This document shows, one piece after another, positions 1-64,000 of a DNA stretch of 64,000 nt. The stretch is from Robertkochia marina. Lineage in GTDB: Bacteria; Bacteroidota; Bacteroidia; Flavobacteriales; Flavobacteriaceae. The translations under genes were made by a program, and so were the position numbers. The stretch is from positions 806,001-870,000 of the forward strand of contig NZ_SSMC01000001.1 in NCBI RefSeq assembly GCF_004799345.1. Direction: 5' to 3'. The first letter of the stretch is position 1, and each line of letters starts with the position of its first letter. The notes beneath the pieces are model-generated. The model was not told where the DNA came from, made no database searches, and saw only the letters and a list, made by a program, of their open reading frames with translations.

Positions 1-2
1 GT

Positions 3-1187
3 AATGCTTTTGGTTCAAGATCGGGAAATACCGATGCATTCTATTTTTACAATGAGGCCAGTGTGTCTTATGGAAAACAGGAGTTTCAAAGTGTTTGGGG
101 AAATATCGATCTAACCGATAACTGGAAATACGGTGGGCAGGCCCCGTTGGGAAATACAGCTTCAGTGATCTCTGAAGATCTTGCTCAGGGTAATACAGCT
201 AATGTATATGATGCAGAATTTTACCTTGCTCAGCTTCCTGATACGCCGGAAGAGATTGACAGTATCCAGGAAGAGAGAGATCTCGCCTATTACCAATTGG
301 GGATATTGTATAAGGAGCGTTTTCGGGAATACCTCCTTGCTGCTCAGCGCTTGCAGGACCTGTTAAGCTTTTACCCGGCTGAGCGATTAATACTACCTGC
401 TAAATACAATCTGTATCAGATCTACCTGGAGACCAGTTCACCCCTGGCTGAAGAAATGAAAAGTGACCTGGTAACCAATTATCCCGATTCCCGTTATACG
501 CGGTTTATTCTGGATCCTGAAGGATTTGCAGCCGATGAGGCGGATGATCCCGAAAGTAATTATACGAATTTGTACAGGTTGTATGAGAACCAACGGTATG
601 AGCAGGTTATTGCTGCAGCCACACAATACAGTCGTCAGTATAATGGAGAGGCCATTGCGGCCAAGTTCGATCTGTTAAAGGCACAGGCCCTCGGGAGACT
701 CGAAGGAGTAGAATCCCTGAAGAAGGCATTAACAGATATCAGCCTGAACCATCCTTCAAAGCCCGAAGGTATCAGGGCAGAACAATTGCTGGAAACAAGT
801 ATTCCGGCATTGGAAGCTCTTTCTTTAGAAGACAACGATGAGTCTGCTGATCACTGGAAGGTGGTTTATCCATTTAAGAAAACCGATACCGCAGCCCTGG
901 AAACGCTGATTAAAAAGGTAGAGCGATCCCTGGCGGAGGTCGAGGTGCGCGGGTATACCTATTCTGTAGATGTATATAACAGGGATCTGGTGTTCCTGGT
1001 AATTCACAATGCAGGATCCAGGTTGCGGGCAGAAGGGTATGCAGAACTTTTAGCTATTAATAAAGAGTATTTGGTTGACAGAGAGAATTTTGTAATTTCG
1101 CGAGACGCTTACAAGGTAATTCAGATAAAAAAGAATTTGGAAGCGTATTTGCTTCTCTCGGAGCAACCATCCCCAAATCTAAACTAG
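3..1187 (+). CDS. sprE: SprE/PorW-like T9SS/gliding lipoprotein, 5' end cut by the window
   Basis: The frame is open from the first bases of the window, so the gene starts upstream; the GTG at 63 is internal. The visible C-terminal ~390 residues form a helical, TPR-like region (roughly residues 60-250 of the visible part) followed by a mixed alpha/beta tail. The FYFYN signature near the edge and the downstream bactofilin and atp genes match the SprE/PorW family of Flavobacteriia, a periplasmic outer-membrane lipoprotein needed for type IX secretion and gliding. The signal peptide lies outside the window. It ends 5 bp before the bactofilin gene, so the two are probably co-transcribed. The family call rests on recalled similarity and neighbourhood. 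Confidence 0.82.
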   Translation, partial: NAFGSRSGNTDAFYFYNEASVSYGKQEFQSVWGNIDLTDNWKYGGQAPLGNTASVISEDLAQGNTANVYDAEFYLAQLPDTPEEIDSIQEERDLAYYQLGILYKERFREYLLAAQRLQDLLSFYPAERLILPAKYNLYQIYLETSSPLAEEMKSDLVTNYPDSRYTRFILDPEGFAADEADDPESNYTNLYRLYENQRYEQVIAAATQYSRQYNGEAIAAKFDLLKAQALGRLEGVESLKKALTDISLNHPSKPEGIRAEQLLETSIPALEALSLEDNDESADHWKVVYPFKKTDTAALETLIKKVERSLAEVEVRGYTYSVDVYNRDLVFLVIHNAGSRLRAEGYAELLAINKEYLVDRENFVISRDAYKVIQIKKNLEAYLLLSEQPSPNLN

Positions 1188-1192
1188 AGAAT

Positions 1193-1603
1193 ATGTTTGC
1201 AGAATCTAAAAAAACCAAAATGGAACCTACCAACGCTTTAAACAACCGTATTGCAGAGAACACCAAGATCAAAGGAGATATCACCTCAGAGGCCGATATC
1301 AGAATTGATGGAGAAGTAGAAGGCACCATCATGACTTCCGGAAAGATCGTGATCGGAAAAACCGGGGTGGTAACCGGAAAGATCCAGTGTGAGAATGCCG
1401 ACATTGAAGGAACCTTTAACGGAGAAGTTAAGGTCGCTCAGATCCTTGTCTTAAAAAGCTCTGCAGTCATTGAAGGCGATGTTGTTGTGGGGAAACTTGC
1501 CGTAGAACCCGGAGCAAGCTTCAACGCATCCTGTGCCATGAAAGGAGCAGGAGTAAAGTCGCTTAAAGATGAACAAACAGGACGACCAGAGAAATCCGCT
1601 TAA
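1193..1603 (+). CDS. bactofilin (polymer-forming cytoskeletal protein)
   Basis: This 136-residue protein has a short polar N-terminus and a core of about 90 residues (about 25-115) made of short repeating strands such as IDGEVEGTI, VVTGKIQCENADIEG and GEVKVAQILVL. That is the right-handed beta-helix pattern of bactofilins, which polymerise without nucleotide into cytoplasmic or membrane-associated filaments and act in cell shape or envelope assembly. The length is typical. Its 3' end overlaps the next gene by 35 nt and it follows sprE by 5 bp, so all three look like one transcript. What it scaffolds here cannot be read from sequence. Confidence 0.9.
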   Translation: MFAESKKTKMEPTNALNNRIAENTKIKGDITSEADIRIDGEVEGTIMTSGKIVIGKTGVVTGKIQCENADIEGTFNGEVKVAQILVLKSSAVIEGDVVVGKLAVEPGASFNASCAMKGAGVKSLKDEQTGRPEKSA

Positions 1604-1793
1604 AAATTTCGCGATCTTTTCAGGGATCGCTATTCAAATGGGTGTAACCATCTTCCTGTTCGCATGGCTGGGAAGATGGTTAGATGACACCTATAATGAG
1701 GGCAATAAGCTCTACCTCATTATATTAACCCTGTTCGGGGTTTTTATTTCGATTTACGTGGTGATCAAACAGCTAAATCAGATGCAAAAGTGA
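1569..1793 (+). CDS. AtpZ/AtpI family membrane protein
   Basis: This 74-residue protein has a charged start and two predicted membrane helices (about residues 13-34 and 46-67), the second with Gly/Phe-rich packing. The GxAIQMGxTIFLFAWLGRWLD pattern is that of AtpZ/AtpI proteins, which in other bacteria sit ahead of atpB and help c-ring assembly or Mg2+/Ca2+ supply. The start lies inside the bactofilin gene in another frame, and the TGA overlaps the GTG of the next gene by 4 nt, suggesting translational coupling. A role in ATP synthase assembly is inferred from position. Confidence 0.85.
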   Translation: MNKQDDQRNPLKNFAIFSGIAIQMGVTIFLFAWLGRWLDDTYNEGNKLYLIILTLFGVFISIYVVIKQLNQMQK

Positions 1794-2197
1794 GATCGAA
1801 AATACACCCTTTGTTTTGGATGATATTTTGGTTTCTCCTTTTTATTCTCGGGGCCTATTTTATTCATGAATTAACCCTCGAACTGAATGCTATTCGACCT
1901 GCCCAGGTGCTTTTAGACCATGCCTACCTTGCTAACGCCTTGCTTGCCGTACTTATTCTTGTAATTATTTATTGGTTAAGAAAGAAATACTTTTCTCAAA
2001 TCGGATTTCTTTTTCTAGCCGGCAGTATGTTAAAATTTGCCGTGTTCTTTATCTGGTTCAGCCCGGCATATAAAGCCGACGGGATCCTGTCAAAAGCTGA
2101 ATTCATTGGGTTTTTCATTCCATACTTCATCAGCCTCGTTTTTGAATCCCTGGCCGTTTATCGATTGTTAAATTCAAAACCCGACACAGACTCCTGA
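1790..2197 (+). CDS. small four-helix membrane protein (DUF6168-like) ahead of atpB
   Basis: This 135-residue, very hydrophobic protein has four likely membrane helices (about 8-28, 44-66, 72-92 and 103-127). It starts with GTG inside the stop of the AtpZ-like gene (GTGA overlap). Its position between atpZ and atpB and its topology resemble the second AtpI-type protein that precedes atpB in many bacteria. In Bacteroidota this slot is occupied by a poorly characterised family that I would place in DUF6168. A role in ATP synthase assembly or membrane insertion is inference from the neighbourhood; no catalytic motif is visible. Confidence 0.75.
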   Translation: MRSKIHPLFWMIFWFLLFILGAYFIHELTLELNAIRPAQVLLDHAYLANALLAVLILVIIYWLRKKYFSQIGFLFLAGSMLKFAVFFIWFSPAYKADGILSKAEFIGFFIPYFISLVFESLAVYRLLNSKPDTDS

Positions 2198-2240
2198 ACA
2201 AGTGGGTTTTACACCGGCTAAATATTCGAGAAAAATTGTT

Positions 2241-2269
2241 TTTGTTTTTCATTTAAAGCGTTACATTTG
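2241..2269 (+). promoter_or_regulatory. Bacteroidota promoter ahead of atpB
   Basis: TTTG at 2241-2244 and TACATTTG at 2262-2269, 17 bp apart, fit the TTTG / TAnnTTTG consensus of the Bacteroidota primary sigma factor. Transcription would begin near 2275, giving a leader of about 28 nt to the ATG at 2303. The box covers the upstream TTG at 2267, which argues against that codon as the start of atpB. The operon therefore appears to have its own promoter downstream of the sprE-bactofilin-atpZ genes. Confidence 0.7.
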
Positions 2270-2302
2270 CACCGATTTTTAAGCCACCTTTATTTGAGTG
2301 AT

Positions 2303-3382
2303 ATGCGAAGAGAATTTACTGAAAAGATCCTTTTAGTTTTATTCGTTTTAGCCCCGTTTTTTACCTGGGCACAACATGAAACAACTGAATCCGCTCATGG
2401 GGAGGAGTCTAAAAGAGAAGGTATTAAGGCCTTTATTGACCACCACCTTCAGGATTCATATTATTTTATTCTTACCGAAGATGAAGAGGCCGGCACTCAT
2501 GTGGGGATTCCACTGCCGGTGATTTTATGGGATAATGGACTAAAGGTGTTCTCTTCTTCTAAATTTCATCATGGAGAAACTGTGGCTGAGGTAGACGGTA
2601 ATCACTATGCGCTTTACCACAATAAGATCTATAAGACCGATGCTGAAGGCACCATCAATTATGATGACCATCATCACCCTACCAATGCAAAACCTCTTGA
2701 CTTTTCGATCACCAAGAATGTAGTAACCATGTTATTGGTGTCGTTCCTGATGTTCTGGCTGTTCAGAAATCTGGCTGTCAGCTATGCAAAGAACAACGGT
2801 ATTCCCACCGGCGCAGGAAGATTCTTCGAGCCTTTGGTGGTATTTGTAAGAGACGAGATCGCTGTTCCAAATATTGGAGAAAAGCATTATAAGAAATACA
2901 TGAGTTTCCTGTTAACCATATTCTTCTTTATATGGTTCCTGAACCTTTTAGGAATGACACCTCTTGGGGTTAACGTAACCGGAAACATCGCTGTAACTTT
3001 CGGGTTGGCTTTACTTACCTTCCTGATCACCACCTTTACAGCTAATAAAAATTACTGGGGTCACATCTTCTGGATGCCCGGAGTGCCTAAGCTTATGAGA
3101 ATCGTTCTTGCTCCGATCGAGGTACTTGGAATGTTCATTAAGCCGTTCTCCCTGATGATTCGTCTTTATGCGAACATGACCGCAGGACACGTGGTGTTGA
3201 TGAGTATTATCGGACTGATGTTCATCTTCAAAAATTGGATAGGAAGCACCCTTTCTTTCGGACTGGCATTTGCCTTATCTATCCTGGAACTTTTGGTGGC
3301 TGCGCTGCAGGCGTATATTTTCACCATGCTTTCTGCTCTGTACTTCGGTATGGCTAATGAAGAGCATCACGACGATCATTAA
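2303..3382 (+). CDS. atpB: F0F1 ATP synthase subunit a
   Basis: This is the proton-channel stator subunit of the F0 sector in the inner membrane. From the ATG at 2303 the protein has 359 residues, about 90 more than the E. coli protein. It begins with a signal-peptide-like segment (KILLVLFVLAPFFTWAQ) and a His/Glu-rich periplasmic stretch of about 100 residues. The usual membrane helices follow. The essential arginine lies in the motif SLMIRLYANMTAGH and the C-terminal helix pair is present. The gene is first in atpBEFHAG. The alternative TTG at 2267 lies inside a promoter box and is rejected. Confidence 0.95.
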   Translation: MRREFTEKILLVLFVLAPFFTWAQHETTESAHGEESKREGIKAFIDHHLQDSYYFILTEDEEAGTHVGIPLPVILWDNGLKVFSSSKFHHGETVAEVDGNHYALYHNKIYKTDAEGTINYDDHHHPTNAKPLDFSITKNVVTMLLVSFLMFWLFRNLAVSYAKNNGIPTGAGRFFEPLVVFVRDEIAVPNIGEKHYKKYMSFLLTIFFFIWFLNLLGMTPLGVNVTGNIAVTFGLALLTFLITTFTANKNYWGHIFWMPGVPKLMRIVLAPIEVLGMFIKPFSLMIRLYANMTAGHVVLMSIIGLMFIFKNWIGSTLSFGLAFALSILELLVAALQAYIFTMLSALYFGMANEEHHDDH

Positions 3383-3415
3383 TAAATTGAATGTTTAATT
3401 TTTAATTATATAACT

Positions 3416-3607
3416 ATGGAAATCCCAACTATTGTAGGAGCTGGTTTAATTGTAATTGGTGCTGGTCTTGGTATCGGTAGAATCGGTGGTCAGGCTATGG
3501 AAGCTATTGCGCGTCAGCCAGAAGCTTCTGGTAAGATCCAGACTGCTATGCTTATTGCTGCTGCTCTTATCGAAGGTATTGGATTTGCTGCTCTTTTCGC
3601 AGCTTAA
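3416..3607 (+). CDS. atpE: F0F1 ATP synthase subunit c
   Basis: This 63-residue hairpin of two membrane helices forms the rotor ring of F0. Helix 1 carries the packed glycine motif GAGLGIGRIGG, the polar loop contains ARQPEASGK, and helix 2 carries the ion-binding carboxylate Glu53 in LIEGIGFA. The residue after Glu53 is Gly and the Na+-ligand pattern is absent, so proton coupling is the better guess. The length is normal for Bacteroidota. A strong hairpin follows the stop codon, which may stabilise this high-stoichiometry message. Confidence 0.97.
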   Translation: MEIPTIVGAGLIVIGAGLGIGRIGGQAMEAIARQPEASGKIQTAMLIAAALIEGIGFAALFAA

Positions 3608-3614
3608 AACTCTT

Positions 3615-3647
3615 CAGATAGCTGCAACGGTTGGTTGCAGCTATCTG
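3615..3647 (+). promoter_or_regulatory. intercistronic hairpin after atpE
   Basis: CAGATAGCTGCAAC (3615-3628) pairs perfectly over 14 bp with GTTGCAGCTATCTG (3634-3647) around a GGTTG loop. Only three T residues follow, so it is a poor intrinsic terminator. It is better explained as an mRNA processing or 3'-protecting structure, or as a partial attenuator, between the c-subunit message and atpF. Confidence 0.7.
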
Positions 3648-3688
3648 TTTACCCTAAACAGATTAAACATTTATAACAATAATATTTC

Positions 3689-4189
3689 ATGGAAAAGTTA
3701 ATAGAATCATTTTCGTTCGGACTCTTCTTTTGGCAGATCGCCATTTTTGTTGGACTGGTATTACTACTTAGAAAATATGCATGGGGTCCTATCCTTAAAG
3801 CGGTAAATGATCGCGAAGAAGGAATTAAGCAAGCTTTGGAATCTGCAGAGAATGCCCGTAAGGAAATGCAGAATCTGCAGGCAGATAACGAAAAGTTGCT
3901 AAAGCAGGCTAGAGCTGAGCGTGACGCCATGATGAAGGAAGCCAGAGAAGTTAAAGATAAGATGATCGCTGACGCCAAGGAGCAAGCTCAGGCAGAAGCT
4001 AACAAGATTATTGTATCTGCTCAGGCTAGCATCCAAAGCGAAAAGCAGGCGGCTATTAATGATCTTAAGAATAAGGTGGCAGAACTTTCCATCGAGATCG
4101 CAGAGAAGGTTGTAAGAGAGGAACTTTCTGCAAAAGACAAGCAGTTAAAGCTTGTAGAAGGAATGTTGGAAGACGTTAAGCTAAACTAA
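3689..4189 (+). CDS. atpF: F0F1 ATP synthase subunit b
   Basis: This 166-residue protein has one N-terminal membrane helix (about residues 10-28, FGLFFWQIAIFVGLVLLL). A long, highly charged alpha-helical coiled coil rich in Glu, Lys, Ala and Gln follows to the C-terminus, the hallmark of the peripheral stalk that connects F0 to delta and alpha. The length is typical. It follows the atpE hairpin and is separated from atpH by 6 bp. Confidence 0.96.
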   Translation: MEKLIESFSFGLFFWQIAIFVGLVLLLRKYAWGPILKAVNDREEGIKQALESAENARKEMQNLQADNEKLLKQARAERDAMMKEAREVKDKMIADAKEQAQAEANKIIVSAQASIQSEKQAAINDLKNKVAELSIEIAEKVVREELSAKDKQLKLVEGMLEDVKLN

Positions 4190-4195
4190 TACAGC

Positions 4196-4747
4196 ATGAC
4201 AGGTAGCAGGGCAGCAATACGATACGCAAAGGCTATTTTAAGCTATGCGCAGGAACAGGGTCTTTTAGAGGCTGTTCACGGGGATATGCTTAAGGTAATT
4301 AAGGTAGTAGGAGAAAACGAAGAGCTACGGACACTGATTGCAAGTCCGGTGATCAAGGCTCAGGTAAAAAGCAATGTGCTTAAAGAGGTTTTTGAAGATT
4401 TCAGCGACGCCAGCCATAAGCTGATCGCACTTCTTCTTGAGAACAATCGTATCGAGATTTTCGAGATGGTTGCCGAGAAGTTCATGGTGCTTTACGATGA
4501 GCTGAAAGGAAAACAAAAGGCCGTGGTAACCACCGCTGTGCCTCTTACCGAAGCATTGGAACAAAAGATATTGGAGAAGGTACAGTCGCTAACCGGGAAA
4601 GATGTTTCCCTTGAAAAGGTAGTTGACGAAACCATCATTGGCGGGTTTATCCTCCGAGTAGGGGATCAGCAATTTGATGCAAGTATTGCCAATAAACTAA
4701 GTAATTTGAAGAGAGATTTCGTTAATACAACGGTAGTCTCTGCATAA
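4196..4747 (+). CDS. atpH: F0F1 ATP synthase subunit delta
   Basis: This 183-residue protein has the delta/OSCP architecture: an N-terminal six-helix bundle (about residues 1-110, starting SRAAIRYAKAILSYAQEQG) and a C-terminal alpha/beta domain ending in the signature IIGGFILRVGDQQFDASI. It joins the peripheral stalk to the top of the alpha3beta3 head. It lies 6 bp after atpF. A short hairpin separates it from atpA. Confidence 0.96.
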   Translation: MTGSRAAIRYAKAILSYAQEQGLLEAVHGDMLKVIKVVGENEELRTLIASPVIKAQVKSNVLKEVFEDFSDASHKLIALLLENNRIEIFEMVAEKFMVLYDELKGKQKAVVTTAVPLTEALEQKILEKVQSLTGKDVSLEKVVDETIIGGFILRVGDQQFDASIANKLSNLKRDFVNTTVVSA

Positions 4748-4764
4748 TTTTAAAATAAGGATGG

Positions 4765-4786
4765 CCGGTCTTGTTCGCAAGTCCGG
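4765..4786 (+). promoter_or_regulatory. intercistronic hairpin between atpH and atpA
   Basis: CCGGTCTTG (4765-4773) and CAAGTCCGG (4778-4786) form a 9-bp stem with a single T-T mismatch, closed by a TTCG tetraloop. No T tract follows. It lies just upstream of the atpA start at 4813, and with the hairpin after atpA it brackets the alpha-subunit message. Confidence 0.6.
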
Positions 4787-4812
4787 TTCGAAAATCTAAA
4801 TATTTAATTAAG

Positions 4813-6393
4813 ATGGCTGAAGTTAAAGCTGCTGAGGTATCAGCAATATTAAAAAAGCAACTATCAGGGTTTGAAGCAAAGGCTTCTTTAGATGAAGTTG
4901 GTACCGTTCTAACGATCGGTGACGGTATTGCCCGCGTATTCGGACTGAATAATGTTCAATACGGAGAGCTCGTTTCTTTTGATAACGGGATGGAAGGTAT
5001 TGTACTTAACATTGAAGAAGATAACGTAGGGGTTGTACTTCTTGGATCTTCTACCAGTGTTAAGGAAGGTGATACTGTAAAACGTACCGAAAGAATTGCC
5101 TCTATCAAAGTAGGGGAGAAAATGGTAGGACGTGTTGTTGACACTTTGGGTAACCCTATCGATGGGAAAGGACCTATCGGAGGTGACCTTTACGAGATGC
5201 CGCTTGAGCGTAAAGCTCCGGGGGTAATCTTCCGTCAGCCGGTAAACGAGCCACTTCAAACAGGTATTAAGTCTGTTGACGCCATGATCCCGATCGGACG
5301 TGGACAGCGTGAGCTTGTGATCGGTGACCGTCAGACAGGTAAAACAACTGTTTGTATTGATACCATCCTTAATCAGAAAGAATTCTATGATGCAGGTGAG
5401 CCTGTATTCTGTATATATGTTGCCATCGGGCAAAAGGCTTCTACGGTAGCAGGGATCGCTAAGACCCTTGAAGACAAAGGAGCTATGGATTATACCGTGA
5501 TCGTTGCTGCGAACGCTTCTGACCCTGCTCCTATGCAGGTATATGCTCCTTTCGCAGGTGCTGCTATCGGAGAGTACTTCAGAGATACAGGACGTCCGGC
5601 ATTGATCATCTATGATGACCTTTCTAAGCAGGCTGTTGCTTACCGTGAGGTATCACTTCTTCTTCGTCGTCCACCGGGACGTGAGGCATATCCCGGAGAC
5701 GTATTCTTCCTTCACTCAAGACTTCTTGAGCGTGCTGCTAAGGTGATTGCCGATGATGAGATCGCTAAGAACATGAATGACCTTCCGGATTCTCTGAAGC
5801 CGGTTGTAAAAGGAGGAGGTTCTTTAACGGCTCTGCCTATCATTGAAACACAGGCGGGTGACGTATCTGCTTATATCCCAACAAACGTGATCTCGATCAC
5901 TGACGGACAGATCTTCCTGGAGTCTGACCTGTTCAACTCAGGGGTGCGTCCTGCGATTAACGTAGGTATCTCTGTATCGCGTGTAGGTGGTTCTGCTCAG
6001 ATCAAGTCGATGAAGAAAGTAGCAGGTACCCTTAAGCTTGACCAGGCCCAGTTCCGTGAGCTCGAGGCTTTCGCTAAGTTTGGTTCTGACCTTGATGCTG
6101 CTACCATGAATGTAATTGAAAAAGGTAAGCGTAACGTAGAGATCCTTAAGCAAGCTCAAAACGATCCGTTTACTGTAGAAGATCAGGTAGCCATTATCTA
6201 CGCCGGTTCTAAGAACCTGTTGAGAAATGTTCCTGTTGAGAAAGTGAAGGAGTTCGAAAGAGATTACCTTGAGTTCCTGAACACCAAGCACAGAGATGTT
6301 CTTGACACCCTGAAAGCTGGTAAGCTTACAGAAGAGGTTACTGATACCCTGGAAGCGGTAGCAAAAGACCTATCTGCGAAATACAAGGCTTAA
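4813..6393 (+). CDS. atpA: F0F1 ATP synthase subunit alpha
   Basis: This is the non-catalytic nucleotide-binding subunit of the F1 head (three copies). With the ATG at 4813 (MAEVKAAE) it has 526 residues. The N-terminal beta-barrel domain has [14 protein letters not shown], the P-loop GDRQTGKT lies at about residues 171-178, and the alpha/beta signature [17 protein letters not shown] lies further on. A longer reading from 4771 adds 14 residues and would run through the atpH-atpA hairpin, so it is rejected. The beta and epsilon genes are not downstream, as is usual in Bacteroidota. Confidence 0.97.
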
Positions 6394-6405
6394 TTTTAAT
6401 ATTCT

Positions 6406-6439
6406 ATCCGAAGCTGGAGTGTAACCTCCTGCTTCGGAT
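6406..6439 (+). promoter_or_regulatory. intercistronic hairpin between atpA and atpG
   Basis: ATCCGAAGC (6406-6414) pairs with GCTTCGGAT (6431-6439), and an inner GGAG (6416-6419) pairs with CTCC (6426-6429), separated from the outer stem by one T-T mismatch. The total is 13 bp with a 6-nt loop and no T tract. It probably sets the 3' end or stability of the alpha message rather than terminating transcription. Confidence 0.65.
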
Positions 6440-6453
6440 TCATAAATAAGAGT

Positions 6454-7314
6454 ATGGCAAATTTAAAAGAAATACGTAGCAGGATTAGCTCGGTAGGATC
6501 CACCATGCAGATTACCAGTGCAATGAAAATGGTATCTGCTGCCAAACTTAAAAAGGCACAGGATGCGATCACTGCCATGAGACCTTATGCTGATAAGCTT
6601 ACCGAACTTTTGCAAAACCTGAGCGCCACCCTCGATGGCGATTCCGGAAGCGTTTACGCTGAGCAAAGAGAGGTGAATAAGGTTCTTATCGTAGCCATTA
6701 CTTCAAACAGAGGTTTGTGTGGAGCCTTTAACTCAAATGTTATCAAGGAAGCTTCAAGGCTGGCTGAAGGTCAGTTTGCGGGAAAGGAAGTAAGCCTGGT
6801 AACCATTGGTAAAAAAGGGAATGATATACTTTCTAAAAAGTATAAAGTAGCCTTTAACAACAACGAGGTTTTTGATAACCTTACTTTCGATAATGTTGCT
6901 GCCATCGCAGAAACCCTGATGCAACAGTATGCCGAAGGTAACTATGACAAGATCGTGTTGTTGTATAACCACTTTAAGAATGCTGCCACGCAGATCGTGA
7001 AAACGGAAGATTACCTTCCTATCAGTCCATCTGAAGGAGAGGCTAAGGCGTCTATGGATTACATCTTTGAACCTAATAAGGTGGAGATCGTAGAGACCCT
7101 TATTCCTAAATCGCTTAAGACCCAACTATACAAAGCCATCAGGGATTCTTTTGCGTCAGAGCACGGAGCACGTATGACGGCTATGCATAAGGCAACCGAT
7201 AACGCCGGTGAGCTAAAAGCTGAATTAACACTAACCTATAACAAGGCGCGTCAGGCGGCTATTACCGGAGAGATCCTCGAGATCGTTGGTGGTGCCGAGG
7301 CCCTGAACGGATAA
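6454..7314 (+). CDS. atpG: F0F1 ATP synthase subunit gamma
   Basis: This 286-residue protein forms the central rotor shaft. The N-terminal helix contains IRSRISSVGSTMQITSAMKM and the C-terminal helix contains the family signature ending ITGEILEIVGGAEAL; between them is the alpha/beta domain with ITSNRGLCGAFN. It is the last gene of the operon and a strong terminator follows at once. atpD and atpC must be elsewhere in the genome. Confidence 0.97.
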   Translation: MANLKEIRSRISSVGSTMQITSAMKMVSAAKLKKAQDAITAMRPYADKLTELLQNLSATLDGDSGSVYAEQREVNKVLIVAITSNRGLCGAFNSNVIKEASRLAEGQFAGKEVSLVTIGKKGNDILSKKYKVAFNNNEVFDNLTFDNVAAIAETLMQQYAEGNYDKIVLLYNHFKNAATQIVKTEDYLPISPSEGEAKASMDYIFEPNKVEIVETLIPKSLKTQLYKAIRDSFASEHGARMTAMHKATDNAGELKAELTLTYNKARQAAITGEILEIVGGAEALNG

Positions 7315-7332
7315 GTTGAAGGTTCATACCAT

Positions 7333-7367
7333 AAAAAAGCCCCATGTGTAAGCCTGGGGCTTTTTTT
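7333..7367. terminator. bidirectional terminator between atpG and the cupredoxin-like gene
   Basis: AAAAAAGCCCCA (7333-7344) and TGGGGCTTTTTTT (7355-7367) form a stem with A and T tracts on both sides of a 10-nt loop. It works in both directions and lies between two convergent genes. The repeated word TATGAGGT follows at 7371-7385. Confidence 0.9.
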
Positions 7368-7406
7368 AGTTATGAGGTTATGAGGTTAAAAGGAGGAACA
7401 CATCGG

Positions 7407-8627
7407 TTATTTCACCTCAAAGAAAACAGGTTCTTCTTTATGAAAGTGGGCTTCATGGGTTGTGAAGGCGTGCATGCAGTAAAGTGCATATTTGCCCGGA
7501 GGAAAGGTGATTTTTAAGTTGGAGGAATAATGATTATTCATTCGAATTTCCTTTCCTAACCATGGATTAGATTGGCGTATTTCTTCTATTTTGACCTTAT
7601 TTTTATTAACAAGGGCACTATGAAAGTTTGAAATATAATCTTTAAAAACGTCAGACGTAACACCTTCTTTAAATCGAAATAAAACAGGAGAATGTGATTT
7701 AAGATCGGATGGCCTTATTTTTATAAGATGAACTCCGGGTTTTAGTTCTTCTGAGATCGAAAATCCATTCGCCGTCATGGTTAGATCAATGGCGGTTTGG
7801 ACTGTATAAGTTTCATTGTTTGCCTCCAGTTTTCCTGAATTTTCTATGGTGAAGGGAACATCTTTTCCCCAGGGAAATCCGAAATAGGCCATCCATGAAT
7901 AATCGCCGGGATCAAGATTAAGGGTAACATAAACCACCTTCCCTTTTTCTGCTTGTTCACTGCCCCCAAGCATCTTTGTCGGTGTGGGATCAGTGAGATT
8001 TGTCAAGTAGGATTCTGCAGCATTTCGATAGCTTACCTCATCAAATTTAATCAAATGTATATTCGCATCAGGTCCATCGTGGATGATCTTAAAGGTATTT
8101 TTGCCTCCTTTTAAGGGTAGATCATGAGAAAGGGTGAATTTGGTAATGTTAATGTTGCCATCGGCTTTAGGCTCCCTACTTTTCACTTTTTCAGCAGACA
8201 CATGGAAATACCGTACCATTCCCAATTTAGAGTGTTTTATTCCTTTTTCTGTGATCGCCCCGCATCCCATAAAATATTCTCCTGATTCCAGGTAAAGAGT
8301 CGTCTCACTCGCTACTCCGGAAGAATGTAATCCCGGGCCACCATAGCCAATACCTTCGTAGTGTTTTTTGGGATTGTATACCATGGCAATAAATTCCTGT
8401 GTGGCAAGGCTGTCAGGTTTCCTTCCTATATAAGCCATATGAGTATCCATGCCCTTGTTCATCATTCTGAAAGTGATCCACCCTGAAGGAATCGTATCAG
8501 GCATGGCAAAGGCATAATCCAGGGCATCTACCTTGACGATGTATTTATCACCTTCTTTGAATTGATAAGATTGGCAAAAAGCGGAAAAGTACATCAGGCT
8601 TAAACAAAGTATGAATGTCTTACGCAT
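7407..8627 (-). CDS. secreted protein with three cupredoxin-like repeats, function unknown
   Basis: This 406-residue protein has a signal peptide (about residues 1-19, ending AFCQS) and three consecutive beta-rich units of about 120 residues (about 28-145, 158-265 and 278-406). Each pairs a strand resembling the opening of a plastocyanin-type domain (IPSGWITFRMMNKG, GGKNTFKIIHDG, PGVHLIKIRPSD) with a closing strand beginning with an ESGEYFMG-, DPGDYSWMA- or PPGKYALYC-like motif. In unit 1, His63, Cys122, His132 and Met137 are spaced like type 1 copper ligands. Unit 2 lacks the Cys, and unit 3 has a cluster at Cys384, His386, His391, His394 and His396. Periplasmic or extracellular copper handling or redox is inference. 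The gene stands alone. Confidence 0.65.
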   Translation of the reverse strand: MRKTFILCLSLMYFSAFCQSYQFKEGDKYIVKVDALDYAFAMPDTIPSGWITFRMMNKGMDTHMAYIGRKPDSLATQEFIAMVYNPKKHYEGIGYGGPGLHSSGVASETTLYLESGEYFMGCGAITEKGIKHSKLGMVRYFHVSAEKVKSREPKADGNINITKFTLSHDLPLKGGKNTFKIIHDGPDANIHLIKFDEVSYRNAAESYLTNLTDPTPTKMLGGSEQAEKGKVVYVTLNLDPGDYSWMAYFGFPWGKDVPFTIENSGKLEANNETYTVQTAIDLTMTANGFSISEELKPGVHLIKIRPSDLKSHSPVLFRFKEGVTSDVFKDYISNFHSALVNKNKVKIEEIRQSNPWLGKEIRMNNHYSSNLKITFPPGKYALYCMHAFTTHEAHFHKEEPVFFEVK

Positions 8628-8712
8628 GCTTGTATTAGTTTGTGGTGTTTGCGCAGGGTGGAGGAATTTGGTTAGTTTAAGATAAGGAAAATATATTCAC
8701 CATAATTTCCTT

Positions 8713-8740
8713 CTTGATTCCTGGCTCTTGAATCCTGGTT
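8713..8740. repeat. 14-bp imperfect tandem repeat in an intergenic region
   Basis: CTTGATTCCTGGCT (8713-8726) is followed directly by CTTGAATCCTGGTT (8727-8740), with 12 of 14 bases identical. It lies in the 200-bp gap between divergent genes. It resembles short intergenic repeats dispersed in flavobacterial genomes, but I cannot check copy number. The rest of the gap holds only a weak -7-like box (TATATTTA, 8800-8807) ahead of the next gene. Confidence 0.5.
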
Positions 8741-8827
8741 CCAGACTAAAAACCTTTCCCGACTCTCCACTAACTACGTTGGCATCAATTTTGAATACGT
8801 ATATTTATAATTGAAACCGAGCAAACC

Positions 8828-9334
8828 ATGAAAAACCTGTTTACCCTTCTTTTTGGGGTGTTAACTCTCCTGGTATTTACCCAGTGTGGGAGTTCTCAGA
8901 TCCTTGAGACCAAAGCACCTTTTACCCTCGAAAATCCCGCGGTTGAACCCTGGACAGCCGGTGCTAATAGGCAATATACCGGAGTGAACCTCTATTTTCC
9001 CGTATCAGAAGGGCGTTCCTATACCCTCGATTCAGTATACTACGGTAACAAGGGGACAGCACTTGAAAAAATTCAAAAGGACAATTACCTCGTGTACAAA
9101 GGCACCATTGAAACCACAAAAGAAGATTATGATATCGTAATGCATGCCGACCCGAGAAAGGAAGTCGGCAACCGGCCTCCCAGCCTTAAAAAAAGCCCTT
9201 TTGAACTGGAAGAAGGAGTGGCCGTGATCAGTTATCTCGATAAAGGAGAACGCAGGTATTTTAAAATTGATAACCTCATATTGTCCACTGCCATTCACTA
9301 CGAGGAAAAGCCTTCTGTAAAAAACAGGCCATAA
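8828..9334 (+). CDS. putative lipoprotein, function unknown
   Basis: This 168-residue protein has a lipoprotein signal (MKNLFTLLFGVLTLLVFTQC; lipid-modified Cys20). The rest is a small, soluble, beta-rich domain with no motif I can assign. Part of it (YTGVNLYFPVSEGRSYTLDSVYY) reads like a domain seen often in Flavobacteriaceae lipoproteins of unknown role. It lies 52 bp ahead of the flippase gene on the same strand, so it may belong to the same envelope operon. Confidence 0.75.
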   Translation: MKNLFTLLFGVLTLLVFTQCGSSQILETKAPFTLENPAVEPWTAGANRQYTGVNLYFPVSEGRSYTLDSVYYGNKGTALEKIQKDNYLVYKGTIETTKEDYDIVMHADPRKEVGNRPPSLKKSPFELEEGVAVISYLDKGERRYFKIDNLILSTAIHYEEKPSVKNRP

Positions 9335-9386
9335 CCATTGGAAGGCCTGATTAATTTGAATAATTTTAGCGTCTAAATAATTCAAT

Positions 9387-10868
9387 TTGACCGCCCTAAA
9401 GAAACTGTTTAAGAATACCTTTATCTACGGTCTGGCTACTGTGTTGCCCAGGGTATTGGGGCTCATTCTGACACCGCTCTACGTTGCGGGATTACCTGAA
9501 AGCGATTTTGGTATTTATATTTCACTCATGATCTATTTGATCATGGGTAATGTGTTCCTGTCTTACGGGATGGAAACAGCCTTTTTTCGTTTTATCAACC
9601 GGGGTGATGATCCCGGTAAGGTACAATCTACGGCCTTAACCTCCCTGACGATCACTTCAACCCTTTTCCTAACTGCTGTATTGTTGTTCAGAGATGGGGT
9701 TGCAGCTTTCTTAAAATATGAGACTGCATTTATTGTTTATGCTGCCTTGATTCTGTTTCTCGATGCCCTTGCGGTGATCCCTTTTGCATGGTACCGCCAA
9801 AAAGAAAAACCTCTCCGGTATTCCTTTATCAAAATATCCAACGTGGTCCTGAACCTGGCATTAAACCTGTTCTTTTTTCTGGTATTGCCTGTATTAACCA
9901 AGGATGGGCAAGGGGCCCTGAGCGAATTGGTTTTTGAGAATAAAGTACACTATATTTTTATCTCTAACCTTATAGCCAGTGCCTTTACCCTTTTGATGGT
10001 ATTACCGCTTTATTTCAGAATAGGATTTAAACTTGATACCCATCTATGGAAACAAATGATAGCCTATGCTTTGCCGGTATTAGTAGCAGGTTTAGCATTT
10101 TCTATCAATGAAGGAGGTGATAAACTCATGCTTAGATACCTGTTGCCTGACGAGGTCGCCGAAGCTGAGGTAGGGGTGTACGGAGCTGCCTATAAGCTGG
10201 GGGCTTTTATGGCCCTGTTCATTACAGCTTTTAAACTTGGGGTAGAGCCATTTTTCTTCAGCCAGGCCAATAAGAAAGACGCTAAACAAACCTACGCCAA
10301 TATAACTCTCTACTTTACCATTTTCGGGTCCTTTATTTTACTGTTCGTAGTGGTGTATACAGATCTGTTCGCCATGATATTGTTGCCCGAAAAGAGTTAT
10401 TGGAGGGCCTTATGGATCGTTCCTTTTATCCTCCTGGCAAATTTATGCCTGGGTATTTATCACAACTTATCGGTGTGGTATAAGATCACCGATCGCACAC
10501 GTTTTGGAGCATTGATCTCGGTAGGAGGTGCGGTCATTACCATCGGCCTCAACTTTTTGCTCATCCCGGTTTTGAGTTATAAGGGTTCGGCAATCGCTAC
10601 CCTGGCTGCCTATGGCAGTATGATGGTCATATCTTACCTCCTGGGGCGAAGATATTACCCCGTGCCCTATAACGTAAAAAAGATCGGGGCTTACCTGGGC
10701 GCTTCAATAGGGTTATCTGCCCTCTCCTTTTATGTTTTTAAGGGTGATCTGCTAAGTGGAACCGCCTTACTTTTATTATTTTTGACCCTTATCTGGTACC
10801 TTGAACGCCGGGAGCTTCTCAGGCTGTTCAAGCCTCTGTTGGATAACACCGTCAGGAAACTTAAATAA
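9387..10868 (+). CDS. polysaccharide/oligosaccharide flippase (Wzx-like, MOP superfamily)
   Basis: This 493-residue, highly hydrophobic protein has about 12-14 membrane helices and begins [21 protein letters not shown], the typical opening of Polysacc_synt/Wzx proteins. Such proteins flip lipid-linked sugars across the inner membrane for O-antigen, capsule or exopolysaccharide. The only reasonable start is TTG at 9387; no ATG lies at the N-terminal helix. dut follows 14 bp downstream. A nearby nucleotide-sugar gene supports a role in surface glycan synthesis; the substrate is unknown. Confidence 0.88.
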
Positions 10869-10882
10869 CACAATGTCATTCT

Positions 10883-11317
10883 ATGAAGATACATGTAATA
10901 AACAAGTCAAACCATGCATTGCCCGAATACGAAACCGATGCCTCAGCAGGATTAGATCTAAGGGCTAATATTGATGCTCCCATTACCTTGAAACCTCTTG
11001 AAAGAACCATCGTAAAAACAGGATTATTTATTGAATTACCTGTAGGTGTTGAGGCCCAGGTTAGACCAAGAAGTGGTTTGGCGGCTAAAAAGGGCATTAC
11101 AGTCCTTAACGCTCCCGGAACCATTGATGCCGACTATCGTGGAGAGGTTGGGGTGATCCTTGTGAACCTCTCTAATGAAGACTTCACTATAGAAAACGGA
11201 GAGCGGGTGGCCCAACTTGTCATTGCTAAACACGAGCGTATCGACTGGAATGAAGTAGAGGTGTTAAGCGAAACTGCTCGTGGAGCCGGCGGATTTGGAA
11301 GTACCGGTACTAAATAA
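10883..11317 (+). CDS. dut: dUTP diphosphatase
   Basis: This 144-residue trimeric dUTPase hydrolyses dUTP to dUMP and PPi, keeping uracil out of DNA and supplying thymidylate synthesis. All five family motifs are present: ASAGLDLRA (1), [11 protein letters not shown] (2), [13 protein letters not shown] (3, with the catalytic Asp and substrate-binding Tyr), [10 protein letters not shown] (4) and the Gly-rich C-terminal [10 protein letters not shown] (5). It lies between the flippase and the nucleotidyltransferase with short gaps, so it is co-transcribed with envelope genes, an arrangement common in this family. Confidence 0.97.
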
Positions 11318-11377
11318 TAGAATTAAAGTTAAATCATTTATATCAATGAGACCGTTAGGTCGTAAATGCAGAAAGAG

Positions 11378-12388
11378 ATGAGAATTATTGTTCCTATGGC
11401 AGGACGCGGATCAAGACTGCGTCCGCACACATTAACGATCCCTAAACCACTAATACCTATTGCAGGCAAACCCATCGTACAGCGATTGGTTGAAGATATT
11501 GCCGGTGTTTTGGAGGAGGCGGTTGAAGAGGTTGCCTTCATCATTAAGGATGACTTCGGCGCAGAGATCGAAGAAAAACTGTTGAAGGTGGCTAAAGATC
11601 TGGGTGCAAAAGGAACGATCTACTACCAGGATAAGCCCCTGGGTACTGGACATGCCATTATGTGTGCAAAAGATTCCCTGGAAGGCCCTTGCGTGGTAGC
11701 CTATGCTGATACGCTGTTTAAGGCAGACTTCAACCTCGATAAAACCGCAGACAGTGTGATCTGGGTGAAACAGGTTAAAGATCCTCAGGCTTACGGGGTG
11801 GTTGAATTAAATGAGGCTAAAGAAATTACCGGCCTGGTGGAAAAGCCACAGGATTTTGTGTCTGACCTGGCTGTTATCGGGATCTATTATTTTAAAGATG
11901 CCGGAGTGCTTAAGAAGGAATTGCAAGGGGTGCTTGATAACAATATTATCCACGGTGGCGAATACCAGATCAATGATGGTATCAAAGCCATGATGGAAAA
12001 GGGAATGCGCTTTGTGCCCGGCAAGGTTGATGAATGGATGGATTGTGGAAACAAAGATGTTACGGTAGAGACCAACAGCCGTATGCTCGATTTTCTTCAT
12101 GCTGATGGAGAGAACCTGGTGTCAGCAAACATCACTTCAGAGAACTCTGAGATCATAGAGCCCTGTTACATTGGGGACGGGGTTGTTTTGAAAAACGCCA
12201 CGGTAGGTCCTAATGTATCTATTGGTGATGGTACTCACATTGAGAACACTACTGTTAAAAACAGTCTAATTCAGACCAATGCCATCGTAAAAAACGCTAA
12301 TTTAGAGAATGCCATGATCGGTAATCATGCAACCTTTAATGGGCAATTTACCGACGTGAGTATAGGCGACTATTCGGCTCTTAAATAA
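11378..12388 (+). CDS. sugar-1-phosphate nucleotidyltransferase with left-handed beta-helix tail
   Basis: This protein of about 336 residues transfers a nucleotide from an NTP to a sugar-1-phosphate. The N-terminal Rossmann domain has the signature GRGSRLRPHTLTIPKPLIPI, and the metal-binding Asp is probably in VAYADTLF. After about residue 250 come hexapeptide repeats (IEPCYIGDGVVLKNATVGPN and onward) of a left-handed beta helix, as in GlmU- or RmlA-long-type enzymes. ATG 11378 (MRIIVPMAG) matches the usual family start; ATG 11366 would add four residues. Sugar and nucleotide are not predictable from sequence. It probably supplies precursors for the glycan moved by the upstream flippase. Confidence 0.88.
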   Translation: MRIIVPMAGRGSRLRPHTLTIPKPLIPIAGKPIVQRLVEDIAGVLEEAVEEVAFIIKDDFGAEIEEKLLKVAKDLGAKGTIYYQDKPLGTGHAIMCAKDSLEGPCVVAYADTLFKADFNLDKTADSVIWVKQVKDPQAYGVVELNEAKEITGLVEKPQDFVSDLAVIGIYYFKDAGVLKKELQGVLDNNIIHGGEYQINDGIKAMMEKGMRFVPGKVDEWMDCGNKDVTVETNSRMLDFLHADGENLVSANITSENSEIIEPCYIGDGVVLKNATVGPNVSIGDGTHIENTTVKNSLIQTNAIVKNANLENAMIGNHATFNGQFTDVSIGDYSALK

Positions 12389-12444
12389 CGTCATAAGGTG
12401 GGTTTAGCCCCCTTTAAAAGAGTCTGACAAACCGGAGTAAAGGC

Positions 12445-13398
12445 ATGAAAGTTGTGTACAGTATACGACCCCTGATTTTGGCAGCAATATTTTGCTTCAC
12501 AGGGGTGCTCTGTGCGCAGGTGGAAGAAAATGCCGACATCACCACTGAGGTTGTAGAAGACACTTTTCAGGAAAACTTTTTTGAAGCCTTAAAACAGAAA
12601 GGTATCGGTAATTACGACAAGGCATTGCATTACCTGACCCAATGCAAGTCACTCAATGCCGGTGAGCCTGCCGTTGACTTTGAAATGGGAAGGATCTACC
12701 TGCTAAACCGGGATTATATGGCGGCAGAGGATCATCTTCTCAGGGCTGTCAAAGCAGCTCCCTCTAATGTATGGTACCTGAATGAAACAGTTCATCTGTA
12801 TCTGGAACAGAATGCCCTTGATAAGGCCGTAGCCATAACCGAAGAATATCAGGATCAGGGCTGGGAGCAGCAGCTAATCATGGCTGGTCTGTATCTTAAA
12901 AAGGGTGATGAAGACAAAGCACTGGCTATAGTTGAGAGGGTTAATAATAACCATGGGCCTCTGGCTGAAGCTGCGGCACATCGCATGAAGCTTTCCATTA
13001 TGGAAAAGACTGAGCCTGAAGAGGAGGTTCAGCAGGAAGCGGAGACTTCCGCTACGAGAGGTGAAGGAGAGGAAGGCAATACTCCCGATCATTTCAGGAG
13101 GGAGCTCAAAACCCTGGCAGATCAAAAACGCTATGACCGGGTGTTGCTGAAAAGTACAGATGCAGTAAGCAATTTTCCTGCCCAACCGGAGTTTTATTAC
13201 TACAGGGCACTTGGACTTTTGCATACAGGAGACCCTGAACAGGCTGTGGCGGTGGCAGAGGAGGGATTGGCATATTTATTGGAGAATAAAGAACTTGAAT
13301 TGCGTTTCTTTCAGATCATGAAAGAAGCCTATACGGAACTGGGCAATGAGGATAAAATCAAAGAGATTGACAGCAAGATCGAACAATTACATAATTAA
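12445..13398 (+). CDS. periplasmic tetratricopeptide-repeat protein
   Basis: This 317-residue protein has a signal peptide (about residues 1-25, ending VLCAQ). At least three TPR-like helix pairs lie at about 45-150, followed by an acidic Glu-rich linker (about 190-212) and further TPRs to the C-terminus. TPRs are protein-interaction scaffolds. It lies between the nucleotidyltransferase and the DUF4292 lipoprotein, whose open frame overlaps its 3' end. The conserved order TPR protein, DUF4292, EnvC-like is familiar from Flavobacteriia and suggests a shared envelope role. Confidence 0.85.
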   Translation: MKVVYSIRPLILAAIFCFTGVLCAQVEENADITTEVVEDTFQENFFEALKQKGIGNYDKALHYLTQCKSLNAGEPAVDFEMGRIYLLNRDYMAAEDHLLRAVKAAPSNVWYLNETVHLYLEQNALDKAVAITEEYQDQGWEQQLIMAGLYLKKGDEDKALAIVERVNNNHGPLAEAAAHRMKLSIMEKTEPEEEVQQEAETSATRGEGEEGNTPDHFRRELKTLADQKRYDRVLLKSTDAVSNFPAQPEFYYYRALGLLHTGDPEQAVAVAEEGLAYLLENKELELRFFQIMKEAYTELGNEDKIKEIDSKIEQLHN

Positions 13399-14182
13399 AA
13401 AGGGCCGTAGCATTGCAACCTCATGGGTGTATGTTATTTTAATTTCGGCGTTTCTGGTGTCTTGCGGCTCTAAAAAGGCGGCCATAGCAACGGCTACAGA
13501 GAGTAACCTCAGTGCGAAGCAGATCATTAGGAATCACTATCGAAATGATGCTGATTTTGAAACCCTTAGAGGAAGGATCAAGATCGATTATGCAGACGAC
13601 CATACCAGCCAGGGATTTTCGGTGAGTATGCGTATGAAAAAGGATGAGGCCATTTGGCTCTCTGCCACCCTCTCTGTGGTAAAGGTGTTGATAACGCCAG
13701 ATCGGGTAAGCTTCTACAATAAACTTGACAATACTTACTTTGATGGCGACTATGCCTTACTCAATAAGCTTTTGGGTACAGAGGTCAACTACACCATGGT
13801 GCAGAACCTCCTTCTGGGACAGTCTATTCTCGATCTAAAGGATCAGCGATTTGACGCAAGTGTTTCCAGCGACTATTACCAGTTGACACCCAACAGGCAA
13901 CAAGAGCTTTATAAGCTGCTGTTTCTCCTGGAGCCGAGAAATTTTAAAATGGCTGTACAACAACTTTCTCAACCCGAAAAAGGAAGAATTCTTAATATTG
14001 CATATGAAAGCTATCAACAGGTTGAAGGCATAGTGGTTCCCGATAAGATAAGTCTCGAAGCTCAGGATGGTACCGTGCTTACGAAGATCGATCTGGAGTA
14101 CCGAAGCCTGGAATTCAATGAACGCCTCAGCTTTCCGTATAATATACCCAATGGTTTTACGCCCATAGAATTGGACCGTTAA
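13346..14182 (+). CDS. DUF4292 family lipoprotein
   Basis: The mature part is a beta-rich domain of about 240 residues, with a lipobox FLVSC ahead of GSKKAA. The fold and the SVVKVLITPDRVSFYNKLDN stretch suit a LolA/LolB-like family labelled DUF4292, so a lipid- or lipoprotein-binding role is plausible but unproven. The start is uncertain: ATG 13346 overlaps the TPR gene by 53 nt and gives an unusually long N-terminus. GTG 13427 leaves almost no positive charge before the hydrophobic core, and TTG 13367 is intermediate. The envC-like gene follows after 3 bp. Confidence 0.82.
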   Translation: MRIKSKRLTARSNNYIIKKGRSIATSWVYVILISAFLVSCGSKKAAIATATESNLSAKQIIRNHYRNDADFETLRGRIKIDYADDHTSQGFSVSMRMKKDEAIWLSATLSVVKVLITPDRVSFYNKLDNTYFDGDYALLNKLLGTEVNYTMVQNLLLGQSILDLKDQRFDASVSSDYYQLTPNRQQELYKLLFLLEPRNFKMAVQQLSQPEKGRILNIAYESYQQVEGIVVPDKISLEAQDGTVLTKIDLEYRSLEFNERLSFPYNIPNGFTPIELDR

Positions 14183-14185
14183 TTT

Positions 14186-15421
14186 ATGAAGCACCTCAGA
14201 TCGCCCCTCATTCTTATAGTTCTTGCCAGTTTTTTATTCCTGGGAGGAGTGCATGCTCAATCGGCAGAACAGCGAAAGCTGGAGGCCCGTAAAGAACGTC
14301 TTCAAAAAGAGATCAGGCAGATCAATTCGTTATTATCGCAGCAAAAAAAAGAGCGGAAATCCGTGCTCGAAGAGCTGGAGGATCTGAATCAGAAGATCCG
14401 TGTGCGGAGAGAACTGATAAAGGTAACCAACCAGCAGGCCAACCTGCTTAACCGCCGTATCAACGCAAACATCAATGAGATCAGCAGCCTGAGAGAGCAA
14501 TTGGAAGGTTTGAAGGAAGATTATGCTGCCATGATCAGGAAATCCTATAAAAGTAAGTCTCAGCAAAGCCGTTTAATGTTCCTGCTGTCATCAGACAATT
14601 TCCAGCAAGCTTTTAAGCGTGTTAAGTACATGCAGCAGTATGCAGGTTACCGAAAAGAGCAGGGGGAAGAGATCGTTAAGACTACTGAAAGGCTTAAAAC
14701 CCTGAACAATGATCTCATTGCTCAGCGTAAGGAGAAGCAGGCCCTGGTGGAAGAAAATAAGGTGGTGCAGGCGGAGTTGCAACAGGAATTGAATGCCCAG
14801 CGGGACCTGGTGAACTCCATCAAACGAAAAGAAAGCCAATATGCGGCCCAGATACGTAGAAAACAACAGGAGTCAGATGAGATCGATCGCCAGATCGATA
14901 ACCTGATCAAGGAGGCCATCGCTCGTTCAAACAGGGAAAACCGGGCAAAAGGAAAAAAAGTGTCGTCTACCAGTTTTGCCCTTACGGCAGAGGCTGAAGT
15001 GATGGGCAAGAACTTTAAGGAGAATAAAGGGAAGTTACCTTGGCCTGTGGAAAAAGGGGTTATTAAAATGAGATATGGAACCCAGCCCCACCCGGTGGTA
15101 CGCTCCGTTCAAATTAAGAGTAACGGCGTTCGTATTGCCACCGAAAAAGGGTCAAAAGCGCGATCTGTTTTCAAAGGAAAGGTGCTTGCAGTAACCGGAT
15201 ATAAGGGTGGAAACAAAGCAGTGCTTATTCAGCACGGAAGTTATATTTCTGTGTACAACAACCTAAGTAAGGTGTTTGTAAAAGAGGGGGATCTGGTGGG
15301 TACCAAGCAGCAGATAGGGGAGGTCTTCACTAATAATGTTACCAATGAGACCCTTTTAAAATTCATGATCTACAACAATAATAAGATCGACAATCCTTCC
15401 AACTGGATCTACAGAATGTGA
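14186..15421 (+). CDS. EnvC-like murein hydrolase activator (degenerate LytM/M23 domain)
   Basis: This 411-residue protein has a signal peptide (about 1-25, ending VHAQ), a long coiled coil (about 27-255, rich in Lys, Glu, Gln and Arg) and a C-terminal LytM domain (about 285-411). The M23 zinc motifs are degenerate: where peptidases have HxGxD it reads SNGVRI, and where they have HLHF it reads LLKFMI. E. coli EnvC has the same architecture and also lacks zinc ligands; it activates cell-wall amidases during division. An amidase-activator role is therefore preferred over endopeptidase activity. It is the last gene of the operon. Confidence 0.88.
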   Translation: MKHLRSPLILIVLASFLFLGGVHAQSAEQRKLEARKERLQKEIRQINSLLSQQKKERKSVLEELEDLNQKIRVRRELIKVTNQQANLLNRRINANINEISSLREQLEGLKEDYAAMIRKSYKSKSQQSRLMFLLSSDNFQQAFKRVKYMQQYAGYRKEQGEEIVKTTERLKTLNNDLIAQRKEKQALVEENKVVQAELQQELNAQRDLVNSIKRKESQYAAQIRRKQQESDEIDRQIDNLIKEAIARSNRENRAKGKKVSSTSFALTAEAEVMGKNFKENKGKLPWPVEKGVIKMRYGTQPHPVVRSVQIKSNGVRIATEKGSKARSVFKGKVLAVTGYKGGNKAVLIQHGSYISVYNNLSKVFVKEGDLVGTKQQIGEVFTNNVTNETLLKFMIYNNNKIDNPSNWIYRM

Positions 15422-15464
15422 TCTTATTACAAGGTTCTCAGCAAGTTTCAAACTGACATTTGTT

Positions 15465-15496
15465 TTGTTTTAAGTGAATAATAGGGTGTATTTTTA
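15465..15496 (+). promoter_or_regulatory. promoter ahead of fhs
   Basis: TTG at 15465-15467 and TATTTTTA at 15489-15496 are 21 bp apart, a near match (last base A instead of G) to the Bacteroidota consensus. Transcription would start near 15502, so the ATG at 15502 would have essentially no leader and the ATG at 15544 is favoured as the start of fhs. Confidence 0.5.
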
Positions 15497-15543
15497 ACCT
15501 TATGATGTCCTTTTGGGGCATTTTAATCTTAAAAACAAAGCGT

Positions 15544-17214
15544 ATGTTATCAGATATTGAGATCGCCCAAAAGGCAAAACTTCATCATATTAAAGAGATT
15601 GCAGCACAGCTTAATGTAGCTGAAGATCAATTGGAGCAATACGGAAAACATAAAGCGAAATTACCTCTTTCGCTCATTGATGATGAAAAAGCAGCCAAGA
15701 GCAATCTCATACTGGTTACTGCTATTACCCCCACTCCGGCAGGAGAGGGAAAAACAACGACCTCCATAGGCCTGGCCGATGGGCTTGCAGCCATCGGTAA
15801 AAAGGTGGCTGTGGTGCTGCGGGAACCGTCTTTGGGGCCCGTTTTTGGTATTAAAGGGGGTGCTGCCGGGGGCGGTTATTCTCAGGTGGTTCCCATGGAA
15901 GACATTAATCTTCATTTTACCGGGGATTTCTCGGCTATTGAAAAGGCGAATAACCTTTTGGCTGCCTTAATAGATAATAATATTCAGAGCAAAACAAGAA
16001 GTTTAGGTATTGATCCCCGCACTGTGCTTTGGAAGCGCTGTATGGATATGAACGACCGTTCTCTGAGAAAGATCGTGAGTGCCCTTGGTGGTAAGTCAGG
16101 AGGTATTCCTATGGAGACCGGTTTTAATATCACAGCGGCCTCTGAGATCATGGCTATTCTATGTTTAAGTAATAATCTTGAAGATCTCAAGGACCGACTG
16201 GGAAATATTTATGTGGGGGATACTTTCTCGGGAAAAGCTGTTTATGCCCGTGACCTGAAGGCACAGGGGGCTATGGCCGCATTGCTTAAAGACGCTATTA
16301 AGCCAAATCTTGTGCAGACGCTTGAAAATGTTCCTGCATTCATTCACGGTGGTCCCTTTGCTAATATTGCCCAGGGAACAAATAGCGTGATAGCTACCAA
16401 GATGGGCATGTCTCTGGCAGATTATGTGGTAACCGAAGCCGGATTTGGGGCCGACCTCGGTGCTGAAAAGTTCTTCAATATTAAATGCCGTAATGCGGGT
16501 ATTTCTCCCCGGGCCGTGGTGCTGGTAGCTACCATAAGAGCCCTGAAGTATCATGGAGGCAAGGCCTTGTCTGAACTAAAGGAACCGGATGCCGAAGCAG
16601 TAAAGGCCGGTTCGGAAAATCTTCGAAAACACCTGGAAACCATTGCGAGTTTTAAGGTCCCTGCCGTAGTATGTGTGAACCGTTTTCAGGCAGATACTGA
16701 TGAAGAGGTGGAAGCCCTGAAATCAGTATGTCAGGAATACGGGGTGGAAGTGGCTGTGAGCGACGGTTTTGTGAAGGGAGGTGAAGGTACTAAAGGTCTG
16801 GCCCGCGCTGTGATCGGGGCCCTCGGCAGATCGGGAGAAGGTTTTCGGCCTACCTATGACTTAAAGGATCCTGTTAGAGAGAAGATCGAAAAAGTATGTA
16901 AAACCGTGTACGGGGCCAAGTATGTGATCCTGTCTAACAAGGCTAAAAGCCAATTAAGACGTTTTGAAGAGCTCGGTTTCGGAGAATTACCCATTTGTAT
17001 AGCAAAGACTCAAAAGTCGCTCTCCGACGATGAAAAGCTATTAGGAAGGCCGGTAAACTTTGATATACATATACGCGAATTTGAGATCGCAGCCGGAGCA
17101 GGATTTCTGATTCCTATAGCCGGGAATATACTTCGCATGCCGGGATTACCCGGAATACCCTCAGCTGAAGGGATGGATATTGATGCTAATGGAAATATCA
17201 GCGGACTTTCCTGA
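15544..17214 (+). CDS. fhs: formate-tetrahydrofolate ligase
   Basis: This 556-residue enzyme condenses formate, ATP and tetrahydrofolate to 10-formyl-THF for purine and formyl-Met synthesis. The ATP-binding stretch TPTPAGEGKTTTSIGLADGL, the REPSLGPVFGIKGGAAGGG motif and the conserved C-terminal LPGIPSAEGMDID are all present and the length is standard. ATG 15544 (MLSDIEIAQ) is chosen because it matches family N-termini and lies beyond the likely transcription start. The gene appears to be transcribed alone; the thioesterase gene converges on it 21 bp downstream. Confidence 0.97.
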   Translation: MLSDIEIAQKAKLHHIKEIAAQLNVAEDQLEQYGKHKAKLPLSLIDDEKAAKSNLILVTAITPTPAGEGKTTTSIGLADGLAAIGKKVAVVLREPSLGPVFGIKGGAAGGGYSQVVPMEDINLHFTGDFSAIEKANNLLAALIDNNIQSKTRSLGIDPRTVLWKRCMDMNDRSLRKIVSALGGKSGGIPMETGFNITAASEIMAILCLSNNLEDLKDRLGNIYVGDTFSGKAVYARDLKAQGAMAALLKDAIKPNLVQTLENVPAFIHGGPFANIAQGTNSVIATKMGMSLADYVVTEAGFGADLGAEKFFNIKCRNAGISPRAVVLVATIRALKYHGGKALSELKEPDAEAVKAGSENLRKHLETIASFKVPAVVCVNRFQADTDEEVEALKSVCQEYGVEVAVSDGFVKGGEGTKGLARAVIGALGRSGEGFRPTYDLKDPVREKIEKVCKTVYGAKYVILSNKAKSQLRRFEELGFGELPICIAKTQKSLSDDEKLLGRPVNFDIHIREFEIAAGAGFLIPIAGNILRMPGLPGIPSAEGMDIDANGNISGLS

Positions 17215-17235
17215 GCTTAATTAGGGCTGCCCGAT

Positions 17236-17745
17236 TTAATCAAAAAGCGCTTTTAGTTCGGTAGCTTCATGAGGTTTCATTTTACCTGCCAGTACAAGAC
17301 TCAGCTGTTTGCGCCTTAAGGCTGCAGCGAAACGTTCCTTTTCAAGATCTGTTTCCGGTACTACAGGAGCCACCTCGATAGGGCGCCCGGTTTCATCTAC
17401 GGCCACAAAGGTATAGATGGCTTCGTTGGCCTTGGTGCGATTACCGCTTTCCCTGTCTTCTATCCATACATCAATAAAGATCTCCATGGAGCTTTTGAAA
17501 GCCCTGGAAATAGTGGCTTCTACAGTAACAACACTCCCTAATGGGACTGCCCGGTTAAAAGCCACGTGATTCACAGAGGCTGTTACGCATACACGCCTTG
17601 AATGTCGTCGTGCGGCAATACTGGCAGCACGGTCCATCCTTGCCAAAAGTTCTCCCCCAAACAGGTTGTTTAAAGGGTTGGTCTCGCTGGGCAGTACGAG
17701 ATCGGTCATAGTAGTACGTGAATCGCTTGGTGTCTTAGCCTTCAT
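17236..17745 (-). CDS. acyl-CoA thioesterase (hotdog fold, YciA/BACH type)
   Basis: This 169-residue single hotdog domain contains the motif ETNPLNNLFGGELLARMDRA, which places the catalytic Asn/Asp region of YciA-type acyl-CoA hydrolases, and the strand CVTASVNHVAFNRAVPLGS. Such enzymes release CoA from short- to long-chain acyl-CoAs in the cytoplasm. The substrate range cannot be predicted. It has its own promoter at 17762-17769 and is convergent with fhs. Confidence 0.9.
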   Translation of the reverse strand: MKAKTPSDSRTTMTDLVLPSETNPLNNLFGGELLARMDRAASIAARRHSRRVCVTASVNHVAFNRAVPLGSVVTVEATISRAFKSSMEIFIDVWIEDRESGNRTKANEAIYTFVAVDETGRPIEVAPVVPETDLEKERFAAALRRKQLSLVLAGKMKPHEATELKALFD

Positions 17746-17761
17746 TGATGTGAATTTTATG

Positions 17762-17769
17762 CAAAGATA
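17762..17769 (-). promoter_or_regulatory. -7 box ahead of the thioesterase gene
   Basis: On the minus strand this reads TATCTTTG, an exact TAnnTTTG match, 17 nt before the start codon at 17745. No clear TTG lies at the expected -33 distance. Apart from this box, the rest of the 254-bp gap (17746-17999) contains only A/T-rich sequence. Confidence 0.6.
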
Positions 17770-17999
17770 CTTTTTGTAGTGCCAAAATTAAAATAAGGGG
17801 GTTGTTACATAGTTATGAGGTGGGGTATATGTTTGGATATGCCTGTGCAGGGACCTTAGGGTTTCGGAGTCTCGGTTAATTTATGTGTTATGCAGAAGCG
17901 GAGTCTTATAATTTAATTAAATTGTGACTTCATATAAAGCGCAGGTTCAGGGCAATTTAAGTTCGATCCTTTGCGCGGAAATCCTAAAAATACCATCAT

Positions 18000-18875
18000 A
18001 TGACCTTTAAAAATTCTTTCATTTATTTTATGGCGTTTACCCTTGTCGTTGGGAGTTTTTACTCTTGTGAAACGATCGGATCTAAGGGTACAGGAGGTCT
18101 GGCCCTGTATACGGTAAGAGCTGAGATGAAGCAAAGTGCAGACAGTACGCTTCAGCAGGTAGCTAATGCCGGTTATGCATATATAGAAGCGGCCGGATAC
18201 GAGGATGGAAAATACTATGGGTATTCTCCGGAGGGCTTTAAAAACCTGCTCGAAGAAAAAGGGCTCACTCCTATAAGCACTCACCAAAGCAGTGTTACCC
18301 TTGAAAATGCAGACAAATTGATCGCAGATGCGAAGGCTGCAGGATTCACCTATTTTGTGGTGCCCATACCACCTATGGGAATGTTTGTTTATGACAGGGA
18401 AGCTATGAGTATGGGTATGAACGGCAGGGTAGAAAGACTCGCTGAAATATTGACAGAGCTCGGTCAAAAATGTAATGCGGCCGGATTACAGCTGTTATAC
18501 CATAACCACGATTTTGAATTTAAGCCGAATAAGGAAGGGGTTGTGCCTATTGATTATCTATTAGAGAATACTGACCCGGAATTGGTGAACTTTCAAATGG
18601 ATCTTTTTTGGGTGACCAGTGCAGGTGCAGATCCATTAGCCTATTTTGAAGAATATCCGGGGAGATTTAAATTATGGCATGTAAAGGATATGGATGATAA
18701 AGGTCGGTTTGCTCCTGTAGGTCAGGGTAATATTGACTTTAAAAAGATACTTGAGCAAAAGGAAAAGTCAGGTATGAAATACTATTTTGTTGAGCAGGAC
18801 ATGACCTTTGACCAATCTCCACTGGAGGCCATTAAAATAAGCCATGAAGGTATTGAGGCTATTGGTTTTGAATGA
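18000..18875 (+). CDS. exported TIM-barrel lipoprotein, sugar phosphate isomerase/epimerase family
   Basis: This 291-residue protein starts with a lipoprotein signal (about 1-23, ending VGSFYSC; lipid-modified Cys23). A xylose-isomerase-like TIM barrel of the AP-endonuclease-2 superfamily follows. Metal-site motifs include the IEAAGYEDG strand, LLYHNHDFEF (His and Glu), FQMDLFW, LWHVKDMDDKG and FVEQDM. Cytoplasmic relatives isomerise or epimerise sugars; exported relatives are common in Bacteroidota and the substrate is unknown. The gene stands alone. Confidence 0.85.
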   Translation: MTFKNSFIYFMAFTLVVGSFYSCETIGSKGTGGLALYTVRAEMKQSADSTLQQVANAGYAYIEAAGYEDGKYYGYSPEGFKNLLEEKGLTPISTHQSSVTLENADKLIADAKAAGFTYFVVPIPPMGMFVYDREAMSMGMNGRVERLAEILTELGQKCNAAGLQLLYHNHDFEFKPNKEGVVPIDYLLENTDPELVNFQMDLFWVTSAGADPLAYFEEYPGRFKLWHVKDMDDKGRFAPVGQGNIDFKKILEQKEKSGMKYYFVEQDMTFDQSPLEAIKISHEGIEAIGFE

Positions 18876-18972
18876 TGTCTGAAATCTCAAATTTCCTTGT
18901 CATTTTGAGCCCTCTGAAATTTGATTTCTTATGTAGTGAGATGACGATTTAATAAAGGAATAAAGAAGTAAA

Positions 18973-18992
18973 CCTGCTTGCCAACAGGCAGG
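18973..18992. repeat. imperfect 20-bp palindrome in an intergenic region
   Basis: CCTGCTTGCCAACAGGCAGG is a near-palindrome of the CCTGCC...GGCAGG type often dispersed in flavobacterial intergenic DNA. Just upstream (18897-18950) the sequence TTGTCATTTTGAGC...GAGATGACG looks like a decayed copy of another dispersed repeat. The remainder of the 18876-19072 gap shows no gene. Confidence 0.45.
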
Positions 18993-19072
18993 AGGGGCAG
19001 CCACATTTTATATAATCATTTTAGCATAATTATTAAATCCTTAACGGTAGAAGCAACAACATTATATAAATC

Positions 19073-19106
19073 AAAAAAACCTTGTGGAGTTCCACAAGGT
19101 TTTTTT
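19073..19106. terminator. bidirectional terminator between two convergent genes
   Basis: A perfect 16-bp inverted repeat, with a tract of seven A, then CCTTGTGGA (19080-19088) facing TCCACAAGG (19091-19099) and a tract of seven T. It serves the SPOR gene on the minus strand and can stop plus-strand read-through from the TIM-barrel gene. Confidence 0.92.
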
Positions 19107-19130
19107 GCTATCATTTGATCTTAAAGACGC

Positions 19131-20066
19131 TTAGTCGACTAGCAGCCAAGCTTCTGAAGACTCTTCTTTTTTAACTTTTCTGAGATAGGATAAGGCATCC
19201 TGTACATCGGCAAAACTTGAATAAGCCACCTGGTGGAGTCCGTATTTATTTACTCCTACCAATCGGGCCTGGAAACCGCGTTTTTCCAGTTCGCTGATGC
19301 GCTTTTGTGCATTGGCCTCTATACGAAAAGCCCCTGCAATAATGTGATACTTTAATGGAGCCTGATGCAGCTCAAGTGTTACCGCAGGCATCTCAATGGG
19401 TGTGGTATCAAAGAAGGTGGCTTCCTGAATTGTTCTTTCTACCTCCTGGTGAGCCTGTTGTTGCGCAAATTCCATTTGACGTGCCTGATCCTGCTCTACT
19501 AATTTATAACCCACTGTACCTGCTGAAAGAGCCAGCAAAAATATAGCTGCATATTTCAGGTAGGAAGGGGTTTCTCTTCGACGCTCCGGAGTAAAAGCAA
19601 TAGGAGCTTTTTCTTCCAGTTCGGTCACCTGTTCTTTCAGGGTTTCTCTTTTCACTTCCGGAGAAACAAATGAAGATAATCCAAAGGCACTGGTCAGGTA
19701 ATTTACCCGATCAGAAGGTTGGAATAGAATCCGGTCTTCTTCATTGTACCAGATCTCACCAATACTGTCCATCTCTATAGTCTCTCCTGCTTGCATTTTA
19801 AGCAACCAGGCTTGTACTATTTTAGAGATCTTTTCAGAGGCTTCTTCGTAACTTATCTGGTTTACCTGGGCGACGTGCTTGGTAAGTAAGCCATCGTCTT
19901 TACAAAGTTGACCGTTAAAAGAAATTTCTTTAGAAGGAGGGTAAAATGCATTAGTGGAGTTGTGGATTTTTGCAGATCGATATCTGGTCAGGAAAGAGCC
20001 CAGCCCCGGTACAGTTACGCACTGGTAGCGGTACAACAGGTCACTAATGTATTTTTCTATTCTCAT
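19131..20066 (-). CDS. HU-like (CCDC81-type) and SPOR domain membrane protein
   Basis: This 311-residue protein has an N-terminal pair of HU-like domains (about 1-125; opening IEKYISDLLYRYQCVTVPGLGSF). A linker, one membrane helix (about 169-188), a Gln/Glu-rich coil and a C-terminal SPOR domain (about 233-311) with YHIIAGAFRIEANAQKRISE follow. SPOR domains bind denuded peptidoglycan at septa. The CCDC81-type prokaryotic HU domain occurs in Bacteroidota and may bind protein or DNA on the cytoplasmic side. The domain order would let it link the cytoplasm to septal wall, which is inference. It diverges from dprA. Confidence 0.88.
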   Translation of the reverse strand: MRIEKYISDLLYRYQCVTVPGLGSFLTRYRSAKIHNSTNAFYPPSKEISFNGQLCKDDGLLTKHVAQVNQISYEEASEKISKIVQAWLLKMQAGETIEMDSIGEIWYNEEDRILFQPSDRVNYLTSAFGLSSFVSPEVKRETLKEQVTELEEKAPIAFTPERRRETPSYLKYAAIFLLALSAGTVGYKLVEQDQARQMEFAQQQAHQEVERTIQEATFFDTTPIEMPAVTLELHQAPLKYHIIAGAFRIEANAQKRISELEKRGFQARLVGVNKYGLHQVAYSSFADVQDALSYLRKVKKEESSEAWLLVD

Positions 20067-20167
20067 AGAAACAAAGATGTGAAAAAATGCAACAGGTTTT
20101 CAATTTGTTATTCTAAATTTATTAACAGTTTGCCTTATGGCTTTGTAATAAATTAAAAACCAGCTGC

Positions 20168-21277
20168 ATGCAAAACCTCAGAGACCTCTATTACCTGCTC
20201 GCCTTACAGCGTGCTAAAGGTGTAGGTGATCTTACCGCCCGCAAGTTGATTGCTGCTTGTGGGAGTGCTGAGGCCGTATTTTCTGAAAAGCTTTCTTTAT
20301 TGAGCCGTATTGAAGGGGTTGGCACTATGGCTGTCAGGGCCGTTAGAAACAAAAGGAACCTGATCGATGCCGAAAAAGAAATGACTTGGCTGGAACAGCA
20401 AAAGATCCGGGTGATACCCTTTACCGATCCGGAATATCCTTTTCGGTTAAAACATTGTCCGGATGGTCCGCTTGTCCTGTTCGTAAGGGGTAATGTTCGT
20501 CTGGAGGCTCCCCGGTTTTTAAGTGTGGTGGGTACCCGCAGGATTACCCCACGGGGAATGGAGCTTACCCAAAAGCTGGTTGAAGATCTGGCGCCTTTGG
20601 GGCCAACTATAGTGAGTGGGTATGCTTATGGGGCAGATATTTGTGCTCACAGGGCAGCTATCAATAGCGGATTACAAACCATTGCCTGTATGGCTCATGG
20701 GCTCGATATCACCTATCCGTCTGCCCATAAGGTTTATAATGAAAGCGTAATGGAAAACGGCGGGTTTGTCACTGACTTCTGGCATGGAGAGATGCCCGAC
20801 AGAGATCATTTTTTAAGGCGGAATCGGATCATAGCCGGTTTATCTCAGGCTGTGGTGGTGGTTGAATCTGCCGAAAAAGGCGGCAGTCTGGTTACCGCCG
20901 ATATTGCCAATTCGTATAACAGGGAGGTTTTCGCTATTCCGGGAAGACCTGAAGATCCACTTAGTAAGGGTTGTAATCTTTTAATTAAAAAGCACCAGGC
21001 CCATCTCATGGAGAGTGCTGCAGATCTGATCTATATGCTTGGCTGGGATCCGGATGAGGACGATCATAAAGTTCCGGTACAAAAGCAGTTGTTTGTAGAA
21101 CTCGATGCTACAGAAGAATTGGTAGTGTCGAGGTTACAAGACTCAGAAAAAATGCTTCTTGACGACCTCGCATATACCTGTGATATACCCGTGCACAAGC
21201 TTTCGGCAACCCTCCTGAATATGGAAATGAAGGGAGTTGTAAGACCCTTGCCGGGGAAATACTTCGAACTGGTCTGA
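20168..21277 (+). CDS. dprA: DNA processing protein DprA/Smf
   Basis: This 369-residue protein loads RecA onto incoming single-stranded DNA during transformation. The N-terminal helix-hairpin-helix segment (about 1-70) is followed by the DprA Rossmann fold (VVGTRRITPRGMEL, IVSGYAYGADICAHRAAIN, FLRRNRIIAGLS, VFAIPGRPEDPLSKG). A C-terminal winged-helix domain (about 305-369) completes it. It has full length and all core motifs. The stop codon is 1 bp from that of convergent trpS. Other competence genes are not in the window. Confidence 0.95.
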   Translation: MQNLRDLYYLLALQRAKGVGDLTARKLIAACGSAEAVFSEKLSLLSRIEGVGTMAVRAVRNKRNLIDAEKEMTWLEQQKIRVIPFTDPEYPFRLKHCPDGPLVLFVRGNVRLEAPRFLSVVGTRRITPRGMELTQKLVEDLAPLGPTIVSGYAYGADICAHRAAINSGLQTIACMAHGLDITYPSAHKVYNESVMENGGFVTDFWHGEMPDRDHFLRRNRIIAGLSQAVVVVESAEKGGSLVTADIANSYNREVFAIPGRPEDPLSKGCNLLIKKHQAHLMESAADLIYMLGWDPDEDDHKVPVQKQLFVELDATEELVVSRLQDSEKMLLDDLAYTCDIPVHKLSATLLNMEMKGVVRPLPGKYFELV

Positions 21278-21278
21278 A

Positions 21279-22247
21279 CTAAAAGCCGAGTTTCTCGCGG
21301 GTTCTTTCTAGAACTCCGTTGGCCACTTTTGCGGCTTTGGCAGCTCCTTCAGCCAGGATGGTTTCTACCTTCTCAGGATGCTCCATGTAATAGTTGAATC
21401 GTTCACGCTCCTGAGCAAATCTTTCCAGGATCAGTTCATACAAGGCTTGTTTTGCATGACCATAACCAAAACCACCGGCCAGGTATTTTTCTCTTAATTC
21501 TGCGGTTTGCTTTTCGCTTGCCAGAAGCTTGTACAGTGCAAATACATTACAAGTGTCAGGATCTTTTGGGTCTTCAAGGGGAGTGCTGTCGGTCTGTATT
21601 CCCATGATCTGCTTTCTAAGCTTCTTGTCGGGCAGAAAGATATTTATGATATTATTTCTTGACTTGCTCATTTTTTCCCCGTCCGTTCCCGGAATAAGCT
21701 TGGTGTTTTCCTGAACCTTTGCCTCCGGTAGCACAAATATCTCACCCACCTTGCTGTGTATTCTGGAAGCAACATCACGCGTCATTTCCAGGTGTTGCAA
21801 TTGGTCTTTTCCAACGGGTACGAATTCGGCATCATACAGTAAAATGTCTGCAGCCATTAGCATGGGATAGGTAAACAGACCTGCATTTACATCCTCCAGT
21901 CTGTCGGCTTTGTCCTTAAACGAGTGCGCAAGCGTTAGTCGCTGATATGGGAAAAAGCAGCTGAGGTACCAGGTGAGTTCTGCTGTTTGAGGCACATCAC
22001 TCTGTCTGTAAAAAACCGTTTTTTCGGTATCCAATCCGCAGGCCAGCCATGCAGCGGCTGTAGCAAGGGTATTTGCTCTTAAGGTCTCTCCGTCTTTTAT
22101 CTGGGTGAGAGAATGAAGGTTGGCAATAAAAAGAAAAGAATCATTCTCCGGGGCTTTTGCCATTTCAATTGCAGGAATGATAGCGCCTAATAAATTTCCC
22201 AGGTGCGGAACACCTGTACTTTGAATACCTGTAAGAATTCGTGCCAT
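21279..22247 (-). CDS. trpS: tryptophan-tRNA ligase
   Basis: This 322-residue class I aminoacyl-tRNA synthetase charges tRNA-Trp. The HIGH-equivalent motif PHLGNLLGAI is near the N-terminus and the KMSKS loop GEKMSKSRNN lies at about residue 195. The Trp-pocket region MAADILLYDAEFVPVGKDQ is present and the length is usual. An exact -7 box at 22270-22277 precedes it. It converges with dprA. Confidence 0.97.
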   Translation of the reverse strand: MARILTGIQSTGVPHLGNLLGAIIPAIEMAKAPENDSFLFIANLHSLTQIKDGETLRANTLATAAAWLACGLDTEKTVFYRQSDVPQTAELTWYLSCFFPYQRLTLAHSFKDKADRLEDVNAGLFTYPMLMAADILLYDAEFVPVGKDQLQHLEMTRDVASRIHSKVGEIFVLPEAKVQENTKLIPGTDGEKMSKSRNNIINIFLPDKKLRKQIMGIQTDSTPLEDPKDPDTCNVFALYKLLASEKQTAELREKYLAGGFGYGHAKQALYELILERFAQERERFNYYMEHPEKVETILAEGAAKAAKVANGVLERTREKLGF

Positions 22248-22269
22248 TTAAATTCAATTTGCTGTCCGG

Positions 22270-22277
22270 CAAATTTA
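22270..22277 (-). promoter_or_regulatory. -7 box ahead of trpS
   Basis: On the minus strand this reads TAAATTTG, an exact TAnnTTTG match, 23 nt before the trpS start. A -33 TTG is not obvious at the expected distance. Confidence 0.55.
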
Positions 22278-22317
22278 AGTATCATGACAGACATTATAAA
22301 TACGATCAGGATATTTA

Positions 22318-22349
22318 TTGGCGGCATTTGATTTTTAAAGTTATGTTTG
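22318..22349 (+). promoter_or_regulatory. promoter ahead of the PlsC-like acyltransferase gene
   Basis: TTG at 22318-22320 and TATGTTTG at 22342-22349 are 21 bp apart, a good match to the Bacteroidota -33/-7 pair, with a leader of about 20 nt before the ATG at 22377. Confidence 0.65.
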
Positions 22350-22376
22350 TAGCCACCGTAAACTATAGACTGCACA

Positions 22377-23117
22377 ATGAACCCACTCAGATGCCTCCTG
22401 ATGCTGCTCTACCGGATATGGTTTTACCTGTTGGTGAGCATTCCAATTATTTTGTTTTTTCCGGTGCTTCTTGTGCTAACCGCCTCCGAACGTTTTTACC
22501 CGCAATTCTTTTGGGTAGCCAGAAATATTTGGGCAGCCCCTATTTTGTATGGAATGGGACTTTTTCCCCGGATAAAAAAAGAGGGGAGGATGCAAAAAGG
22601 CAAGAGTTATATGTTGGTGGCCAATCATACTTCTATGACAGACATCATGCTGATGCTGAGGGCGAGTAAAAATCCATTTGTTTTTGTAGGGAAAAAGGAA
22701 TTGGTTAAGATGCCGGTCTTCGGGTATTTTTATAAAAGAGTATGTATTATGGTAGACCGCGAAAGCCCCCGGAGCAGATCGGCGGTCTATCTGCGTGCCC
22801 AAAAACGATTGGCCCAGGGCTTGAGTGTTTGTATTTTTCCGGAAGGAGGGGTGCCCGAAGGGAGGGATGTTTTGTTAGATCCTTTTAAGGATGGTGCTTT
22901 TAAGCTGGCCATTGCCCATCAGATCCCGGTGGTGCCTATGACATTCAGGGACAGCAAAAAGAAATTTCCTTTTGAGATCTGCGACGGTGGTCCCGGCAGG
23001 TTACGCGTAACTATACACAGGTTTCTGGAAACAAAGGGGAAGGATATGTCTGAGGTGACTGAACTAAAGAACTATACCAGGGAAATTATTCAAAAGTGCC
23101 TGCTGGAGGGCAAATAA
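22377..23117 (+). CDS. 1-acyl-sn-glycerol-3-phosphate acyltransferase (PlsC-like)
   Basis: This 246-residue inner-membrane enzyme of phospholipid synthesis should acylate lysophosphatidic acid. One or two membrane segments lie in the first 55 residues. The catalytic H-x4-D motif is NHTSMTD (about residues 82-88) and the substrate-binding FPEGG motif is further on. The length is typical. It is monocistronic between its promoter and a terminator. It could instead act on another lysolipid such as an aminolipid precursor. Confidence 0.9.
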   Translation: MNPLRCLLMLLYRIWFYLLVSIPIILFFPVLLVLTASERFYPQFFWVARNIWAAPILYGMGLFPRIKKEGRMQKGKSYMLVANHTSMTDIMLMLRASKNPFVFVGKKELVKMPVFGYFYKRVCIMVDRESPRSRSAVYLRAQKRLAQGLSVCIFPEGGVPEGRDVLLDPFKDGAFKLAIAHQIPVVPMTFRDSKKKFPFEICDGGPGRLRVTIHRFLETKGKDMSEVTELKNYTREIIQKCLLEGK

Positions 23118-23147
23118 AAAATGCTCCCCACCACAGAGAGCATTTTT
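23117..23147. terminator. bidirectional terminator after the PlsC-like gene
   Basis: AAAAATGCTC (23117-23126) and GAGCATTTTT (23138-23147) form a 10-bp stem with an 11-nt loop and T/A tracts. It serves the acyltransferase gene on the plus strand and the sigma-locus barrel gene on the minus strand. Confidence 0.85.
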
Positions 23148-23189
23148 GGTCATCATTGCCTTGGCAATTTAACCTAACCAACTAAATAG

Positions 23190-24548
23190 TTAAAACCTAA
23201 AACTAAAGCCTGTATAAACACCCAGAAGATAGGGGCTGAAACCTCCGGTATCTCCTGAGAATGTATTCCATTGATATTTGAACATGGGTTCAAGATTGAA
23301 CAGCAGTGCATCGCTGAAGCGATAATCAACGCCAACACCAAGATTGGTGCTGAAATTCAGTGAATTTACATTTGTTGCTGTTCCTAATTCTGTGTTTAGG
23401 GTCTCAGATTGCAGCATGATGCTGTTGTCAACCAGAAACAGTGAACTCAAACCTCCGATAAGGTGAAGTCCTATTTTGTTACCAACCATTTTATATTTTA
23501 ATTCAAGAGGCACCTCTACATAGCCCAGGCGTTGCGCCATATCGCCGTTATACCTTAGGTTGGCCTTGGGTACATCGGGAAGAAAGGCGTTTTGTGGTCT
23601 GCGTCCGAGATCATTGATGATAATATTGAGGTTGCTGCTTGCATAATCTATGTTCCCAACCCTGGCAGCAGGAGAAGCAGTGGGGGTATAGGAGACATCG
23701 TTAGTGGTGTATCCCATGGTTACCCTGTTCACCCCGGTTCGCAGGCTGAGCTTCTTGTTAAGATGGTAGGCAACATTGACCCCATAACTTAAATGGGTTT
23801 CTCCGCTTTTAGAATGATCGCTTAACCCGGGTTCGATCGGAGAGCCATTGTTCAGACTTCCGTAATATACCGGGGCTACCGCAGGGTAAACAACCCAATT
23901 GCCGGCTGCGTCCTCATTAATTTTCTCCTCATCGTTTGAAGCGAGATCCAGCAGGGACGGGGACTCTTGCGAAAGATCAGGGTGGTTTGCTGGCATTATG
24001 CCTGTTGTAAATGCATAATCCTGATACAGTACGATCGGTGTGGAAGCAAGGTATATTTCGCTGGTATAGCCGTAAGTAAAGCTTTGTGTGCTACCTTCAG
24101 GATTTACAGTCTCTCTTTGATTCAGCCTGTTTTGACTTCCTTTTGATTGGTTTCGGTCCCGGATGCTCCCTTCTGAAGATGGCGCTTCCTGTGGGGATGT
24201 TGCTATTGCTTTCCTTAAAGCTTCCGGCGTTGAAGATATTTGTATTGAGGTTTCGTCTTTTATTTGCTTATCAGGAGAAGAGGTTTGCTGTAAGGGGCTG
24301 GCGGTAATGATTGTATTGTTCTCCGGATTTTGGTTGGGGGTGTTTAGAAAGGAGCGCGCACCAAAAAATGCCACTCCCAGTAATGCGGCTACCCCCATGG
24401 CTCTTTTCCAGAATAGAGGGATGGTTTTTCGGTTCTCAGAAGCGTCGAGTTGATCTTCTATACCTGTCCACAGATCGCGGGCGGGACTTACTTCAAAATC
24501 TTTGAAGCGTTCCCGGTAAAGACGTTCGAGATCTTTTTCCTCTTTCAT
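23190..24548 (-). CDS. anti-sigma-like inner-membrane anchor joined to an outer-membrane-type beta barrel
   Basis: This 452-residue protein starts 2 bp after the ECF sigma gene. Residues 1-45 are charged and cytoplasmic-like, with RYRERFKDFEVSPARDLW in the place of an anti-sigma domain. One membrane helix follows (about 50-65), then a 150-residue low-complexity linker rich in Ser, Gln, Asn and Pro (about 70-215). From about 217 to the end it has alternating amphipathic strands of a PorT-like small barrel, ending in aromatic GFSFRF. Read literally, one chain could span both membranes and the periplasm and pass an envelope signal to the sigma factor. No zinc-binding anti-sigma motif is visible. 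The regulatory role comes from gene order. Confidence 0.78.
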   Translation of the reverse strand: MKEEKDLERLYRERFKDFEVSPARDLWTGIEDQLDASENRKTIPLFWKRAMGVAALLGVAFFGARSFLNTPNQNPENNTIITASPLQQTSSPDKQIKDETSIQISSTPEALRKAIATSPQEAPSSEGSIRDRNQSKGSQNRLNQRETVNPEGSTQSFTYGYTSEIYLASTPIVLYQDYAFTTGIMPANHPDLSQESPSLLDLASNDEEKINEDAAGNWVVYPAVAPVYYGSLNNGSPIEPGLSDHSKSGETHLSYGVNVAYHLNKKLSLRTGVNRVTMGYTTNDVSYTPTASPAARVGNIDYASSNLNIIINDLGRRPQNAFLPDVPKANLRYNGDMAQRLGYVEVPLELKYKMVGNKIGLHLIGGLSSLFLVDNSIMLQSETLNTELGTATNVNSLNFSTNLGVGVDYRFSDALLFNLEPMFKYQWNTFSGDTGGFSPYLLGVYTGFSFRF

Positions 24549-24550
24549 GG

Positions 24551-25093
24551 TTAATTTGTGCTTTTGATCACTTCTTTTATTTCATTTATGCGCTTGCGCA
24601 ATAAGGCTTTACCCCGGGCCAGATTTGACTTCGACGTACCTTCACTGATGTTCAGCATAGCGGCGATCTCCTTATGAGAGTAGTCGTCCAGTACGTAAAG
24701 ACTGAAGGTAATGCGATATTGATCCGGTAATTCCTGTACGAATCTTAATAACTGAGCCAAGTCAATATTTTCGTGCTCAACCCCTGCTTCTTCAGTTTCC
24801 GGCAGTTCCTGGGTGCCTACCAGCTCAAGAACCCCGTCTTGGCGATACTTTTGCAAAACCGTGGTAAGGGTTACCCTGCGCAGCCATCCTTCAAATGAAC
24901 CTTTAAATTTATATTGATCTATCCGATCAAATATCCTGATGAAGCTGTCTTGAAGGTTGTCTTCAGCCTCGCGACGATTACGGGAATAACGTAAGCACAA
25001 GGTATACAACTTGTCTCCGTAGATACGGTATAGTTGTTCCTGGGCTTTGCGATCCCGTTTCTTACAACGCGCTACAAGGTTTTTTAGCTGCAC
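24551..25093 (-). CDS. ECF-type RNA polymerase sigma factor
   Basis: This 180-residue protein has sigma region 2 (about 12-80, with YRIYGDKLYTLCLRYSRNRR and DNLQDSFIRIFDRI) and region 4 (about 118-172, with LPDQYRITFSLYVLDDYSHK and the helix-turn-helix SEGTSKSNLARGKALLRKR). Regions 1 and 3 are absent, as in group 4 (ECF) factors. It directs transcription of a specific regulon, released by a partner anti-sigma. The neighbour 2 bp downstream is the likely partner, and a lipoprotein gene precedes it by 22 bp. Confidence 0.93.
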   Translation of the reverse strand: MQLKNLVARCKKRDRKAQEQLYRIYGDKLYTLCLRYSRNRREAEDNLQDSFIRIFDRIDQYKFKGSFEGWLRRVTLTTVLQKYRQDGVLELVGTQELPETEEAGVEHENIDLAQLLRFVQELPDQYRITFSLYVLDDYSHKEIAAMLNISEGTSKSNLARGKALLRKRINEIKEVIKSTN

Positions 25094-25115
25094 CTGGTTT
25101 CTGATCAGTTTTAGT

Positions 25116-25553
25116 TTAAGGGGGTGTTATGACGGGCACCTCATAGATAAGAAATTCTTTCTCTCCATTTTCATTGGTACCTGTGTACAATTTAAACACA
25201 TATGTCCCGGTAAACAAAACCTCAAAATTAAAATATGCAATGATCGTCTCTCCTTCCAGTGACAGGCAATCGGATCGATTCAGCACAGAACCGATCGCGT
25301 AAACCGTTCTTTCGGTCGCTGTTTCACCGGTACGATAAAAGTCAAATCCTTCGAAATAGTGGCAATCACCGGGCTTGTTCATATGAACGTTAATACGGTA
25401 GATCTGACCTAACTCAAAACTGTCAGGAAACTCTGCGTCTACGATCTCAAGCGCTTCGAAGGAGTAACTGAAATCATTATCATCATTGAGATCACAGCTT
25501 TGAAAAGCGATGATCCAGGGAAAAATTATCAGATAAACCAGATATTTTTTCAT
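25116..25553 (-). CDS. lipoprotein of the ECF sigma locus, function unknown
   Basis: This 145-residue protein has a lipoprotein signal (about 1-20, ending IIAFQSC) and a compact beta-rich mature domain, with two further Cys at about 74 and 97 that could form a disulfide. It is the first gene of a tight group with the sigma factor and the barrel protein. It could be a sensor component or the founding target of the sigma factor; both are inference. I see no known domain. No TAnnTTTG box precedes it, which would suit control by the alternative sigma factor. Confidence 0.7.
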   Translation of the reverse strand: MKKYLVYLIIFPWIIAFQSCDLNDDNDFSYSFEALEIVDAEFPDSFELGQIYRINVHMNKPGDCHYFEGFDFYRTGETATERTVYAIGSVLNRSDCLSLEGETIIAYFNFEVLFTGTYVFKLYTGTNENGEKEFLIYEVPVITPP

Positions 25554-25616
25554 GCCATATGATGTAATGGTCTATCATATAGATGCAGAAATGTAGAAAT
25601 GGTTGCGTGGGAAAAT

Positions 25617-25645
25617 AAAAAAACCCGGTTCATCCGGGTTTTTTT
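25617..25645. terminator. terminator of recA
   Basis: AAAAAAACCCGG (25617-25628) and CCGGGTTTTTTT (25634-25645) form a perfect 12-bp inverted repeat with a 5-nt loop. On the minus strand it lies immediately after the recA stop. Confidence 0.9.
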
Positions 25646-25646
25646 G

Positions 25647-26654
25647 TTATTCTTTCAGGGCCTTGATAGCCTCTCGTATTTTTTCTTCGAGTTCTTCGAG
25701 AAGTTCAGGGTTGTCCTTCAGGAGATGTTTAACGGCATCTCTTCCTTGTCCGAGTTTGGTGTCGCCATAACTGAACCAGGAGCCGCTTTTCTTGATAATG
25801 TCGTATTCTACCCCAAGGTCGAGAATTTCACCAATTCTTGAAATTCCTTCCCCGTACATGATGTCGAATTCTGTTGCCTTGAACGGTGGTGCCACCTTGT
25901 TCTTTACTACTTTTACACGGGTTTTGTTACCTGAAACATCACCGCCGGTATCTTTGATCTGAGTAGAACGTCTGATATCCAGTCGAACAGAGGCGTAGAA
26001 TTTAAGTGCATTACCCCCGGTAGTGGTTTCAGGGTTTCCGAACATAACCCCGATCTTCTCTCTCAGCTGGTTGATAAAGATCACGGTACATTTGGTTTTA
26101 CTGATACTCGCGGTTAGTTTTCGCAGCGCCTGTGACATAAGTCTTGCATGTAATCCCATTTTGGAATCTCCCATTTCCCCTTCGATCTCACTCTTTGGAG
26201 TCAGGGCAGCAACAGAGTCAATAATAACAATGTCGATAGCTCCTGATCGAATCAGGTTGTCAGCAATTTCCAATGCCTGCTCCCCGTGATCGGGTTGAGA
26301 AATGATCAGGTTGTCTATGTCTACTCCAAGCTTTTCAGCATAGAAGCGATCAAAGGCGTGTTCTGCATCAATAAAAGCAGCGATTCCGCCAGCCTTCTGA
26401 GCCTCGGCGATAGCGTGAAGGGTAAGAGTGGTTTTACCGGATGATTCCGGCCCGTAGATCTCAACGATCCTTCCTTTTGGATATCCACCCACCCCGAGGG
26501 CGAGGTCTAACCCGATGGATCCGGTTGGAATCACTTCCACATCCTGAACCACACTGTCTCCCATCTTCATTACTGCACCCTTCCCGTAGGTCTTGTCCAG
26601 TTTATCCAGTGTAAGTTTCAGCGCTTTTAATTTCGCATCTTTTTCCGAGCTCAT
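25647..26654 (-). CDS. recA: recombinase RecA
   Basis: This 335-residue ATP-dependent strand-exchange protein acts in homologous recombination and SOS induction. Walker A is GPESSGKT (residues 68-75). Walker B lies in [12 protein letters not shown], and the L1/L2 DNA-binding loops lie in [20 protein letters not shown] and [16 protein letters not shown]. The length is normal. It is transcribed alone. The start ATG at 26654 gives the standard N-terminus. The intergenic region with trhO contains two dyads, see 26744-26778. Confidence 0.98.
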
Positions 26655-26743
26655 GTATGATAAGGTTTAGTTTATGAATGGTGCTAAAATACTATTTATT
26701 TTTCAGCAAACAACCCCTTGAGACCCACTTTTTTATGGAAAAA

Positions 26744-26778
26744 ATCCAATAAAACGGATAAAATCCAAATAATTGGAT
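26744..26778. promoter_or_regulatory. two dyads between recA and trhO, candidate operators
   Basis: ATCCAA-N4-TTGGAT is a perfect inverted repeat at 26763-26778. A second copy with one arm altered, ATCCAA-N4-ACGGAT, lies 19 bp upstream at 26744-26759. The pair lies about 90-125 bp upstream of the recA start and about 85 bp upstream of the trhO promoter. The two-fold spacing (about two helical turns) suits cooperative binding of a dimeric regulator. No regulator is identified. Confidence 0.45.
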
Positions 26779-26848
26779 GCTGGAGGCGGTCTTTTGAAGG
26801 GTGGCAATGGCCCTGAAATCAGTATTTTCAGGAGGTTTAAAAATACCT

Positions 26849-26856
26849 TACTTTTG
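26849..26856 (+). promoter_or_regulatory. -7 box ahead of trhO
   Basis: TACTTTTG at 26849-26856 is an exact TAnnTTTG match 35 nt before the ATG. The -33 element is weak. Confidence 0.55.
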
Positions 26857-26891
26857 CAGCAAATTCATTCTAACTTAAAATAAGGTATAGC

Positions 26892-27923
26892 ATGCAACTG
26901 TACAATACATTAAGTGCGGAAGAAAGAAAGGAACTCATAGCTAAAGCCGGTAAGGATCGTCTCACGATCTCCTTTTACCAGTATGCCAGGATTGAAGATC
27001 CGGGTAAATTCAGAGATGAGCTTTTCCTTCAGTGGGATTCCATGGAAGTGCTCGGCAGGATCTATGTGGCTCATGAAGGAATTAATGCACAACTTTCGCT
27101 TCCCGCTGAAAATTTTCAAAGATTTAAAGATCATCTTGACAGTATTTCCTTCTTAAAGGATGTGCGTCTTAATATTGCCATCGAGCAGGATAATTTTTCC
27201 TTTTTGAAATTAAAGGTCAAAGTGAGAAAGAAGATCGTGGCTGATGGTCTTAATGACAGCACCTTCGATGTAACCAATAAAGGGGTACACCTTGACGCGA
27301 TTCGGTTTAACGAGATCATCGAAGACCCGAATACCGTGTTGGTGGATATGCGTAACCATTATGAAAGTGAGATCGGGCATTTCAAAAATGCGGTTACGCC
27401 TGATGTGGATACGTTTAGGGATTCTTTACCCATCATTGAAGAAGACCTGAAGGAGCACAAAGAAGACAAGAACCTGGTGATGTATTGTACCGGAGGCATT
27501 CGCTGCGAGAAGGCTAGTGCATACTACAAGCATAAGGGCTTTAAGAATGTTTACCAGCTTGAAGGGGGTATTATTAATTACTTCAGGCAGGTAGACGAAC
27601 AAGGTCTGGAAAATAAGTTTATCGGGAAGAATTTTGTTTTTGATGAACGAAGATCAGAGAGGATCTCAGACGATATTATTGCTCAGTGTCATCAGTGTGG
27701 CAAACCTTGCGACACCCATGTTAACTGTGCTAACGACGGCTGTCATTTGCTCTTTATTCAATGTGAGGAGTGTGCCGCCGAAATGGATGCGTGTTGTTCA
27801 GATCGGTGCAAGGAGATCATAGCACTGCCTTTAGAAGAGCAGAGGCGATTGAGGAAGGGTAAGAACCAGAGCAACAAGATCTTTAAGAAAGGTCGTTCAG
27901 AGGCGCTTTTGTATAAAAAATAG
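26892..27923 (+). CDS. trhO: tRNA uridine(34) hydroxylase TrhO (rhodanese family, YceA-like)
   Basis: This 343-residue protein catalyses oxygen-dependent 5-hydroxylation of U34 in tRNA, a step toward wobble modification. An N-terminal acylphosphatase-like domain (about 1-110) precedes a rhodanese domain with the active-site loop CTGGIRCEKA. The C-terminal Cys-rich zinc-binding segment CHQCGKPCDTHVNC with further CxxC pairs follows. The length and all features are typical of TrhO. It diverges from recA. Confidence 0.94.
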   Translation: MQLYNTLSAEERKELIAKAGKDRLTISFYQYARIEDPGKFRDELFLQWDSMEVLGRIYVAHEGINAQLSLPAENFQRFKDHLDSISFLKDVRLNIAIEQDNFSFLKLKVKVRKKIVADGLNDSTFDVTNKGVHLDAIRFNEIIEDPNTVLVDMRNHYESEIGHFKNAVTPDVDTFRDSLPIIEEDLKEHKEDKNLVMYCTGGIRCEKASAYYKHKGFKNVYQLEGGIINYFRQVDEQGLENKFIGKNFVFDERRSERISDDIIAQCHQCGKPCDTHVNCANDGCHLLFIQCEECAAEMDACCSDRCKEIIALPLEEQRRLRKGKNQSNKIFKKGRSEALLYKK

Positions 27924-27930
27924 CCCGTTT

Positions 27931-27958
27931 TTGTTGTTCCGAAATAATCTTATCTTTA
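27931..27958 (+). promoter_or_regulatory. promoter ahead of ricT
   Basis: TTG at 27931-27933 and TATCTTTA at 27951-27958 are 17 bp apart, a near-consensus pair (last base A). The transcript would start near 27965, leaving a leader of about 70 nt that includes the hairpin at 27989-28019. Confidence 0.5.
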
Positions 27959-27988
27959 CGAGATAGTAAATCGAAATATGAACCTACT

Positions 27989-28019
27989 CCGCGGTTCTTA
28001 ACTCAGGTTAAGACCGCGG
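27989..28019 (+). promoter_or_regulatory. GC-rich leader hairpin ahead of ricT
   Basis: CCGCGGTTCTTAA (27989-28001) pairs with TTAAGACCGCGG (28008-28019) with one bulged T, a 12-bp stem and a 6-nt loop. It is not followed by a T tract and ends 16 nt before the ricT ATG, so it could hinder ribosome access or act as a leader regulator. Confidence 0.55.
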
Positions 28020-28035
28020 ATCAAGATATATAATT

Positions 28036-29292
28036 ATGGGTTGTAGCAGTTGTTCAACCGGTAAGGATGGACAGCCCCGCGGATGTAAGAATAATGGAAC
28101 TTGCGGTAGTGACGGTTGTAATAAGCTTACTGTTTTTGATTGGCTTTCAAATATGTCCCTCCCCAATGGTCATGAACCGTTTAATTGCGTGGAGGTACGC
28201 TTCAAGAATAGCCGAAAAGAGTTTTTCAGAAATACGGAAAACCTGACCCTTTCCATTGGTGATGTGGTGGCTACCGAGGCAAGTCCCGGACATGATGTCG
28301 GTATCGTTACTCTTGTGGGTGAACTGGTAAAGGTGCAGATGAAGAAAAAAGGCACCGATCCTGAAGATCCTTCCTTGCCTAAAATTTATCGAAAAGCATC
28401 CCAGAAAGATATTGATATCTGGCAGGCCGCCCGTGATCGGGAGCCCGATGTTCAGAAACGATCTCGTGAACTGGCCATTTCTCTTGGATTGGCCATGAAG
28501 ATCTCTGATGTTGAATTTCAGGGTGATGGCTCCAAGGCAACCTTTTACTATACTGCTGAAGGCCGTGTAGACTTCCGCCAGCTGATCAAGGATATGGCCA
28601 GGGCATTCAATATACGTATTGAAATGCGGCAAATTGGCTACCGTCAGGAAGCTTCCAGGCTCGGAGGTATCGGGTCCTGTGGCCGGGAACTTTGCTGTTC
28701 TACCTGGCTCACAGATTTTCGCTCCGTGAATACTGCAAGTGCGCGTTACCAGCAATTATCACTCAACCCTCAGAAACTTGCAGGGCAATGTGGTAAGCTC
28801 AAATGCTGTCTCAACTATGAGCTCGACGCCTATCTTGATGCCCTTAAAGAGTTTCCGAAACAGGATATTAAGCTGGAGACCGAGAAGGGTCTGGCTGTTT
28901 GTCAGAAGATCGACATCTTTAAAGGTCTCATGTGGTATGCCTATGAAGGTGATTGGGTGAAATGGCATATGCTGTCAACCGAACAGGTGAATACCATTGT
29001 AGAGAAAAATCAAAAGGGAGAAACTGTAGTGAGTCTTGAAGAGTTTTCTTTAGACCCTGCAGAGAATAATAAAAAAGACTTTGAGAACGTTGTAGGACAG
29101 GATAGTCTGACCCGTTTTGACCGACCTAAAAATCGACGTAAAAGTAAGCGCTCCGGTAAAGGTCGTCCGAAAGGAGGGCAACAACAAAAGTCTAAAGGTA
29201 ACCAAGTGCAGCCGGCCGCCAAAAACCAAGGTGGTGGGAAACCTAAAGGAAACCGCAAACCCAATAAAAGAAGAAGACCCCGAAATGCATAG
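28036..29292 (+). CDS. ricT: RicT/PSP1-domain iron-sulfur regulatory protein
   Basis: This 418-residue protein has a Cys-rich N-terminus (residues 1-30, CSSCSTGKDG then CKNNGTCGSDGC), a PSP1 domain (about 80-280) with two further motifs (GSCGRELCCSTWLTDF and GQCGKLKCCLNYE) and a C-terminal tail (about 355-418) that is Lys/Arg/Gln-rich and probably disordered. In Bacillus RicT forms an Fe-S complex that affects RNase Y; in Bacteroidota PSP1 proteins sit beside gldH and the RNA role is unproven. It overlaps gldH by 8 nt. Confidence 0.88.
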   Translation: MGCSSCSTGKDGQPRGCKNNGTCGSDGCNKLTVFDWLSNMSLPNGHEPFNCVEVRFKNSRKEFFRNTENLTLSIGDVVATEASPGHDVGIVTLVGELVKVQMKKKGTDPEDPSLPKIYRKASQKDIDIWQAARDREPDVQKRSRELAISLGLAMKISDVEFQGDGSKATFYYTAEGRVDFRQLIKDMARAFNIRIEMRQIGYRQEASRLGGIGSCGRELCCSTWLTDFRSVNTASARYQQLSLNPQKLAGQCGKLKCCLNYELDAYLDALKEFPKQDIKLETEKGLAVCQKIDIFKGLMWYAYEGDWVKWHMLSTEQVNTIVEKNQKGETVVSLEEFSLDPAENNKKDFENVVGQDSLTRFDRPKNRRKSKRSGKGRPKGGQQQKSKGNQVQPAAKNQGGGKPKGNRKPNKRRRPRNA

Positions 29293-29767
29293 AGCTGTTA
29301 TTTTGCTTGGCCTGCTGATCATGCTGGGAAGCTGCAGTGGGAATAATATCGCTTTTGCGGAATACAAAACCATAGGCGACGGTTGGGATAAAGACCAGGC
29401 CGTCAATTTTAACTTCAGGGCACCCGATACCCTGAATCGCTACAACCTGTTCATCAATCTTCGAAATGATGAAAAATTTTCCTTCAGCAATATATTCCTG
29501 ATTGTTGATATGGAATTTCCTCAAGGGAAGGTGATCACTGATACTCTTGAATATGAAATGGCAAGGCCTGATGGGGAATGGCTGGGGAAAGGATTTACAG
29601 ACCTGAAGGAAAATAAACTCTGGTATAAGGAGGCGGTTCAGTTTCCTGATACCGGGAGCTATGAGGTTAAAATCCTACATGCGATGCGAAAAAACGGAAA
29701 TGTAGAAGGTGTAAGATCCCTGCAAGGGATTACAGACGTAGGTATATCGATAGAACGTTTACAATAG
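29285..29767 (+). CDS. gldH: gliding motility lipoprotein GldH
   Basis: From the ATG at 29285, which overlaps the ricT stop, the protein has 160 residues with a lipoprotein signal (MHRAVILLGLLIMLGSC). The mature domain has NVEGVRSLQGITDVGISIER near its end, the GldH pattern. GldH is required for gliding and for stability of the T9SS core. The longer frame from 29117 lacks a signal and lies inside ricT, so it is rejected. The PBP1A gene follows 9 bp later. Confidence 0.9.
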   Translation: MHRAVILLGLLIMLGSCSGNNIAFAEYKTIGDGWDKDQAVNFNFRAPDTLNRYNLFINLRNDEKFSFSNIFLIVDMEFPQGKVITDTLEYEMARPDGEWLGKGFTDLKENKLWYKEAVQFPDTGSYEVKILHAMRKNGNVEGVRSLQGITDVGISIERLQ

Positions 29768-29776
29768 TACTTATTT

Positions 29777-32119
29777 ATGGCTAAGAAAGCTGCTCCAAAG
29801 AAGAAAAAGAAAAACCGGAATTTCAGCGTATATATTAAATGGTTCTGGAGGTTGTTTGCCTTGGGTGTCCTGGCAATTGTCATGATATTTTCCCTCGCTT
29901 CATGGGGGTTTTTCGGAGAATTACCCACTTTTGAGATCCTTGAAAACCCGCAAACCAACCTGGCCTCTGAAGTTATTTCCTCAGACGGTAAAACTCTTGG
30001 AAAATACTACCTGAGTGACAACAGAACTCCGGTTCCCTTTGATGATCTTCCTGATCATCTGGTAAATGCCTTAGTAGCTACCGAAGATGAGCGCTTTTAT
30101 GATCACTCCGGTATTGATGCCTGGGGTACCGTGAGAGCCGTTGCTTTTTTAGGAAGCCGCGGCGGGGCCAGTACGATCTCTCAGCAGCTGGCCAAACAAT
30201 TATTTACCGACCAGGTTTCTGCCAATATTGGCGAGCGTATCCTTCAAAAGATCAAGGAATGGATCATTGCTGTTCAGTTAGAAAAGCAATACACCAAAGA
30301 AGAGATCATAGCTATGTACTTTAACATCTATGATTTTAATAATAATGCAGATGGTATTCGTTCTGCGGCACGTGTTTACTTCGGAAAAGAGCCCGGAGAA
30401 CTGAACGTAGAGCAATCAGCCATGCTGGTGGGAATGTTCAAGAATTCAGCGCTATACAACCCGAGAAGAAATGTAGAAGGGGTTACCAACCGCAGAAACG
30501 TTGTTTTGGGGCAAATGTATAAGAACGATTTCTTGACCAAAGAAGAGCGTGACAGTCTGCAGGCATTACCGCTTGAGATCGATTATCACCCGGAATCTCA
30601 TAGTACGGGTATCGCCACCTATTTCAGGATGTACCTCAGAGATTGGTTAAAGAATTGGGCTTCCGAGGAAGAGAATAGGAAACCGGATGGTTCTAAATAC
30701 AATATTTACCTGGACGGATTGAAGATATTCACTACCATTGATTCCAGGATGCAGGCCTATGCCGAGAATGCCGTGCAGCAGCATATGCCGCGTTTACAGG
30801 CCGAGTTCTTCCACCAGAATACCAAAAAGAGAAACCCTACGGCGCCTTTTCAGGATCTTCGCCAGGGGCAGATAGATACCCTGATGCGGCTTACCATGAA
30901 GCGATCGGAACGTTGGAGGAAAATGAAGTATGATATGAAGAAGAGTGATGAAGAGATCGAAGCTTCATTTCATAAACCCATACCCATGGAGATCTTTTCC
31001 TGGAAGGGAGATATCGATACGGTGATGACGCCTATGGATTCTATCCGTTATTACAAATACTTCCTGAGAACGGGTATGATGTCTATGGAGCCTCAAACAG
31101 GTCATGTAAAAGCCTGGGTAGGGGGAATCAATTATAAGCATTTTCAGTACGACCAGGTAAAACAGTCTAAGAGACAGGCGGGTTCAACCTTTAAACCCTT
31201 CGTGTATTCTACAGCTATTGATCAGTTGCACTTATCGCCCTGTGATGAGTATCCGGATCTGCCTACCTGTATAGAAGGTGGAAAATATGGTAATATGGAG
31301 GCCTGGTGCCCTGAGAACTCCAACGGGGAATTTACGGGAGAGAATATCACCCTGAAGCAGGCCCTTGCCGGTTCGGTGAATTCGGTAACGGCCAGGTTGA
31401 TGGATATGGTAGGGCCACAGCCGGTAGTGAACCTTATTAAGAAAATGGGGGTAGATGCCGATATTCTACCGGTACCTTCTATTGCACTTGGAACACCCGA
31501 TATCTCTGTGTATGAAATGGTGGGTGCTTACGGAACCTTTGCCAATATGGGGGTGTATGTAAAACCGGTCATGATTACCCGTATAGAAGATAAGAACGGG
31601 ACCGTTTTATATGAGAATGTTCCTGAGACCAGAGACGTTATGAGCCCTGAGGTGGCTTATACCACTGTAAACCTTATGAAAGGGGTTACCGAATCAGGAT
31701 CCGGAATGAGGTTGCGTCACAAATCATTGGGAGAGCAGACAGTTTATAAGGAGATCATCACCGGGTATCCTTATGAGTTTAACAACCCAATAGCCGGTAA
31801 AACCGGTACCACCCAGAATCAAAGTGACGGCTGGTTCATGGGAATGGTGCCTAACCTGGTTACCGGAGTTTGGGTAGGGGGTGAAGATCGTGCAACCCAC
31901 TTTGCAACTATCACCTATGGTCAGGGCGCTTCAATGGCATTACCAATGTGGGGTCTTTATATGAAGCAGGTCTATGCCGATGAAGATCTGGGGGTATCAA
32001 AAGAAGATTTTGAAGTTCCTGAGGGTCTTACCATTCGAATTGATTGCGATCTGGCAGCAGATGAGGCTAATGACACTATTCCTAAGGTGAAAACCCCTGA
32101 TGTGGAAATAGATTTCTAA
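29777..32119 (+). CDS. bifunctional penicillin-binding protein 1A (transglycosylase/transpeptidase)
   Basis: This 780-residue class A PBP polymerises and crosslinks peptidoglycan in the periplasm. A Lys-rich N-terminus precedes one membrane helix (about 22-46). The GT51 domain has EDERFYDHSGID, STISQQLAKQL and IAMYFNIYDFNNNADGIRSA. The transpeptidase domain has the active Ser in GSTFKPF, the second motif SVNS and KTGTT. The tail is acidic. It is last in ricT-gldH-pbp1A. Confidence 0.95.
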   Translation: MAKKAAPKKKKKNRNFSVYIKWFWRLFALGVLAIVMIFSLASWGFFGELPTFEILENPQTNLASEVISSDGKTLGKYYLSDNRTPVPFDDLPDHLVNALVATEDERFYDHSGIDAWGTVRAVAFLGSRGGASTISQQLAKQLFTDQVSANIGERILQKIKEWIIAVQLEKQYTKEEIIAMYFNIYDFNNNADGIRSAARVYFGKEPGELNVEQSAMLVGMFKNSALYNPRRNVEGVTNRRNVVLGQMYKNDFLTKEERDSLQALPLEIDYHPESHSTGIATYFRMYLRDWLKNWASEEENRKPDGSKYNIYLDGLKIFTTIDSRMQAYAENAVQQHMPRLQAEFFHQNTKKRNPTAPFQDLRQGQIDTLMRLTMKRSERWRKMKYDMKKSDEEIEASFHKPIPMEIFSWKGDIDTVMTPMDSIRYYKYFLRTGMMSMEPQTGHVKAWVGGINYKHFQYDQVKQSKRQAGSTFKPFVYSTAIDQLHLSPCDEYPDLPTCIEGGKYGNMEAWCPENSNGEFTGENITLKQALAGSVNSVTARLMDMVGPQPVVNLIKKMGVDADILPVPSIALGTPDISVYEMVGAYGTFANMGVYVKPVMITRIEDKNGTVLYENVPETRDVMSPEVAYTTVNLMKGVTESGSGMRLRHKSLGEQTVYKEIITGYPYEFNNPIAGKTGTTQNQSDGWFMGMVPNLVTGVWVGGEDRATHFATITYGQGASMALPMWGLYMKQVYADEDLGVSKEDFEVPEGLTIRIDCDLAADEANDTIPKVKTPDVEIDF

Positions 32120-32263
32120 AAGAAGGTCTTTAGGAGTCTACGTTTTTAAATTATTCGCAATTTAAACCTGCCTTTTATTGATTCTTCGTATTTTTCATGT
32201 TGAAAAAAATCAACTATAGAACCCTTGTCCAGGCAGGGGGTCATTTGAAAAATACAAAGCTTT

Positions 32264-32965
32264 ATGATCAATAAAACGGTAGGTTCTGCAGAGCGAGCCC
32301 TTGAAGGTGTTGCCGATGGCATGACCTTAATGCTGGGCGGATTCGGGCTCTGTGGTATCCCTGAGAACAGCATTGCTCAACTCGTTTCCATGGGCGTTAA
32401 AGATCTGACCTGTATTTCTAATAATGCTGGGGTCGATGACTTTGGCCTTGGACTTCTATTGCAAAATAAGCAGATCAAAAAAATGATCTCCTCCTATGTG
32501 GGAGAAAACGATGAATTTGAGCGCCAGATGCTCAGTGGCGAACTTGAGGTAGACCTTATACCCCAGGGAAGTCTTGCTGAGCGTTGTCGTGCAGCCCAGG
32601 CCGGTGTGCCTGCCTTTTTCACCCCGGCAGGGTATGGAACCGAAGTAGGAGAAGGCAAAGAAAGCCGTGAGTTTAATGGTAAAATGCATATCCTTGAACA
32701 CGCCTTTAAAGCCGATTTTGCCTTTGTTAAAGCCTGGAAGGGTGATGAAGCAGGAAATCTTATTTTTAAGGGCGCTGCAAGAAATTTTAACCCGGTTATG
32801 TGTGGGGCTGCAACCATTACCGTAGCTGAGGTAGAAGAGCTGGTGCCGGCGGGAGAATTGGATCCAAATGCCATTCATATCCCCGGGATCTTTGTGCAAA
32901 GAATTTATCGGGGTGAACACTACGAAAAACGAATAGAACAGCGAACCGTTAGAAAAAAAGTATAA
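32264..32965 (+). CDS. scoA: 3-oxoacid CoA-transferase subunit A
   Basis: This 233-residue alpha subunit of a class I CoA-transferase moves CoA between succinyl-CoA and acetoacetate or a similar acid. The N-terminal [20 protein letters not shown], the glycine-rich [13 protein letters not shown] and [16 protein letters not shown] motifs are diagnostic. The stop is 1 bp from the start of the B subunit. The substrate could be another 3-oxoacid or a butyrate pathway intermediate. Confidence 0.94.
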
Positions 32966-32966
32966 G

Positions 32967-33623
32967 ATGAGCCTTAGCAAAGAACAAATAGCACAAAGAA
33001 TAGCTAAAGAGGTTAAAGACGGTTATTATGTGAACCTTGGAATTGGGATTCCTACTCTTGTAGCAAATTTTGTAAGAGATGATATCTCAGTCGAATTTCA
33101 AAGTGAGAACGGAGTGTTGGGCATGGGGCCATTTCCTTTTGAGGGAGAAGAAGATGCCGATGTGATCAATGCCGGTAAACAAACCATAACAACCCTCCCC
33201 GGAGCCTCATTCTTTGACTCTGCATTGAGTTTTTCCATGATCAGAGGACAGCATGTAGACCTTACCATATTAGGGGCTATGGAAGTGGCCGAAAACGGTG
33301 ATATCGCTAACTGGAAGATTCCAGGTAAAATGGTAAAGGGTATGGGGGGTGCTATGGACCTTGTGGCGTCTGCTGAGAATATTATCGTGGCCATGATGCA
33401 TACCAATAAGGCGGGACAATCGAAGCTGCTTAAAACCTGCTCCCTGCCGCTTACCGGTGTAGGTTGCGTGAAGAAGGTGGTTACCAATCTGGCTGTACTC
33501 GAAATTCAGGATGGTTCCTTTGTTTTGCTTGAACGGGCTCCCGGGGTGTCGGTGGAGGATATCAAAGCGGCAACTGAAGGAAATCTGAAAGTGCCCGCGG
33601 AGGTGCCTGAAATGAAGTTTTGA
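32967..33623 (+). CDS. scoB: 3-oxoacid CoA-transferase subunit B
   Basis: This 218-residue beta subunit carries the catalytic glutamate in SENGVLGMGPFP. The opening YYVNLGIGIPTLVANF and ENIIVAMMHTNKAGQSKLLK complete the class I pattern. It follows scoA with a 1-bp gap, so the subunits are translated together. A terminator follows at 33645-33665. Confidence 0.95.
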   Translation: MSLSKEQIAQRIAKEVKDGYYVNLGIGIPTLVANFVRDDISVEFQSENGVLGMGPFPFEGEEDADVINAGKQTITTLPGASFFDSALSFSMIRGQHVDLTILGAMEVAENGDIANWKIPGKMVKGMGGAMDLVASAENIIVAMMHTNKAGQSKLLKTCSLPLTGVGCVKKVVTNLAVLEIQDGSFVLLERAPGVSVEDIKAATEGNLKVPAEVPEMKF

Positions 33624-33644
33624 GTCTGAAATGATATTAAAAGC

Positions 33645-33665
33645 AAAAAGGCCTTTGGGCCTTTT
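33645..33665 (+). terminator. terminator after scoAB
   Basis: AAAAAGGCC (33645-33653) and GGCCTTTT (33658-33665) form an 8-bp stem with a 4-nt loop and a T tract, 22 bp after the scoB stop. Confidence 0.82.
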
Positions 33666-33680
33666 ATTTTTACCTGAACC

Positions 33681-33719
33681 GTGCATTTCATCGAAAAAAT
33701 CATGTTGATTATCGATGAA
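33681..33719. repeat. 20-nt intergenic repeat, copy 1, with an inverted half-site
   Basis: GTGCATTTCATCGAAAAAAT at 33681-33700 is identical to 59362-59381. Here TTCATCGA (33687-33694) is mirrored by TCGATGAA (33712-33719), giving a dyad with an 17-bp spacer. Both copies lie in A/T-rich gaps upstream of -7-like boxes. A binding site for a transcription factor is the simplest explanation. Confidence 0.5.
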
Positions 33720-33897
33720 TTCAAAATTTGTTGTAAGTTTATTCTTGAAAGCAATCATGACGTTCTTACACATAGAGATTTAAAAGAGAGATACACAACA
33801 AGAATTAGTGTCTTTGCAACATAAATTGTAAGCATTGTATTTGTGGTCTTACTTTTATAAAGTCTTTAATCGTAAACCTACTTCAATCTGCTTTGTT

Positions 33898-34038
33898 ATG
33901 AGTGAGTATTCTGCAACCTACCAGAATAGGAAGTCTGAGGGTCGATCAGCTTTTGCTGCCCTAATTGAGAACTTAACGTCGGCCCTTGAATTGAGTAAAA
34001 GTTTATTGCTAGTGACTAAGAAGCTGTTTATGTTCTGA
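33898..34038 (+). CDS. orphan small ORF (46 aa), function unknown
   Basis: This ATG-started frame encodes a 46-residue protein (start MSEYSATYQN, end VTKKLFMF) with an amphipathic helix at about 17-40. It could extend to TTG 33835. It lies between a weak promoter and a perfect 15-bp terminator, so a transcript of about 300 nt is likely. It has no recognisable family. The transcript could equally be a small RNA. Confidence 0.35.
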   Translation: MSEYSATYQNRKSEGRSAFAALIENLTSALELSKSLLLVTKKLFMF

Positions 34039-34087
34039 TCGCCCCTCAGAATGGCCCCAAAACAAACAGTTTTTTGGTGAAAACTTG

Positions 34088-34122
34088 AAAAGAGACGCAA
34101 AATAGATTTTTGCGTCTCTTTT
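34088..34122 (+). terminator. strong terminator after the orphan small ORF
   Basis: AAAAGAGACGCAAAA (34088-34102) and TTTTGCGTCTCTTTT (34108-34122) form a perfect 15-bp stem with a TAGAT loop and a T tract of seven. It implies a transcript ending here. Confidence 0.9.
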
Positions 34123-34162
34123 TTTGTTTTGATCATATCCATTCTAATCGTTTTTATACCAT

Positions 34163-34193
34163 AAAAAAACCCTCTGCCTTTAGGGGCAGAGGG
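34163..34193 (-). terminator. terminator of the DinB-fold gene
   Basis: CCCTCTGCC (34170-34178) and GGCAGAGGG (34185-34193) form a 9-bp stem preceded by seven A, which on the minus strand is a T tract. It serves the gene that ends at 34220. Confidence 0.85.
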
Positions 34194-34219
34194 AGGGTAT
34201 GATTTTTTGGTGTAAATAG

Positions 34220-34834
34220 TCAGGAAGTAGGAAAGTCAGGATGATTTTTTATTTCCATGATCTGAGCGTTATGACGCTTTTGGTGGCCGGCACCGAAGAT
34301 CAACAGCTGATAGGTATCTACCGTTCCGAAAGGAAATTCAAAATAATGGTTTCTCAGATCCTTGTCCGTCTTCTTTATCATGTTTGCCGTTTGTTTTCTT
34401 GAGCTTTTAAAGGCTTTCATGGTTTCTTTGGTAGTGCCCCATTTACCGGATGGTTCCAAGGGTTCCTGGGTTTGCATTTTTTGATCTCTGTTAGTGATCA
34501 TCGCAAAAACCTCTTTGTCGGAGAACTTTTTGTTAGCCTTCATGGCTTCATCTGCGGGTGTCTCCAGTGATTTCTCGATCATTTGCATAAACATGTCTTC
34601 AGTAAGGGTCAGGTGCTCTATACAGTCGGCAATAGACCAACTGTCTTCTGTGGGTTTAAACCGGAGTTGTGCTGCAGATAACCCTTCAATTACCTCGTCT
34701 GTTTCTGCCATGGCATTGTCATAAAGATTGATGGCTTTTTTTCTTTCTTCTTTGGTAAGACCTTGTTGTGCATCTGCTGTGTTTATGGTCAGGCACATGA
34801 CAATCAGGAGGATGGTTGACATTTTTGTTTTCAT
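34220..34834 (-). CDS. exported DinB-fold protein
   Basis: From the ATG at 34834 (MKTKMSTILLIVMC) the protein has 204 residues with a signal peptide (about 1-22, ending NTADAQ) and a four-helix DinB/YfiT-like domain. The three metal-ligand His are likely in CIEHLTLTED and GHQKRHNAQI. DinB relatives are mostly cytoplasmic metal-dependent hydrolases or thiol transferases; an exported copy is less usual, though common in Flavobacteriaceae. The start 20 codons upstream lacks a signal peptide and precedes the -7 box, so it is rejected. Confidence 0.82.
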   Translation of the reverse strand: MKTKMSTILLIVMCLTINTADAQQGLTKEERKKAINLYDNAMAETDEVIEGLSAAQLRFKPTEDSWSIADCIEHLTLTEDMFMQMIEKSLETPADEAMKANKKFSDKEVFAMITNRDQKMQTQEPLEPSGKWGTTKETMKAFKSSRKQTANMIKKTDKDLRNHYFEFPFGTVDTYQLLIFGAGHQKRHNAQIMEIKNHPDFPTS

Positions 34835-34854
34835 GTTGATGTTTTTAATAAACG

Positions 34855-34862
34855 CAAAAATA
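34855..34862 (-). promoter_or_regulatory. -7 box ahead of the DinB-fold gene
   Basis: On the minus strand this reads TATTTTTG, an exact TAnnTTTG match 21 nt before the start at 34834. It also excludes the upstream ATG at 34894. Confidence 0.6.
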
Positions 34863-34930
34863 CGCAATAAAGTATTTAACACGCTGAAAAACAATTAATT
34901 AAGTATTTGTAAAACATATTGGCTGGTAAT

Positions 34931-34960
34931 AAAAAAGCCTGCAATACTGCAGGCTTTTTT
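34931..34960 (-). terminator. terminator of the sdhCAB operon
   Basis: AAAAAAGCCTGCA (34931-34943) and TGCAGGCTTTTTT (34948-34960) form a perfect 13-bp stem with a 4-nt loop, 21 bp beyond the sdhB stop on the minus strand. Confidence 0.9.
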
Positions 34961-34981
34961 ATGGTTTATGTTGTTAAAGGT

Positions 34982-35728
34982 TTACCCTTTTACAGAGGCT
35001 GAAAGATACTCGCGGTTAAGTCGTGCGATATTCTCCAGGGAAATACCCTTTGGACATTCTACCTCACAAGCTCCGGTATTCGTACAGTTTCCGAATCCTT
35101 CAAGATCCATTTGCTTCACCATGTTCATCACCCTCTCTGTAGCCTCTACTTTACCTTGTGGGAGCAGTGAGAACTGAGATACCTTGGCAGAGGTAAACAG
35201 CATGGCGCTGGCATTTTTACAGGCAGCAACACATGCCCCACAGCCGATACAAGTGGCAGCATCAAAAGCCTTGTCGGCATCGTGCTTATTGATCGGAATA
35301 GCATTGGCGTCAATGGTGTTTCCTGAGGTGTTCACAGAAATATAACCTCCGGCCTGCTGAATACGATCAAATGCGCTTCGGTCAACAATGAGGTCTTTAA
35401 CAACAGGGAATGCTTTGGCGCGAAAAGGCTCAATATAGATAGTATCGCCATCTTTGAACTTTCTCATATGCAGCTGACAGGTAGTAACCCCTCTGTCAGG
35501 ACCATGAGGCTCTCCGTTTATCTGGAGCGAACATGCTCCGCAGATACCCTCTCGGCAATCGTGATCAAATTCTACAGGATCATCTCCTTTAGCGATCAGG
35601 TCTTCGTTAAGTACATCAAGCATTTCCAGGAAAGACATATCCGGAGATACGTTGTTGATGTCATAATCGACGATCTTTCCTGCTGAGTCGGCGTTTTTCT
35701 GACGCCATATTTTGAGTTTTAATTTCAT
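34982..35728 (-). CDS. sdhB: succinate dehydrogenase/fumarate reductase iron-sulfur subunit
   Basis: This 248-residue subunit passes electrons from FAD to quinone through three clusters. The [2Fe-2S] ligands lie in [12 protein letters not shown] and the later VTTC. A ferredoxin-like Cys set [11 protein letters not shown] and a third set [15 protein letters not shown] hold the other clusters. It sits on the cytoplasmic side of the inner membrane and is the last gene of sdhCAB, separated from sdhA by two small hairpins. Confidence 0.95.
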
Positions 35729-35745
35729 AATCTTGGTGCTTTTAA

Positions 35746-35777
35746 CCCTGCCTTAGCAGGGGTTGCCCTTGAGCAAC
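35746..35777 (-). promoter_or_regulatory. two adjacent hairpins between sdhA and sdhB
   Basis: CCCTGC (35746-35751) pairs with GCAGGG (35756-35761), and directly next to it GTTGC (35762-35766) pairs with GCAAC (35773-35777). The two stems abut and could stack. They lie in the 53-nt gap of the minus-strand transcript and have no T tract, so mRNA processing is more likely than termination. Confidence 0.5.
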
Positions 35778-35781
35778 AGTT

Positions 35782-37785
35782 TTACTTATAACTTCTTGTT
35801 TTAAGTTCAATGTTTTCGTAAACCAGGTCTTCTTTATGCAGCACAGCATCTTTGGGTTCTCCTTTGTATTCCCAGGCGGCTACATATTTGAAGTTTTCGT
35901 CATCCCTGAGGGCTTCACCTTCCTCCGTTTGATATTCTTCACGGAAGTGGCCTCCGCAAGATTCATTACGGTGAAGGGCGTCTTTGGCGAAAAGCTCACC
36001 CAGTTCAAGGAAGTCAGCTACGCGAAGTGCTTTCTCCAACTCTGAGTTTTTGCCGTTCTCATCCCCGGGAACGCGAACATTCTTGTAGAAATCTTCACGA
36101 AGTGCACGAATCTCTTCCATGGCCTCTTTAAGACCTTGTTCGTTACGTGCCATTCCGCATTTATTCCACATGATCTTACCAAGTTTTTTATGGTAATAAT
36201 CTACAGAATTGGTTCCGTTGTTATTGATCAGACTGTTTATTTGCTCTTTTATATTCTTTTCGGCCTTTTCGAACTCCGGCAGATCGGTAGAAATAGGACC
36301 GGTTCTGATGTCGTCAGAAAGGTAATCTCCTATGGTGTAAGGCAGCACGAAATATCCGTCAGCAAGTCCTTGCATCAAGGCTGAAGCTCCAAGCCTGTTT
36401 GCTCCGTGGTCAGAGAAGTTAGCTTCTCCGGCTGCGTAACACCCGGGGATGGTGGTCATCAGGTTATAGTCTACCCAAATACCTCCCATGGTGTAGTGAA
36501 CCGCCGGGTAGATCATCATTGGGGTCTTATATGGGTTTTCATCAACGATCTTTTCATACATCTGGAACAGGTTCCCGTATTTAGATTCGATGATCTCTTC
36601 TCCAAGCTTACGCACTTCAGCATCAGAGGCGTTCTTCATCCCGCTGGTAATGGCTTTTTCACGTCCGTAACGCATGATGGCTGCATCAAAATCAAGGAAT
36701 ACAGCTTCACCGGTTGCATTTACTCCGTATCCTGCGTCGCAACGCTCTTTCGCGGCACGGGAGGCTACGTCTCGTGGTACAAGGTTACCAAAAGAAGGAT
36801 ATCTTCTTTCCAGGTAATAATCGCGATCTTCTTCAGGAATTGCGGTAGGCTTTAATTTTCCTTCGCGAACAGCCTTGGCATCTTCCAGTTTCTTAGGTAC
36901 CCAGATCCTACCATCGTTACGAAGTGACTCTGACATCAGGGTAAGTTTTGACTGATGGTCTCCCGAAACAGGAATACAGGTTGGGTGAATTTGTGTAAAA
37001 CATGGATTGGCAAAGTGGGCGCCTTTTTTGTGGATCTTCCAGGCCGCAGTAACATTACTACCCATGGCGTTGGTTGATAAGAAAAATACGTTTCCGTATC
37101 CTCCGGAAGCGATAACCACTGCGTGAGCTGAATGTCTTTCGATCTCTCCGGTTACCAGGTCGCGTGCAATAATACCACGTGCTTTTCCGTCTACCAGTAC
37201 CAGGTCAAGCATTTCATGGCGGTTATAAGCCTTGATCTTTCCACGGTTGATCTGTCTGTTCATGGCGCTATAGGCACCGAGTAACAATTGCTGCCCGGTT
37301 TGGCCTTTAGCGTAAAAGGTTCTTGAAACGAGTACGCCTCCGAAAGAGCGGTTGTCGAGTAACCCGCCGTATTCTCTTGCAAAAGGAACTCCCTGGGCCA
37401 CACATTGGTCAATAATATTTGCTGACACCTCTGCCAGACGATATACGTTGGCCTCTCTGGCCCGGTAATCACCTCCTTTTACGGTATCGTAGAATAAGCG
37501 GTATACAGAGTCTCCGTCACCCTGGTAATTCTTGGCGGCGTTAATACCTCCCTGGGCTGCAATAGAGTGTGCTCTTCTTGGAGAATCCTGGTAACAAAAG
37601 GTTTTTACATTATAACCCAGCTCTGCAAGGGTGGCTGCTGCCGAACCTCCTGCAAGCCCGGTACCCACTACGATCACATCGATATTACGTTTGTTGGCGG
37701 GGTTTACCAGGTCAATATCATTTTTATGTTTGGTCCACTTATCGGCCAATGGCCCTTGTGGTATTTTAGATTCTAATGTTGCCAT
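35782..37785 (-). CDS. sdhA: succinate dehydrogenase/fumarate reductase flavoprotein subunit
   Basis: This 667-residue FAD enzyme oxidises succinate to fumarate. The FAD-binding [20 protein letters not shown], the covalent-flavin region [20 protein letters not shown] (His that carries FAD), the active-site stretch around [14 protein letters not shown] and the C-terminal MARNEQGL are present. The length matches the menaquinone-reacting type. It is the middle gene of the operon. Confidence 0.96.
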
Positions 37786-37797
37786 GTATCTTAGTGT

Positions 37798-38457
37798 TTA
37801 GTGGTTAAAGTGATGGAAAATTGCAATAACGACAAAGCCAAAAGGTATAAGGACCGCGAAGGCTTTCCCCAGGTTTTTAATGGCCGGGGTGTATTTGTTA
37901 TTTACTCCCATCGTTTGGAAGGCCGATTGGAATCCGTGCCACAGGTGAAGTGCCAGCAGGATAAAAGAGACCGCATAGATTCCGGTTCGGGCCGGGCTTT
38001 CAAACTTGTGCACCAGCTCTTCGTAATAGCGGTTCGGATCTTCCGAATTAAATTCAACGTATTTGTAGATCATTTCTGGTACCCAGAAATCGTAAAAGTG
38101 TAATCCCATGAATGCTAAAACCACCAATCCGCTGATGATCATGTTTCGGGATACCCAGTTCGCATTGGCGCTTCCTTTGTATACTGCATACCCGGTGGTT
38201 CTCGCCGCGCGGTTTTGAAGTTCAAGGATGAAACCCATAACAAAGTGAAAAACCACCCCAAAGATCAATACCGGCTGCAATAAAAACTGCACCAGTGGGT
38301 TGGTACCCATGAAATGAGAAATTTCATTAAAACTTTCGGGGCTGACCACCGATGTGAAGTTGATGATAAAGTGTTGGGTTAGAAAAATTATCAGGAAGAG
38401 GCCGGACAAAGCCATGGCGATCTTTCTGGCAATTGAAGTGTTAAGTATTCCGCTCAT
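37798..38457 (-). CDS. sdhC: succinate dehydrogenase cytochrome b subunit
   Basis: From the ATG at 38457 (MSGILNTSIARK) the protein has 219 residues with five membrane helices and His residues in FLTQHFIINF, VFHFVMGF, FMGLHFYDF and LLALHLWHGF. These suit two haem b ligand pairs of the single-subunit cytochrome b558 family that anchors sdhAB and reacts with menaquinone. A longer frame to 38511 is rejected because a promoter lies between the two starts. Confidence 0.93.
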   Translation of the reverse strand: MSGILNTSIARKIAMALSGLFLIIFLTQHFIINFTSVVSPESFNEISHFMGTNPLVQFLLQPVLIFGVVFHFVMGFILELQNRAARTTGYAVYKGSANANWVSRNMIISGLVVLAFMGLHFYDFWVPEMIYKYVEFNSEDPNRYYEELVHKFESPARTGIYAVSFILLALHLWHGFQSAFQTMGVNNKYTPAIKNLGKAFAVLIPFGFVVIAIFHHFNH

Positions 38458-38480
38458 TAGTACTATTTTGTTAGTTACAG

Positions 38481-38511
38481 CAAAAATAACCCAGCGCATG
38501 CTATTGCACAA
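38481..38511 (-). promoter_or_regulatory. promoter of sdhCAB
   Basis: On the minus strand TTG (38509-38511) and TATTTTTG (38481-38488) are 20 bp apart, an exact -33/-7 pair. The transcript would start near 38475, leaving a short leader to the ATG at 38457. Confidence 0.7.
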
Positions 38512-38649
38512 GGGATAACATCCCTTTTACAAGGAATTTAGAACAATTTTAAAATACCGGATTTGCCTGTTTAAAGATTAGGTGGTATTAAGCCGGAAAA
38601 GGCCTCAAAGACTAAACGAAAATTGATTTCCGTACCTGCTGAATATAAT

Positions 38650-38676
38650 AAAACCCCGGGTATCACCCGGGGTTTT
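38650..38676 (-). terminator. terminator of the BNR-repeat gene
   Basis: AAAACCCCGGGT (38650-38661) and ACCCGGGGTTTT (38665-38676) form a perfect 12-bp stem with a 3-nt loop, 20 bp past the stop at 38697 on the minus strand. Confidence 0.9.
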
Positions 38677-38696
38677 AAATAAAAATTAACTAATAA

Positions 38697-41549
38697 CTAT
38701 TTGATCTCAAATGACTTTTCGTGTGTAGTGCCATTTTTAGAAACTGAGATGGAATAGGTTCCTTTGGGCAGGTAGGTTGCACCGTTGTCTGCCTCTTTCA
38801 ATGATTCCTTTTTGTTCTTTTTATTCCAGGCTCGAATACCATTTTCATCGGCACGCAGGTCGTACGAAAGGGTATTAAATCCTTTTTTAACCTCCATGTC
38901 AGTGGTTCTCATTTCTAACCCTGATTCACTTTTAACCGATAGCTTTAGCGTGCCTTCGCTTTTGGCGTAAACCGTAAAAGAAAACTCTGGTTCATATGGA
39001 TCAGACCAGGTGCCTGATTTACCCCAACGTGGTGAATATCTGATGTCTTCCGGTTCAAACAGGGTTATTTCACTCTGCAGGGTAGCAGCATCGGCCTGTT
39101 GTAAGGCTTCAATATTCACTATGTAAATGCTTCTTCCATGCGTACCTACTACCAGGTCTTTTGCTCTTTCCTGTATTACCAGGTCATGAACAGCCACCTG
39201 AGGAAGGTCGTTGCTGAAGGGTTCCCAGGAGGCTCCGCGATCAAAGCTTATATAGAGTCCGTTATCGGTACCGGCAAACAGAAGATTCTCATTTCCCGGG
39301 TCTTCCAGGATCGCGTTCACAGGAGATAATGGGAGGTTGCTGCTGATGTTTTTCCAGGTGTTGCCACGATCTTCGCTCACGAAGATATAGGGTGTAAAGT
39401 CATCCCAACGGTAACCATTTAAAGCTGCATAAACCCTGTTTTCGTTGTGGCCTGATGCCGACACACGACTCACCCACAGGTCTTTAGGCAGGCTTTCTGA
39501 GATCAGCTGCCATGAACTGCCGCCATCGGTAGAGCGTTGTATCATTCCGTCATCACTTCCCGTGTATAAAAACCCGAAAGTAAAAGGCGATTCGCTGATG
39601 GTTGTCAGAGTGCCATAGGCAACATTACCGCGTTTTCCTCCGGCGGTAAGGTCTTCAGAGATCGCTTTCCAGTTGTCTCCACGATCAAGACTTCTCATGA
39701 GTTTGTTTCCTCCCAGGTAAAGAATATCGGAGTTGTGAGGAGAAAGCAGGATAGGCGTTTGCCAGTTAAAACGATACGGACTTTCACCCAGTTCGTGCTT
39801 CGGTTGAATGTACTTACGTTCTTTTGTTTCCAGGTTCAGGCGGAAATAATTTCCAAACTGAAATCCTGTGTAAACGATCTCGGGGTTACGCGAATCTACT
39901 TCTACCTGCATGCCATCACCTCCCATGATCATTTCCCACGGATACTGACCGCGCTGATGCCAGGAAGAGGATTCTTGGGCATTGTGTGGAGCTTTCCACA
40001 CACCATTGTCCTGGAGTCCGCCGTAAATATTATAGGGTTTCTGATCGTCTACTTCAATGGCGTAAAATTGGCCTACAGACGGAGTGTTATTCTTGATCCA
40101 GCTCTCACCGTCATCATAACTAATATTTACCCCTCCGTCATTTCCGTTGATTATATGACCGGGTTTTTCAGGATTGATCCAGATGGCGTGATGGTCAGAG
40201 TGTACATTGTCTCCGTTTATGGAGATCCAGGTTTTACCTCCGTCATCTGAGCGGATGATCGGTACACCACCGGCGTATAATTTCTCAGGATTGCCCGGGT
40301 CTACAGCGATCTGGCAGAAGTAGTACCCGTAACTGTAAAAGAGGTCGTCAATACTGTCCTCATGCGTCTTGGTCCATGTTTTACCGCCATCGGTGCTTTT
40401 AAAAACCTCGGCGCCGATCACAGGGGTGTCAAAAAGCATGGTATTGGCATCTTCAAGATACTTGGCAAGATCAGCGGGGTTTACAGAGCCGCTCTTTACC
40501 AGCTGCTTGACATTCTCTGCACGGTATTTTTCCTGGAATCCGTTGGTCTTCAGGTACTCATTTAATTTTTTATTATCTAACGCCAGGAAGGTTTCGGTAT
40601 CCATGGCCTTGAAATCATCTTTTTCAAGACGGTCATCTTTCTTGGTTTCACTTTTTTCTTTTTCTCTGTGGTATTGGTTATCGTGAATGGCGTAAATGGT
40701 ATTTTGGTCGTAAACCGCAATTCCGATTCTTCCAACACCTTCTCCTGTTGGGAACCCGCTATCTTCGGTAGTCAGTAAGGTCCAGGTCTCTCCGCCATCG
40801 GTACTTTTGTAGATCCCGGAGCCCTTTCCGTTTCCTTTAAAGTTCCATGCTTTCCGGTCCTTTTGCCAGGCGGTGGCAAAAATGAGTTCGGGATTCCCGG
40901 GAACCATGGCCATATCAATAATCCCTGTCTCTTCATCTATGTAGAGAGTTTTACTCCAGGTTTTTCCGCCATCAGTACTTTTATAAACACCTCTTTCTTC
41001 ATTAGGAGAGTACAGGTGACCGGCAACCCCTACCCATAATGTGTTGGGATCTTCCGGATGCAGCAGAATACGGCCAATATGGTGAGAGTCGGGTAATCCT
41101 ACATGTGTCCAGGTCGTGCCTCGATCATCAGAACGCAGCATACCAATTCCGGCATAAGATGATCTTGAAGCGTTATTTTCTCCCGTTCCTACCCAGATAA
41201 TTTCGTTTTTCCAGTCTACGGCAATATCACCTATGTTTTGAGTGGGGGCATTATCCATTACCGGAGTAAAGGTGGTCCCGTTATTAGCGGTATGCCATAG
41301 GCCACCACTTGCATAAGCCACATAAAATTCGGTCGGGTCCTGTGGGTTTACAGCAAGATCGGTCACCCGTCCGCTCATAATGGTAGGCCCCGCATTGCGC
41401 AAGGGCAGGGCTCCCACCCTGGATTGAAGCTCGAGTTCTTTTTTAGTGTTAATGGCTTCCAGGTAATCTTCAGGAGCAGAAGCCGGTTGTTGTGCCTGAA
41501 GTTGCAATTGCATCCCTGCAAGGAGCGATAGCAGTAAAGGGTATTTCAT
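38697..41549 (-). CDS. large secreted BNR/sortilin-like beta-propeller protein
   Basis: This 950-residue protein has a signal peptide (about 1-19, ending LQAQ) and many BNR/Asp-box repeats such as STDGGKTWSK, STDGGETWTL, SDDGGKTWIS and STDGGSSWQL. They form one or two large beta propellers, up to about residue 830. A C-terminal ~100-residue beta domain with KGTYSISVSKNGTTHEKSFE resembles a FlgD/Ig-like module rather than a canonical T9SS sorting domain. Such proteins are annotated as glycosyl hydrolases, but no catalytic residues can be assigned. A small ACGTC-N4-GACGT dyad lies just upstream (41576-41589). Confidence 0.85.
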   Translation of the reverse strand: MKYPLLLSLLAGMQLQLQAQQPASAPEDYLEAINTKKELELQSRVGALPLRNAGPTIMSGRVTDLAVNPQDPTEFYVAYASGGLWHTANNGTTFTPVMDNAPTQNIGDIAVDWKNEIIWVGTGENNASRSSYAGIGMLRSDDRGTTWTHVGLPDSHHIGRILLHPEDPNTLWVGVAGHLYSPNEERGVYKSTDGGKTWSKTLYIDEETGIIDMAMVPGNPELIFATAWQKDRKAWNFKGNGKGSGIYKSTDGGETWTLLTTEDSGFPTGEGVGRIGIAVYDQNTIYAIHDNQYHREKEKSETKKDDRLEKDDFKAMDTETFLALDNKKLNEYLKTNGFQEKYRAENVKQLVKSGSVNPADLAKYLEDANTMLFDTPVIGAEVFKSTDGGKTWTKTHEDSIDDLFYSYGYYFCQIAVDPGNPEKLYAGGVPIIRSDDGGKTWISINGDNVHSDHHAIWINPEKPGHIINGNDGGVNISYDDGESWIKNNTPSVGQFYAIEVDDQKPYNIYGGLQDNGVWKAPHNAQESSSWHQRGQYPWEMIMGGDGMQVEVDSRNPEIVYTGFQFGNYFRLNLETKERKYIQPKHELGESPYRFNWQTPILLSPHNSDILYLGGNKLMRSLDRGDNWKAISEDLTAGGKRGNVAYGTLTTISESPFTFGFLYTGSDDGMIQRSTDGGSSWQLISESLPKDLWVSRVSASGHNENRVYAALNGYRWDDFTPYIFVSEDRGNTWKNISSNLPLSPVNAILEDPGNENLLFAGTDNGLYISFDRGASWEPFSNDLPQVAVHDLVIQERAKDLVVGTHGRSIYIVNIEALQQADAATLQSEITLFEPEDIRYSPRWGKSGTWSDPYEPEFSFTVYAKSEGTLKLSVKSESGLEMRTTDMEVKKGFNTLSYDLRADENGIRAWNKKNKKESLKEADNGATYLPKGTYSISVSKNGTTHEKSFEIK

Positions 41550-41637
41550 AGTTAGTGGTTTTTAGTAAAAAAAATACGTCTGTTGACGTGTTTCGGGAAA
41601 TTTAGCGAAGTTTAACATTAAAGGCTGTCATTCTTCT

Positions 41638-41645
41638 TAAATTTG
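41638..41645 (+). promoter_or_regulatory. -7 box ahead of pepP
   Basis: TAAATTTG is an exact TAnnTTTG match 21 nt before the ATG at 41666. A -33 TTG at the expected distance is not visible. Confidence 0.55.
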
Positions 41646-41665
41646 GGGAAATTTAAACAATAGAT

Positions 41666-42958
41666 ATGAAATACGACCTGATAGACCGTAATCTATTCAT
41701 CGCGAACCGCAAAAAATTCATGGCTCAAATGAAGTCGAAAAGTATAGCGGTATTTAATTCAAACGACATTTATCCCATTGGTTCAGACAGTACCATGCCT
41801 TTTCAGCAGGCCAGAGATATTTTTTATCTGAGTGGTGTAGACCAGGAAGAAAGTATCCTGCTACTTTTCCCTGATGCTGTAGAAGAAAAGCACAGAGAAA
41901 TTCTCTTTGTGCGGGAAACCAATGATCATATTGCTGTATGGGAGGGTGAAAAGCTCACCAAAGAGAAGGCTTTTGAAGTAAGCGGGATCAAAACAGTATA
42001 CTGGCTTACTGAATTTGAGAAGGTATTCTTTGATATCATGACCGAAGCCGACACTGTGTACTTCAATACGAACGAACACTACCGTCAGGCGGTAGAAACC
42101 GAAACCCGTGAGGATCGTTTTATTCAATGGTGTAAAAAGAAATATCCCGCTCACAAATGGGAGAAAAGTAATCCCATCCTTCAGCGACTCAGGGGGACTA
42201 AAGAGCAACAGGAGATCGACATCTTGCAACAGGCGTGTCATATAACCGAGAAAGGGTTTAAAAGGGTATTGCAATTTGTGAAACCCGGCGTTTGGGAGTA
42301 TGAGATCGAAGCAGAATACATGCACGAATTCCTGAGAAACCGCTCCCGTGGATTCTCCTATACCCCTATTATTGCCTCGGGTAATAATGCCAATGTACTA
42401 CACTACATTGAGAACAAGAATCAATGTAAGGATGGTGATATGTTGTTAATGGATGTTGGAGCTGAATATGCAAATTACTCCAGTGATATGACCCGTACCA
42501 TTCCGGTTAACGGCCGTTTTACTGACAGACAAAAACAAGTTTATAATGCTGTGCTAAGGGTTAAGAATGAGGCTACAAAGATGTTAGTTCCCGGAACTTT
42601 CTGGAAAGAATACCACGTAGAGGTAGGAAAGTTAATGACCAGCGAATTGCTGGGGCTGGGACTTCTGGATAAGGCTGATGTGCAGAATGAAGATCCTGAT
42701 TGGCCCGCCTATAAAAAATTCTTTATGCACGGAACGAGTCATCATATCGGGCTGGACACCCATGATTACGGGCCCTTAAAGGAGCCTATGACAGCCAATA
42801 TGGTTTTTACCGTTGAACCCGGTATCTATATTCCCGGTGAAAATATGGGAATTCGACTCGAAGACGATGTGGTGATCAGAGAGAATGGAGAACCTTTTAA
42901 TTTAATGAGGGATATTCCCATCGAAGTAGAGGAGATCGAAGATTGGATGAACAAATAA
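41666..42958 (+). CDS. pepP: Xaa-Pro aminopeptidase (M24B family)
   Basis: This 430-residue protein has an N-terminal creatinase-like domain (about 1-170) and a pita-bread metallopeptidase domain. Metal ligands are in LMDVGAEYANYSSDMTRT (two Asp), GTSHHIGLDTHD (His), FTVEPGIYIP (Glu) and IRLEDDVVI (Glu). It removes residues before proline from peptide N-termini in the cytoplasm. It has its own promoter and a terminator at 42982 that overlaps the end of brnQ. Confidence 0.94.
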   Translation: MKYDLIDRNLFIANRKKFMAQMKSKSIAVFNSNDIYPIGSDSTMPFQQARDIFYLSGVDQEESILLLFPDAVEEKHREILFVRETNDHIAVWEGEKLTKEKAFEVSGIKTVYWLTEFEKVFFDIMTEADTVYFNTNEHYRQAVETETREDRFIQWCKKKYPAHKWEKSNPILQRLRGTKEQQEIDILQQACHITEKGFKRVLQFVKPGVWEYEIEAEYMHEFLRNRSRGFSYTPIIASGNNANVLHYIENKNQCKDGDMLLMDVGAEYANYSSDMTRTIPVNGRFTDRQKQVYNAVLRVKNEATKMLVPGTFWKEYHVEVGKLMTSELLGLGLLDKADVQNEDPDWPAYKKFFMHGTSHHIGLDTHDYGPLKEPMTANMVFTVEPGIYIPGENMGIRLEDDVVIRENGEPFNLMRDIPIEVEEIEDWMNK

Positions 42959-42981
42959 GGAGGTAGATCCTTTAAATTATC

Positions 42982-43019
42982 AAACCGGCTTGAACGATCA
43001 TGTTTTAGCCGGTTTTTTT
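42982..43019 (+). terminator. terminator of pepP, overlapping the brnQ 3' end
   Basis: AAACCGGCT (42982-42990) and AGCCGGTTT (43007-43015) form a 9-bp stem with a 16-nt loop followed by T residues. The right arm is part of the last codons of the convergent brnQ gene. Confidence 0.75.
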
Positions 43020-44269
43020 ATTTGAAAAAGGAGAAATACAAGCAAGGCCGGTGCGGCCCAGCTGAACTCTGTGGTTTTCCATGGAGTGATCGCTGTGAGT
43101 TGTTCGCTGGCCCAGCTATAGCCGAGGGCATTTAGAACATCGGGTACACAGAAAAGGATCACGGTGTAGGTAACCCACTTAAAAGTATCAGGTCTAACCA
43201 GGTTTTCCGGGAGGTTGTGGAGGATGATAAAAATAATGATCAGCGGATAGATAAACAGTAAGGCAGGAATGGCCAGGTCAATGATCAGATCAACCTTGAA
43301 CTGCCCGACCAGGATTCCGATGATACACCCTAGTAATGCTGCGGCCCTGTAGGCCAGGTCACTCTCCCTACTGATGCCTTTTACAAAGTCGGAGGCTCCT
43401 GTGATGATGCCTACCGTGGTAGAAAAACAGGCCAGGGCTATAAGCACTGAAAGAAAAAAATGACCCTTTTCCCCCAAGGCATAGAAGATCATATTGTTCA
43501 ATATTCCACTGCGGTCAAGTCCTTGTTCATAGATTCCTGAAAGCAGGGCTCCGCTGTAGATCAAACCACAATAGATCAGGCAAAGTCCTAATCCGGCCAT
43601 GATCCCGGCTCTGGTAATGATCTTTTTACGATCCCGGTACGCCAGGTCGGTTTTGTAATTGAGGGAAATAATGATCACGGCACCGACCACCACAGCTCCC
43701 ATGGCATCAAAGGTCTGATAACCCTCCAGGATGCCTTCGGTAACGGTGGCATTACCGGCTATGGAGTTTGCTAAACTCAGATCGCCGAAGACGACCATTA
43801 AAATGACCAGGCAAAGAAGTGTCAGGATGAAGGGTGTGAGGAACTTGCCGATATTATCAAGAATTTTTGATCTGAAATAAACGAAAAAGAATACTCCTGT
43901 AAAGTAAACGGTGCTGGTAAGCAGGCTGCTCACCTCGAAATAGGGTGCTACGGCCATTTCATGCGTAAGGCTGGCGGTTCTGGGAGAAGGAAGACAAACA
44001 GCGATCAGGTAAACCAAAGAGCAGAATACAAGGCTGAAAAGGGGGGAGATGCGATTTGCAAAATCAAGCATACTGCCCTGTAAACGGGCATGAGCTCTGA
44101 TACCCAGAATGGGTATGATGACTGCCGTGATCATAAAACCAACAGCTACCCACATCCAATTGCTTCCGGTGGTGAAACCGAGAAAAGGAGGAAGAATTAT
44201 ATTACCGGCGCCGAAAAAAAGTGAGAATAAAGCAAAGCTGGTGATTAGGGTAAGTTTCGTATACCTCAT
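42998..44269 (-). CDS. brnQ: branched-chain amino acid carrier (LIVCS family, BrnQ-like)
   Basis: This 423-residue inner-membrane protein has about 12 helices. The opening FALFSLFFGAGNIILPPFLG and the SLTHEMAVAPYF and TVGIITGASDFVKGI segments are typical of Na+- or H+-coupled Leu/Ile/Val importers. It stands alone between pepP and an alpha/beta hydrolase gene. The exact substrate is uncertain. Confidence 0.93.
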   Translation of the reverse strand: MRYTKLTLITSFALFSLFFGAGNIILPPFLGFTTGSNWMWVAVGFMITAVIIPILGIRAHARLQGSMLDFANRISPLFSLVFCSLVYLIAVCLPSPRTASLTHEMAVAPYFEVSSLLTSTVYFTGVFFFVYFRSKILDNIGKFLTPFILTLLCLVILMVVFGDLSLANSIAGNATVTEGILEGYQTFDAMGAVVVGAVIIISLNYKTDLAYRDRKKIITRAGIMAGLGLCLIYCGLIYSGALLSGIYEQGLDRSGILNNMIFYALGEKGHFFLSVLIALACFSTTVGIITGASDFVKGISRESDLAYRAAALLGCIIGILVGQFKVDLIIDLAIPALLFIYPLIIIFIILHNLPENLVRPDTFKWVTYTVILFCVPDVLNALGYSWASEQLTAITPWKTTEFSWAAPALLVFLLFQIKKPAKT

Positions 44270-44279
44270 TAGGTTGGTT

Positions 44280-44287
44280 TATCTTTG
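44280..44287 (+). promoter_or_regulatory. -7 box ahead of the alpha/beta hydrolase gene
   Basis: TATCTTTG is an exact TAnnTTTG match 43 nt before the ATG at 44330. It lies 11 bp outside the divergent brnQ start. Confidence 0.55.
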
Positions 44288-44329
44288 AGCTGACGATTCA
44301 TTTTAAAACGTGATTCAAGATAGCATAAA

Positions 44330-45109
44330 ATGGAATTAGCTTACAAAGGCACTCAAATTTTTTATACAGATGAAGGGAAAGGTACTGCGGTGATCCTGCT
44401 TCACGGATTTTTGGAGAACAGCAGCATCTGGGAAGGTCTTAAGTCGCATTTGGTTGAGCGAAATCGTGTGGTATGTATTGATCTGTTAGGGCATGGGGCT
44501 ACGGGCTGTCTGGGGTATATGCATACCATGACCATGATGGCGGAGGCAGTAAAGGCTGTACTGGATCACTTACGGTTGAGAAAAGTGGTGCTCGCGGGGC
44601 ACTCTATGGGAGGTTATGTGGCCCTGGCTTTTGCAGAAATGTATGCCGACCATGTGAAGGGGCTTGCCCTGGTCAATTCTACCCCACTTCCTGACTCTGA
44701 TGAAAAAAAGAGAAACCGTGACAGGGCCATTGCTGCGGTCAAGCAAAATCACAAAAGCTTTATAAGGGTAGCGGTGGCCAATCTTTTCAGGCCTAAGAAC
44801 AGGAAAATCTTTGCCAGGGAGATCGGAGTCTTGAAAAAGGAAGCTTTGAAGACCCCGCTTCAAGGAATTGTGGCTGCCCTGGAAGGAATGAAAATAAGAC
44901 CTGACAGGGAAGTTTTAATGCACTTTACGCCTTACCCAAAAATGGTGGTTTTGGGTAAAAAAGACCCGGTGATGGATGTGGAATTACTTCGTAACAGGTT
45001 GAAATACACTGATGTGGAAGTGGTTGTTTACCCTGACGGACACATGAGTTACCTCGAGAATTCGGCAGTTTTACAACAAGATCTGGGGATTTGGCTAAAA
45101 AAAATTTGA
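44330..45109 (+). CDS. alpha/beta hydrolase
   Basis: This 259-residue protein has the oxyanion motif LLHGFLE, the nucleophile elbow AGHSMGGY (Ser92), a likely Asp in LGKKDPVMD and His in DGHMSYLE. It is an ordinary hydrolase fold with a small lid. Substrates could be esters, lactones or C-C bonds; none is predictable. It is cytoplasmic, with no signal. The Cys-rich small gene lies 47 bp downstream. Confidence 0.88.
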   Translation: MELAYKGTQIFYTDEGKGTAVILLHGFLENSSIWEGLKSHLVERNRVVCIDLLGHGATGCLGYMHTMTMMAEAVKAVLDHLRLRKVVLAGHSMGGYVALAFAEMYADHVKGLALVNSTPLPDSDEKKRNRDRAIAAVKQNHKSFIRVAVANLFRPKNRKIFAREIGVLKKEALKTPLQGIVAALEGMKIRPDREVLMHFTPYPKMVVLGKKDPVMDVELLRNRLKYTDVEVVVYPDGHMSYLENSAVLQQDLGIWLKKI

Positions 45110-45156
45110 TAGCTGGTTATAATTTTTTAAGTTAGAGTGCCTTAAAATCCAAAACT

Positions 45157-45393
45157 ATGAAATCTTCTAATTTAAGCTTGGGCAAGATGCTGTGTTCTGT
45201 GTTTGGACACCGTTACCGGGTGTCAAAAGAAGTTACCCCTCATGTAACAGAGTACAAATGTGAAGTTTGTCAGTGCGAAACAACCACCAATCCTAATGGA
45301 AGGCTGGATGTTCTAACTCCGGAATTAAAGGAGATCAATCGCGTGCTGGCTGATTTTTACCGCAAACGGCACTCGCTGAGAACTGTTGCCTGA
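45157..45393 (+). CDS. small Cys-rich protein, possible zinc ribbon
   Basis: This 78-residue protein has Cys13 followed by GHRYR and a C-x2-C-x-C cluster (CEVCQCETTTN), spaced like a zinc ribbon. The N-terminal half resembles the MLCSVFGHRY small proteins of Flavobacteriia (DUF1660-like). The C-terminal half is a charged helix. No function is known. It lies between the hydrolase gene and the convergent thiL. Confidence 0.7.
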   Translation: MKSSNLSLGKMLCSVFGHRYRVSKEVTPHVTEYKCEVCQCETTTNPNGRLDVLTPELKEINRVLADFYRKRHSLRTVA

Positions 45394-45397
45394 TCTA

Positions 45398-46444
45398 TTA
45401 ACTTTTCATGGCATTCCATCCACGGGCCTCTAAAGGAATCTTAGTCTGAGCCCGCGTTACCAGATGTGCGCCTTCTTTTTCTTCCGTCATATGTCCTATG
45501 ACGCTTAGGTGCGGATTGCCCTTTATTTTCGGGTAATCATCCTGGGAAATCGTAAACAGGAGTTCATAATCTTCACCTCCGCTCAGGGCTACCATCGTAC
45601 TGTTTAATTCAAACTCTTCACTTGTTGATATAACCTGGGGATCAAGAGGAATTTTATCTTCATACAGATTGCATCCTACCTTAGAACCCTTGCAAAGGTG
45701 CAGGATCTCAGAAGAAAGTCCGTCACTGATGTCGATCATGGCAGTGGGTTTGACCTCTAATTCTTTCAGTAATTCGGGGATATCGGTTCTGGCTTCCGGT
45801 TTTAATTGTCGTTCCACAATGTAAGCATAGGGAGCAAGGTCAGGTTGATTATTGGGGTTAACCTTGAAGACCTCCTTCTCACGTTCGAGGACCTGTAACC
45901 CAAGATAGGCGCCGCCAAGATCACCGGTAACCACCAGCAGATCGTTAGGTTTTGCCTGGTTGCGATACACAATATCATTTTTTGGGGCTACTCCCAAGGC
46001 CGTTACAGATATGAGAAGTCCTTTGGTAGAAGATGTGGTGTCTCCTCCAACAAGATCCACCCCATAACGTTTACACGCTAATCCAATACCGGCATAAAGC
46101 TCTTCCAATGCTTCTAAAGGGAAGCGGTTCGAGACTGCAATAGAAACTGTGATCTGGGTTGGTTTGGCATTCATGGCACTCACATCAGACAGGTTTACCA
46201 CTACCGCCTTATAACCCAGGTGTTTCAAGGGTGCGTAAGCAAGGTCAAAATGCACTCCTTCTACCAAAAGGTCGGTGGTCATTACTGTTTGCAGGTCGCC
46301 GAACTCCATGACAGCAGCATCATCACTAATACCCTTGATGGTAGAGGGCTGAGTAGTGGTAAAGCTTTTGGTAAGATGATCTATCAAACCAAATTCCCCT
46401 AATTCTTCCAGGGGTGTACGTTGTGGATTTTTGTCTTCAAGCAT
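45398..46444 (-). CDS. thiL: thiamine-monophosphate kinase
   Basis: This 348-residue enzyme phosphorylates thiamine monophosphate to thiamine diphosphate. The PurM-like fold is shown by GISDDAAVMEF, the metal-binding TTDLLVEGVHFDL, VVNLSDVSAMNAKP and VGGDTTSS, and the C-terminal LSGGEDYELLFT. It is convergent with the small Cys-rich gene. A -7 box 5 bp upstream of the start implies a leaderless or nearly leaderless transcript. Confidence 0.94.
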   Translation of the reverse strand: MLEDKNPQRTPLEELGEFGLIDHLTKSFTTTQPSTIKGISDDAAVMEFGDLQTVMTTDLLVEGVHFDLAYAPLKHLGYKAVVVNLSDVSAMNAKPTQITVSIAVSNRFPLEALEELYAGIGLACKRYGVDLVGGDTTSSTKGLLISVTALGVAPKNDIVYRNQAKPNDLLVVTGDLGGAYLGLQVLEREKEVFKVNPNNQPDLAPYAYIVERQLKPEARTDIPELLKELEVKPTAMIDISDGLSSEILHLCKGSKVGCNLYEDKIPLDPQVISTSEEFELNSTMVALSGGEDYELLFTISQDDYPKIKGNPHLSVIGHMTEEKEGAHLVTRAQTKIPLEARGWNAMKS

Positions 46445-46448
46445 GCTG

Positions 46449-46456
46449 CAAAGGTA
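46449..46456 (-). promoter_or_regulatory. -7 box abutting the thiL start
   Basis: On the minus strand this reads TACCTTTG, an exact TAnnTTTG match whose last base is 5 nt before the ATG, so transcription would begin at or next to the start codon. Confidence 0.55.
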
Positions 46457-46565
46457 AACAGATGCATTGAATTGTTTAATATCGGGAGATTGTCAATTGT
46501 TGAATCGTAAAAAGTTTCCTGCAAACAACGGGAATTTCATTTTTTTTGCAAGCCCTGTTTGTGAA

Positions 46566-46587
46566 ATTTTCGACAATTGCCGAAAAT
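46566..46587. promoter_or_regulatory. 22-bp near-perfect palindrome upstream of sufA
   Basis: ATTTTCG (46566-46572) and CGAAAAT (46581-46587) flank a CAATTG core (46574-46579). Only the base on each side of CAATTG (A and C) breaks perfect symmetry. It lies 137 bp before the sufA start and about 120 bp from thiL. The symmetry and position suit an operator; the motif does not match classic IscR type 1 sites. Confidence 0.5.
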
Positions 46588-46688
46588 CTTTTAAAACCTT
46601 CCAAACAGCGGTGAACAGTATAGGAAACGCCTATATCTTCATTTGATTTATAAATTCATTAAAATATGGTAAATCGTCTTTTAGTTCT

Positions 46689-46696
46689 TATTTTTG
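46689..46696 (+). promoter_or_regulatory. -7 box of the suf operon
   Basis: TATTTTTG is an exact TAnnTTTG match 29 nt before the ATG of sufA at 46725. A -33 element is weak. Confidence 0.6.
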
Positions 46697-46724
46697 TGAA
46701 CTATTTAGAAATAATCTATTTAAG

Positions 46725-47054
46725 ATGATAAAAGTATCTGATACAGCTAAAAATAAACTTTCCCAGCTCATGGCGGAAGATGGTTATGACGTGCAGAGCC
46801 ATTATGTTCGTGTAGGGGTGAAGAGTGGTGGTTGTAGCGGTTTGTCATACGACCTGAATTTCGATAAGGAACAAAAGGAAAATGACAAAATATTTGAAGA
46901 CAATGATGTGCGTATCGTTGTTGACAAAAAAAGCTTTTTATACCTGGTAGGTACAACCCTGGAATATTCAGGAGGGTTAAACGGAAAAGGGTTTGTGTTT
47001 AACAATCCGAATGCCCAGCGTACCTGTGGATGTGGTGAAAGCTTTTCATTGTAA
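46725..47054 (+). CDS. sufA: A-type iron-sulfur carrier (SufA/IscA family)
   Basis: This 109-residue carrier receives Fe-S clusters from the SufBCD scaffold and delivers them to apoproteins. The three conserved Cys are in VKSGGCSGLSYDL and the C-terminal TCGCGESF. It is the first gene of the suf operon, 27 bp ahead of sufB. ErpA-like function is an alternative. Confidence 0.92.
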   Translation: MIKVSDTAKNKLSQLMAEDGYDVQSHYVRVGVKSGGCSGLSYDLNFDKEQKENDKIFEDNDVRIVVDKKSFLYLVGTTLEYSGGLNGKGFVFNNPNAQRTCGCGESFSL

Positions 47055-47081
47055 AATACAGACAACAGAAGAAAAAGATCA

Positions 47082-48527
47082 ATGGCATATACCGAAGAAG
47101 AATTAAAGAAGGAACTGGAGACCAAGGAGTACGAATACGGATTTTATACGGATATAGAATCTGATACGTTTCCCGTTGGCCTGAATGAAGATATTGTCAG
47201 GGCTATCTCTAAAAAGAAGGAAGAGCCGGAGTGGATGACGGATTGGCGACTGGAAGCCTTTCGTGTCTGGAAAGAGATGGAAGAGCCGGAATGGGCGAAT
47301 GTAAAGTATAAAAAGCCCGACTTTCAGGCGATATCCTATTATTCAGCTCCGAGCAAGAAGCCTAAATATGACAGTCTCGATGAGGTAGATCCGGAATTGC
47401 TGGATACCTTCAAGAAGCTTGGAATTTCTCTTGACGAACAAAAGAAGCTTGCCGGGGTGGCGGTCGATGTAGTGATGGATTCTGTGTCTGTAGCCACTAC
47501 CTTCAAAAAGACCCTCGCCGAAAAAGGCATTATTTTTTGTTCGATCTCTGAAGCTATTCGCGAGTACCCGGAATTAGTAAAGAAGTATATCGGTACTGTA
47601 GTGCCTAGAAAAGATAACTTTTATGCGGCCCTGAACTCAGCAGTGTTCTCAGATGGATCATTCTGTTATATTCCAAAAGGTGTAAGATGCCCCATGGAAT
47701 TATCCACCTACTTTAGAATTAACCAGGCAGGGACAGGGCAGTTTGAGCGAACGCTGGTTATTGCCGATGAGGGCAGCTACGTAAGCTACCTGGAAGGTTG
47801 TACGGCACCTATGCGTGATGAAAATCAGTTACACGCAGCCGTGGTCGAGCTTATTGCGCTTGACGACGCAGAGATCAAATATTCTACCGTTCAAAACTGG
47901 TTCCCCGGTGATAAAGAAGGTAAGGGAGGTGTTTTCAATTTTGTGACCAAGCGAGGAATTTGTGAGACCAATGCAAAGATCAGCTGGACACAGGTAGAGA
48001 CAGGTTCTGCAGTTACCTGGAAATATCCTTCTTGTGTGTTGAAAGGAGATAATTCTATCGGAGAATTCTACTCGATAGCGGTAACCAATAATTATCAACA
48101 GGCAGATACCGGTACAAAAATGATTCACCTTGGTAGAAATACCAAGAGTACCATCATCTCTAAAGGTATTTCGGCTGGGAAATCTCAGAACAGTTATCGT
48201 GGCTTGGTACAGATCAACGGACGCGCCGAGAATGCCCGAAACTTTTCGCAGTGTGACTCTCTGTTGATGGGTAATGAATGTGGGGCTCATACCTTCCCGT
48301 ACATTGAGGCCAAAAATAAAACTGCGCAAATAGAGCACGAGGCCACAACCAGTAAGATCGGAGAAGACCAGATCTTCTATTGTAACCAGAGAGGTATCGA
48401 CACCGAAAAAGCTATTGCTTTGATCGTGAATGGTTTCAGCAAGGAGGTGCTCAATAAGCTCCCCATGGAATTTGCTGTAGAGGCACAAAAATTATTAGAG
48501 ATCTCTCTTGAGGGGTCAGTTGGATGA
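47082..48527 (+). CDS. sufB: Fe-S cluster assembly protein SufB
   Basis: This 481-residue scaffold subunit of the SufBC2D complex has the beta-helix core typical of SufB/SufD. The conserved acceptor-site region includes the C-terminal Cys in [14 protein letters not shown]. The [20 protein letters not shown] stretch is diagnostic. It follows sufA and lies 45 bp ahead of the sufC start. Confidence 0.95.
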
Positions 48528-48572
48528 TAAAAAAGTAAAATTTTCCGGATGGCCGGAAATACAGAAACAGAT

Positions 48573-49325
48573 ATGTTAAAGATAAAGAATTTACACGCTA
48601 GCGTTGAAGGAAAAGAGATCCTTAAAGGAATTAACCTGGAGGTAAACCCCGGAGAAGTACATGCTATTATGGGACCGAACGGTTCAGGTAAAAGTACCCT
48701 GGCTTCTGTGATCGCGGGAAATGAAGATTTTGAGGTAACCGACGGGACCATTGAACTGGAAGGAGAAGAACTTAATGAGTTGGCTCCTGAAGAGAGAGCT
48801 CACCAGGGAGTTTTTCTTTCATTCCAATATCCTGTAGAGATACCCGGCGTTACCGTAACAAACTTTATGAAAACGGCTATCAACGAAACCAGAAAGGCCA
48901 GAGGTCTTGAGGAGATGCCGGCTAATGAAATGCTTAAAAAGATCCGCGAAAAATCAGAGCTTCTGGAGATCGATCGTAAATTTCTGTCCCGTTCCCTTAA
49001 TGAAGGATTCTCAGGAGGTGAGAAGAAGAGAAATGAGATCTTCCAGATGGCTATGATGGAGCCTAAGCTTGCTATACTCGACGAGACAGATTCAGGTCTT
49101 GATATCGATGCCCTGAAGGTGGTTGCCAATGGAGTGAATCGTTTAAAAACTCCTCAGAATGCAACCATAGTGATCACTCACTACCAAAGATTACTTGACT
49201 ATATCGTTCCTGATCACGTACATGTATTGCTGAACGGTAAGATCGTGAAGTCAGGAGGAAAAGAGTTAGCCCTTGAACTAGAAGAAAAAGGGTACGACTG
49301 GATCAAGCAGGAAGCAGCAGTATAA
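48573..49325 (+). CDS. sufC: Fe-S cluster assembly ATPase SufC
   Basis: From the ATG at 48573 (MLKIKNLHA) this 250-residue ABC-type ATPase powers SufBCD. Walker A is MGPNGSGKST, the signature is FSGGEKKRNE and Walker B is LAILDETDSGLD. ATG 48549 would add eight residues not seen in the family. sufD starts 16 bp after the stop. Confidence 0.96.
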   Translation: MLKIKNLHASVEGKEILKGINLEVNPGEVHAIMGPNGSGKSTLASVIAGNEDFEVTDGTIELEGEELNELAPEERAHQGVFLSFQYPVEIPGVTVTNFMKTAINETRKARGLEEMPANEMLKKIREKSELLEIDRKFLSRSLNEGFSGGEKKRNEIFQMAMMEPKLAILDETDSGLDIDALKVVANGVNRLKTPQNATIVITHYQRLLDYIVPDHVHVLLNGKIVKSGGKELALELEEKGYDWIKQEAAV

Positions 49326-49340
49326 AAAGCAACGAATTAC

Positions 49341-50654
49341 ATGGATTTAAAAGATAAATTGGTATCGTCTTTTATGGCATTTGAGAATACGGTTGATGTA
49401 AATCATCCGGTTCACGAGGTGCGGTCTGAGGCGATAAAAAACTTTGAAACTCTGGGATTTCCTTCCAAAAAAATGGAGTCCTGGAAGTATACTTCACTTA
49501 AAAGTATTCTGAAACCTCAGTTGAGCGTTTTTCCTAAAAAGGAGACCTCTTTAGATTATAAGGACGTAAAACAATATTTCATTCACGAAATAGAATCGTA
49601 CAAGATCGTCTTCGTAGACGGAGTGTACAGTTCGCACCTTTCGGAAACCTCACATGAGGGGCTGGACGTATGCTTAATGAGTGCAGCACTCTCTAAGCCG
49701 AAGTATCGTTTACTGATCGAGAATTATTTCAATAAGATCGCGGTAAAAGATGGGCTTACCTCTTTAAATACTGCTTTTTCTAAAGAAGGAGCCTTCATTA
49801 ATATCCCGCGAGGGGTGGTGGTTGAAAAGCCGATACAGATCCTCCATTTTACTACCGGAGTAGAGTCTTCACTGTTGACCCAGCCAAGAAACCTGGTGGT
49901 TGTAGGAGAGAATGCGCATGTACAGATCATTGAAAGACATCAGAGTCTTACCGATAATCCTACCTTTACGAACTGCGTTACCGAGATCTTTGCTAACAAG
50001 CGAGGGATCGTTGATTATTATAAGATCCAGAACGATCGTGATGAGGCGTCTTTGATAGATAATACCTATATCTCTCAACAACGTAACAGCCATGTTTCGG
50101 TACATACTTTTTCACTTGGAGGTAAGTTAACGCGAAACAACCTGCAGTTTTTCCAGAAGGGTGAATATCTTGATTCTACCTTGAAAGGAGTAACGATAAC
50201 CGATAAGAAACAACACGTAGACCATTCTACCCTGGTGCACCATGCACAGCCAAATTGTGAGAGTCACCAGGATTATAAAGGGATCTATGCCGATAAGAGT
50301 ACCGGTGTTTTTAACGGACAGATCATCGTAGAGAAGGAGGCCCAGAAAACCAATGGTTTCCAACAGAGTAACAATATTCTGTTGGATGATACGGCTACCA
50401 TCAATGCCAAGCCTCAATTGGAGATCTTTGCAGACGATGTGAGATGTTCACACGGGTGTACCATCGGACAACTGGATGATGAGGCATTGCTTTACCTTCG
50501 CTCAAGAGGTATACCAAAAAAGGAGGCAACTGCCTTGCTTATGTTTGGTTTTGCCAATAATGTTCTTGAAAGTGTGAAGATTCCTCAACTAAAACAGCGT
50601 ATTACCAAATTGATCGCCTCTAAATTGGGTGTTAATCTTGGTTTTGACCTGTAA
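49341..50654 (+). CDS. sufD: Fe-S cluster assembly protein SufD
   Basis: This 437-residue partner of SufB in SufBC2D has the same beta-helix scaffold and the signature SRGIPKKEATALLMFGFAN near the C-terminus. The AKPQLEIFADDVRCSHGCT motif contains the conserved His-Cys pair. It is last in sufABCD and a terminator follows. Confidence 0.95.
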   Translation: MDLKDKLVSSFMAFENTVDVNHPVHEVRSEAIKNFETLGFPSKKMESWKYTSLKSILKPQLSVFPKKETSLDYKDVKQYFIHEIESYKIVFVDGVYSSHLSETSHEGLDVCLMSAALSKPKYRLLIENYFNKIAVKDGLTSLNTAFSKEGAFINIPRGVVVEKPIQILHFTTGVESSLLTQPRNLVVVGENAHVQIIERHQSLTDNPTFTNCVTEIFANKRGIVDYYKIQNDRDEASLIDNTYISQQRNSHVSVHTFSLGGKLTRNNLQFFQKGEYLDSTLKGVTITDKKQHVDHSTLVHHAQPNCESHQDYKGIYADKSTGVFNGQIIVEKEAQKTNGFQQSNNILLDDTATINAKPQLEIFADDVRCSHGCTIGQLDDEALLYLRSRGIPKKEATALLMFGFANNVLESVKIPQLKQRITKLIASKLGVNLGFDL

Positions 50655-50674
50655 GTAAAGAAAGTTTAGAAAAG

Positions 50675-50704
50675 AAAAAGGCCGTCATGAGTGACGGCCT
50701 TTTT
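50675..50704. terminator. terminator between sufD and the serine hydrolase gene
   Basis: AAAAAGGCCGTCA (50675-50687) and TGACGGCCTTTTT (50692-50704) form a perfect 13-bp stem with a TGAG loop. It stops sufABCD on the plus strand and the convergent serine hydrolase on the minus strand. Confidence 0.92.
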
Positions 50705-52050
50705 TATTGAATTGCCTTGCTGACACCTCCCGCAAGACCATTCCCGTCAAAATAATCTCCGTTGGTTAGTCCCAGCCTGACGATCACAAGATCTTTAGAA
50801 GGTATAATATAAACCCGTTGACCCTGGTAGCCATCAGCATAATAAGTATCTCTTGGCGCATCAGGCATAACACCCGAAGCATTAAGCCAGAATTGGGCTC
50901 CGTAGGTGCCTTCAGAATCAGCAGCAGGCGTGCTCACGTAATCAGCCCAGTCTTCAGAAAATATCTGTTCGCCATTCCAATGGCCCTTGTGCAGGTATAG
51001 CAGTCCGAACTTAGCCCAGTCTCTTGCAGTTGCCCAGCTATAGGACGAACCCACAAAGGTGCCGGAAGCATCTGTTTCCATGATCATACTGTTCATGCCG
51101 ATCTTATCGATCAAGGCTTCATACGGGAAATTTAAATAGGATTGCAGGTCGGGAAATTCATCCTTCAGAAGACCGGAAAGGAGATTGGTGGTGCCTGAGG
51201 AGTAATAAAAATGTTCTCCGGGCTCATGGAGCAGTTCTTTTCGACTGGCTACACCGGCCATATCTGTGGCAGTAAACAACATCTCTGTAACATCTGAGAT
51301 GCGCGAATAATCCTCCTCCCAGGCCAGACCACTGCTCATTTGAAGTAAATGATGGTAAGTGATCTTACTGCGATCATCTTGCTGCCATTCTTCAACGGCT
51401 GCCGGTTGATCTAAATCAAATTGACTTTTATGTTTAAGAATACCGTAAAGTGTGGCGGTTATGCTTTTTGTCATGGACCATCCGAGGTGAATAGAAGATT
51501 TATCGAACCCCGGAGCATATTTTTCAGCGATGATGCGGTCTTTATAAACAACTAAGACCGCCCTGGTTTGTTGCAATTCATTACCGGCAAAAGCATTTTC
51601 AATGGTTTCTGTTAGAAGCCCGTAGTTTACTTCAGGAAATACGGTGTCTCTTGGTTCTGCTGTTCCATAAGGAAAAGGCAGGGAGGTTGTGCTTCGTGAT
51701 CGTAACGGACGCTCGCTAAAGGTAAGCTCATCCTGTTGCGGTGGCATAAGGATGCATCCCAGTTCAGGGAAAAAACGCGCCTTACGTTTTTTTAATCCTA
51801 CAAGGGAAGCGTAAGCAGCCTGTTCTGATCTGCTCACACGATCGTCGGCAAGATTTACGGGAGAAAAGTTGTTGTCTACACTGTCGGTAAATGCCTCAGG
51901 TCTGCCCGCGATATAGGTGCAGGAACAATTGCTTTTTGATGAGTATCCGGTAATGATATCCAGCTTGGGATAATTCAGGAAGAAAACTGCAAAAAGTCCA
52001 CCTATGAGAAGGACTCCGAGCAGCTTAATACCTTGTTTGAGTTTAGTCAC
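50704..52050 (-). CDS. serine hydrolase of the beta-lactamase/S12 family, membrane anchored
   Basis: This 448-residue protein has an N-terminal membrane segment (about 8-26) and a beta-lactamase-type domain. The SxxK motif is SMTK (in LGWSMTKSI), the YxS motif is YYSSGTTN, and the fold resembles NylB-like or class C carboxylic ester hydrolases. The start is GTG. The substrate is unknown; peptide, ester or amide are all possible. It is on the opposite strand to the suf genes and separates sufD from sufS. It has a paralogue at 62611. Confidence 0.88.
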   Translation of the reverse strand: MTKLKQGIKLLGVLLIGGLFAVFFLNYPKLDIITGYSSKSNCSCTYIAGRPEAFTDSVDNNFSPVNLADDRVSRSEQAAYASLVGLKKRKARFFPELGCILMPPQQDELTFSERPLRSRSTTSLPFPYGTAEPRDTVFPEVNYGLLTETIENAFAGNELQQTRAVLVVYKDRIIAEKYAPGFDKSSIHLGWSMTKSITATLYGILKHKSQFDLDQPAAVEEWQQDDRSKITYHHLLQMSSGLAWEEDYSRISDVTEMLFTATDMAGVASRKELLHEPGEHFYYSSGTTNLLSGLLKDEFPDLQSYLNFPYEALIDKIGMNSMIMETDASGTFVGSSYSWATARDWAKFGLLYLHKGHWNGEQIFSEDWADYVSTPAADSEGTYGAQFWLNASGVMPDAPRDTYYADGYQGQRVYIIPSKDLVIVRLGLTNGDYFDGNGLAGGVSKAIQ

Positions 52051-52114
52051 AGGGGTGGGATTTTGTTATTGCAAATAAATGTTAAGATAGGGATTCCTCC
52101 TAATAAATACTTAG

Positions 52115-52122
52115 TATTTTTG
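52115..52122 (+). promoter_or_regulatory. -7 box ahead of sufS
   Basis: TATTTTTG is an exact TAnnTTTG match 15 nt before the ATG at 52137, so sufS has its own promoter and is not simply part of the sufABCD transcript. Confidence 0.6.
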
Positions 52123-52136
52123 TGTAAAGAATTGTT

Positions 52137-53354
52137 ATGATTGACATTAAGAGCATCAGGGAAGATTTTCCTATTCTCAACAGAAAGGTCAACGGATATC
52201 CCCTTGTCTACCTGGATAATGCAGCGACTTCTCAAACGCCTAAACAGGTTATAAAGGCAATAACCGATTATTACACTAATTACAACGCGAATATCCACAG
52301 AGGGGTACACACCCTTTCTCAGGAAGCCACGGAAAAGTATGAGGAGGCCAGGCAAAAGTTACAAAGGCATTTCAATGCGGCCCATCCTTATGAGATCATT
52401 TTTACATCAGGAACCACCCATGGGATTAACCTGGTGGCCAACGGATTTGCCGCCTTGTTACAACCTGGCGATGAATTGCTGGTTTCTGCCATGGAACATC
52501 ATTCAAATATAGTACCCTGGCAAATGCTTTGTGAAAAGACCGGTGCTGTTCTCAAGGTTATTCCCATGAACGAAAAAGGGGAATTGGAAATGGAGGTCTA
52601 TGAGCAATTGTTGAGTGATAAGACCAGGATTGTGTTTTGCAACCATATTTCTAATGCCCTTGGAACGATCAACCCCATAGAGAAGATCATTAAAATGGCA
52701 CACGATGCCGGGGCCGCAGTGCTTATAGATGGTGCGCAGGCGGCTCCACATATAAAAGCAGACCTTCAGGCACTGGATGTTGATTTTTATACCGTCTCGG
52801 CTCATAAAATGTGTGGCCCTACAGGAGTAGGGATGCTTTACGGGAAAGAATCATGGCTTAGGAAGATGCCTCCTTACCAGGGTGGTGGAGAAATGATCGC
52901 TGAGGTTACTTTTGAAAAGACCACTTATGCAGACCTGCCCCATAAATTTGAAGCGGGTACCCCCGATATCTGTGGGGGAATTGCTTTTGGAGCAGCGGTT
53001 GATTACATGAACGGGATCGGATTTGATGCCATTGCCGCCTATGAGCACGAATTACTCGACTATGCTACAGGTAGACTTCTTAAGGAAATAGAGGGGGTTA
53101 AGATCTACGGCACTGCCGAAAATAAGACCTCTGTGATCTCTTTTAATATTGAAGGTATACACCCTTATGATATTGGTGCTATTCTCGATAAGCTGGGGGT
53201 TGCAGTGCGTACAGGACATCATTGTGCTCAGCCGATCATGGATTATTATAAGATTCCCGGCACAGTAAGAGCCAGCTTCGCTTTTTATAATACCCGCGAA
53301 GAAGTAGATCGGTTTATCGAAGCCGTTCAGAAAGCACAAATGATGCTAGCCTAG
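52137..53354 (+). CDS. sufS: cysteine desulfurase SufS
   Basis: This 405-residue PLP enzyme extracts sulfur from cysteine for Fe-S assembly. The PLP lysine is in VSAHKMCGPTGVG and the catalytic Cys is in RTGHHCAQPIMDYY, the group II (SufS) context. The opening MIDIKSIREDFPIL fits the family. It is separated from sufE by an M43 protease and a lipoprotein gene. Confidence 0.95.
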   Translation: MIDIKSIREDFPILNRKVNGYPLVYLDNAATSQTPKQVIKAITDYYTNYNANIHRGVHTLSQEATEKYEEARQKLQRHFNAAHPYEIIFTSGTTHGINLVANGFAALLQPGDELLVSAMEHHSNIVPWQMLCEKTGAVLKVIPMNEKGELEMEVYEQLLSDKTRIVFCNHISNALGTINPIEKIIKMAHDAGAAVLIDGAQAAPHIKADLQALDVDFYTVSAHKMCGPTGVGMLYGKESWLRKMPPYQGGGEMIAEVTFEKTTYADLPHKFEAGTPDICGGIAFGAAVDYMNGIGFDAIAAYEHELLDYATGRLLKEIEGVKIYGTAENKTSVISFNIEGIHPYDIGAILDKLGVAVRTGHHCAQPIMDYYKIPGTVRASFAFYNTREEVDRFIEAVQKAQMMLA

Positions 53355-53566
53355 TCATAACACAGTTGATTCTTATCCATTTGCTCTCAAACTGTTTAAT
53401 TGTTGATAACTTTTAAGGAGCTTTCTGACTCTTTTAACGGAAAGGGGTTATCGACAAAATACAAATTACGGTATCGATTATGGTTTTCTAATTGTCTTAA
53501 ACAAATTGTTAACATTAAGTTAAAGTGTGTATATTATGCCTCTATTAACCTAACAATTAGTCAATT

Positions 53567-54532
53567 ATGAAAAAACTATTTTTGAGTCTTACCGGTTTGT
53601 TACTGCTGCTTGCCTCCTGTGAGAAGACAACTTCTAACGAAGAGGTTGTAAATGAGATACAGGAGCAATTAGTTTTTGCAGAAGACCAGTGTGGTACCAT
53701 GGGTGTCTTAAATGAAAACCTGCTGAACGACCCTGATCTTGCGGTAAATATGCAGGCCATCGAACTGCATACCAGCAACATTATTAAGAGTGGTCTTTCA
53801 CAGCGATTGGTAAACGGAGTTATTGAAATTCCGGTCGTTTTCCACGTTATTTACAATAGTGCCAGTGAAAATATTCCTTTATCGCAGATCCAGGAACAGG
53901 TTGATGCTTTGAATGAAGATTTTAATCTTCAAAATCCCGGTCGAAACACCATTCCTTCAGAATTTCAGACAGTGGAATCTAATATTGGAATTCGATTTGT
54001 GCTGGAAGACGTGATTCGTGTTTCTACCAAGAAAAGATCATGGAGACCGGATGATTCTATGAAATTCTCCTCTTCGGGAGGAAGTGATGTGGTGAATCCT
54101 CAGGAATTCCTGAATGTTTGGGTTGTTGGAAATATGCCTTACCGCGGAGGAAACATTTTAGGATATGCACAATTTCCGGGTGGTAGCTGGGCTACCGATG
54201 GGATAGTTTTAGATCACAGGTTTACCGGAAATACCGTGTATTCAACCGGGAGAACTGCCACCCATGAGGTAGGACACTGGCTGAACCTTCGTCACATCTG
54301 GGGCGATGGCGGTTGTGGTGCTTCTGATTTTGTGGCCGACACTCCTGATTCTGACGGGCCAAGCAGAGGGTGTCCGACCTATCCTACCGTGAGTTGTGGT
54401 ACGAATGATATGACCATGAACTTCATGGATTATTCTGATGACCCTTGTTTGAATATGTTCACGGAAGGTCAAAAAGTAAGAATGATGGCCAATTTCGAAA
54501 ACGGAGGTTTCCGTGTTACCATGGCCGACTAA
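53567..54532 (+). CDS. M43 (pappalysin-like) zinc metalloprotease, lipoprotein
   Basis: This 321-residue protein has a lipoprotein signal (about 1-18, ending LLLASC) and the extended zinc motif HEVGHWLNLRH (His233, Glu234, His237, His243) with a Met-turn in MNFMDYSDDPC. Four conserved Cys in the C-terminal half suggest disulfides. It lacks a T9SS tail, so it is probably an outer-membrane lipoprotein rather than a freely secreted enzyme. Substrates are extracellular proteins, inferred only from the family. Confidence 0.9.
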   Translation: MKKLFLSLTGLLLLLASCEKTTSNEEVVNEIQEQLVFAEDQCGTMGVLNENLLNDPDLAVNMQAIELHTSNIIKSGLSQRLVNGVIEIPVVFHVIYNSASENIPLSQIQEQVDALNEDFNLQNPGRNTIPSEFQTVESNIGIRFVLEDVIRVSTKKRSWRPDDSMKFSSSGGSDVVNPQEFLNVWVVGNMPYRGGNILGYAQFPGGSWATDGIVLDHRFTGNTVYSTGRTATHEVGHWLNLRHIWGDGGCGASDFVADTPDSDGPSRGCPTYPTVSCGTNDMTMNFMDYSDDPCLNMFTEGQKVRMMANFENGGFRVTMAD

Positions 54533-54554
54533 TTCTCAATATAATAAAGTACAG

Positions 54555-54583
54555 AAATGGCACTCTTATTGAGTGCCATTTTT
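54555..54583 (+). terminator. terminator of the M43 protease gene
   Basis: AAATGGCACTC (54555-54565) and GAGTGCCATTTTT (54571-54583) form a perfect 11-bp stem with a 5-nt loop, 23 bp past the stop. Confidence 0.9.
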
Positions 54584-54611
54584 ATATCTTTTAACTATAA
54601 ACCCTATTTCT

Positions 54612-55040
54612 ATGAAAATTCTAATCGTATTAATTGCTGTTCTTTCCCATTGCAATTCGAATCAGGGGCTGCAGGAGAACGAACCTCAAATGTTTCGATA
54701 CGAAGCGGTTACCCGCGGCAGTTTGTATGAGGTCACCATAACCGAGGACAGTCTTAAGGTGCGTTCCGGATTAAAGGGGATGGATCGTGCCGGCCGTAAG
54801 ATCACATCAGAAGAGTGGGAGCAGTTACTGGATGTTTCAGGCTCATTTTCATTGTCTGAGATGGATAAATTTAAAAGCTCAGGAGAAAAGAGATTTACAG
54901 ATGCTGCTCCGGCTGCAATGGTAGAGATCAAGTCTCCCGGAGGAACATATAAGTCGGCGGAATTTGATCACGGGGGCGCACCAAAGCCATTAGAGTCATT
55001 GGTTAAAGCTATATTATCATTGGCAGAAACAGTTGAATAG
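54612..55040 (+). CDS. small lipoprotein, function unknown
   Basis: From the ATG at 54612 this 142-residue protein has a lipoprotein signal (MKILIVLIAVLSHC) and a short mature domain with no known motif. The start at 54573 adds a segment with no signal character. It lies between the M43 protease and sufE and ends 39 bp before the sufE start. I see no domain that would tie it to Fe-S assembly. Confidence 0.7.
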   Translation: MKILIVLIAVLSHCNSNQGLQENEPQMFRYEAVTRGSLYEVTITEDSLKVRSGLKGMDRAGRKITSEEWEQLLDVSGSFSLSEMDKFKSSGEKRFTDAAPAAMVEIKSPGGTYKSAEFDHGGAPKPLESLVKAILSLAETVE

Positions 55041-55063
55041 CATGGCAAGTTGTTGTATTTTTG
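55033..55063 (+). promoter_or_regulatory. promoter of sufE
   Basis: TTG (55033-55035) and TATTTTTG (55056-55063) are 20 bp apart, an exact -33/-7 pair, with a leader of about 10 nt before the ATG at 55079. The box also overlaps the end of the small lipoprotein gene region. Confidence 0.65.
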
Positions 55064-55078
55064 CTCAAAATTTTCACT

Positions 55079-55501
55079 ATGACCATAAAAGAGATCCAGG
55101 ATACTATTGTTGATGAATTCTCCATGTTTGACGACTGGATGCAGCGTTATGAATACATGATAGAGCTGGGGAAATCTCTGCCTCTTATTGACGATAAATA
55201 CAAGGTGGATGAAAACCTTATCAAGGGTTGTCAAAGTAAGGTGTGGGTACATGCCGAACTTGATGATGATAAGCTGAAATTCACTGCCGATAGTGATGCC
55301 ATCATTACCAAAGGGATCATAGCGATTCTTATCAGAGCTTTCTCCGGACAGTCACCTAAAGATATTATCGATGCCGATACGGCCTTTATTGATGAGATCG
55401 GCCTTAAAGAACACCTGTCTCCTACAAGGGCAAACGGTTTGGTAAGCATGGTTAAACAATTAAAAATGTATGCCATTGCCTATCAAACACAATTAAACTA
55501 G
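55079..55501 (+). CDS. sufE: cysteine desulfuration protein SufE
   Basis: From the ATG at 55079 (MTIKEIQDTI) this 140-residue protein accepts sulfur from SufS through Cys51 in LIKGCQSKVWVHAE, in the standard SufE loop. ATG/TTG codons upstream (55061) overlap the -7 box and are rejected. sufT follows after 6 bp. Confidence 0.95.
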   Translation: MTIKEIQDTIVDEFSMFDDWMQRYEYMIELGKSLPLIDDKYKVDENLIKGCQSKVWVHAELDDDKLKFTADSDAIITKGIIAILIRAFSGQSPKDIIDADTAFIDEIGLKEHLSPTRANGLVSMVKQLKMYAIAYQTQLN

Positions 55502-55507
55502 AAGATA

Positions 55508-55834
55508 ATGAGTGAAGCCACTATAAATACCACAGAACTGGGAGAAAAGATCGTAAGAGTATTAAAAACCATCTACGATCCGGAGATCCCGGTAGACATC
55601 TATGAACTAGGATTGATCTATGATGTTTTCGTTAATGAAGATCACGAGGTTAAGATCCTGATGACCCTGACCACACCCAATTGTCCGGTGGCAGAAACAC
55701 TGCCTGTAGAAGTCGAGGAAAAGGTAAAGACCATTGACGAGGTAAAAGACGCTATGGTAGAGATCACCTTTGATCCGCCATGGAGCCAGGACCTTATGAG
55801 CGAAGAAGCTAAGTTGGAATTAGGATTATTGTAG
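55508..55834 (+). CDS. sufT: SufT/MIP18 family Fe-S maturation protein (DUF59)
   Basis: This 108-residue DUF59 protein shows the motifs TIYDPEIPVDIYELGLIYDV and the conserved TTPNCPVAETLP (Cys involved in cluster transfer). It acts in maturation of Fe-S proteins. It is translationally close to sufE and the last suf gene. The inverted heptamer repeats of the next element begin 5 bp after its stop. Confidence 0.92.
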   Translation: MSEATINTTELGEKIVRVLKTIYDPEIPVDIYELGLIYDVFVNEDHEVKILMTLTTPNCPVAETLPVEVEEKVKTIDEVKDAMVEITFDPPWSQDLMSEEAKLELGLL

Positions 55835-55917
55835 TAAGCAGTTTGCAGTTAGCCGTTAGCAGTTATGGATGAAAAACTGTAAATCATTAGATTAAGAACT
55901 CTGGAATAGATTATATT

Positions 55918-55935
55918 TATAGAAAATATTCTATA
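55918..55935. promoter_or_regulatory. dyad immediately before the four-helix-bundle gene
   Basis: TATAGAA (55918-55924) and TTCTATA (55929-55935) are perfect inverted arms with a 4-nt spacer, ending 1 nt before the ATG. It could be an operator, for example autoregulatory, or a hairpin that masks the start. Confidence 0.45.
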
Positions 55936-55936
55936 A

Positions 55937-56302
55937 ATGATTCAGAAAGGGTTTGAAAACCTTATTGCATGGCAAAAGGCAAGAGCTGTAAACAAGATGA
56001 CCTACGAGTTAGGTCAAACAAGTACTTCAAAAAGAGAAACTGTTCTTGAGAAACAATTAAGACGTACCGCTGTTTCAATTTCATCAAATATTGCAGAAGG
56101 TTGCGGGCGGCGAAGTAAGAAAGAGTTCATAAGATTTTCAGACATTGCCAAAGGATCATGTAATGAGTTAAAGTCGCAATTGTATTTGGCTGTAGATGTT
56201 AATCATATAACTCAAGAGGAATTTGAAGAAACCTTTGCCTTGACTGATGAAGTTTCTAAGGCAATTTTTGGTTTAATGAAGCATCTGGGCAAAACCAAAT
56301 GA
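55937..56302 (+). CDS. four-helix bundle protein (23S rRNA intervening-sequence type, TIGR02436)
   Basis: This 121-residue all-helical protein has the family signature FENLIAWQKARAVNKMTYEL and the motif RRTAVSISSNIAEGCGRRSK. Relatives are encoded inside 23S rRNA intervening sequences of Leptospira and Coxiella or alone in Bacteroidota genomes. Their function is unknown. It lies alone within the repeat-framed element 55839-56327, separate in character from the suf genes. A protein bundle that binds nucleic acid is inference. Confidence 0.9.
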   Translation: MIQKGFENLIAWQKARAVNKMTYELGQTSTSKRETVLEKQLRRTAVSISSNIAEGCGRRSKKEFIRFSDIAKGSCNELKSQLYLAVDVNHITQEEFEETFALTDEVSKAIFGLMKHLGKTK

Positions 56303-56330
56303 ATATATTTTAGCAAACTGCAAACTGAAT

Positions 56331-56834
56331 ATGGAAGAAATTCGTAACCGAGTAGCCGAAAGTAAGCTGGTCACCTTCGACCTGGAAGACCACTATCCGA
56401 AAGGAGAGCGGGTACAGCTGGATATCAGTCAGTGGCTTTATGAAGGGTTGCTGCTGAGAGAAAAGGAATTCAGGCAAAGTCTTAAAGAAGTGAATTGGCA
56501 ATCCTACCAGGATGCCTTTGTAGCCTTGCACTGTTCTACCGATGCCATTGTTCCTGCCTGGGCATATATGCTTATCGCAACCTACCTTACTCCTTATGCC
56601 CAAAAAACTGTTGTGGGAGATCCTGATCACCTTGAAACAGTGATCTATCAGGAAGTCATCAATGACCTCGATCTGGAATACCTCCGGGACCTTCCTGTGA
56701 TCGTTAAAGGCTGCTCTAATAAGCCGGTACCTCAAAACGCCTATCTCTTTTTGTTAAGAAAACTTCAGCCGATAGCCAAAACCATTATGTACGGAGAGGC
56801 CTGTTCATCGGTGCCTTTGTACAAAAGAAAGTGA
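56331..56834 (+). CDS. DUF2480 family protein
   Basis: This 167-residue cytoplasmic protein has a conserved N-terminus (IRNRVAESKLVTFDLEDHYP) and several buried hydrophobic strands with no catalytic motif. DUF2480 is widespread in Bacteroidota and no function is known. It may originally have followed sufT directly; the four-helix cassette lies between them. Its start is 3 bp after the right repeat. Confidence 0.85.
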   Translation: MEEIRNRVAESKLVTFDLEDHYPKGERVQLDISQWLYEGLLLREKEFRQSLKEVNWQSYQDAFVALHCSTDAIVPAWAYMLIATYLTPYAQKTVVGDPDHLETVIYQEVINDLDLEYLRDLPVIVKGCSNKPVPQNAYLFLLRKLQPIAKTIMYGEACSSVPLYKRK

Positions 56835-56918
56835 TTTTTATATTCTCTGACATGTAAGGGTTAGATTTAGTTGTTATTTGATGTCAAATCAGATAGTTAT
56901 AATCTATACCTATTTCAT

Positions 56919-57848
56919 ATGAGATCCGTTTATCTATTCCTTACAGTAGTATTATTTTCTTCTCTTGCCTCCGCGCAGACCATCGAAGAGCTCAAAGCAC
57001 TCAAAGAACAGAAACAAGACAGTATTAAATTGCTGGAAGATGAGGTGAAATTTCTCACCGAGCAGATCGACAACGTTAAAGGCTGGCAGGTCGGTGCATT
57101 GCTCACCGGTGGAATAAGTATCTCTCAGTTCGACAACTGGTACGCCCAGGAGTCACCGAACGTGAATTCCGGTAAGATAGGATTCAATTTCAATGGTTTT
57201 GCCAACCTAGACCGGGATGCCTATTTTTGGAAGAACGCCATGAATGTCAATATTCAATGGGTAAAGTTCGATGATAAGAACGACCCTAACGATAATGAAG
57301 GTTTTCGGGAGGCCACCGATGTATTTAACGTTAATTCGCTATTCGGCTACAAGCTTTCTGAAAAATTTGCCCTCTCTGCAATGGCAGAATACAGATCGAC
57401 CCTCCTAAGTAATTTTAATGATCCGGGGTATTTAGACCTGGGGGCAGGGGTTACCTGGTTGGCCATCAAAGATGAGTTGACCATTGTGGTACACCCGCTC
57501 AACTACAACTTCGTTTTTAGCTCCTCTGACGATATATTCACCTCTTCGACGGGTGCCAAGGTCATGGCCGATTACTTTAAAAAATGGGGCGACCTGAAGG
57601 TGAAATCTAATTTCACAGGATTTTTCAGTTACAAGAGCTCCAATTTTTCCAATTGGACATGGACCAATACCCTGGCCTATACCCTTTGGAAGAATATTGG
57701 TTTAGGCTTTGAATTCGGACTTCGTGATAACAAGCAGGAGGCCCTTAACTATGCCATTAATACCCTCGGAATTCCGGATGCCGATTTTGACAATGTAGAT
57801 AACGCCCTGCAGTCCTACTGGTTGCTGGGTATTAATTTCAGTATTTAA
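56919..57848 (+). CDS. DUF3078 family exported protein
   Basis: From the ATG at 56919 this 309-residue protein has a signal peptide (MRSVYLFLTVVLFSSLASAQ) and a short coiled segment (about 21-50). A beta-rich domain of alternating amphipathic strands, ending GINFSI, follows, resembling an outer-membrane barrel. DUF3078 proteins are Bacteroidota outer-membrane-type proteins of unknown role. ATG 56871 would give a start with no signal. It converges with hflX. Confidence 0.85.
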   Translation: MRSVYLFLTVVLFSSLASAQTIEELKALKEQKQDSIKLLEDEVKFLTEQIDNVKGWQVGALLTGGISISQFDNWYAQESPNVNSGKIGFNFNGFANLDRDAYFWKNAMNVNIQWVKFDDKNDPNDNEGFREATDVFNVNSLFGYKLSEKFALSAMAEYRSTLLSNFNDPGYLDLGAGVTWLAIKDELTIVVHPLNYNFVFSSSDDIFTSSTGAKVMADYFKKWGDLKVKSNFTGFFSYKSSNFSNWTWTNTLAYTLWKNIGLGFEFGLRDNKQEALNYAINTLGIPDADFDNVDNALQSYWLLGINFSI

Positions 57849-57873
57849 GAGTGATCGGAAGATCGTCTGACCA

Positions 57874-59091
57874 TTAAGTCGGGTCGATCTCTTCATACTC
57901 CGGATACAGGAAGTTATTGTAAGGGAATCTGGTAACATGGATCTCCCTTACCGCCTGGTATACCTTCTTTCTGAAATCCTCAAGATTCTCCTTATTTAAT
58001 GCAGAAATAAATAAGGCATTATCTCCGATCTTGCCCATCCACGTATTTTTCCACTCCTCCAGGGTGAAATGTTTACTGCTTTTTTCGGTAATGAGATCGT
58101 CCTCTTCTATCGTCTCGTGGGTATAGGCATCGATCTTGTTAAACACCATGATGGTGGGTTTATCAGCACTTTCAATCTCGTCAAGGATCTTGTTCACCGA
58201 GGCAATATGTTCTTCAAAATTCGGATGAGAGATGTCAACCACGTGCAATAAGAGGTCGGCTTCACGAACTTCGTCAAGGGTACTTTTAAACGATTCAACC
58301 AGTTGGGTAGGGAGCTTTCGGATAAAACCTACCGTGTCACTCAACAGAAAGGGCAGGTTTCCTATAACCACCTTTCGTACGGTGGTGTCGAGGGTGGCAA
58401 AAAGTTTGTTCTCTGCAAAAACATTGCTCTTACTGATCACATTCATAAGCGTAGATTTTCCAACATTGGTATACCCTATCAGGGCGACCCTTACCAGGGC
58501 TCCGCGGTTACCTCGCTGAGTTTCCATCTGCTTATCTATCTTGGCGAGCTTTTTCTTAAGCAGGCTGATACGATCTCTTACGATACGACGGTCGGTCTCG
58601 ATCTCCGTTTCCCCGGGTCCGCGCATACCAATACCCCCTCGTTGACGTTCAAGGTGAGTCCATAATCCGGCAAGTCTGGGAAGTAAATATTGATATTGAG
58701 CTAACTCTACCTGGGTGCGGGCGTAGCTGGTCTGTGCTCGTTGGGCAAAAATGTCGAGAATAAGACTGGTTCGGTCAAGTACTTTACACCGCAGTATGCG
58801 TTCAATGTTCTTTTGCTGGGCCGGAGAAAGTTCGTCGTCAAAAATAACCGTACCTATATCATTGGCCTTGACGAAATTTTCAACTTCTTCCATTTTACCT
58901 GTCCCAATAAATGTTTTCGGGTTGGGAATATCGATCTTTTGAGTAAATCGGCCTTCTACCTGCCCTCCGGCGGTAAAAGCTAAAAATTCCAATTCATCCA
59001 GGTACTCTTTAGATTTTTCTTCGTCCTGCTCCTGGTTGACCACCCCAATGAGCACTACTTTCTCATAATCTAATGTCTTCTTTTCTAGCAT
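57874..59091 (-). CDS. hflX: ribosome-associated GTPase HflX
   Basis: From the ATG at 59091 (MLEKKTLDYEKVV) this 405-residue protein has an N-terminal HflX domain with RQRGGIGMRGPGETEIETDR and a GTPase domain with GYTNVGKST (G1), SDTVGFIRKLP (G3) and NKID (G4). It splits stalled ribosomes. The longer frame to 59151 is rejected because the promoter lies at 59108. It converges with the DUF3078 gene. Confidence 0.95.
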   Translation of the reverse strand: MLEKKTLDYEKVVLIGVVNQEQDEEKSKEYLDELEFLAFTAGGQVEGRFTQKIDIPNPKTFIGTGKMEEVENFVKANDIGTVIFDDELSPAQQKNIERILRCKVLDRTSLILDIFAQRAQTSYARTQVELAQYQYLLPRLAGLWTHLERQRGGIGMRGPGETEIETDRRIVRDRISLLKKKLAKIDKQMETQRGNRGALVRVALIGYTNVGKSTLMNVISKSNVFAENKLFATLDTTVRKVVIGNLPFLLSDTVGFIRKLPTQLVESFKSTLDEVREADLLLHVVDISHPNFEEHIASVNKILDEIESADKPTIMVFNKIDAYTHETIEEDDLITEKSSKHFTLEEWKNTWMGKIGDNALFISALNKENLEDFRKKVYQAVREIHVTRFPYNNFLYPEYEEIDPT

Positions 59092-59107
59092 AGTTCTGTT
59101 TCTGCTG

Positions 59108-59115
59108 CAAAGGTA
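59108..59115 (-). promoter_or_regulatory. -7 box ahead of hflX
   Basis: On the minus strand this reads TACCTTTG, an exact TAnnTTTG match 17 nt before the start at 59091. Confidence 0.55.
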
Positions 59116-59443
59116 CAGAAATGAAAGATTATTCATTTTGACTGAGGACAAAGAATATTTAGGGTAGGTTGTACCGGAAAGAAGACATGTTGAAAACGAA
59201 TGGGTTGTTAAATGGTGAAGGGGTTAAGATTGAAACCTTCCTTGCTGCAGAAACGACTATACAGATCAAAAACAGTATTAAATCCTTCATTTTCTCAGGA
59301 ACATACAGGCTTTCTATCAATTGCCAATACTTACCCATGAAAGAAAAAAACTACATTAATAGTGCATTTCATCGAAAAAATATTGCTTTTTATCTGTATT
59401 TGTAAGTAAAGTTCTACATTAGAGTTACCCCAAATTTTAATTT
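59116..59443. other. 328-bp gap between hflX and the subtilase gene
   Basis: Beyond the hflX -7 box I see no convincing gene. A 72-codon frame from ATG 59187 runs through the region but has low-complexity codon use and covers the 20-nt repeat. The region is A/T-rich toward the subtilase and holds the repeat at 59362-59381 and TGTATTTG (59395-59402), a one-mismatch -7 box, about 40 nt before the ATG at 59444. Confidence 0.55.
59362..59381. repeat. 20-nt intergenic repeat, copy 2
   Basis: GTGCATTTCATCGAAAAAAT is identical to 33681-33700. It lies 13 bp ahead of a TGTATTTG box and 62 bp before the subtilase start, so a regulator binding site upstream of that promoter is plausible. Confidence 0.5.
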
Positions 59444-61903
59444 ATGAATAACCACCGGACAAAGCTCTTGGTAATTTCGGCTCTGTGTTTATGGTCTTTT
59501 CTGGGATCGCACGCGCTATTTTCTCAAAATACATCGACGTATTCTGAGAGATCGCATACCCCAAATCAAGATCTGCGTGCGATGGCTGCTAAATTTAAAA
59601 AGCGTGCCATAGCCAATAAATCTGAAGCAGTAAAAAAAGCCCGTGCTCACGGATGGAAAGTTACCGAAGAGCTTCCCGGCGGTGGTTATCGCGAATTACA
59701 GAAAGTGGGGCCGGGAGGAACCCCCATTTATAAGGAGTCCTTTAATGAAGTAGTGGTAAAAGGAAACAGAACAAACTTTTTATCAAGAGACTTTTCCGAT
59801 CATTTTGGAGTTGACGGTACAGGGATGACCATAGGAATATGGGATGGCGGTAAAGCCCTGCCTGACCATCAGGAATTTGATGATCGGTTTAGTGTGGGTG
59901 ACAATGCCAGAAGAGTAAGTGGTCATGCCACCCATGTTTTAGGAACGGCCATAGCCGCCGGGGTAGATCCTCAGGCAAAGGGAGTGGCCTTTAATGCCAA
60001 TGGGCAGTCTTTTGACTGGAATCAGGATGAAGGAGAGGCGGCAGAGGCTGCTGCCAATGGATTATTGATATCCAATCATTCGTACGGATTAAGCGGGAGG
60101 AATTTACCCGATTGGTATTTTGGTTCTTATGTAAATCAGGCTCAGGACTGGGATGAAATCATGCATGCTGCACCCTACTACCTGATGGTTACCGCAGCAG
60201 GGAATTCACAACATCTTGAATATAATGATGAGCCCTTGACGGGAACGGCCGCGGATGGTTATGATCTTCTGCTCGGATTTGCTCTTTCGAAGAACGGTTT
60301 GACCGTGGCGGCGGCAGATCAGCTTGAGGTTAATGCAAATGGAGAATTGCTCAGTGCTGATATAGCCTACTTCAGTAATTTCGGCCCGGCCGATGATGGC
60401 CGTATCAAGCCGGATATTACCGGAGCAGGGGTCAATGTTTATTCTGCATACGACGAGGGGGAAGACAGTTATAAAACCCTCTCAGGTACCTCCATGGCCT
60501 CCCCGGGTGTAGCGGCTTCCCTGTTGCTGTTACAACAGTACTACCATATTGCTTTTGGAGATTATATGAAGGCTGCTACTTTAAAAGGTCTGGTGCTGCA
60601 CACAGCCGACGAAGCCGGAGATTTTCCCGGACCGGATGCAAGATTCGGATGGGGTATCATTAACAGTAAACGCGCTGCAGAAACTATAGATGCTGTGGGT
60701 GTAAATACACGTATCGATGAAAATCAGTTGGGCAATGGGGAAGAATTTGCTATGAACGTTACCGCCCGTGAAGGGGAAACCTTTTCGGTTTCTTTGAGTT
60801 GGACAGATCCGGCCTATTCAGGAAAAATGCATGGCCGGGTTAACGATTCTACCAGGGTACTGATGAACGACCTTGATGTTCGTGTTATAAAGGGAGATGA
60901 GGTGTTTTATCCATGGAGGTTGAGTTTAAGTGATATCAGGGGAGGAGCAAAGAAAGGAGATAATAGGGTAGACCCCTTTGAGAAGATCGAAATAGAAAAT
61001 GCATCCGGAGAATATAAGATCGTTGTTTCGCACAAAGGTGAGTTGGTGAATATATCTCAGGACTTTTCATTGATCGTTACAGGGGTGGCTGAATCCGGCT
61101 GCTCAACGGTTGTACCCTCGAACACTATAGTAGAAGAGGTGTTGATCAATGAGGCAGTAGTAAGCTGGGACCTGGAGAAAGACGCTTATTATGAAGTTCG
61201 TTATAAAAAATCTTCAGACGATAACTGGTTATCAAAGATGGTTGATGAGAACCGTATATCACTTTCCTCCCTGGAAGAAAACACCGAATATATGCTGGAA
61301 GTGCGCACGGTTTGTTCTGCTTTGATGGGATCAGAATATGCCAAGGCAGTGGTCTTTACTACCAAGCCCTCAGAAAATAATACAGATGACCCTGTTGACA
61401 ACCCTGGAGATACCCCTGTGGATAATCCTGTAGACAATCCGGGAGATACTCCCGGCGATGATCCAGTGAGCGACCCTGTGGATAATCCGTTTGAAGTCCC
61501 TATAGATGGGCCGGCAGACAATCCCGGAGAAGTGGCACCTGAGGTACCAGAGATCGGAGATGCTCCAAACCCTGATGAACCCTTGGGAGAAGTAGTTCGT
61601 GAAGAGGATCCATCTGAGGTTGGCTGGGGTGATGATGATGATTACTATGGAGTCATAAATGACCCTGAAGCTGTTCCTGAAGAAGATATAATTATTATAA
61701 AGAGTAACGAATCGCAAACCATTTCTCTTTCCGGAAATACTAATGGCTTAGGAGCTTATTTTATGACCGATGCGGTTGGGAGGGTTATAGCAGAAGGACA
61801 GGATGCTTCAAACCCCATATCGATCGCATCTTTAAGTTCCGGCATGTATATCCTCGTTTATGAGGTGGGTACAGAAAGGGCATTTAAAAAGTTCATCAAA
61901 TAG
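59444..61903 (+). CDS. S8 family serine protease with fibronectin-III and T9SS sorting domain
   Basis: This 819-residue subtilase has a signal peptide (about 1-28, ending LFSQ) and a catalytic domain with Asp134 (MTIGIWDGG), His161 (GHATHVLG) and Ser350 (SGTSMASPG). A fibronectin-III module (about 555-645), an Asp/Pro/Asn-rich linker with repeated VDNPGDTP words (about 646-730) and a C-terminal domain (about 745-819, ending SSGMYILVYEVGTERAFKKFIK) follow. The tail matches the T9SS type A sorting signal, so the enzyme is probably secreted or surface-attached by the machinery that includes SprE and GldH. Confidence 0.93.
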   Translation: MNNHRTKLLVISALCLWSFLGSHALFSQNTSTYSERSHTPNQDLRAMAAKFKKRAIANKSEAVKKARAHGWKVTEELPGGGYRELQKVGPGGTPIYKESFNEVVVKGNRTNFLSRDFSDHFGVDGTGMTIGIWDGGKALPDHQEFDDRFSVGDNARRVSGHATHVLGTAIAAGVDPQAKGVAFNANGQSFDWNQDEGEAAEAAANGLLISNHSYGLSGRNLPDWYFGSYVNQAQDWDEIMHAAPYYLMVTAAGNSQHLEYNDEPLTGTAADGYDLLLGFALSKNGLTVAAADQLEVNANGELLSADIAYFSNFGPADDGRIKPDITGAGVNVYSAYDEGEDSYKTLSGTSMASPGVAASLLLLQQYYHIAFGDYMKAATLKGLVLHTADEAGDFPGPDARFGWGIINSKRAAETIDAVGVNTRIDENQLGNGEEFAMNVTAREGETFSVSLSWTDPAYSGKMHGRVNDSTRVLMNDLDVRVIKGDEVFYPWRLSLSDIRGGAKKGDNRVDPFEKIEIENASGEYKIVVSHKGELVNISQDFSLIVTGVAESGCSTVVPSNTIVEEVLINEAVVSWDLEKDAYYEVRYKKSSDDNWLSKMVDENRISLSSLEENTEYMLEVRTVCSALMGSEYAKAVVFTTKPSENNTDDPVDNPGDTPVDNPVDNPGDTPGDDPVSDPVDNPFEVPIDGPADNPGEVAPEVPEIGDAPNPDEPLGEVVREEDPSEVGWGDDDDYYGVINDPEAVPEEDIIIIKSNESQTISLSGNTNGLGAYFMTDAVGRVIAEGQDASNPISIASLSSGMYILVYEVGTERAFKKFIK

Positions 61904-61907
61904 TTAG

Positions 61908-62621
61908 CTATACATGCTTTATGGCCTGGGGTGTCAGGAGATCCTCACCCCTCAGGCGTAAAAGCACCTGCGCTGTGGCCACCACATCTTTTTCGCAATA
62001 GGTCACGATTCGATCCAGGTCATTCTCCCGGTAATATACCTGGCTAACCATGCTTCCATCAATATCGTCTTTTGGCGATGGGATACCCAAAACATTAGTG
62101 AGAAGTTTTAGTGATGTATAATGCTTGAAGTCTCCGAATTTCCAGAGGTCCATAGTATCCAAGTGGGGAATCTCCCAAGGTTTCTTGCCAAACAGGTTAA
62201 GTTTCTCCGGTAAAGAAATACCTAGTATGAGCATACGTCTTGCTATATAAGGAAAATCGAATTCCTTGGCATTGTGTCCGCAAAGGATCTTTTGCGGGCC
62301 GTAATAATGGGTTTCCAGAAGATTTTTAAACTCCATTAAAAGTTCTTTTTCTTCCCCGAAGAATGAAGTGGTTCGAAACTGCCGTTCTCCGTTTTTCACC
62401 GTGAAGAAGCCTACGGAGATACATACAATTTTCCCGAATTCAGCCCAGATGCCGGCCCTTTCATAAAACTCTTCAGGACTTTGATCTTCCTTGCGTTGAT
62501 ATCGCGATTTATGTGCCCAAAGATCCTGTTTAACAGGGTCCAGATCATCGTATTTTTCGGTTTCAGGTACCGTTTCTATGTCCAGGAATAAAATATGATC
62601 TAAGGGGAGTTTATGAAGCAT
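61908..62621 (-). CDS. predicted 3'-5' exonuclease (DEDDy-type, RNase H-like fold)
   Basis: This 237-residue protein shows ExoI-like motifs: DIETVPE (Asp, Glu), CGHNAKEFDFPYIARR and RIVTYCEKDVVATAQVLL (Tyr, Asp). These are the DEDDy catalytic residues of PolB-type proofreading or RNase T-like exonucleases. Length and lack of polymerase domain suggest a stand-alone enzyme in DNA or RNA processing. It overlaps the upstream serine hydrolase by 11 nt and may be translated with it. Confidence 0.88.
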   Translation of the reverse strand: MLHKLPLDHILFLDIETVPETEKYDDLDPVKQDLWAHKSRYQRKEDQSPEEFYERAGIWAEFGKIVCISVGFFTVKNGERQFRTTSFFGEEKELLMEFKNLLETHYYGPQKILCGHNAKEFDFPYIARRMLILGISLPEKLNLFGKKPWEIPHLDTMDLWKFGDFKHYTSLKLLTNVLGIPSPKDDIDGSMVSQVYYRENDLDRIVTYCEKDVVATAQVLLRLRGEDLLTPQAIKHV

Positions 62622-63771
62622 TGTTCAGAATTTTATAGGCTTCCTCAATATATATGTAGGTATCTGCTCTGAAAGGATCGTTTTCTTTTTTAGGGGCAGC
62701 CTGATGGCCCAGCCTTACGATCATGATATTGTCTTCAGGCTGTACAATAACGTATTGACCTAGATGCCCGCGTAGCATAAAAAAGTCTTTTCCCATATGG
62801 TTCAACAGCCAGAGTCCATACCCGTACTCGGTATCCTCGGGAAATCTTGGCACAATAGAGCGTTTGGCGAAATCTTCCGGTAAAATACGTTTGTCATTCC
62901 ACAGCCCTCCATCTTTGTAAAGCTTCCCGAACCTTGCAAAATCCCTGGCAGATGCAGCTACACAACAATAGGCTTTTTCCATCCCGGAGTCTTCGCTGTC
63001 TAATTGCCATAAGGCGTCATGTTCGGCTCCCATAGGTTTCCAGAAATGCTCTGAGATATATTCAGAAAGGGTCGATCCTGTAGCCTTTTGAAGGACCATG
63101 GCTAACAACTGGGTGTTTCCACTGAGATATTTAAACTTTTTTCCGGGTTGTTCAACCACTTTAAGATCTTTAATGATAGGGGCAAGCGATTCGTCAAAAT
63201 AAGCTCTGGTGGTCACCGAGAATGGAGAATAATATGACTCATCCCAATTAAGTCCACTCGACATGCTTGACAGATCTCCTACCGTCATTTCTCCGGCGAG
63301 ACCTTCTTTGAATTCGGGGAAAAAATCACCTACAGGTTGGTCCAGGCTTTTAATACTGCCCTCCATAAGGGCATGCCCTAACATGGCCGAGACAAATGAT
63401 TTGGCCATAGAGAAGGAGTTGCTTTTACTGTTCTCGTTATAGCCATCAAAATAATTCTCATATCTCAGGCTGTCATTTTGGAAGATGAGAAATGCCACCG
63501 TACCGAATTCGCTATGAGTTTCCATGAGACGATCATTGGGTTCGCCAAGATTATAATGTTTATGTTCAGGCCAGGGTTGCGGGGTATCGGGTGCTTCTAC
63601 CACCCGGTTGTCAAAATGTTTATAGTCGTCAAGGTAGGCGGTTTTATGTCCTTCCATATAAATAACCCTGGCGGCAGTGAGCAGGTAATCGTAGTTAAAA
63701 GCATAAAGTGAGATCACCAAAAGGAGTAGTAGGGCGGTTATGAATTTAAATAGGTTTTTAAGCAGTTTCAT
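62611..63771 (-). CDS. serine hydrolase of the beta-lactamase/S12 family, membrane anchored
   Basis: This 386-residue protein has an N-terminal membrane anchor (about 7-24) and a beta-lactamase-type fold. The SxxK motif is SMAK (in NSFSMAKSF) and the second motif is YLSGN, with HLG near the C-terminus as the third. It resembles the protein at 50704-52050 (shared SMSSGLNW-like and TVGDL-like motifs) and is probably a paralogue. The substrate is unknown. It overlaps the downstream exonuclease gene by 11 nt. Confidence 0.87.
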   Translation of the reverse strand: MKLLKNLFKFITALLLLLVISLYAFNYDYLLTAARVIYMEGHKTAYLDDYKHFDNRVVEAPDTPQPWPEHKHYNLGEPNDRLMETHSEFGTVAFLIFQNDSLRYENYFDGYNENSKSNSFSMAKSFVSAMLGHALMEGSIKSLDQPVGDFFPEFKEGLAGEMTVGDLSSMSSGLNWDESYYSPFSVTTRAYFDESLAPIIKDLKVVEQPGKKFKYLSGNTQLLAMVLQKATGSTLSEYISEHFWKPMGAEHDALWQLDSEDSGMEKAYCCVAASARDFARFGKLYKDGGLWNDKRILPEDFAKRSIVPRFPEDTEYGYGLWLLNHMGKDFFMLRGHLGQYVIVQPEDNIMIVRLGHQAAPKKENDPFRADTYIYIEEAYKILNNAS

Positions 63772-63938
63772 CAGTTAAATTTAGGTTGGATTAAATATAC
63801 CTATTAATCACAAAAATTTTTCAGGTTGATTCTTTTTCTCTTTCAGACGTAGGTTTAAAACTGTAGTTAATCGTATAAAACCCACAAAATCAGGAATTTA
63901 CAGAGCGGTTTTCATTTTATTTTGTTAAACTTTGCAGC

Positions 63939-64000
63939 ATGAAACTTAAACTTTTTCCTGCATTTAAGACGATCGTTTTTGCACTATTTACAGTAATGAG
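63939..64000 (+). CDS. start of an exported protein, cut by the window
   Basis: ATG 63939 opens a frame to the end with MKLKLFPAFKTIVFALFTVM, a signal-peptide-like sequence (basic residues then a hydrophobic core). The upstream TTTGCAGC follows a TTAAAC stretch that only loosely matches a -7 box. It diverges from the serine hydrolase. Only 20 codons are visible, so no identity can be given. Confidence 0.5.
   Translation, partial: MKLKLFPAFKTIVFALFTVM

Follow-up and report, generated by a model that had tools for sequence, protein, structure and literature searches.

The operon described here is probably a Dma-type operon in which a sigma/anti-sigma pair regulates its own expression, with proposed sensing by a beta-barrel and a predicted output of lipoproteins. 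It lies in the window, which is the whole stretch of Robertkochia marina DNA that was analysed (64,000 nucleotides). Members of the published Dma family carry an N-terminal anti-sigma domain, a membrane helix, a disordered tether and a barrel on one chain, and have been reported only from Bacteroidota, where an ECF21 sigma factor is encoded adjacently (PMC13088901). A recent description of such proteins comes from gut Bacteroides (J Bacteriol 2026), and the locus in the window is likely a Flavobacteriaceae member of the family, compared by description with Dma1 and Dma2 of B. thetaiotaomicron. An earlier, sequence-only reading had started from the premise that in canonical anti-sigma systems the sensor and the barrel are separate proteins, and had suggested that the third gene product would be an unusual regulator. 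The premise does not extend to the Dma family, which joins both on one chain, and the protein matches this published class (PMC13088901). The class itself is known; what is new here is the conservation across the Flavobacteriaceae, together with a promoter and a regulon of lipoproteins predicted from it.

The operon and its first two products

The features of the locus are as follows (window coordinates).

25580..25608, minus strand: predicted ECF promoter of the operon, ACGCAACC-N15-CATCTA, a conserved motif whose end lies 26 bp ahead of the lipoprotein start codon (ATG)
25116..25553, minus strand: small lipoprotein gene (ORF1, 145 aa, from the ORF call), with a lipobox ending at Cys20, an acidic tether and a predicted beta-sandwich
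24551..25093, minus strand: ECF sigma factor gene (ORF2, 180 aa, GTG start), from PF04542, PF08281 and TIGR02937
23190..24548, minus strand: Dma-type anti-sigma factor gene (ORF3, 452 aa), a predicted spanner of both membranes, from domain order, synteny and conservation
24414..24548, minus strand: Dma residues 1–45, predicted cytosolic anti-sigma domain, from two predicted helices and conservation
24345..24401, minus strand: Dma residues 50–68, predicted inner-membrane helix, N-in, from the charge pattern
23901..24341, minus strand: Dma residues 70–216, disordered periplasmic tether, from low conservation and very low pLDDT
23193..23900, minus strand: Dma residues 217–452, outer-membrane beta-barrel with eight predicted strands and a C-terminal Phe, from PF13568 and Foldseek

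The lipoprotein and sigma genes are separated by 22 bp and the sigma and Dma genes by 2 bp, so that the ORF coordinates confirm the gene order and gaps given earlier. The span then assigned to the locus, 23190–25553, was right for the genes and left the promoter outside.

ORF2 encodes an ECF sigma factor, as profile searches matched PF04542 (5e-11), PF08281 (1.4e-15) and, above cut-off, TIGR02937 (3e-22). Its GTG start aligns with the starts of homologues that begin MSLEQL or MQLKKL. On the family model it scores 305 bits, compared with at most 150 bits for the paralogues in its own genome. The gene adjacent to Dma is thus of the ECF type, and the cognate sigma factor published for the Dma family is ECF21, a subgroup known here by description.

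In the lipoprotein, ORF1, a lipobox-like FQSC ends at Cys20 and is followed by DLNDDND; the AlphaFold model is all-beta with a pLDDT of 84.1. No Pfam or PDB family was found for it, and Foldseek returned weak matches to Ig-like and other beta structures. Assignment as a NigD-like lipoprotein was rejected, as NF051862 matched at E 0.11 and over residues 3–40 only, the region of the signal peptide.

Distribution and a natural deletion

A search for the same fusion in other Flavobacteriaceae matched the Dma protein in 245 of the 299 family genomes, nearly always at full length among the matches listed, and the layout is nearly universal there. The genomes with the gene include Robertkochia, the genus of the window (four of five genomes), Sinomicrobium, Salinimicrobium and a Flavobacteriales MAG. 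Among 33 homologues, the mean frequency of the top residue is 0.61 in the N-terminus, 0.56 in the helix and 0.63 in the barrel, against 0.24 in the linker. The locus is therefore more than a chance arrangement, because 245 of the 299 genomes match and conservation is confined to the domains outside the linker.

Every one of the 39 loci for which upstream DNA was available (35 of them distinct) has the sigma gene directly upstream of the Dma gene, and all but one of the 35 distinct loci (34) have an ORF1 homologue before the sigma gene. Among the loci listed, recA is upstream of the operon in six and trpS downstream in four. When the search was extended to the class, matches to the Dma N-terminal domain appeared in many families of the Bacteroidia, with an ECF sigma gene directly before the match in 30 of 30 loci examined; in a few of these the sigma gene is cut off by the locus end.

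One genome of the same genus, G003 (3.5 Mb, rated complete), is a natural deletion of the sigma/Dma pair. It keeps recA, the lipoprotein gene and trpS in order (L126, G003:C58:76500-82200), and sigma gene, Dma gene and promoter are all absent between recA and trpS; 11 other ECF-like matches are present in the genome. This layout ties the promoter to the sigma/Dma pair and shows that the lipoprotein does not depend on the pair. The orthologous sigma factor was also absent from the 33 Dma-negative genomes tested, in which the best score was at most 164 bits, the level of paralogues; eleven genomes that match Dma strongly scored 251–284 bits.

The deletion bears on what the lipoprotein does. It could be the sensor, binding the barrel and keeping sigma off, in which case the operon would encode its own negative feedback; in nearly all family members the lipoprotein gene comes first in the operon, and it lies under one promoter with the regulator. 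However, the lipoprotein persists in G003, where both sigma and Dma are missing, and Salinimicrobium (L008) has unrelated lipoproteins at the position of the ORF1 homologue. The lipoprotein is therefore not a fixed partner of the barrel, and a sensor role is unlikely, although it retains some plausibility.

A second alternative is that Dma regulates sigma positively, being needed for activity as FecR is for FecI, and is not only inhibitory. FecR has a dual role toward FecI and sets a precedent, and the loss of sigma and Dma together fits such a requirement. Yet selection could in any case disfavour losing only the anti-sigma factor. In addition, the characterised Dma1 and Dma2 are inhibitors, as their deletion phenotypes depend on the cognate sigma factor (PMC13088901), and a positive role is improbable.

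The promoter and its candidate targets

The motif ACGCAACC-N15-CATCTW sits before the operon in most family members and was not found in the literature searched. Of 39 homologous upstream regions, 28 contain its core, GCAACC-N15-CATCT, without a mismatch and another five come close to it, and a similar site precedes 8 of the 16 sigma genes of more distant Dma-like loci that have enough upstream DNA. The genome of the window has one match at up to one mismatch, which is exact and lies at the operon (G000:C1:831580-831608, minus strand). The full motif was found in 219 of 299 family genomes, while the reversed pattern gave single matches in 13 of 299. It is present in 218 of 245 Dma-positive and in 1 of 54 Dma-negative genomes (Fisher p 3e-37, ignoring kinship), a co-occurrence that is due in part to genome size and phylogeny because many Dma-negative genomes are small. 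The one Dma-negative genome with promoter matches (G265, same family) has three of them and no orthologous sigma factor was found in it, which could mean either a recent loss of the pair or an assembly gap. Position and co-occurrence together suggest that the motif is read by this sigma factor.

Another ECF sigma factor or a DNA-binding regulator might instead read the site, with the operon as one of its targets. Each genome has several ECF paralogues, ECF regulons can overlap (PMC9723704), and a related site, GCAACC-N16-CGTCTA, accompanies a paralogue in the window's own genome. That site differs in spacing and in the −10 element, however, and 53 of 54 Dma-negative genomes lack the motif although paralogues are present, G003 included, which makes a different reader quite improbable. 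The paralogue is the closest to the sigma factor in its own genome, and the related site lies upstream of it (L052, minus strand near 1411); this site is nearer to the ECF promoters of the CGT type in F. psychrophilum. In that species, the ECF promoter class SM6, which has a CGT −10 box, is found upstream of a sigma/anti-sigma pair and has targets in type IX secretion (PMC9723704). Both systems belong to the Flavobacteriaceae and have a sigma/anti-sigma pair, whereas the site described here is CATCTW and its candidate targets are lipoproteins.

Candidate targets were taken from 60 further motif sites, picked by position only and avoiding operons, besides the loci of earlier searches. The count covers sites outside the operons where an ORF of 60 aa or longer starts 5–60 nt behind the −10 element (n=48). 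Lipoproteins stand behind 43 of these 48 sites by a fixed rule and behind 45 by eye (adding L189 and L194), compared with a background of 14 lipoproteins in 122 genes. They belong to several unrelated families and have a median length of 143 aa, with the ATG at a median of 20 nt past the motif. One aminotransferase-like gene (L144) is not regarded as a target and was kept among the 48 as a non-lipoprotein. Because ORF1 heads the operon behind the sigma-linked promoter and the other sites precede lipoproteins, it is likely a target of the sigma factor; sensor or target had been the roles first offered for it. With this consensus, no target other than the operon is found in the window's species.

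A further 17 motif sites precede membrane peptides of 28–58 residues, for example MKILLIISVLIVVNLILLTFSVNKRTDP. Such peptides are conserved in many genera of the Flavobacteriaceae and fall below the size limit of most gene callers. Those of 28 aa were seen at L157, L160, L163, L165, L167, L170, L178, L190, L201, L206 and L215, and those of 35 aa, behind the same promoter, at L131, L132, L198 and L211. Separately, a second copy of the motif lies beyond recA and faces trhO in L127, L128, L142, L149, L156 and L118. This copy precedes an ORF of about 30 residues, usually ending in CKADGG, as well as a terminator-like hairpin; the genome of the window has no second promoter on the trhO side. Matches within or at coding DNA of the rfbD type (L153, L155, L210 and L216) were not counted as targets. 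Neither was a repeated element of G129, in which a motif-like pattern recurs in eight to nine identical copies (the nine-copy element) and which is probably outside the regulon.

A broader reading is offered tentatively and with somewhat less than even confidence: the Dma of Flavobacteriaceae may be a core surveillance device for the surface-lipoprotein layer. Here, the barrel would report the status of the outer membrane or of its lipoproteins, and sigma would drive a dedicated set of small surface lipoproteins and an unannotated family of membrane peptides (28–35 residues) from one type of promoter. If this is true, the Dma class gains a defined direct regulon, with an output unlike the control of polysaccharide loci or of vesicles.

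Topology of Dma and comparison with known systems

Dma has a single hydrophobic stretch, which is N-terminal (best 19-mer at residues 50–68, Kyte-Doolittle 1.72) and is flanked by four basic residues on its N side and none on its C side. Among homologues the helix starts at residue 40–59, and all 33 of them carry more K/R on its N side than on its C side, which favours an N-in anchor that is not cleaved off. Residues 1–45, in which P22, W27 and L34 are invariant among the 33 homologues, are predicted to form a cytosolic anti-sigma domain and thus a putative sigma binder. Profile searches with this domain gave no curated anti-sigma family above cut-off, and NF052375 (“anti-sigma factor”) matched weakly in 3 of the 33 homologues (best 0.0038). 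The linker is poorly conserved and comprises 147 residues here and 129–227 in homologues, without Cys; taking about 0.35 nm for each extended residue, the shortest tether would already measure about 45 nm and could cross a periplasm. The C-terminal domain matches OMP_b-brl_2 (PF13568) above cut-off at 3.7e-8 over residues 252–419, as do 31 of 33 homologues at E 0.1 or better, and it ends in ...GFSFRF.

The full-chain AlphaFold model, from a seven-sequence alignment, is of low confidence (mean pLDDT 42.5, very low in the linker) and was used for the strand count and as weak support only. It shows two N-terminal helices, a long helix at 45–69, disorder and eight long strands. Nearly all Foldseek matches of this low-confidence model are outer-membrane barrels, with weak E-values (best 7e-3), and they speak against a soluble C-terminus. 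The conservation profile, PF13568 and the C-terminal residues bear out the charged N-terminus, linker and aromatic-ending barrel proposed in the sequence-only reading. Its single helix also holds, although about 46–69 is a better position than 50–65, and one chain does appear to run from the cytosol to the outer membrane.

It is very doubtful that Dma is an ordinary secreted barrel with a non-regulatory N-terminus and a cleaved signal peptide in place of the helix, for although hydrophobic N-terminal signals are common among barrels and the window's own genome has seven PF13568 matches, residues 1–45 are as conserved as the barrel and always lie behind an ECF sigma gene, the N-terminal domain occurs without a barrel in other sigma partners, and the N-in charge pattern is found throughout the homologues.

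For the autoregulated operon, the following cycle is proposed. The N-terminal domain of Dma would bind sigma and hold it at the inner membrane, while the barrel in the outer membrane would sense the state of that membrane or a ligand. Lost barrel insertion, tether tension or proteolysis might then free sigma, which would transcribe the operon that encodes it and, in genomes with further sites, additional genes for small surface lipoproteins and membrane peptides. Newly made Dma would reset the loop.

Parts of this scheme have counterparts elsewhere. In the FecR/FecA system, an event at the outer membrane steers an ECF sigma factor via a single-span protein of the inner membrane. FecR contacts a separate TonB-dependent barrel, whereas here the barrel is small (about eight predicted strands), is of the PF13568 type and not a separate TonB-dependent transporter, and shares a chain with the membrane helix. 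RseA is a single-span, N-in anti-sigma factor with an autoregulated sigma operon and envelope targets, and in these three respects sigma-E and RseA resemble the present pair. The periplasmic domain of RseA is sensed through DegS and has neither tether nor barrel; Dma has both.

The closest likeness is to Dma1 and Dma2 of B. thetaiotaomicron, which have in common with the present locus the predicted domain order, the adjacent ECF sigma gene, the small operon and an origin in Bacteroidota. Deletion of dma1 or dma2 is reported to raise vesiculation by way of Das1 and Das2, with Das1 exerting its effect through increased nigD1 (PMC13088901; Dma1 data also via PMC12596196). NCBIfam places nigD1 in a lipoprotein family, so that its induction parallels the lipoprotein targets found here. 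Compared by description, the present locus differs in its position behind recA, in its lipoprotein and in having a candidate promoter and lipoprotein regulon. In the literature covered here, Dma proteins have been characterised in a single gut species, without a known signal and with few direct targets. To this the locus adds a promoter and target list, a natural deletion in G003 and breadth across the Flavobacteriaceae for the Dma design, and signalling from an outer-membrane barrel to sigma through one tether becomes testable in a laboratory flavobacterium.

Variants of the layout were also observed. L093 and L095 encode the Dma N-terminal domain and membrane helix next to a sigma gene and without a barrel, as one-membrane versions of the partner. 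At L052 and L054, the window's own genome encodes sigma-adjacent proteins of this kind, which have a membrane helix and an N-terminal domain that is either the same or related, again with no barrel. In two Dma homologues, L080 (1387-3033) and L081, the N-terminal domain is present as a tandem duplicate.
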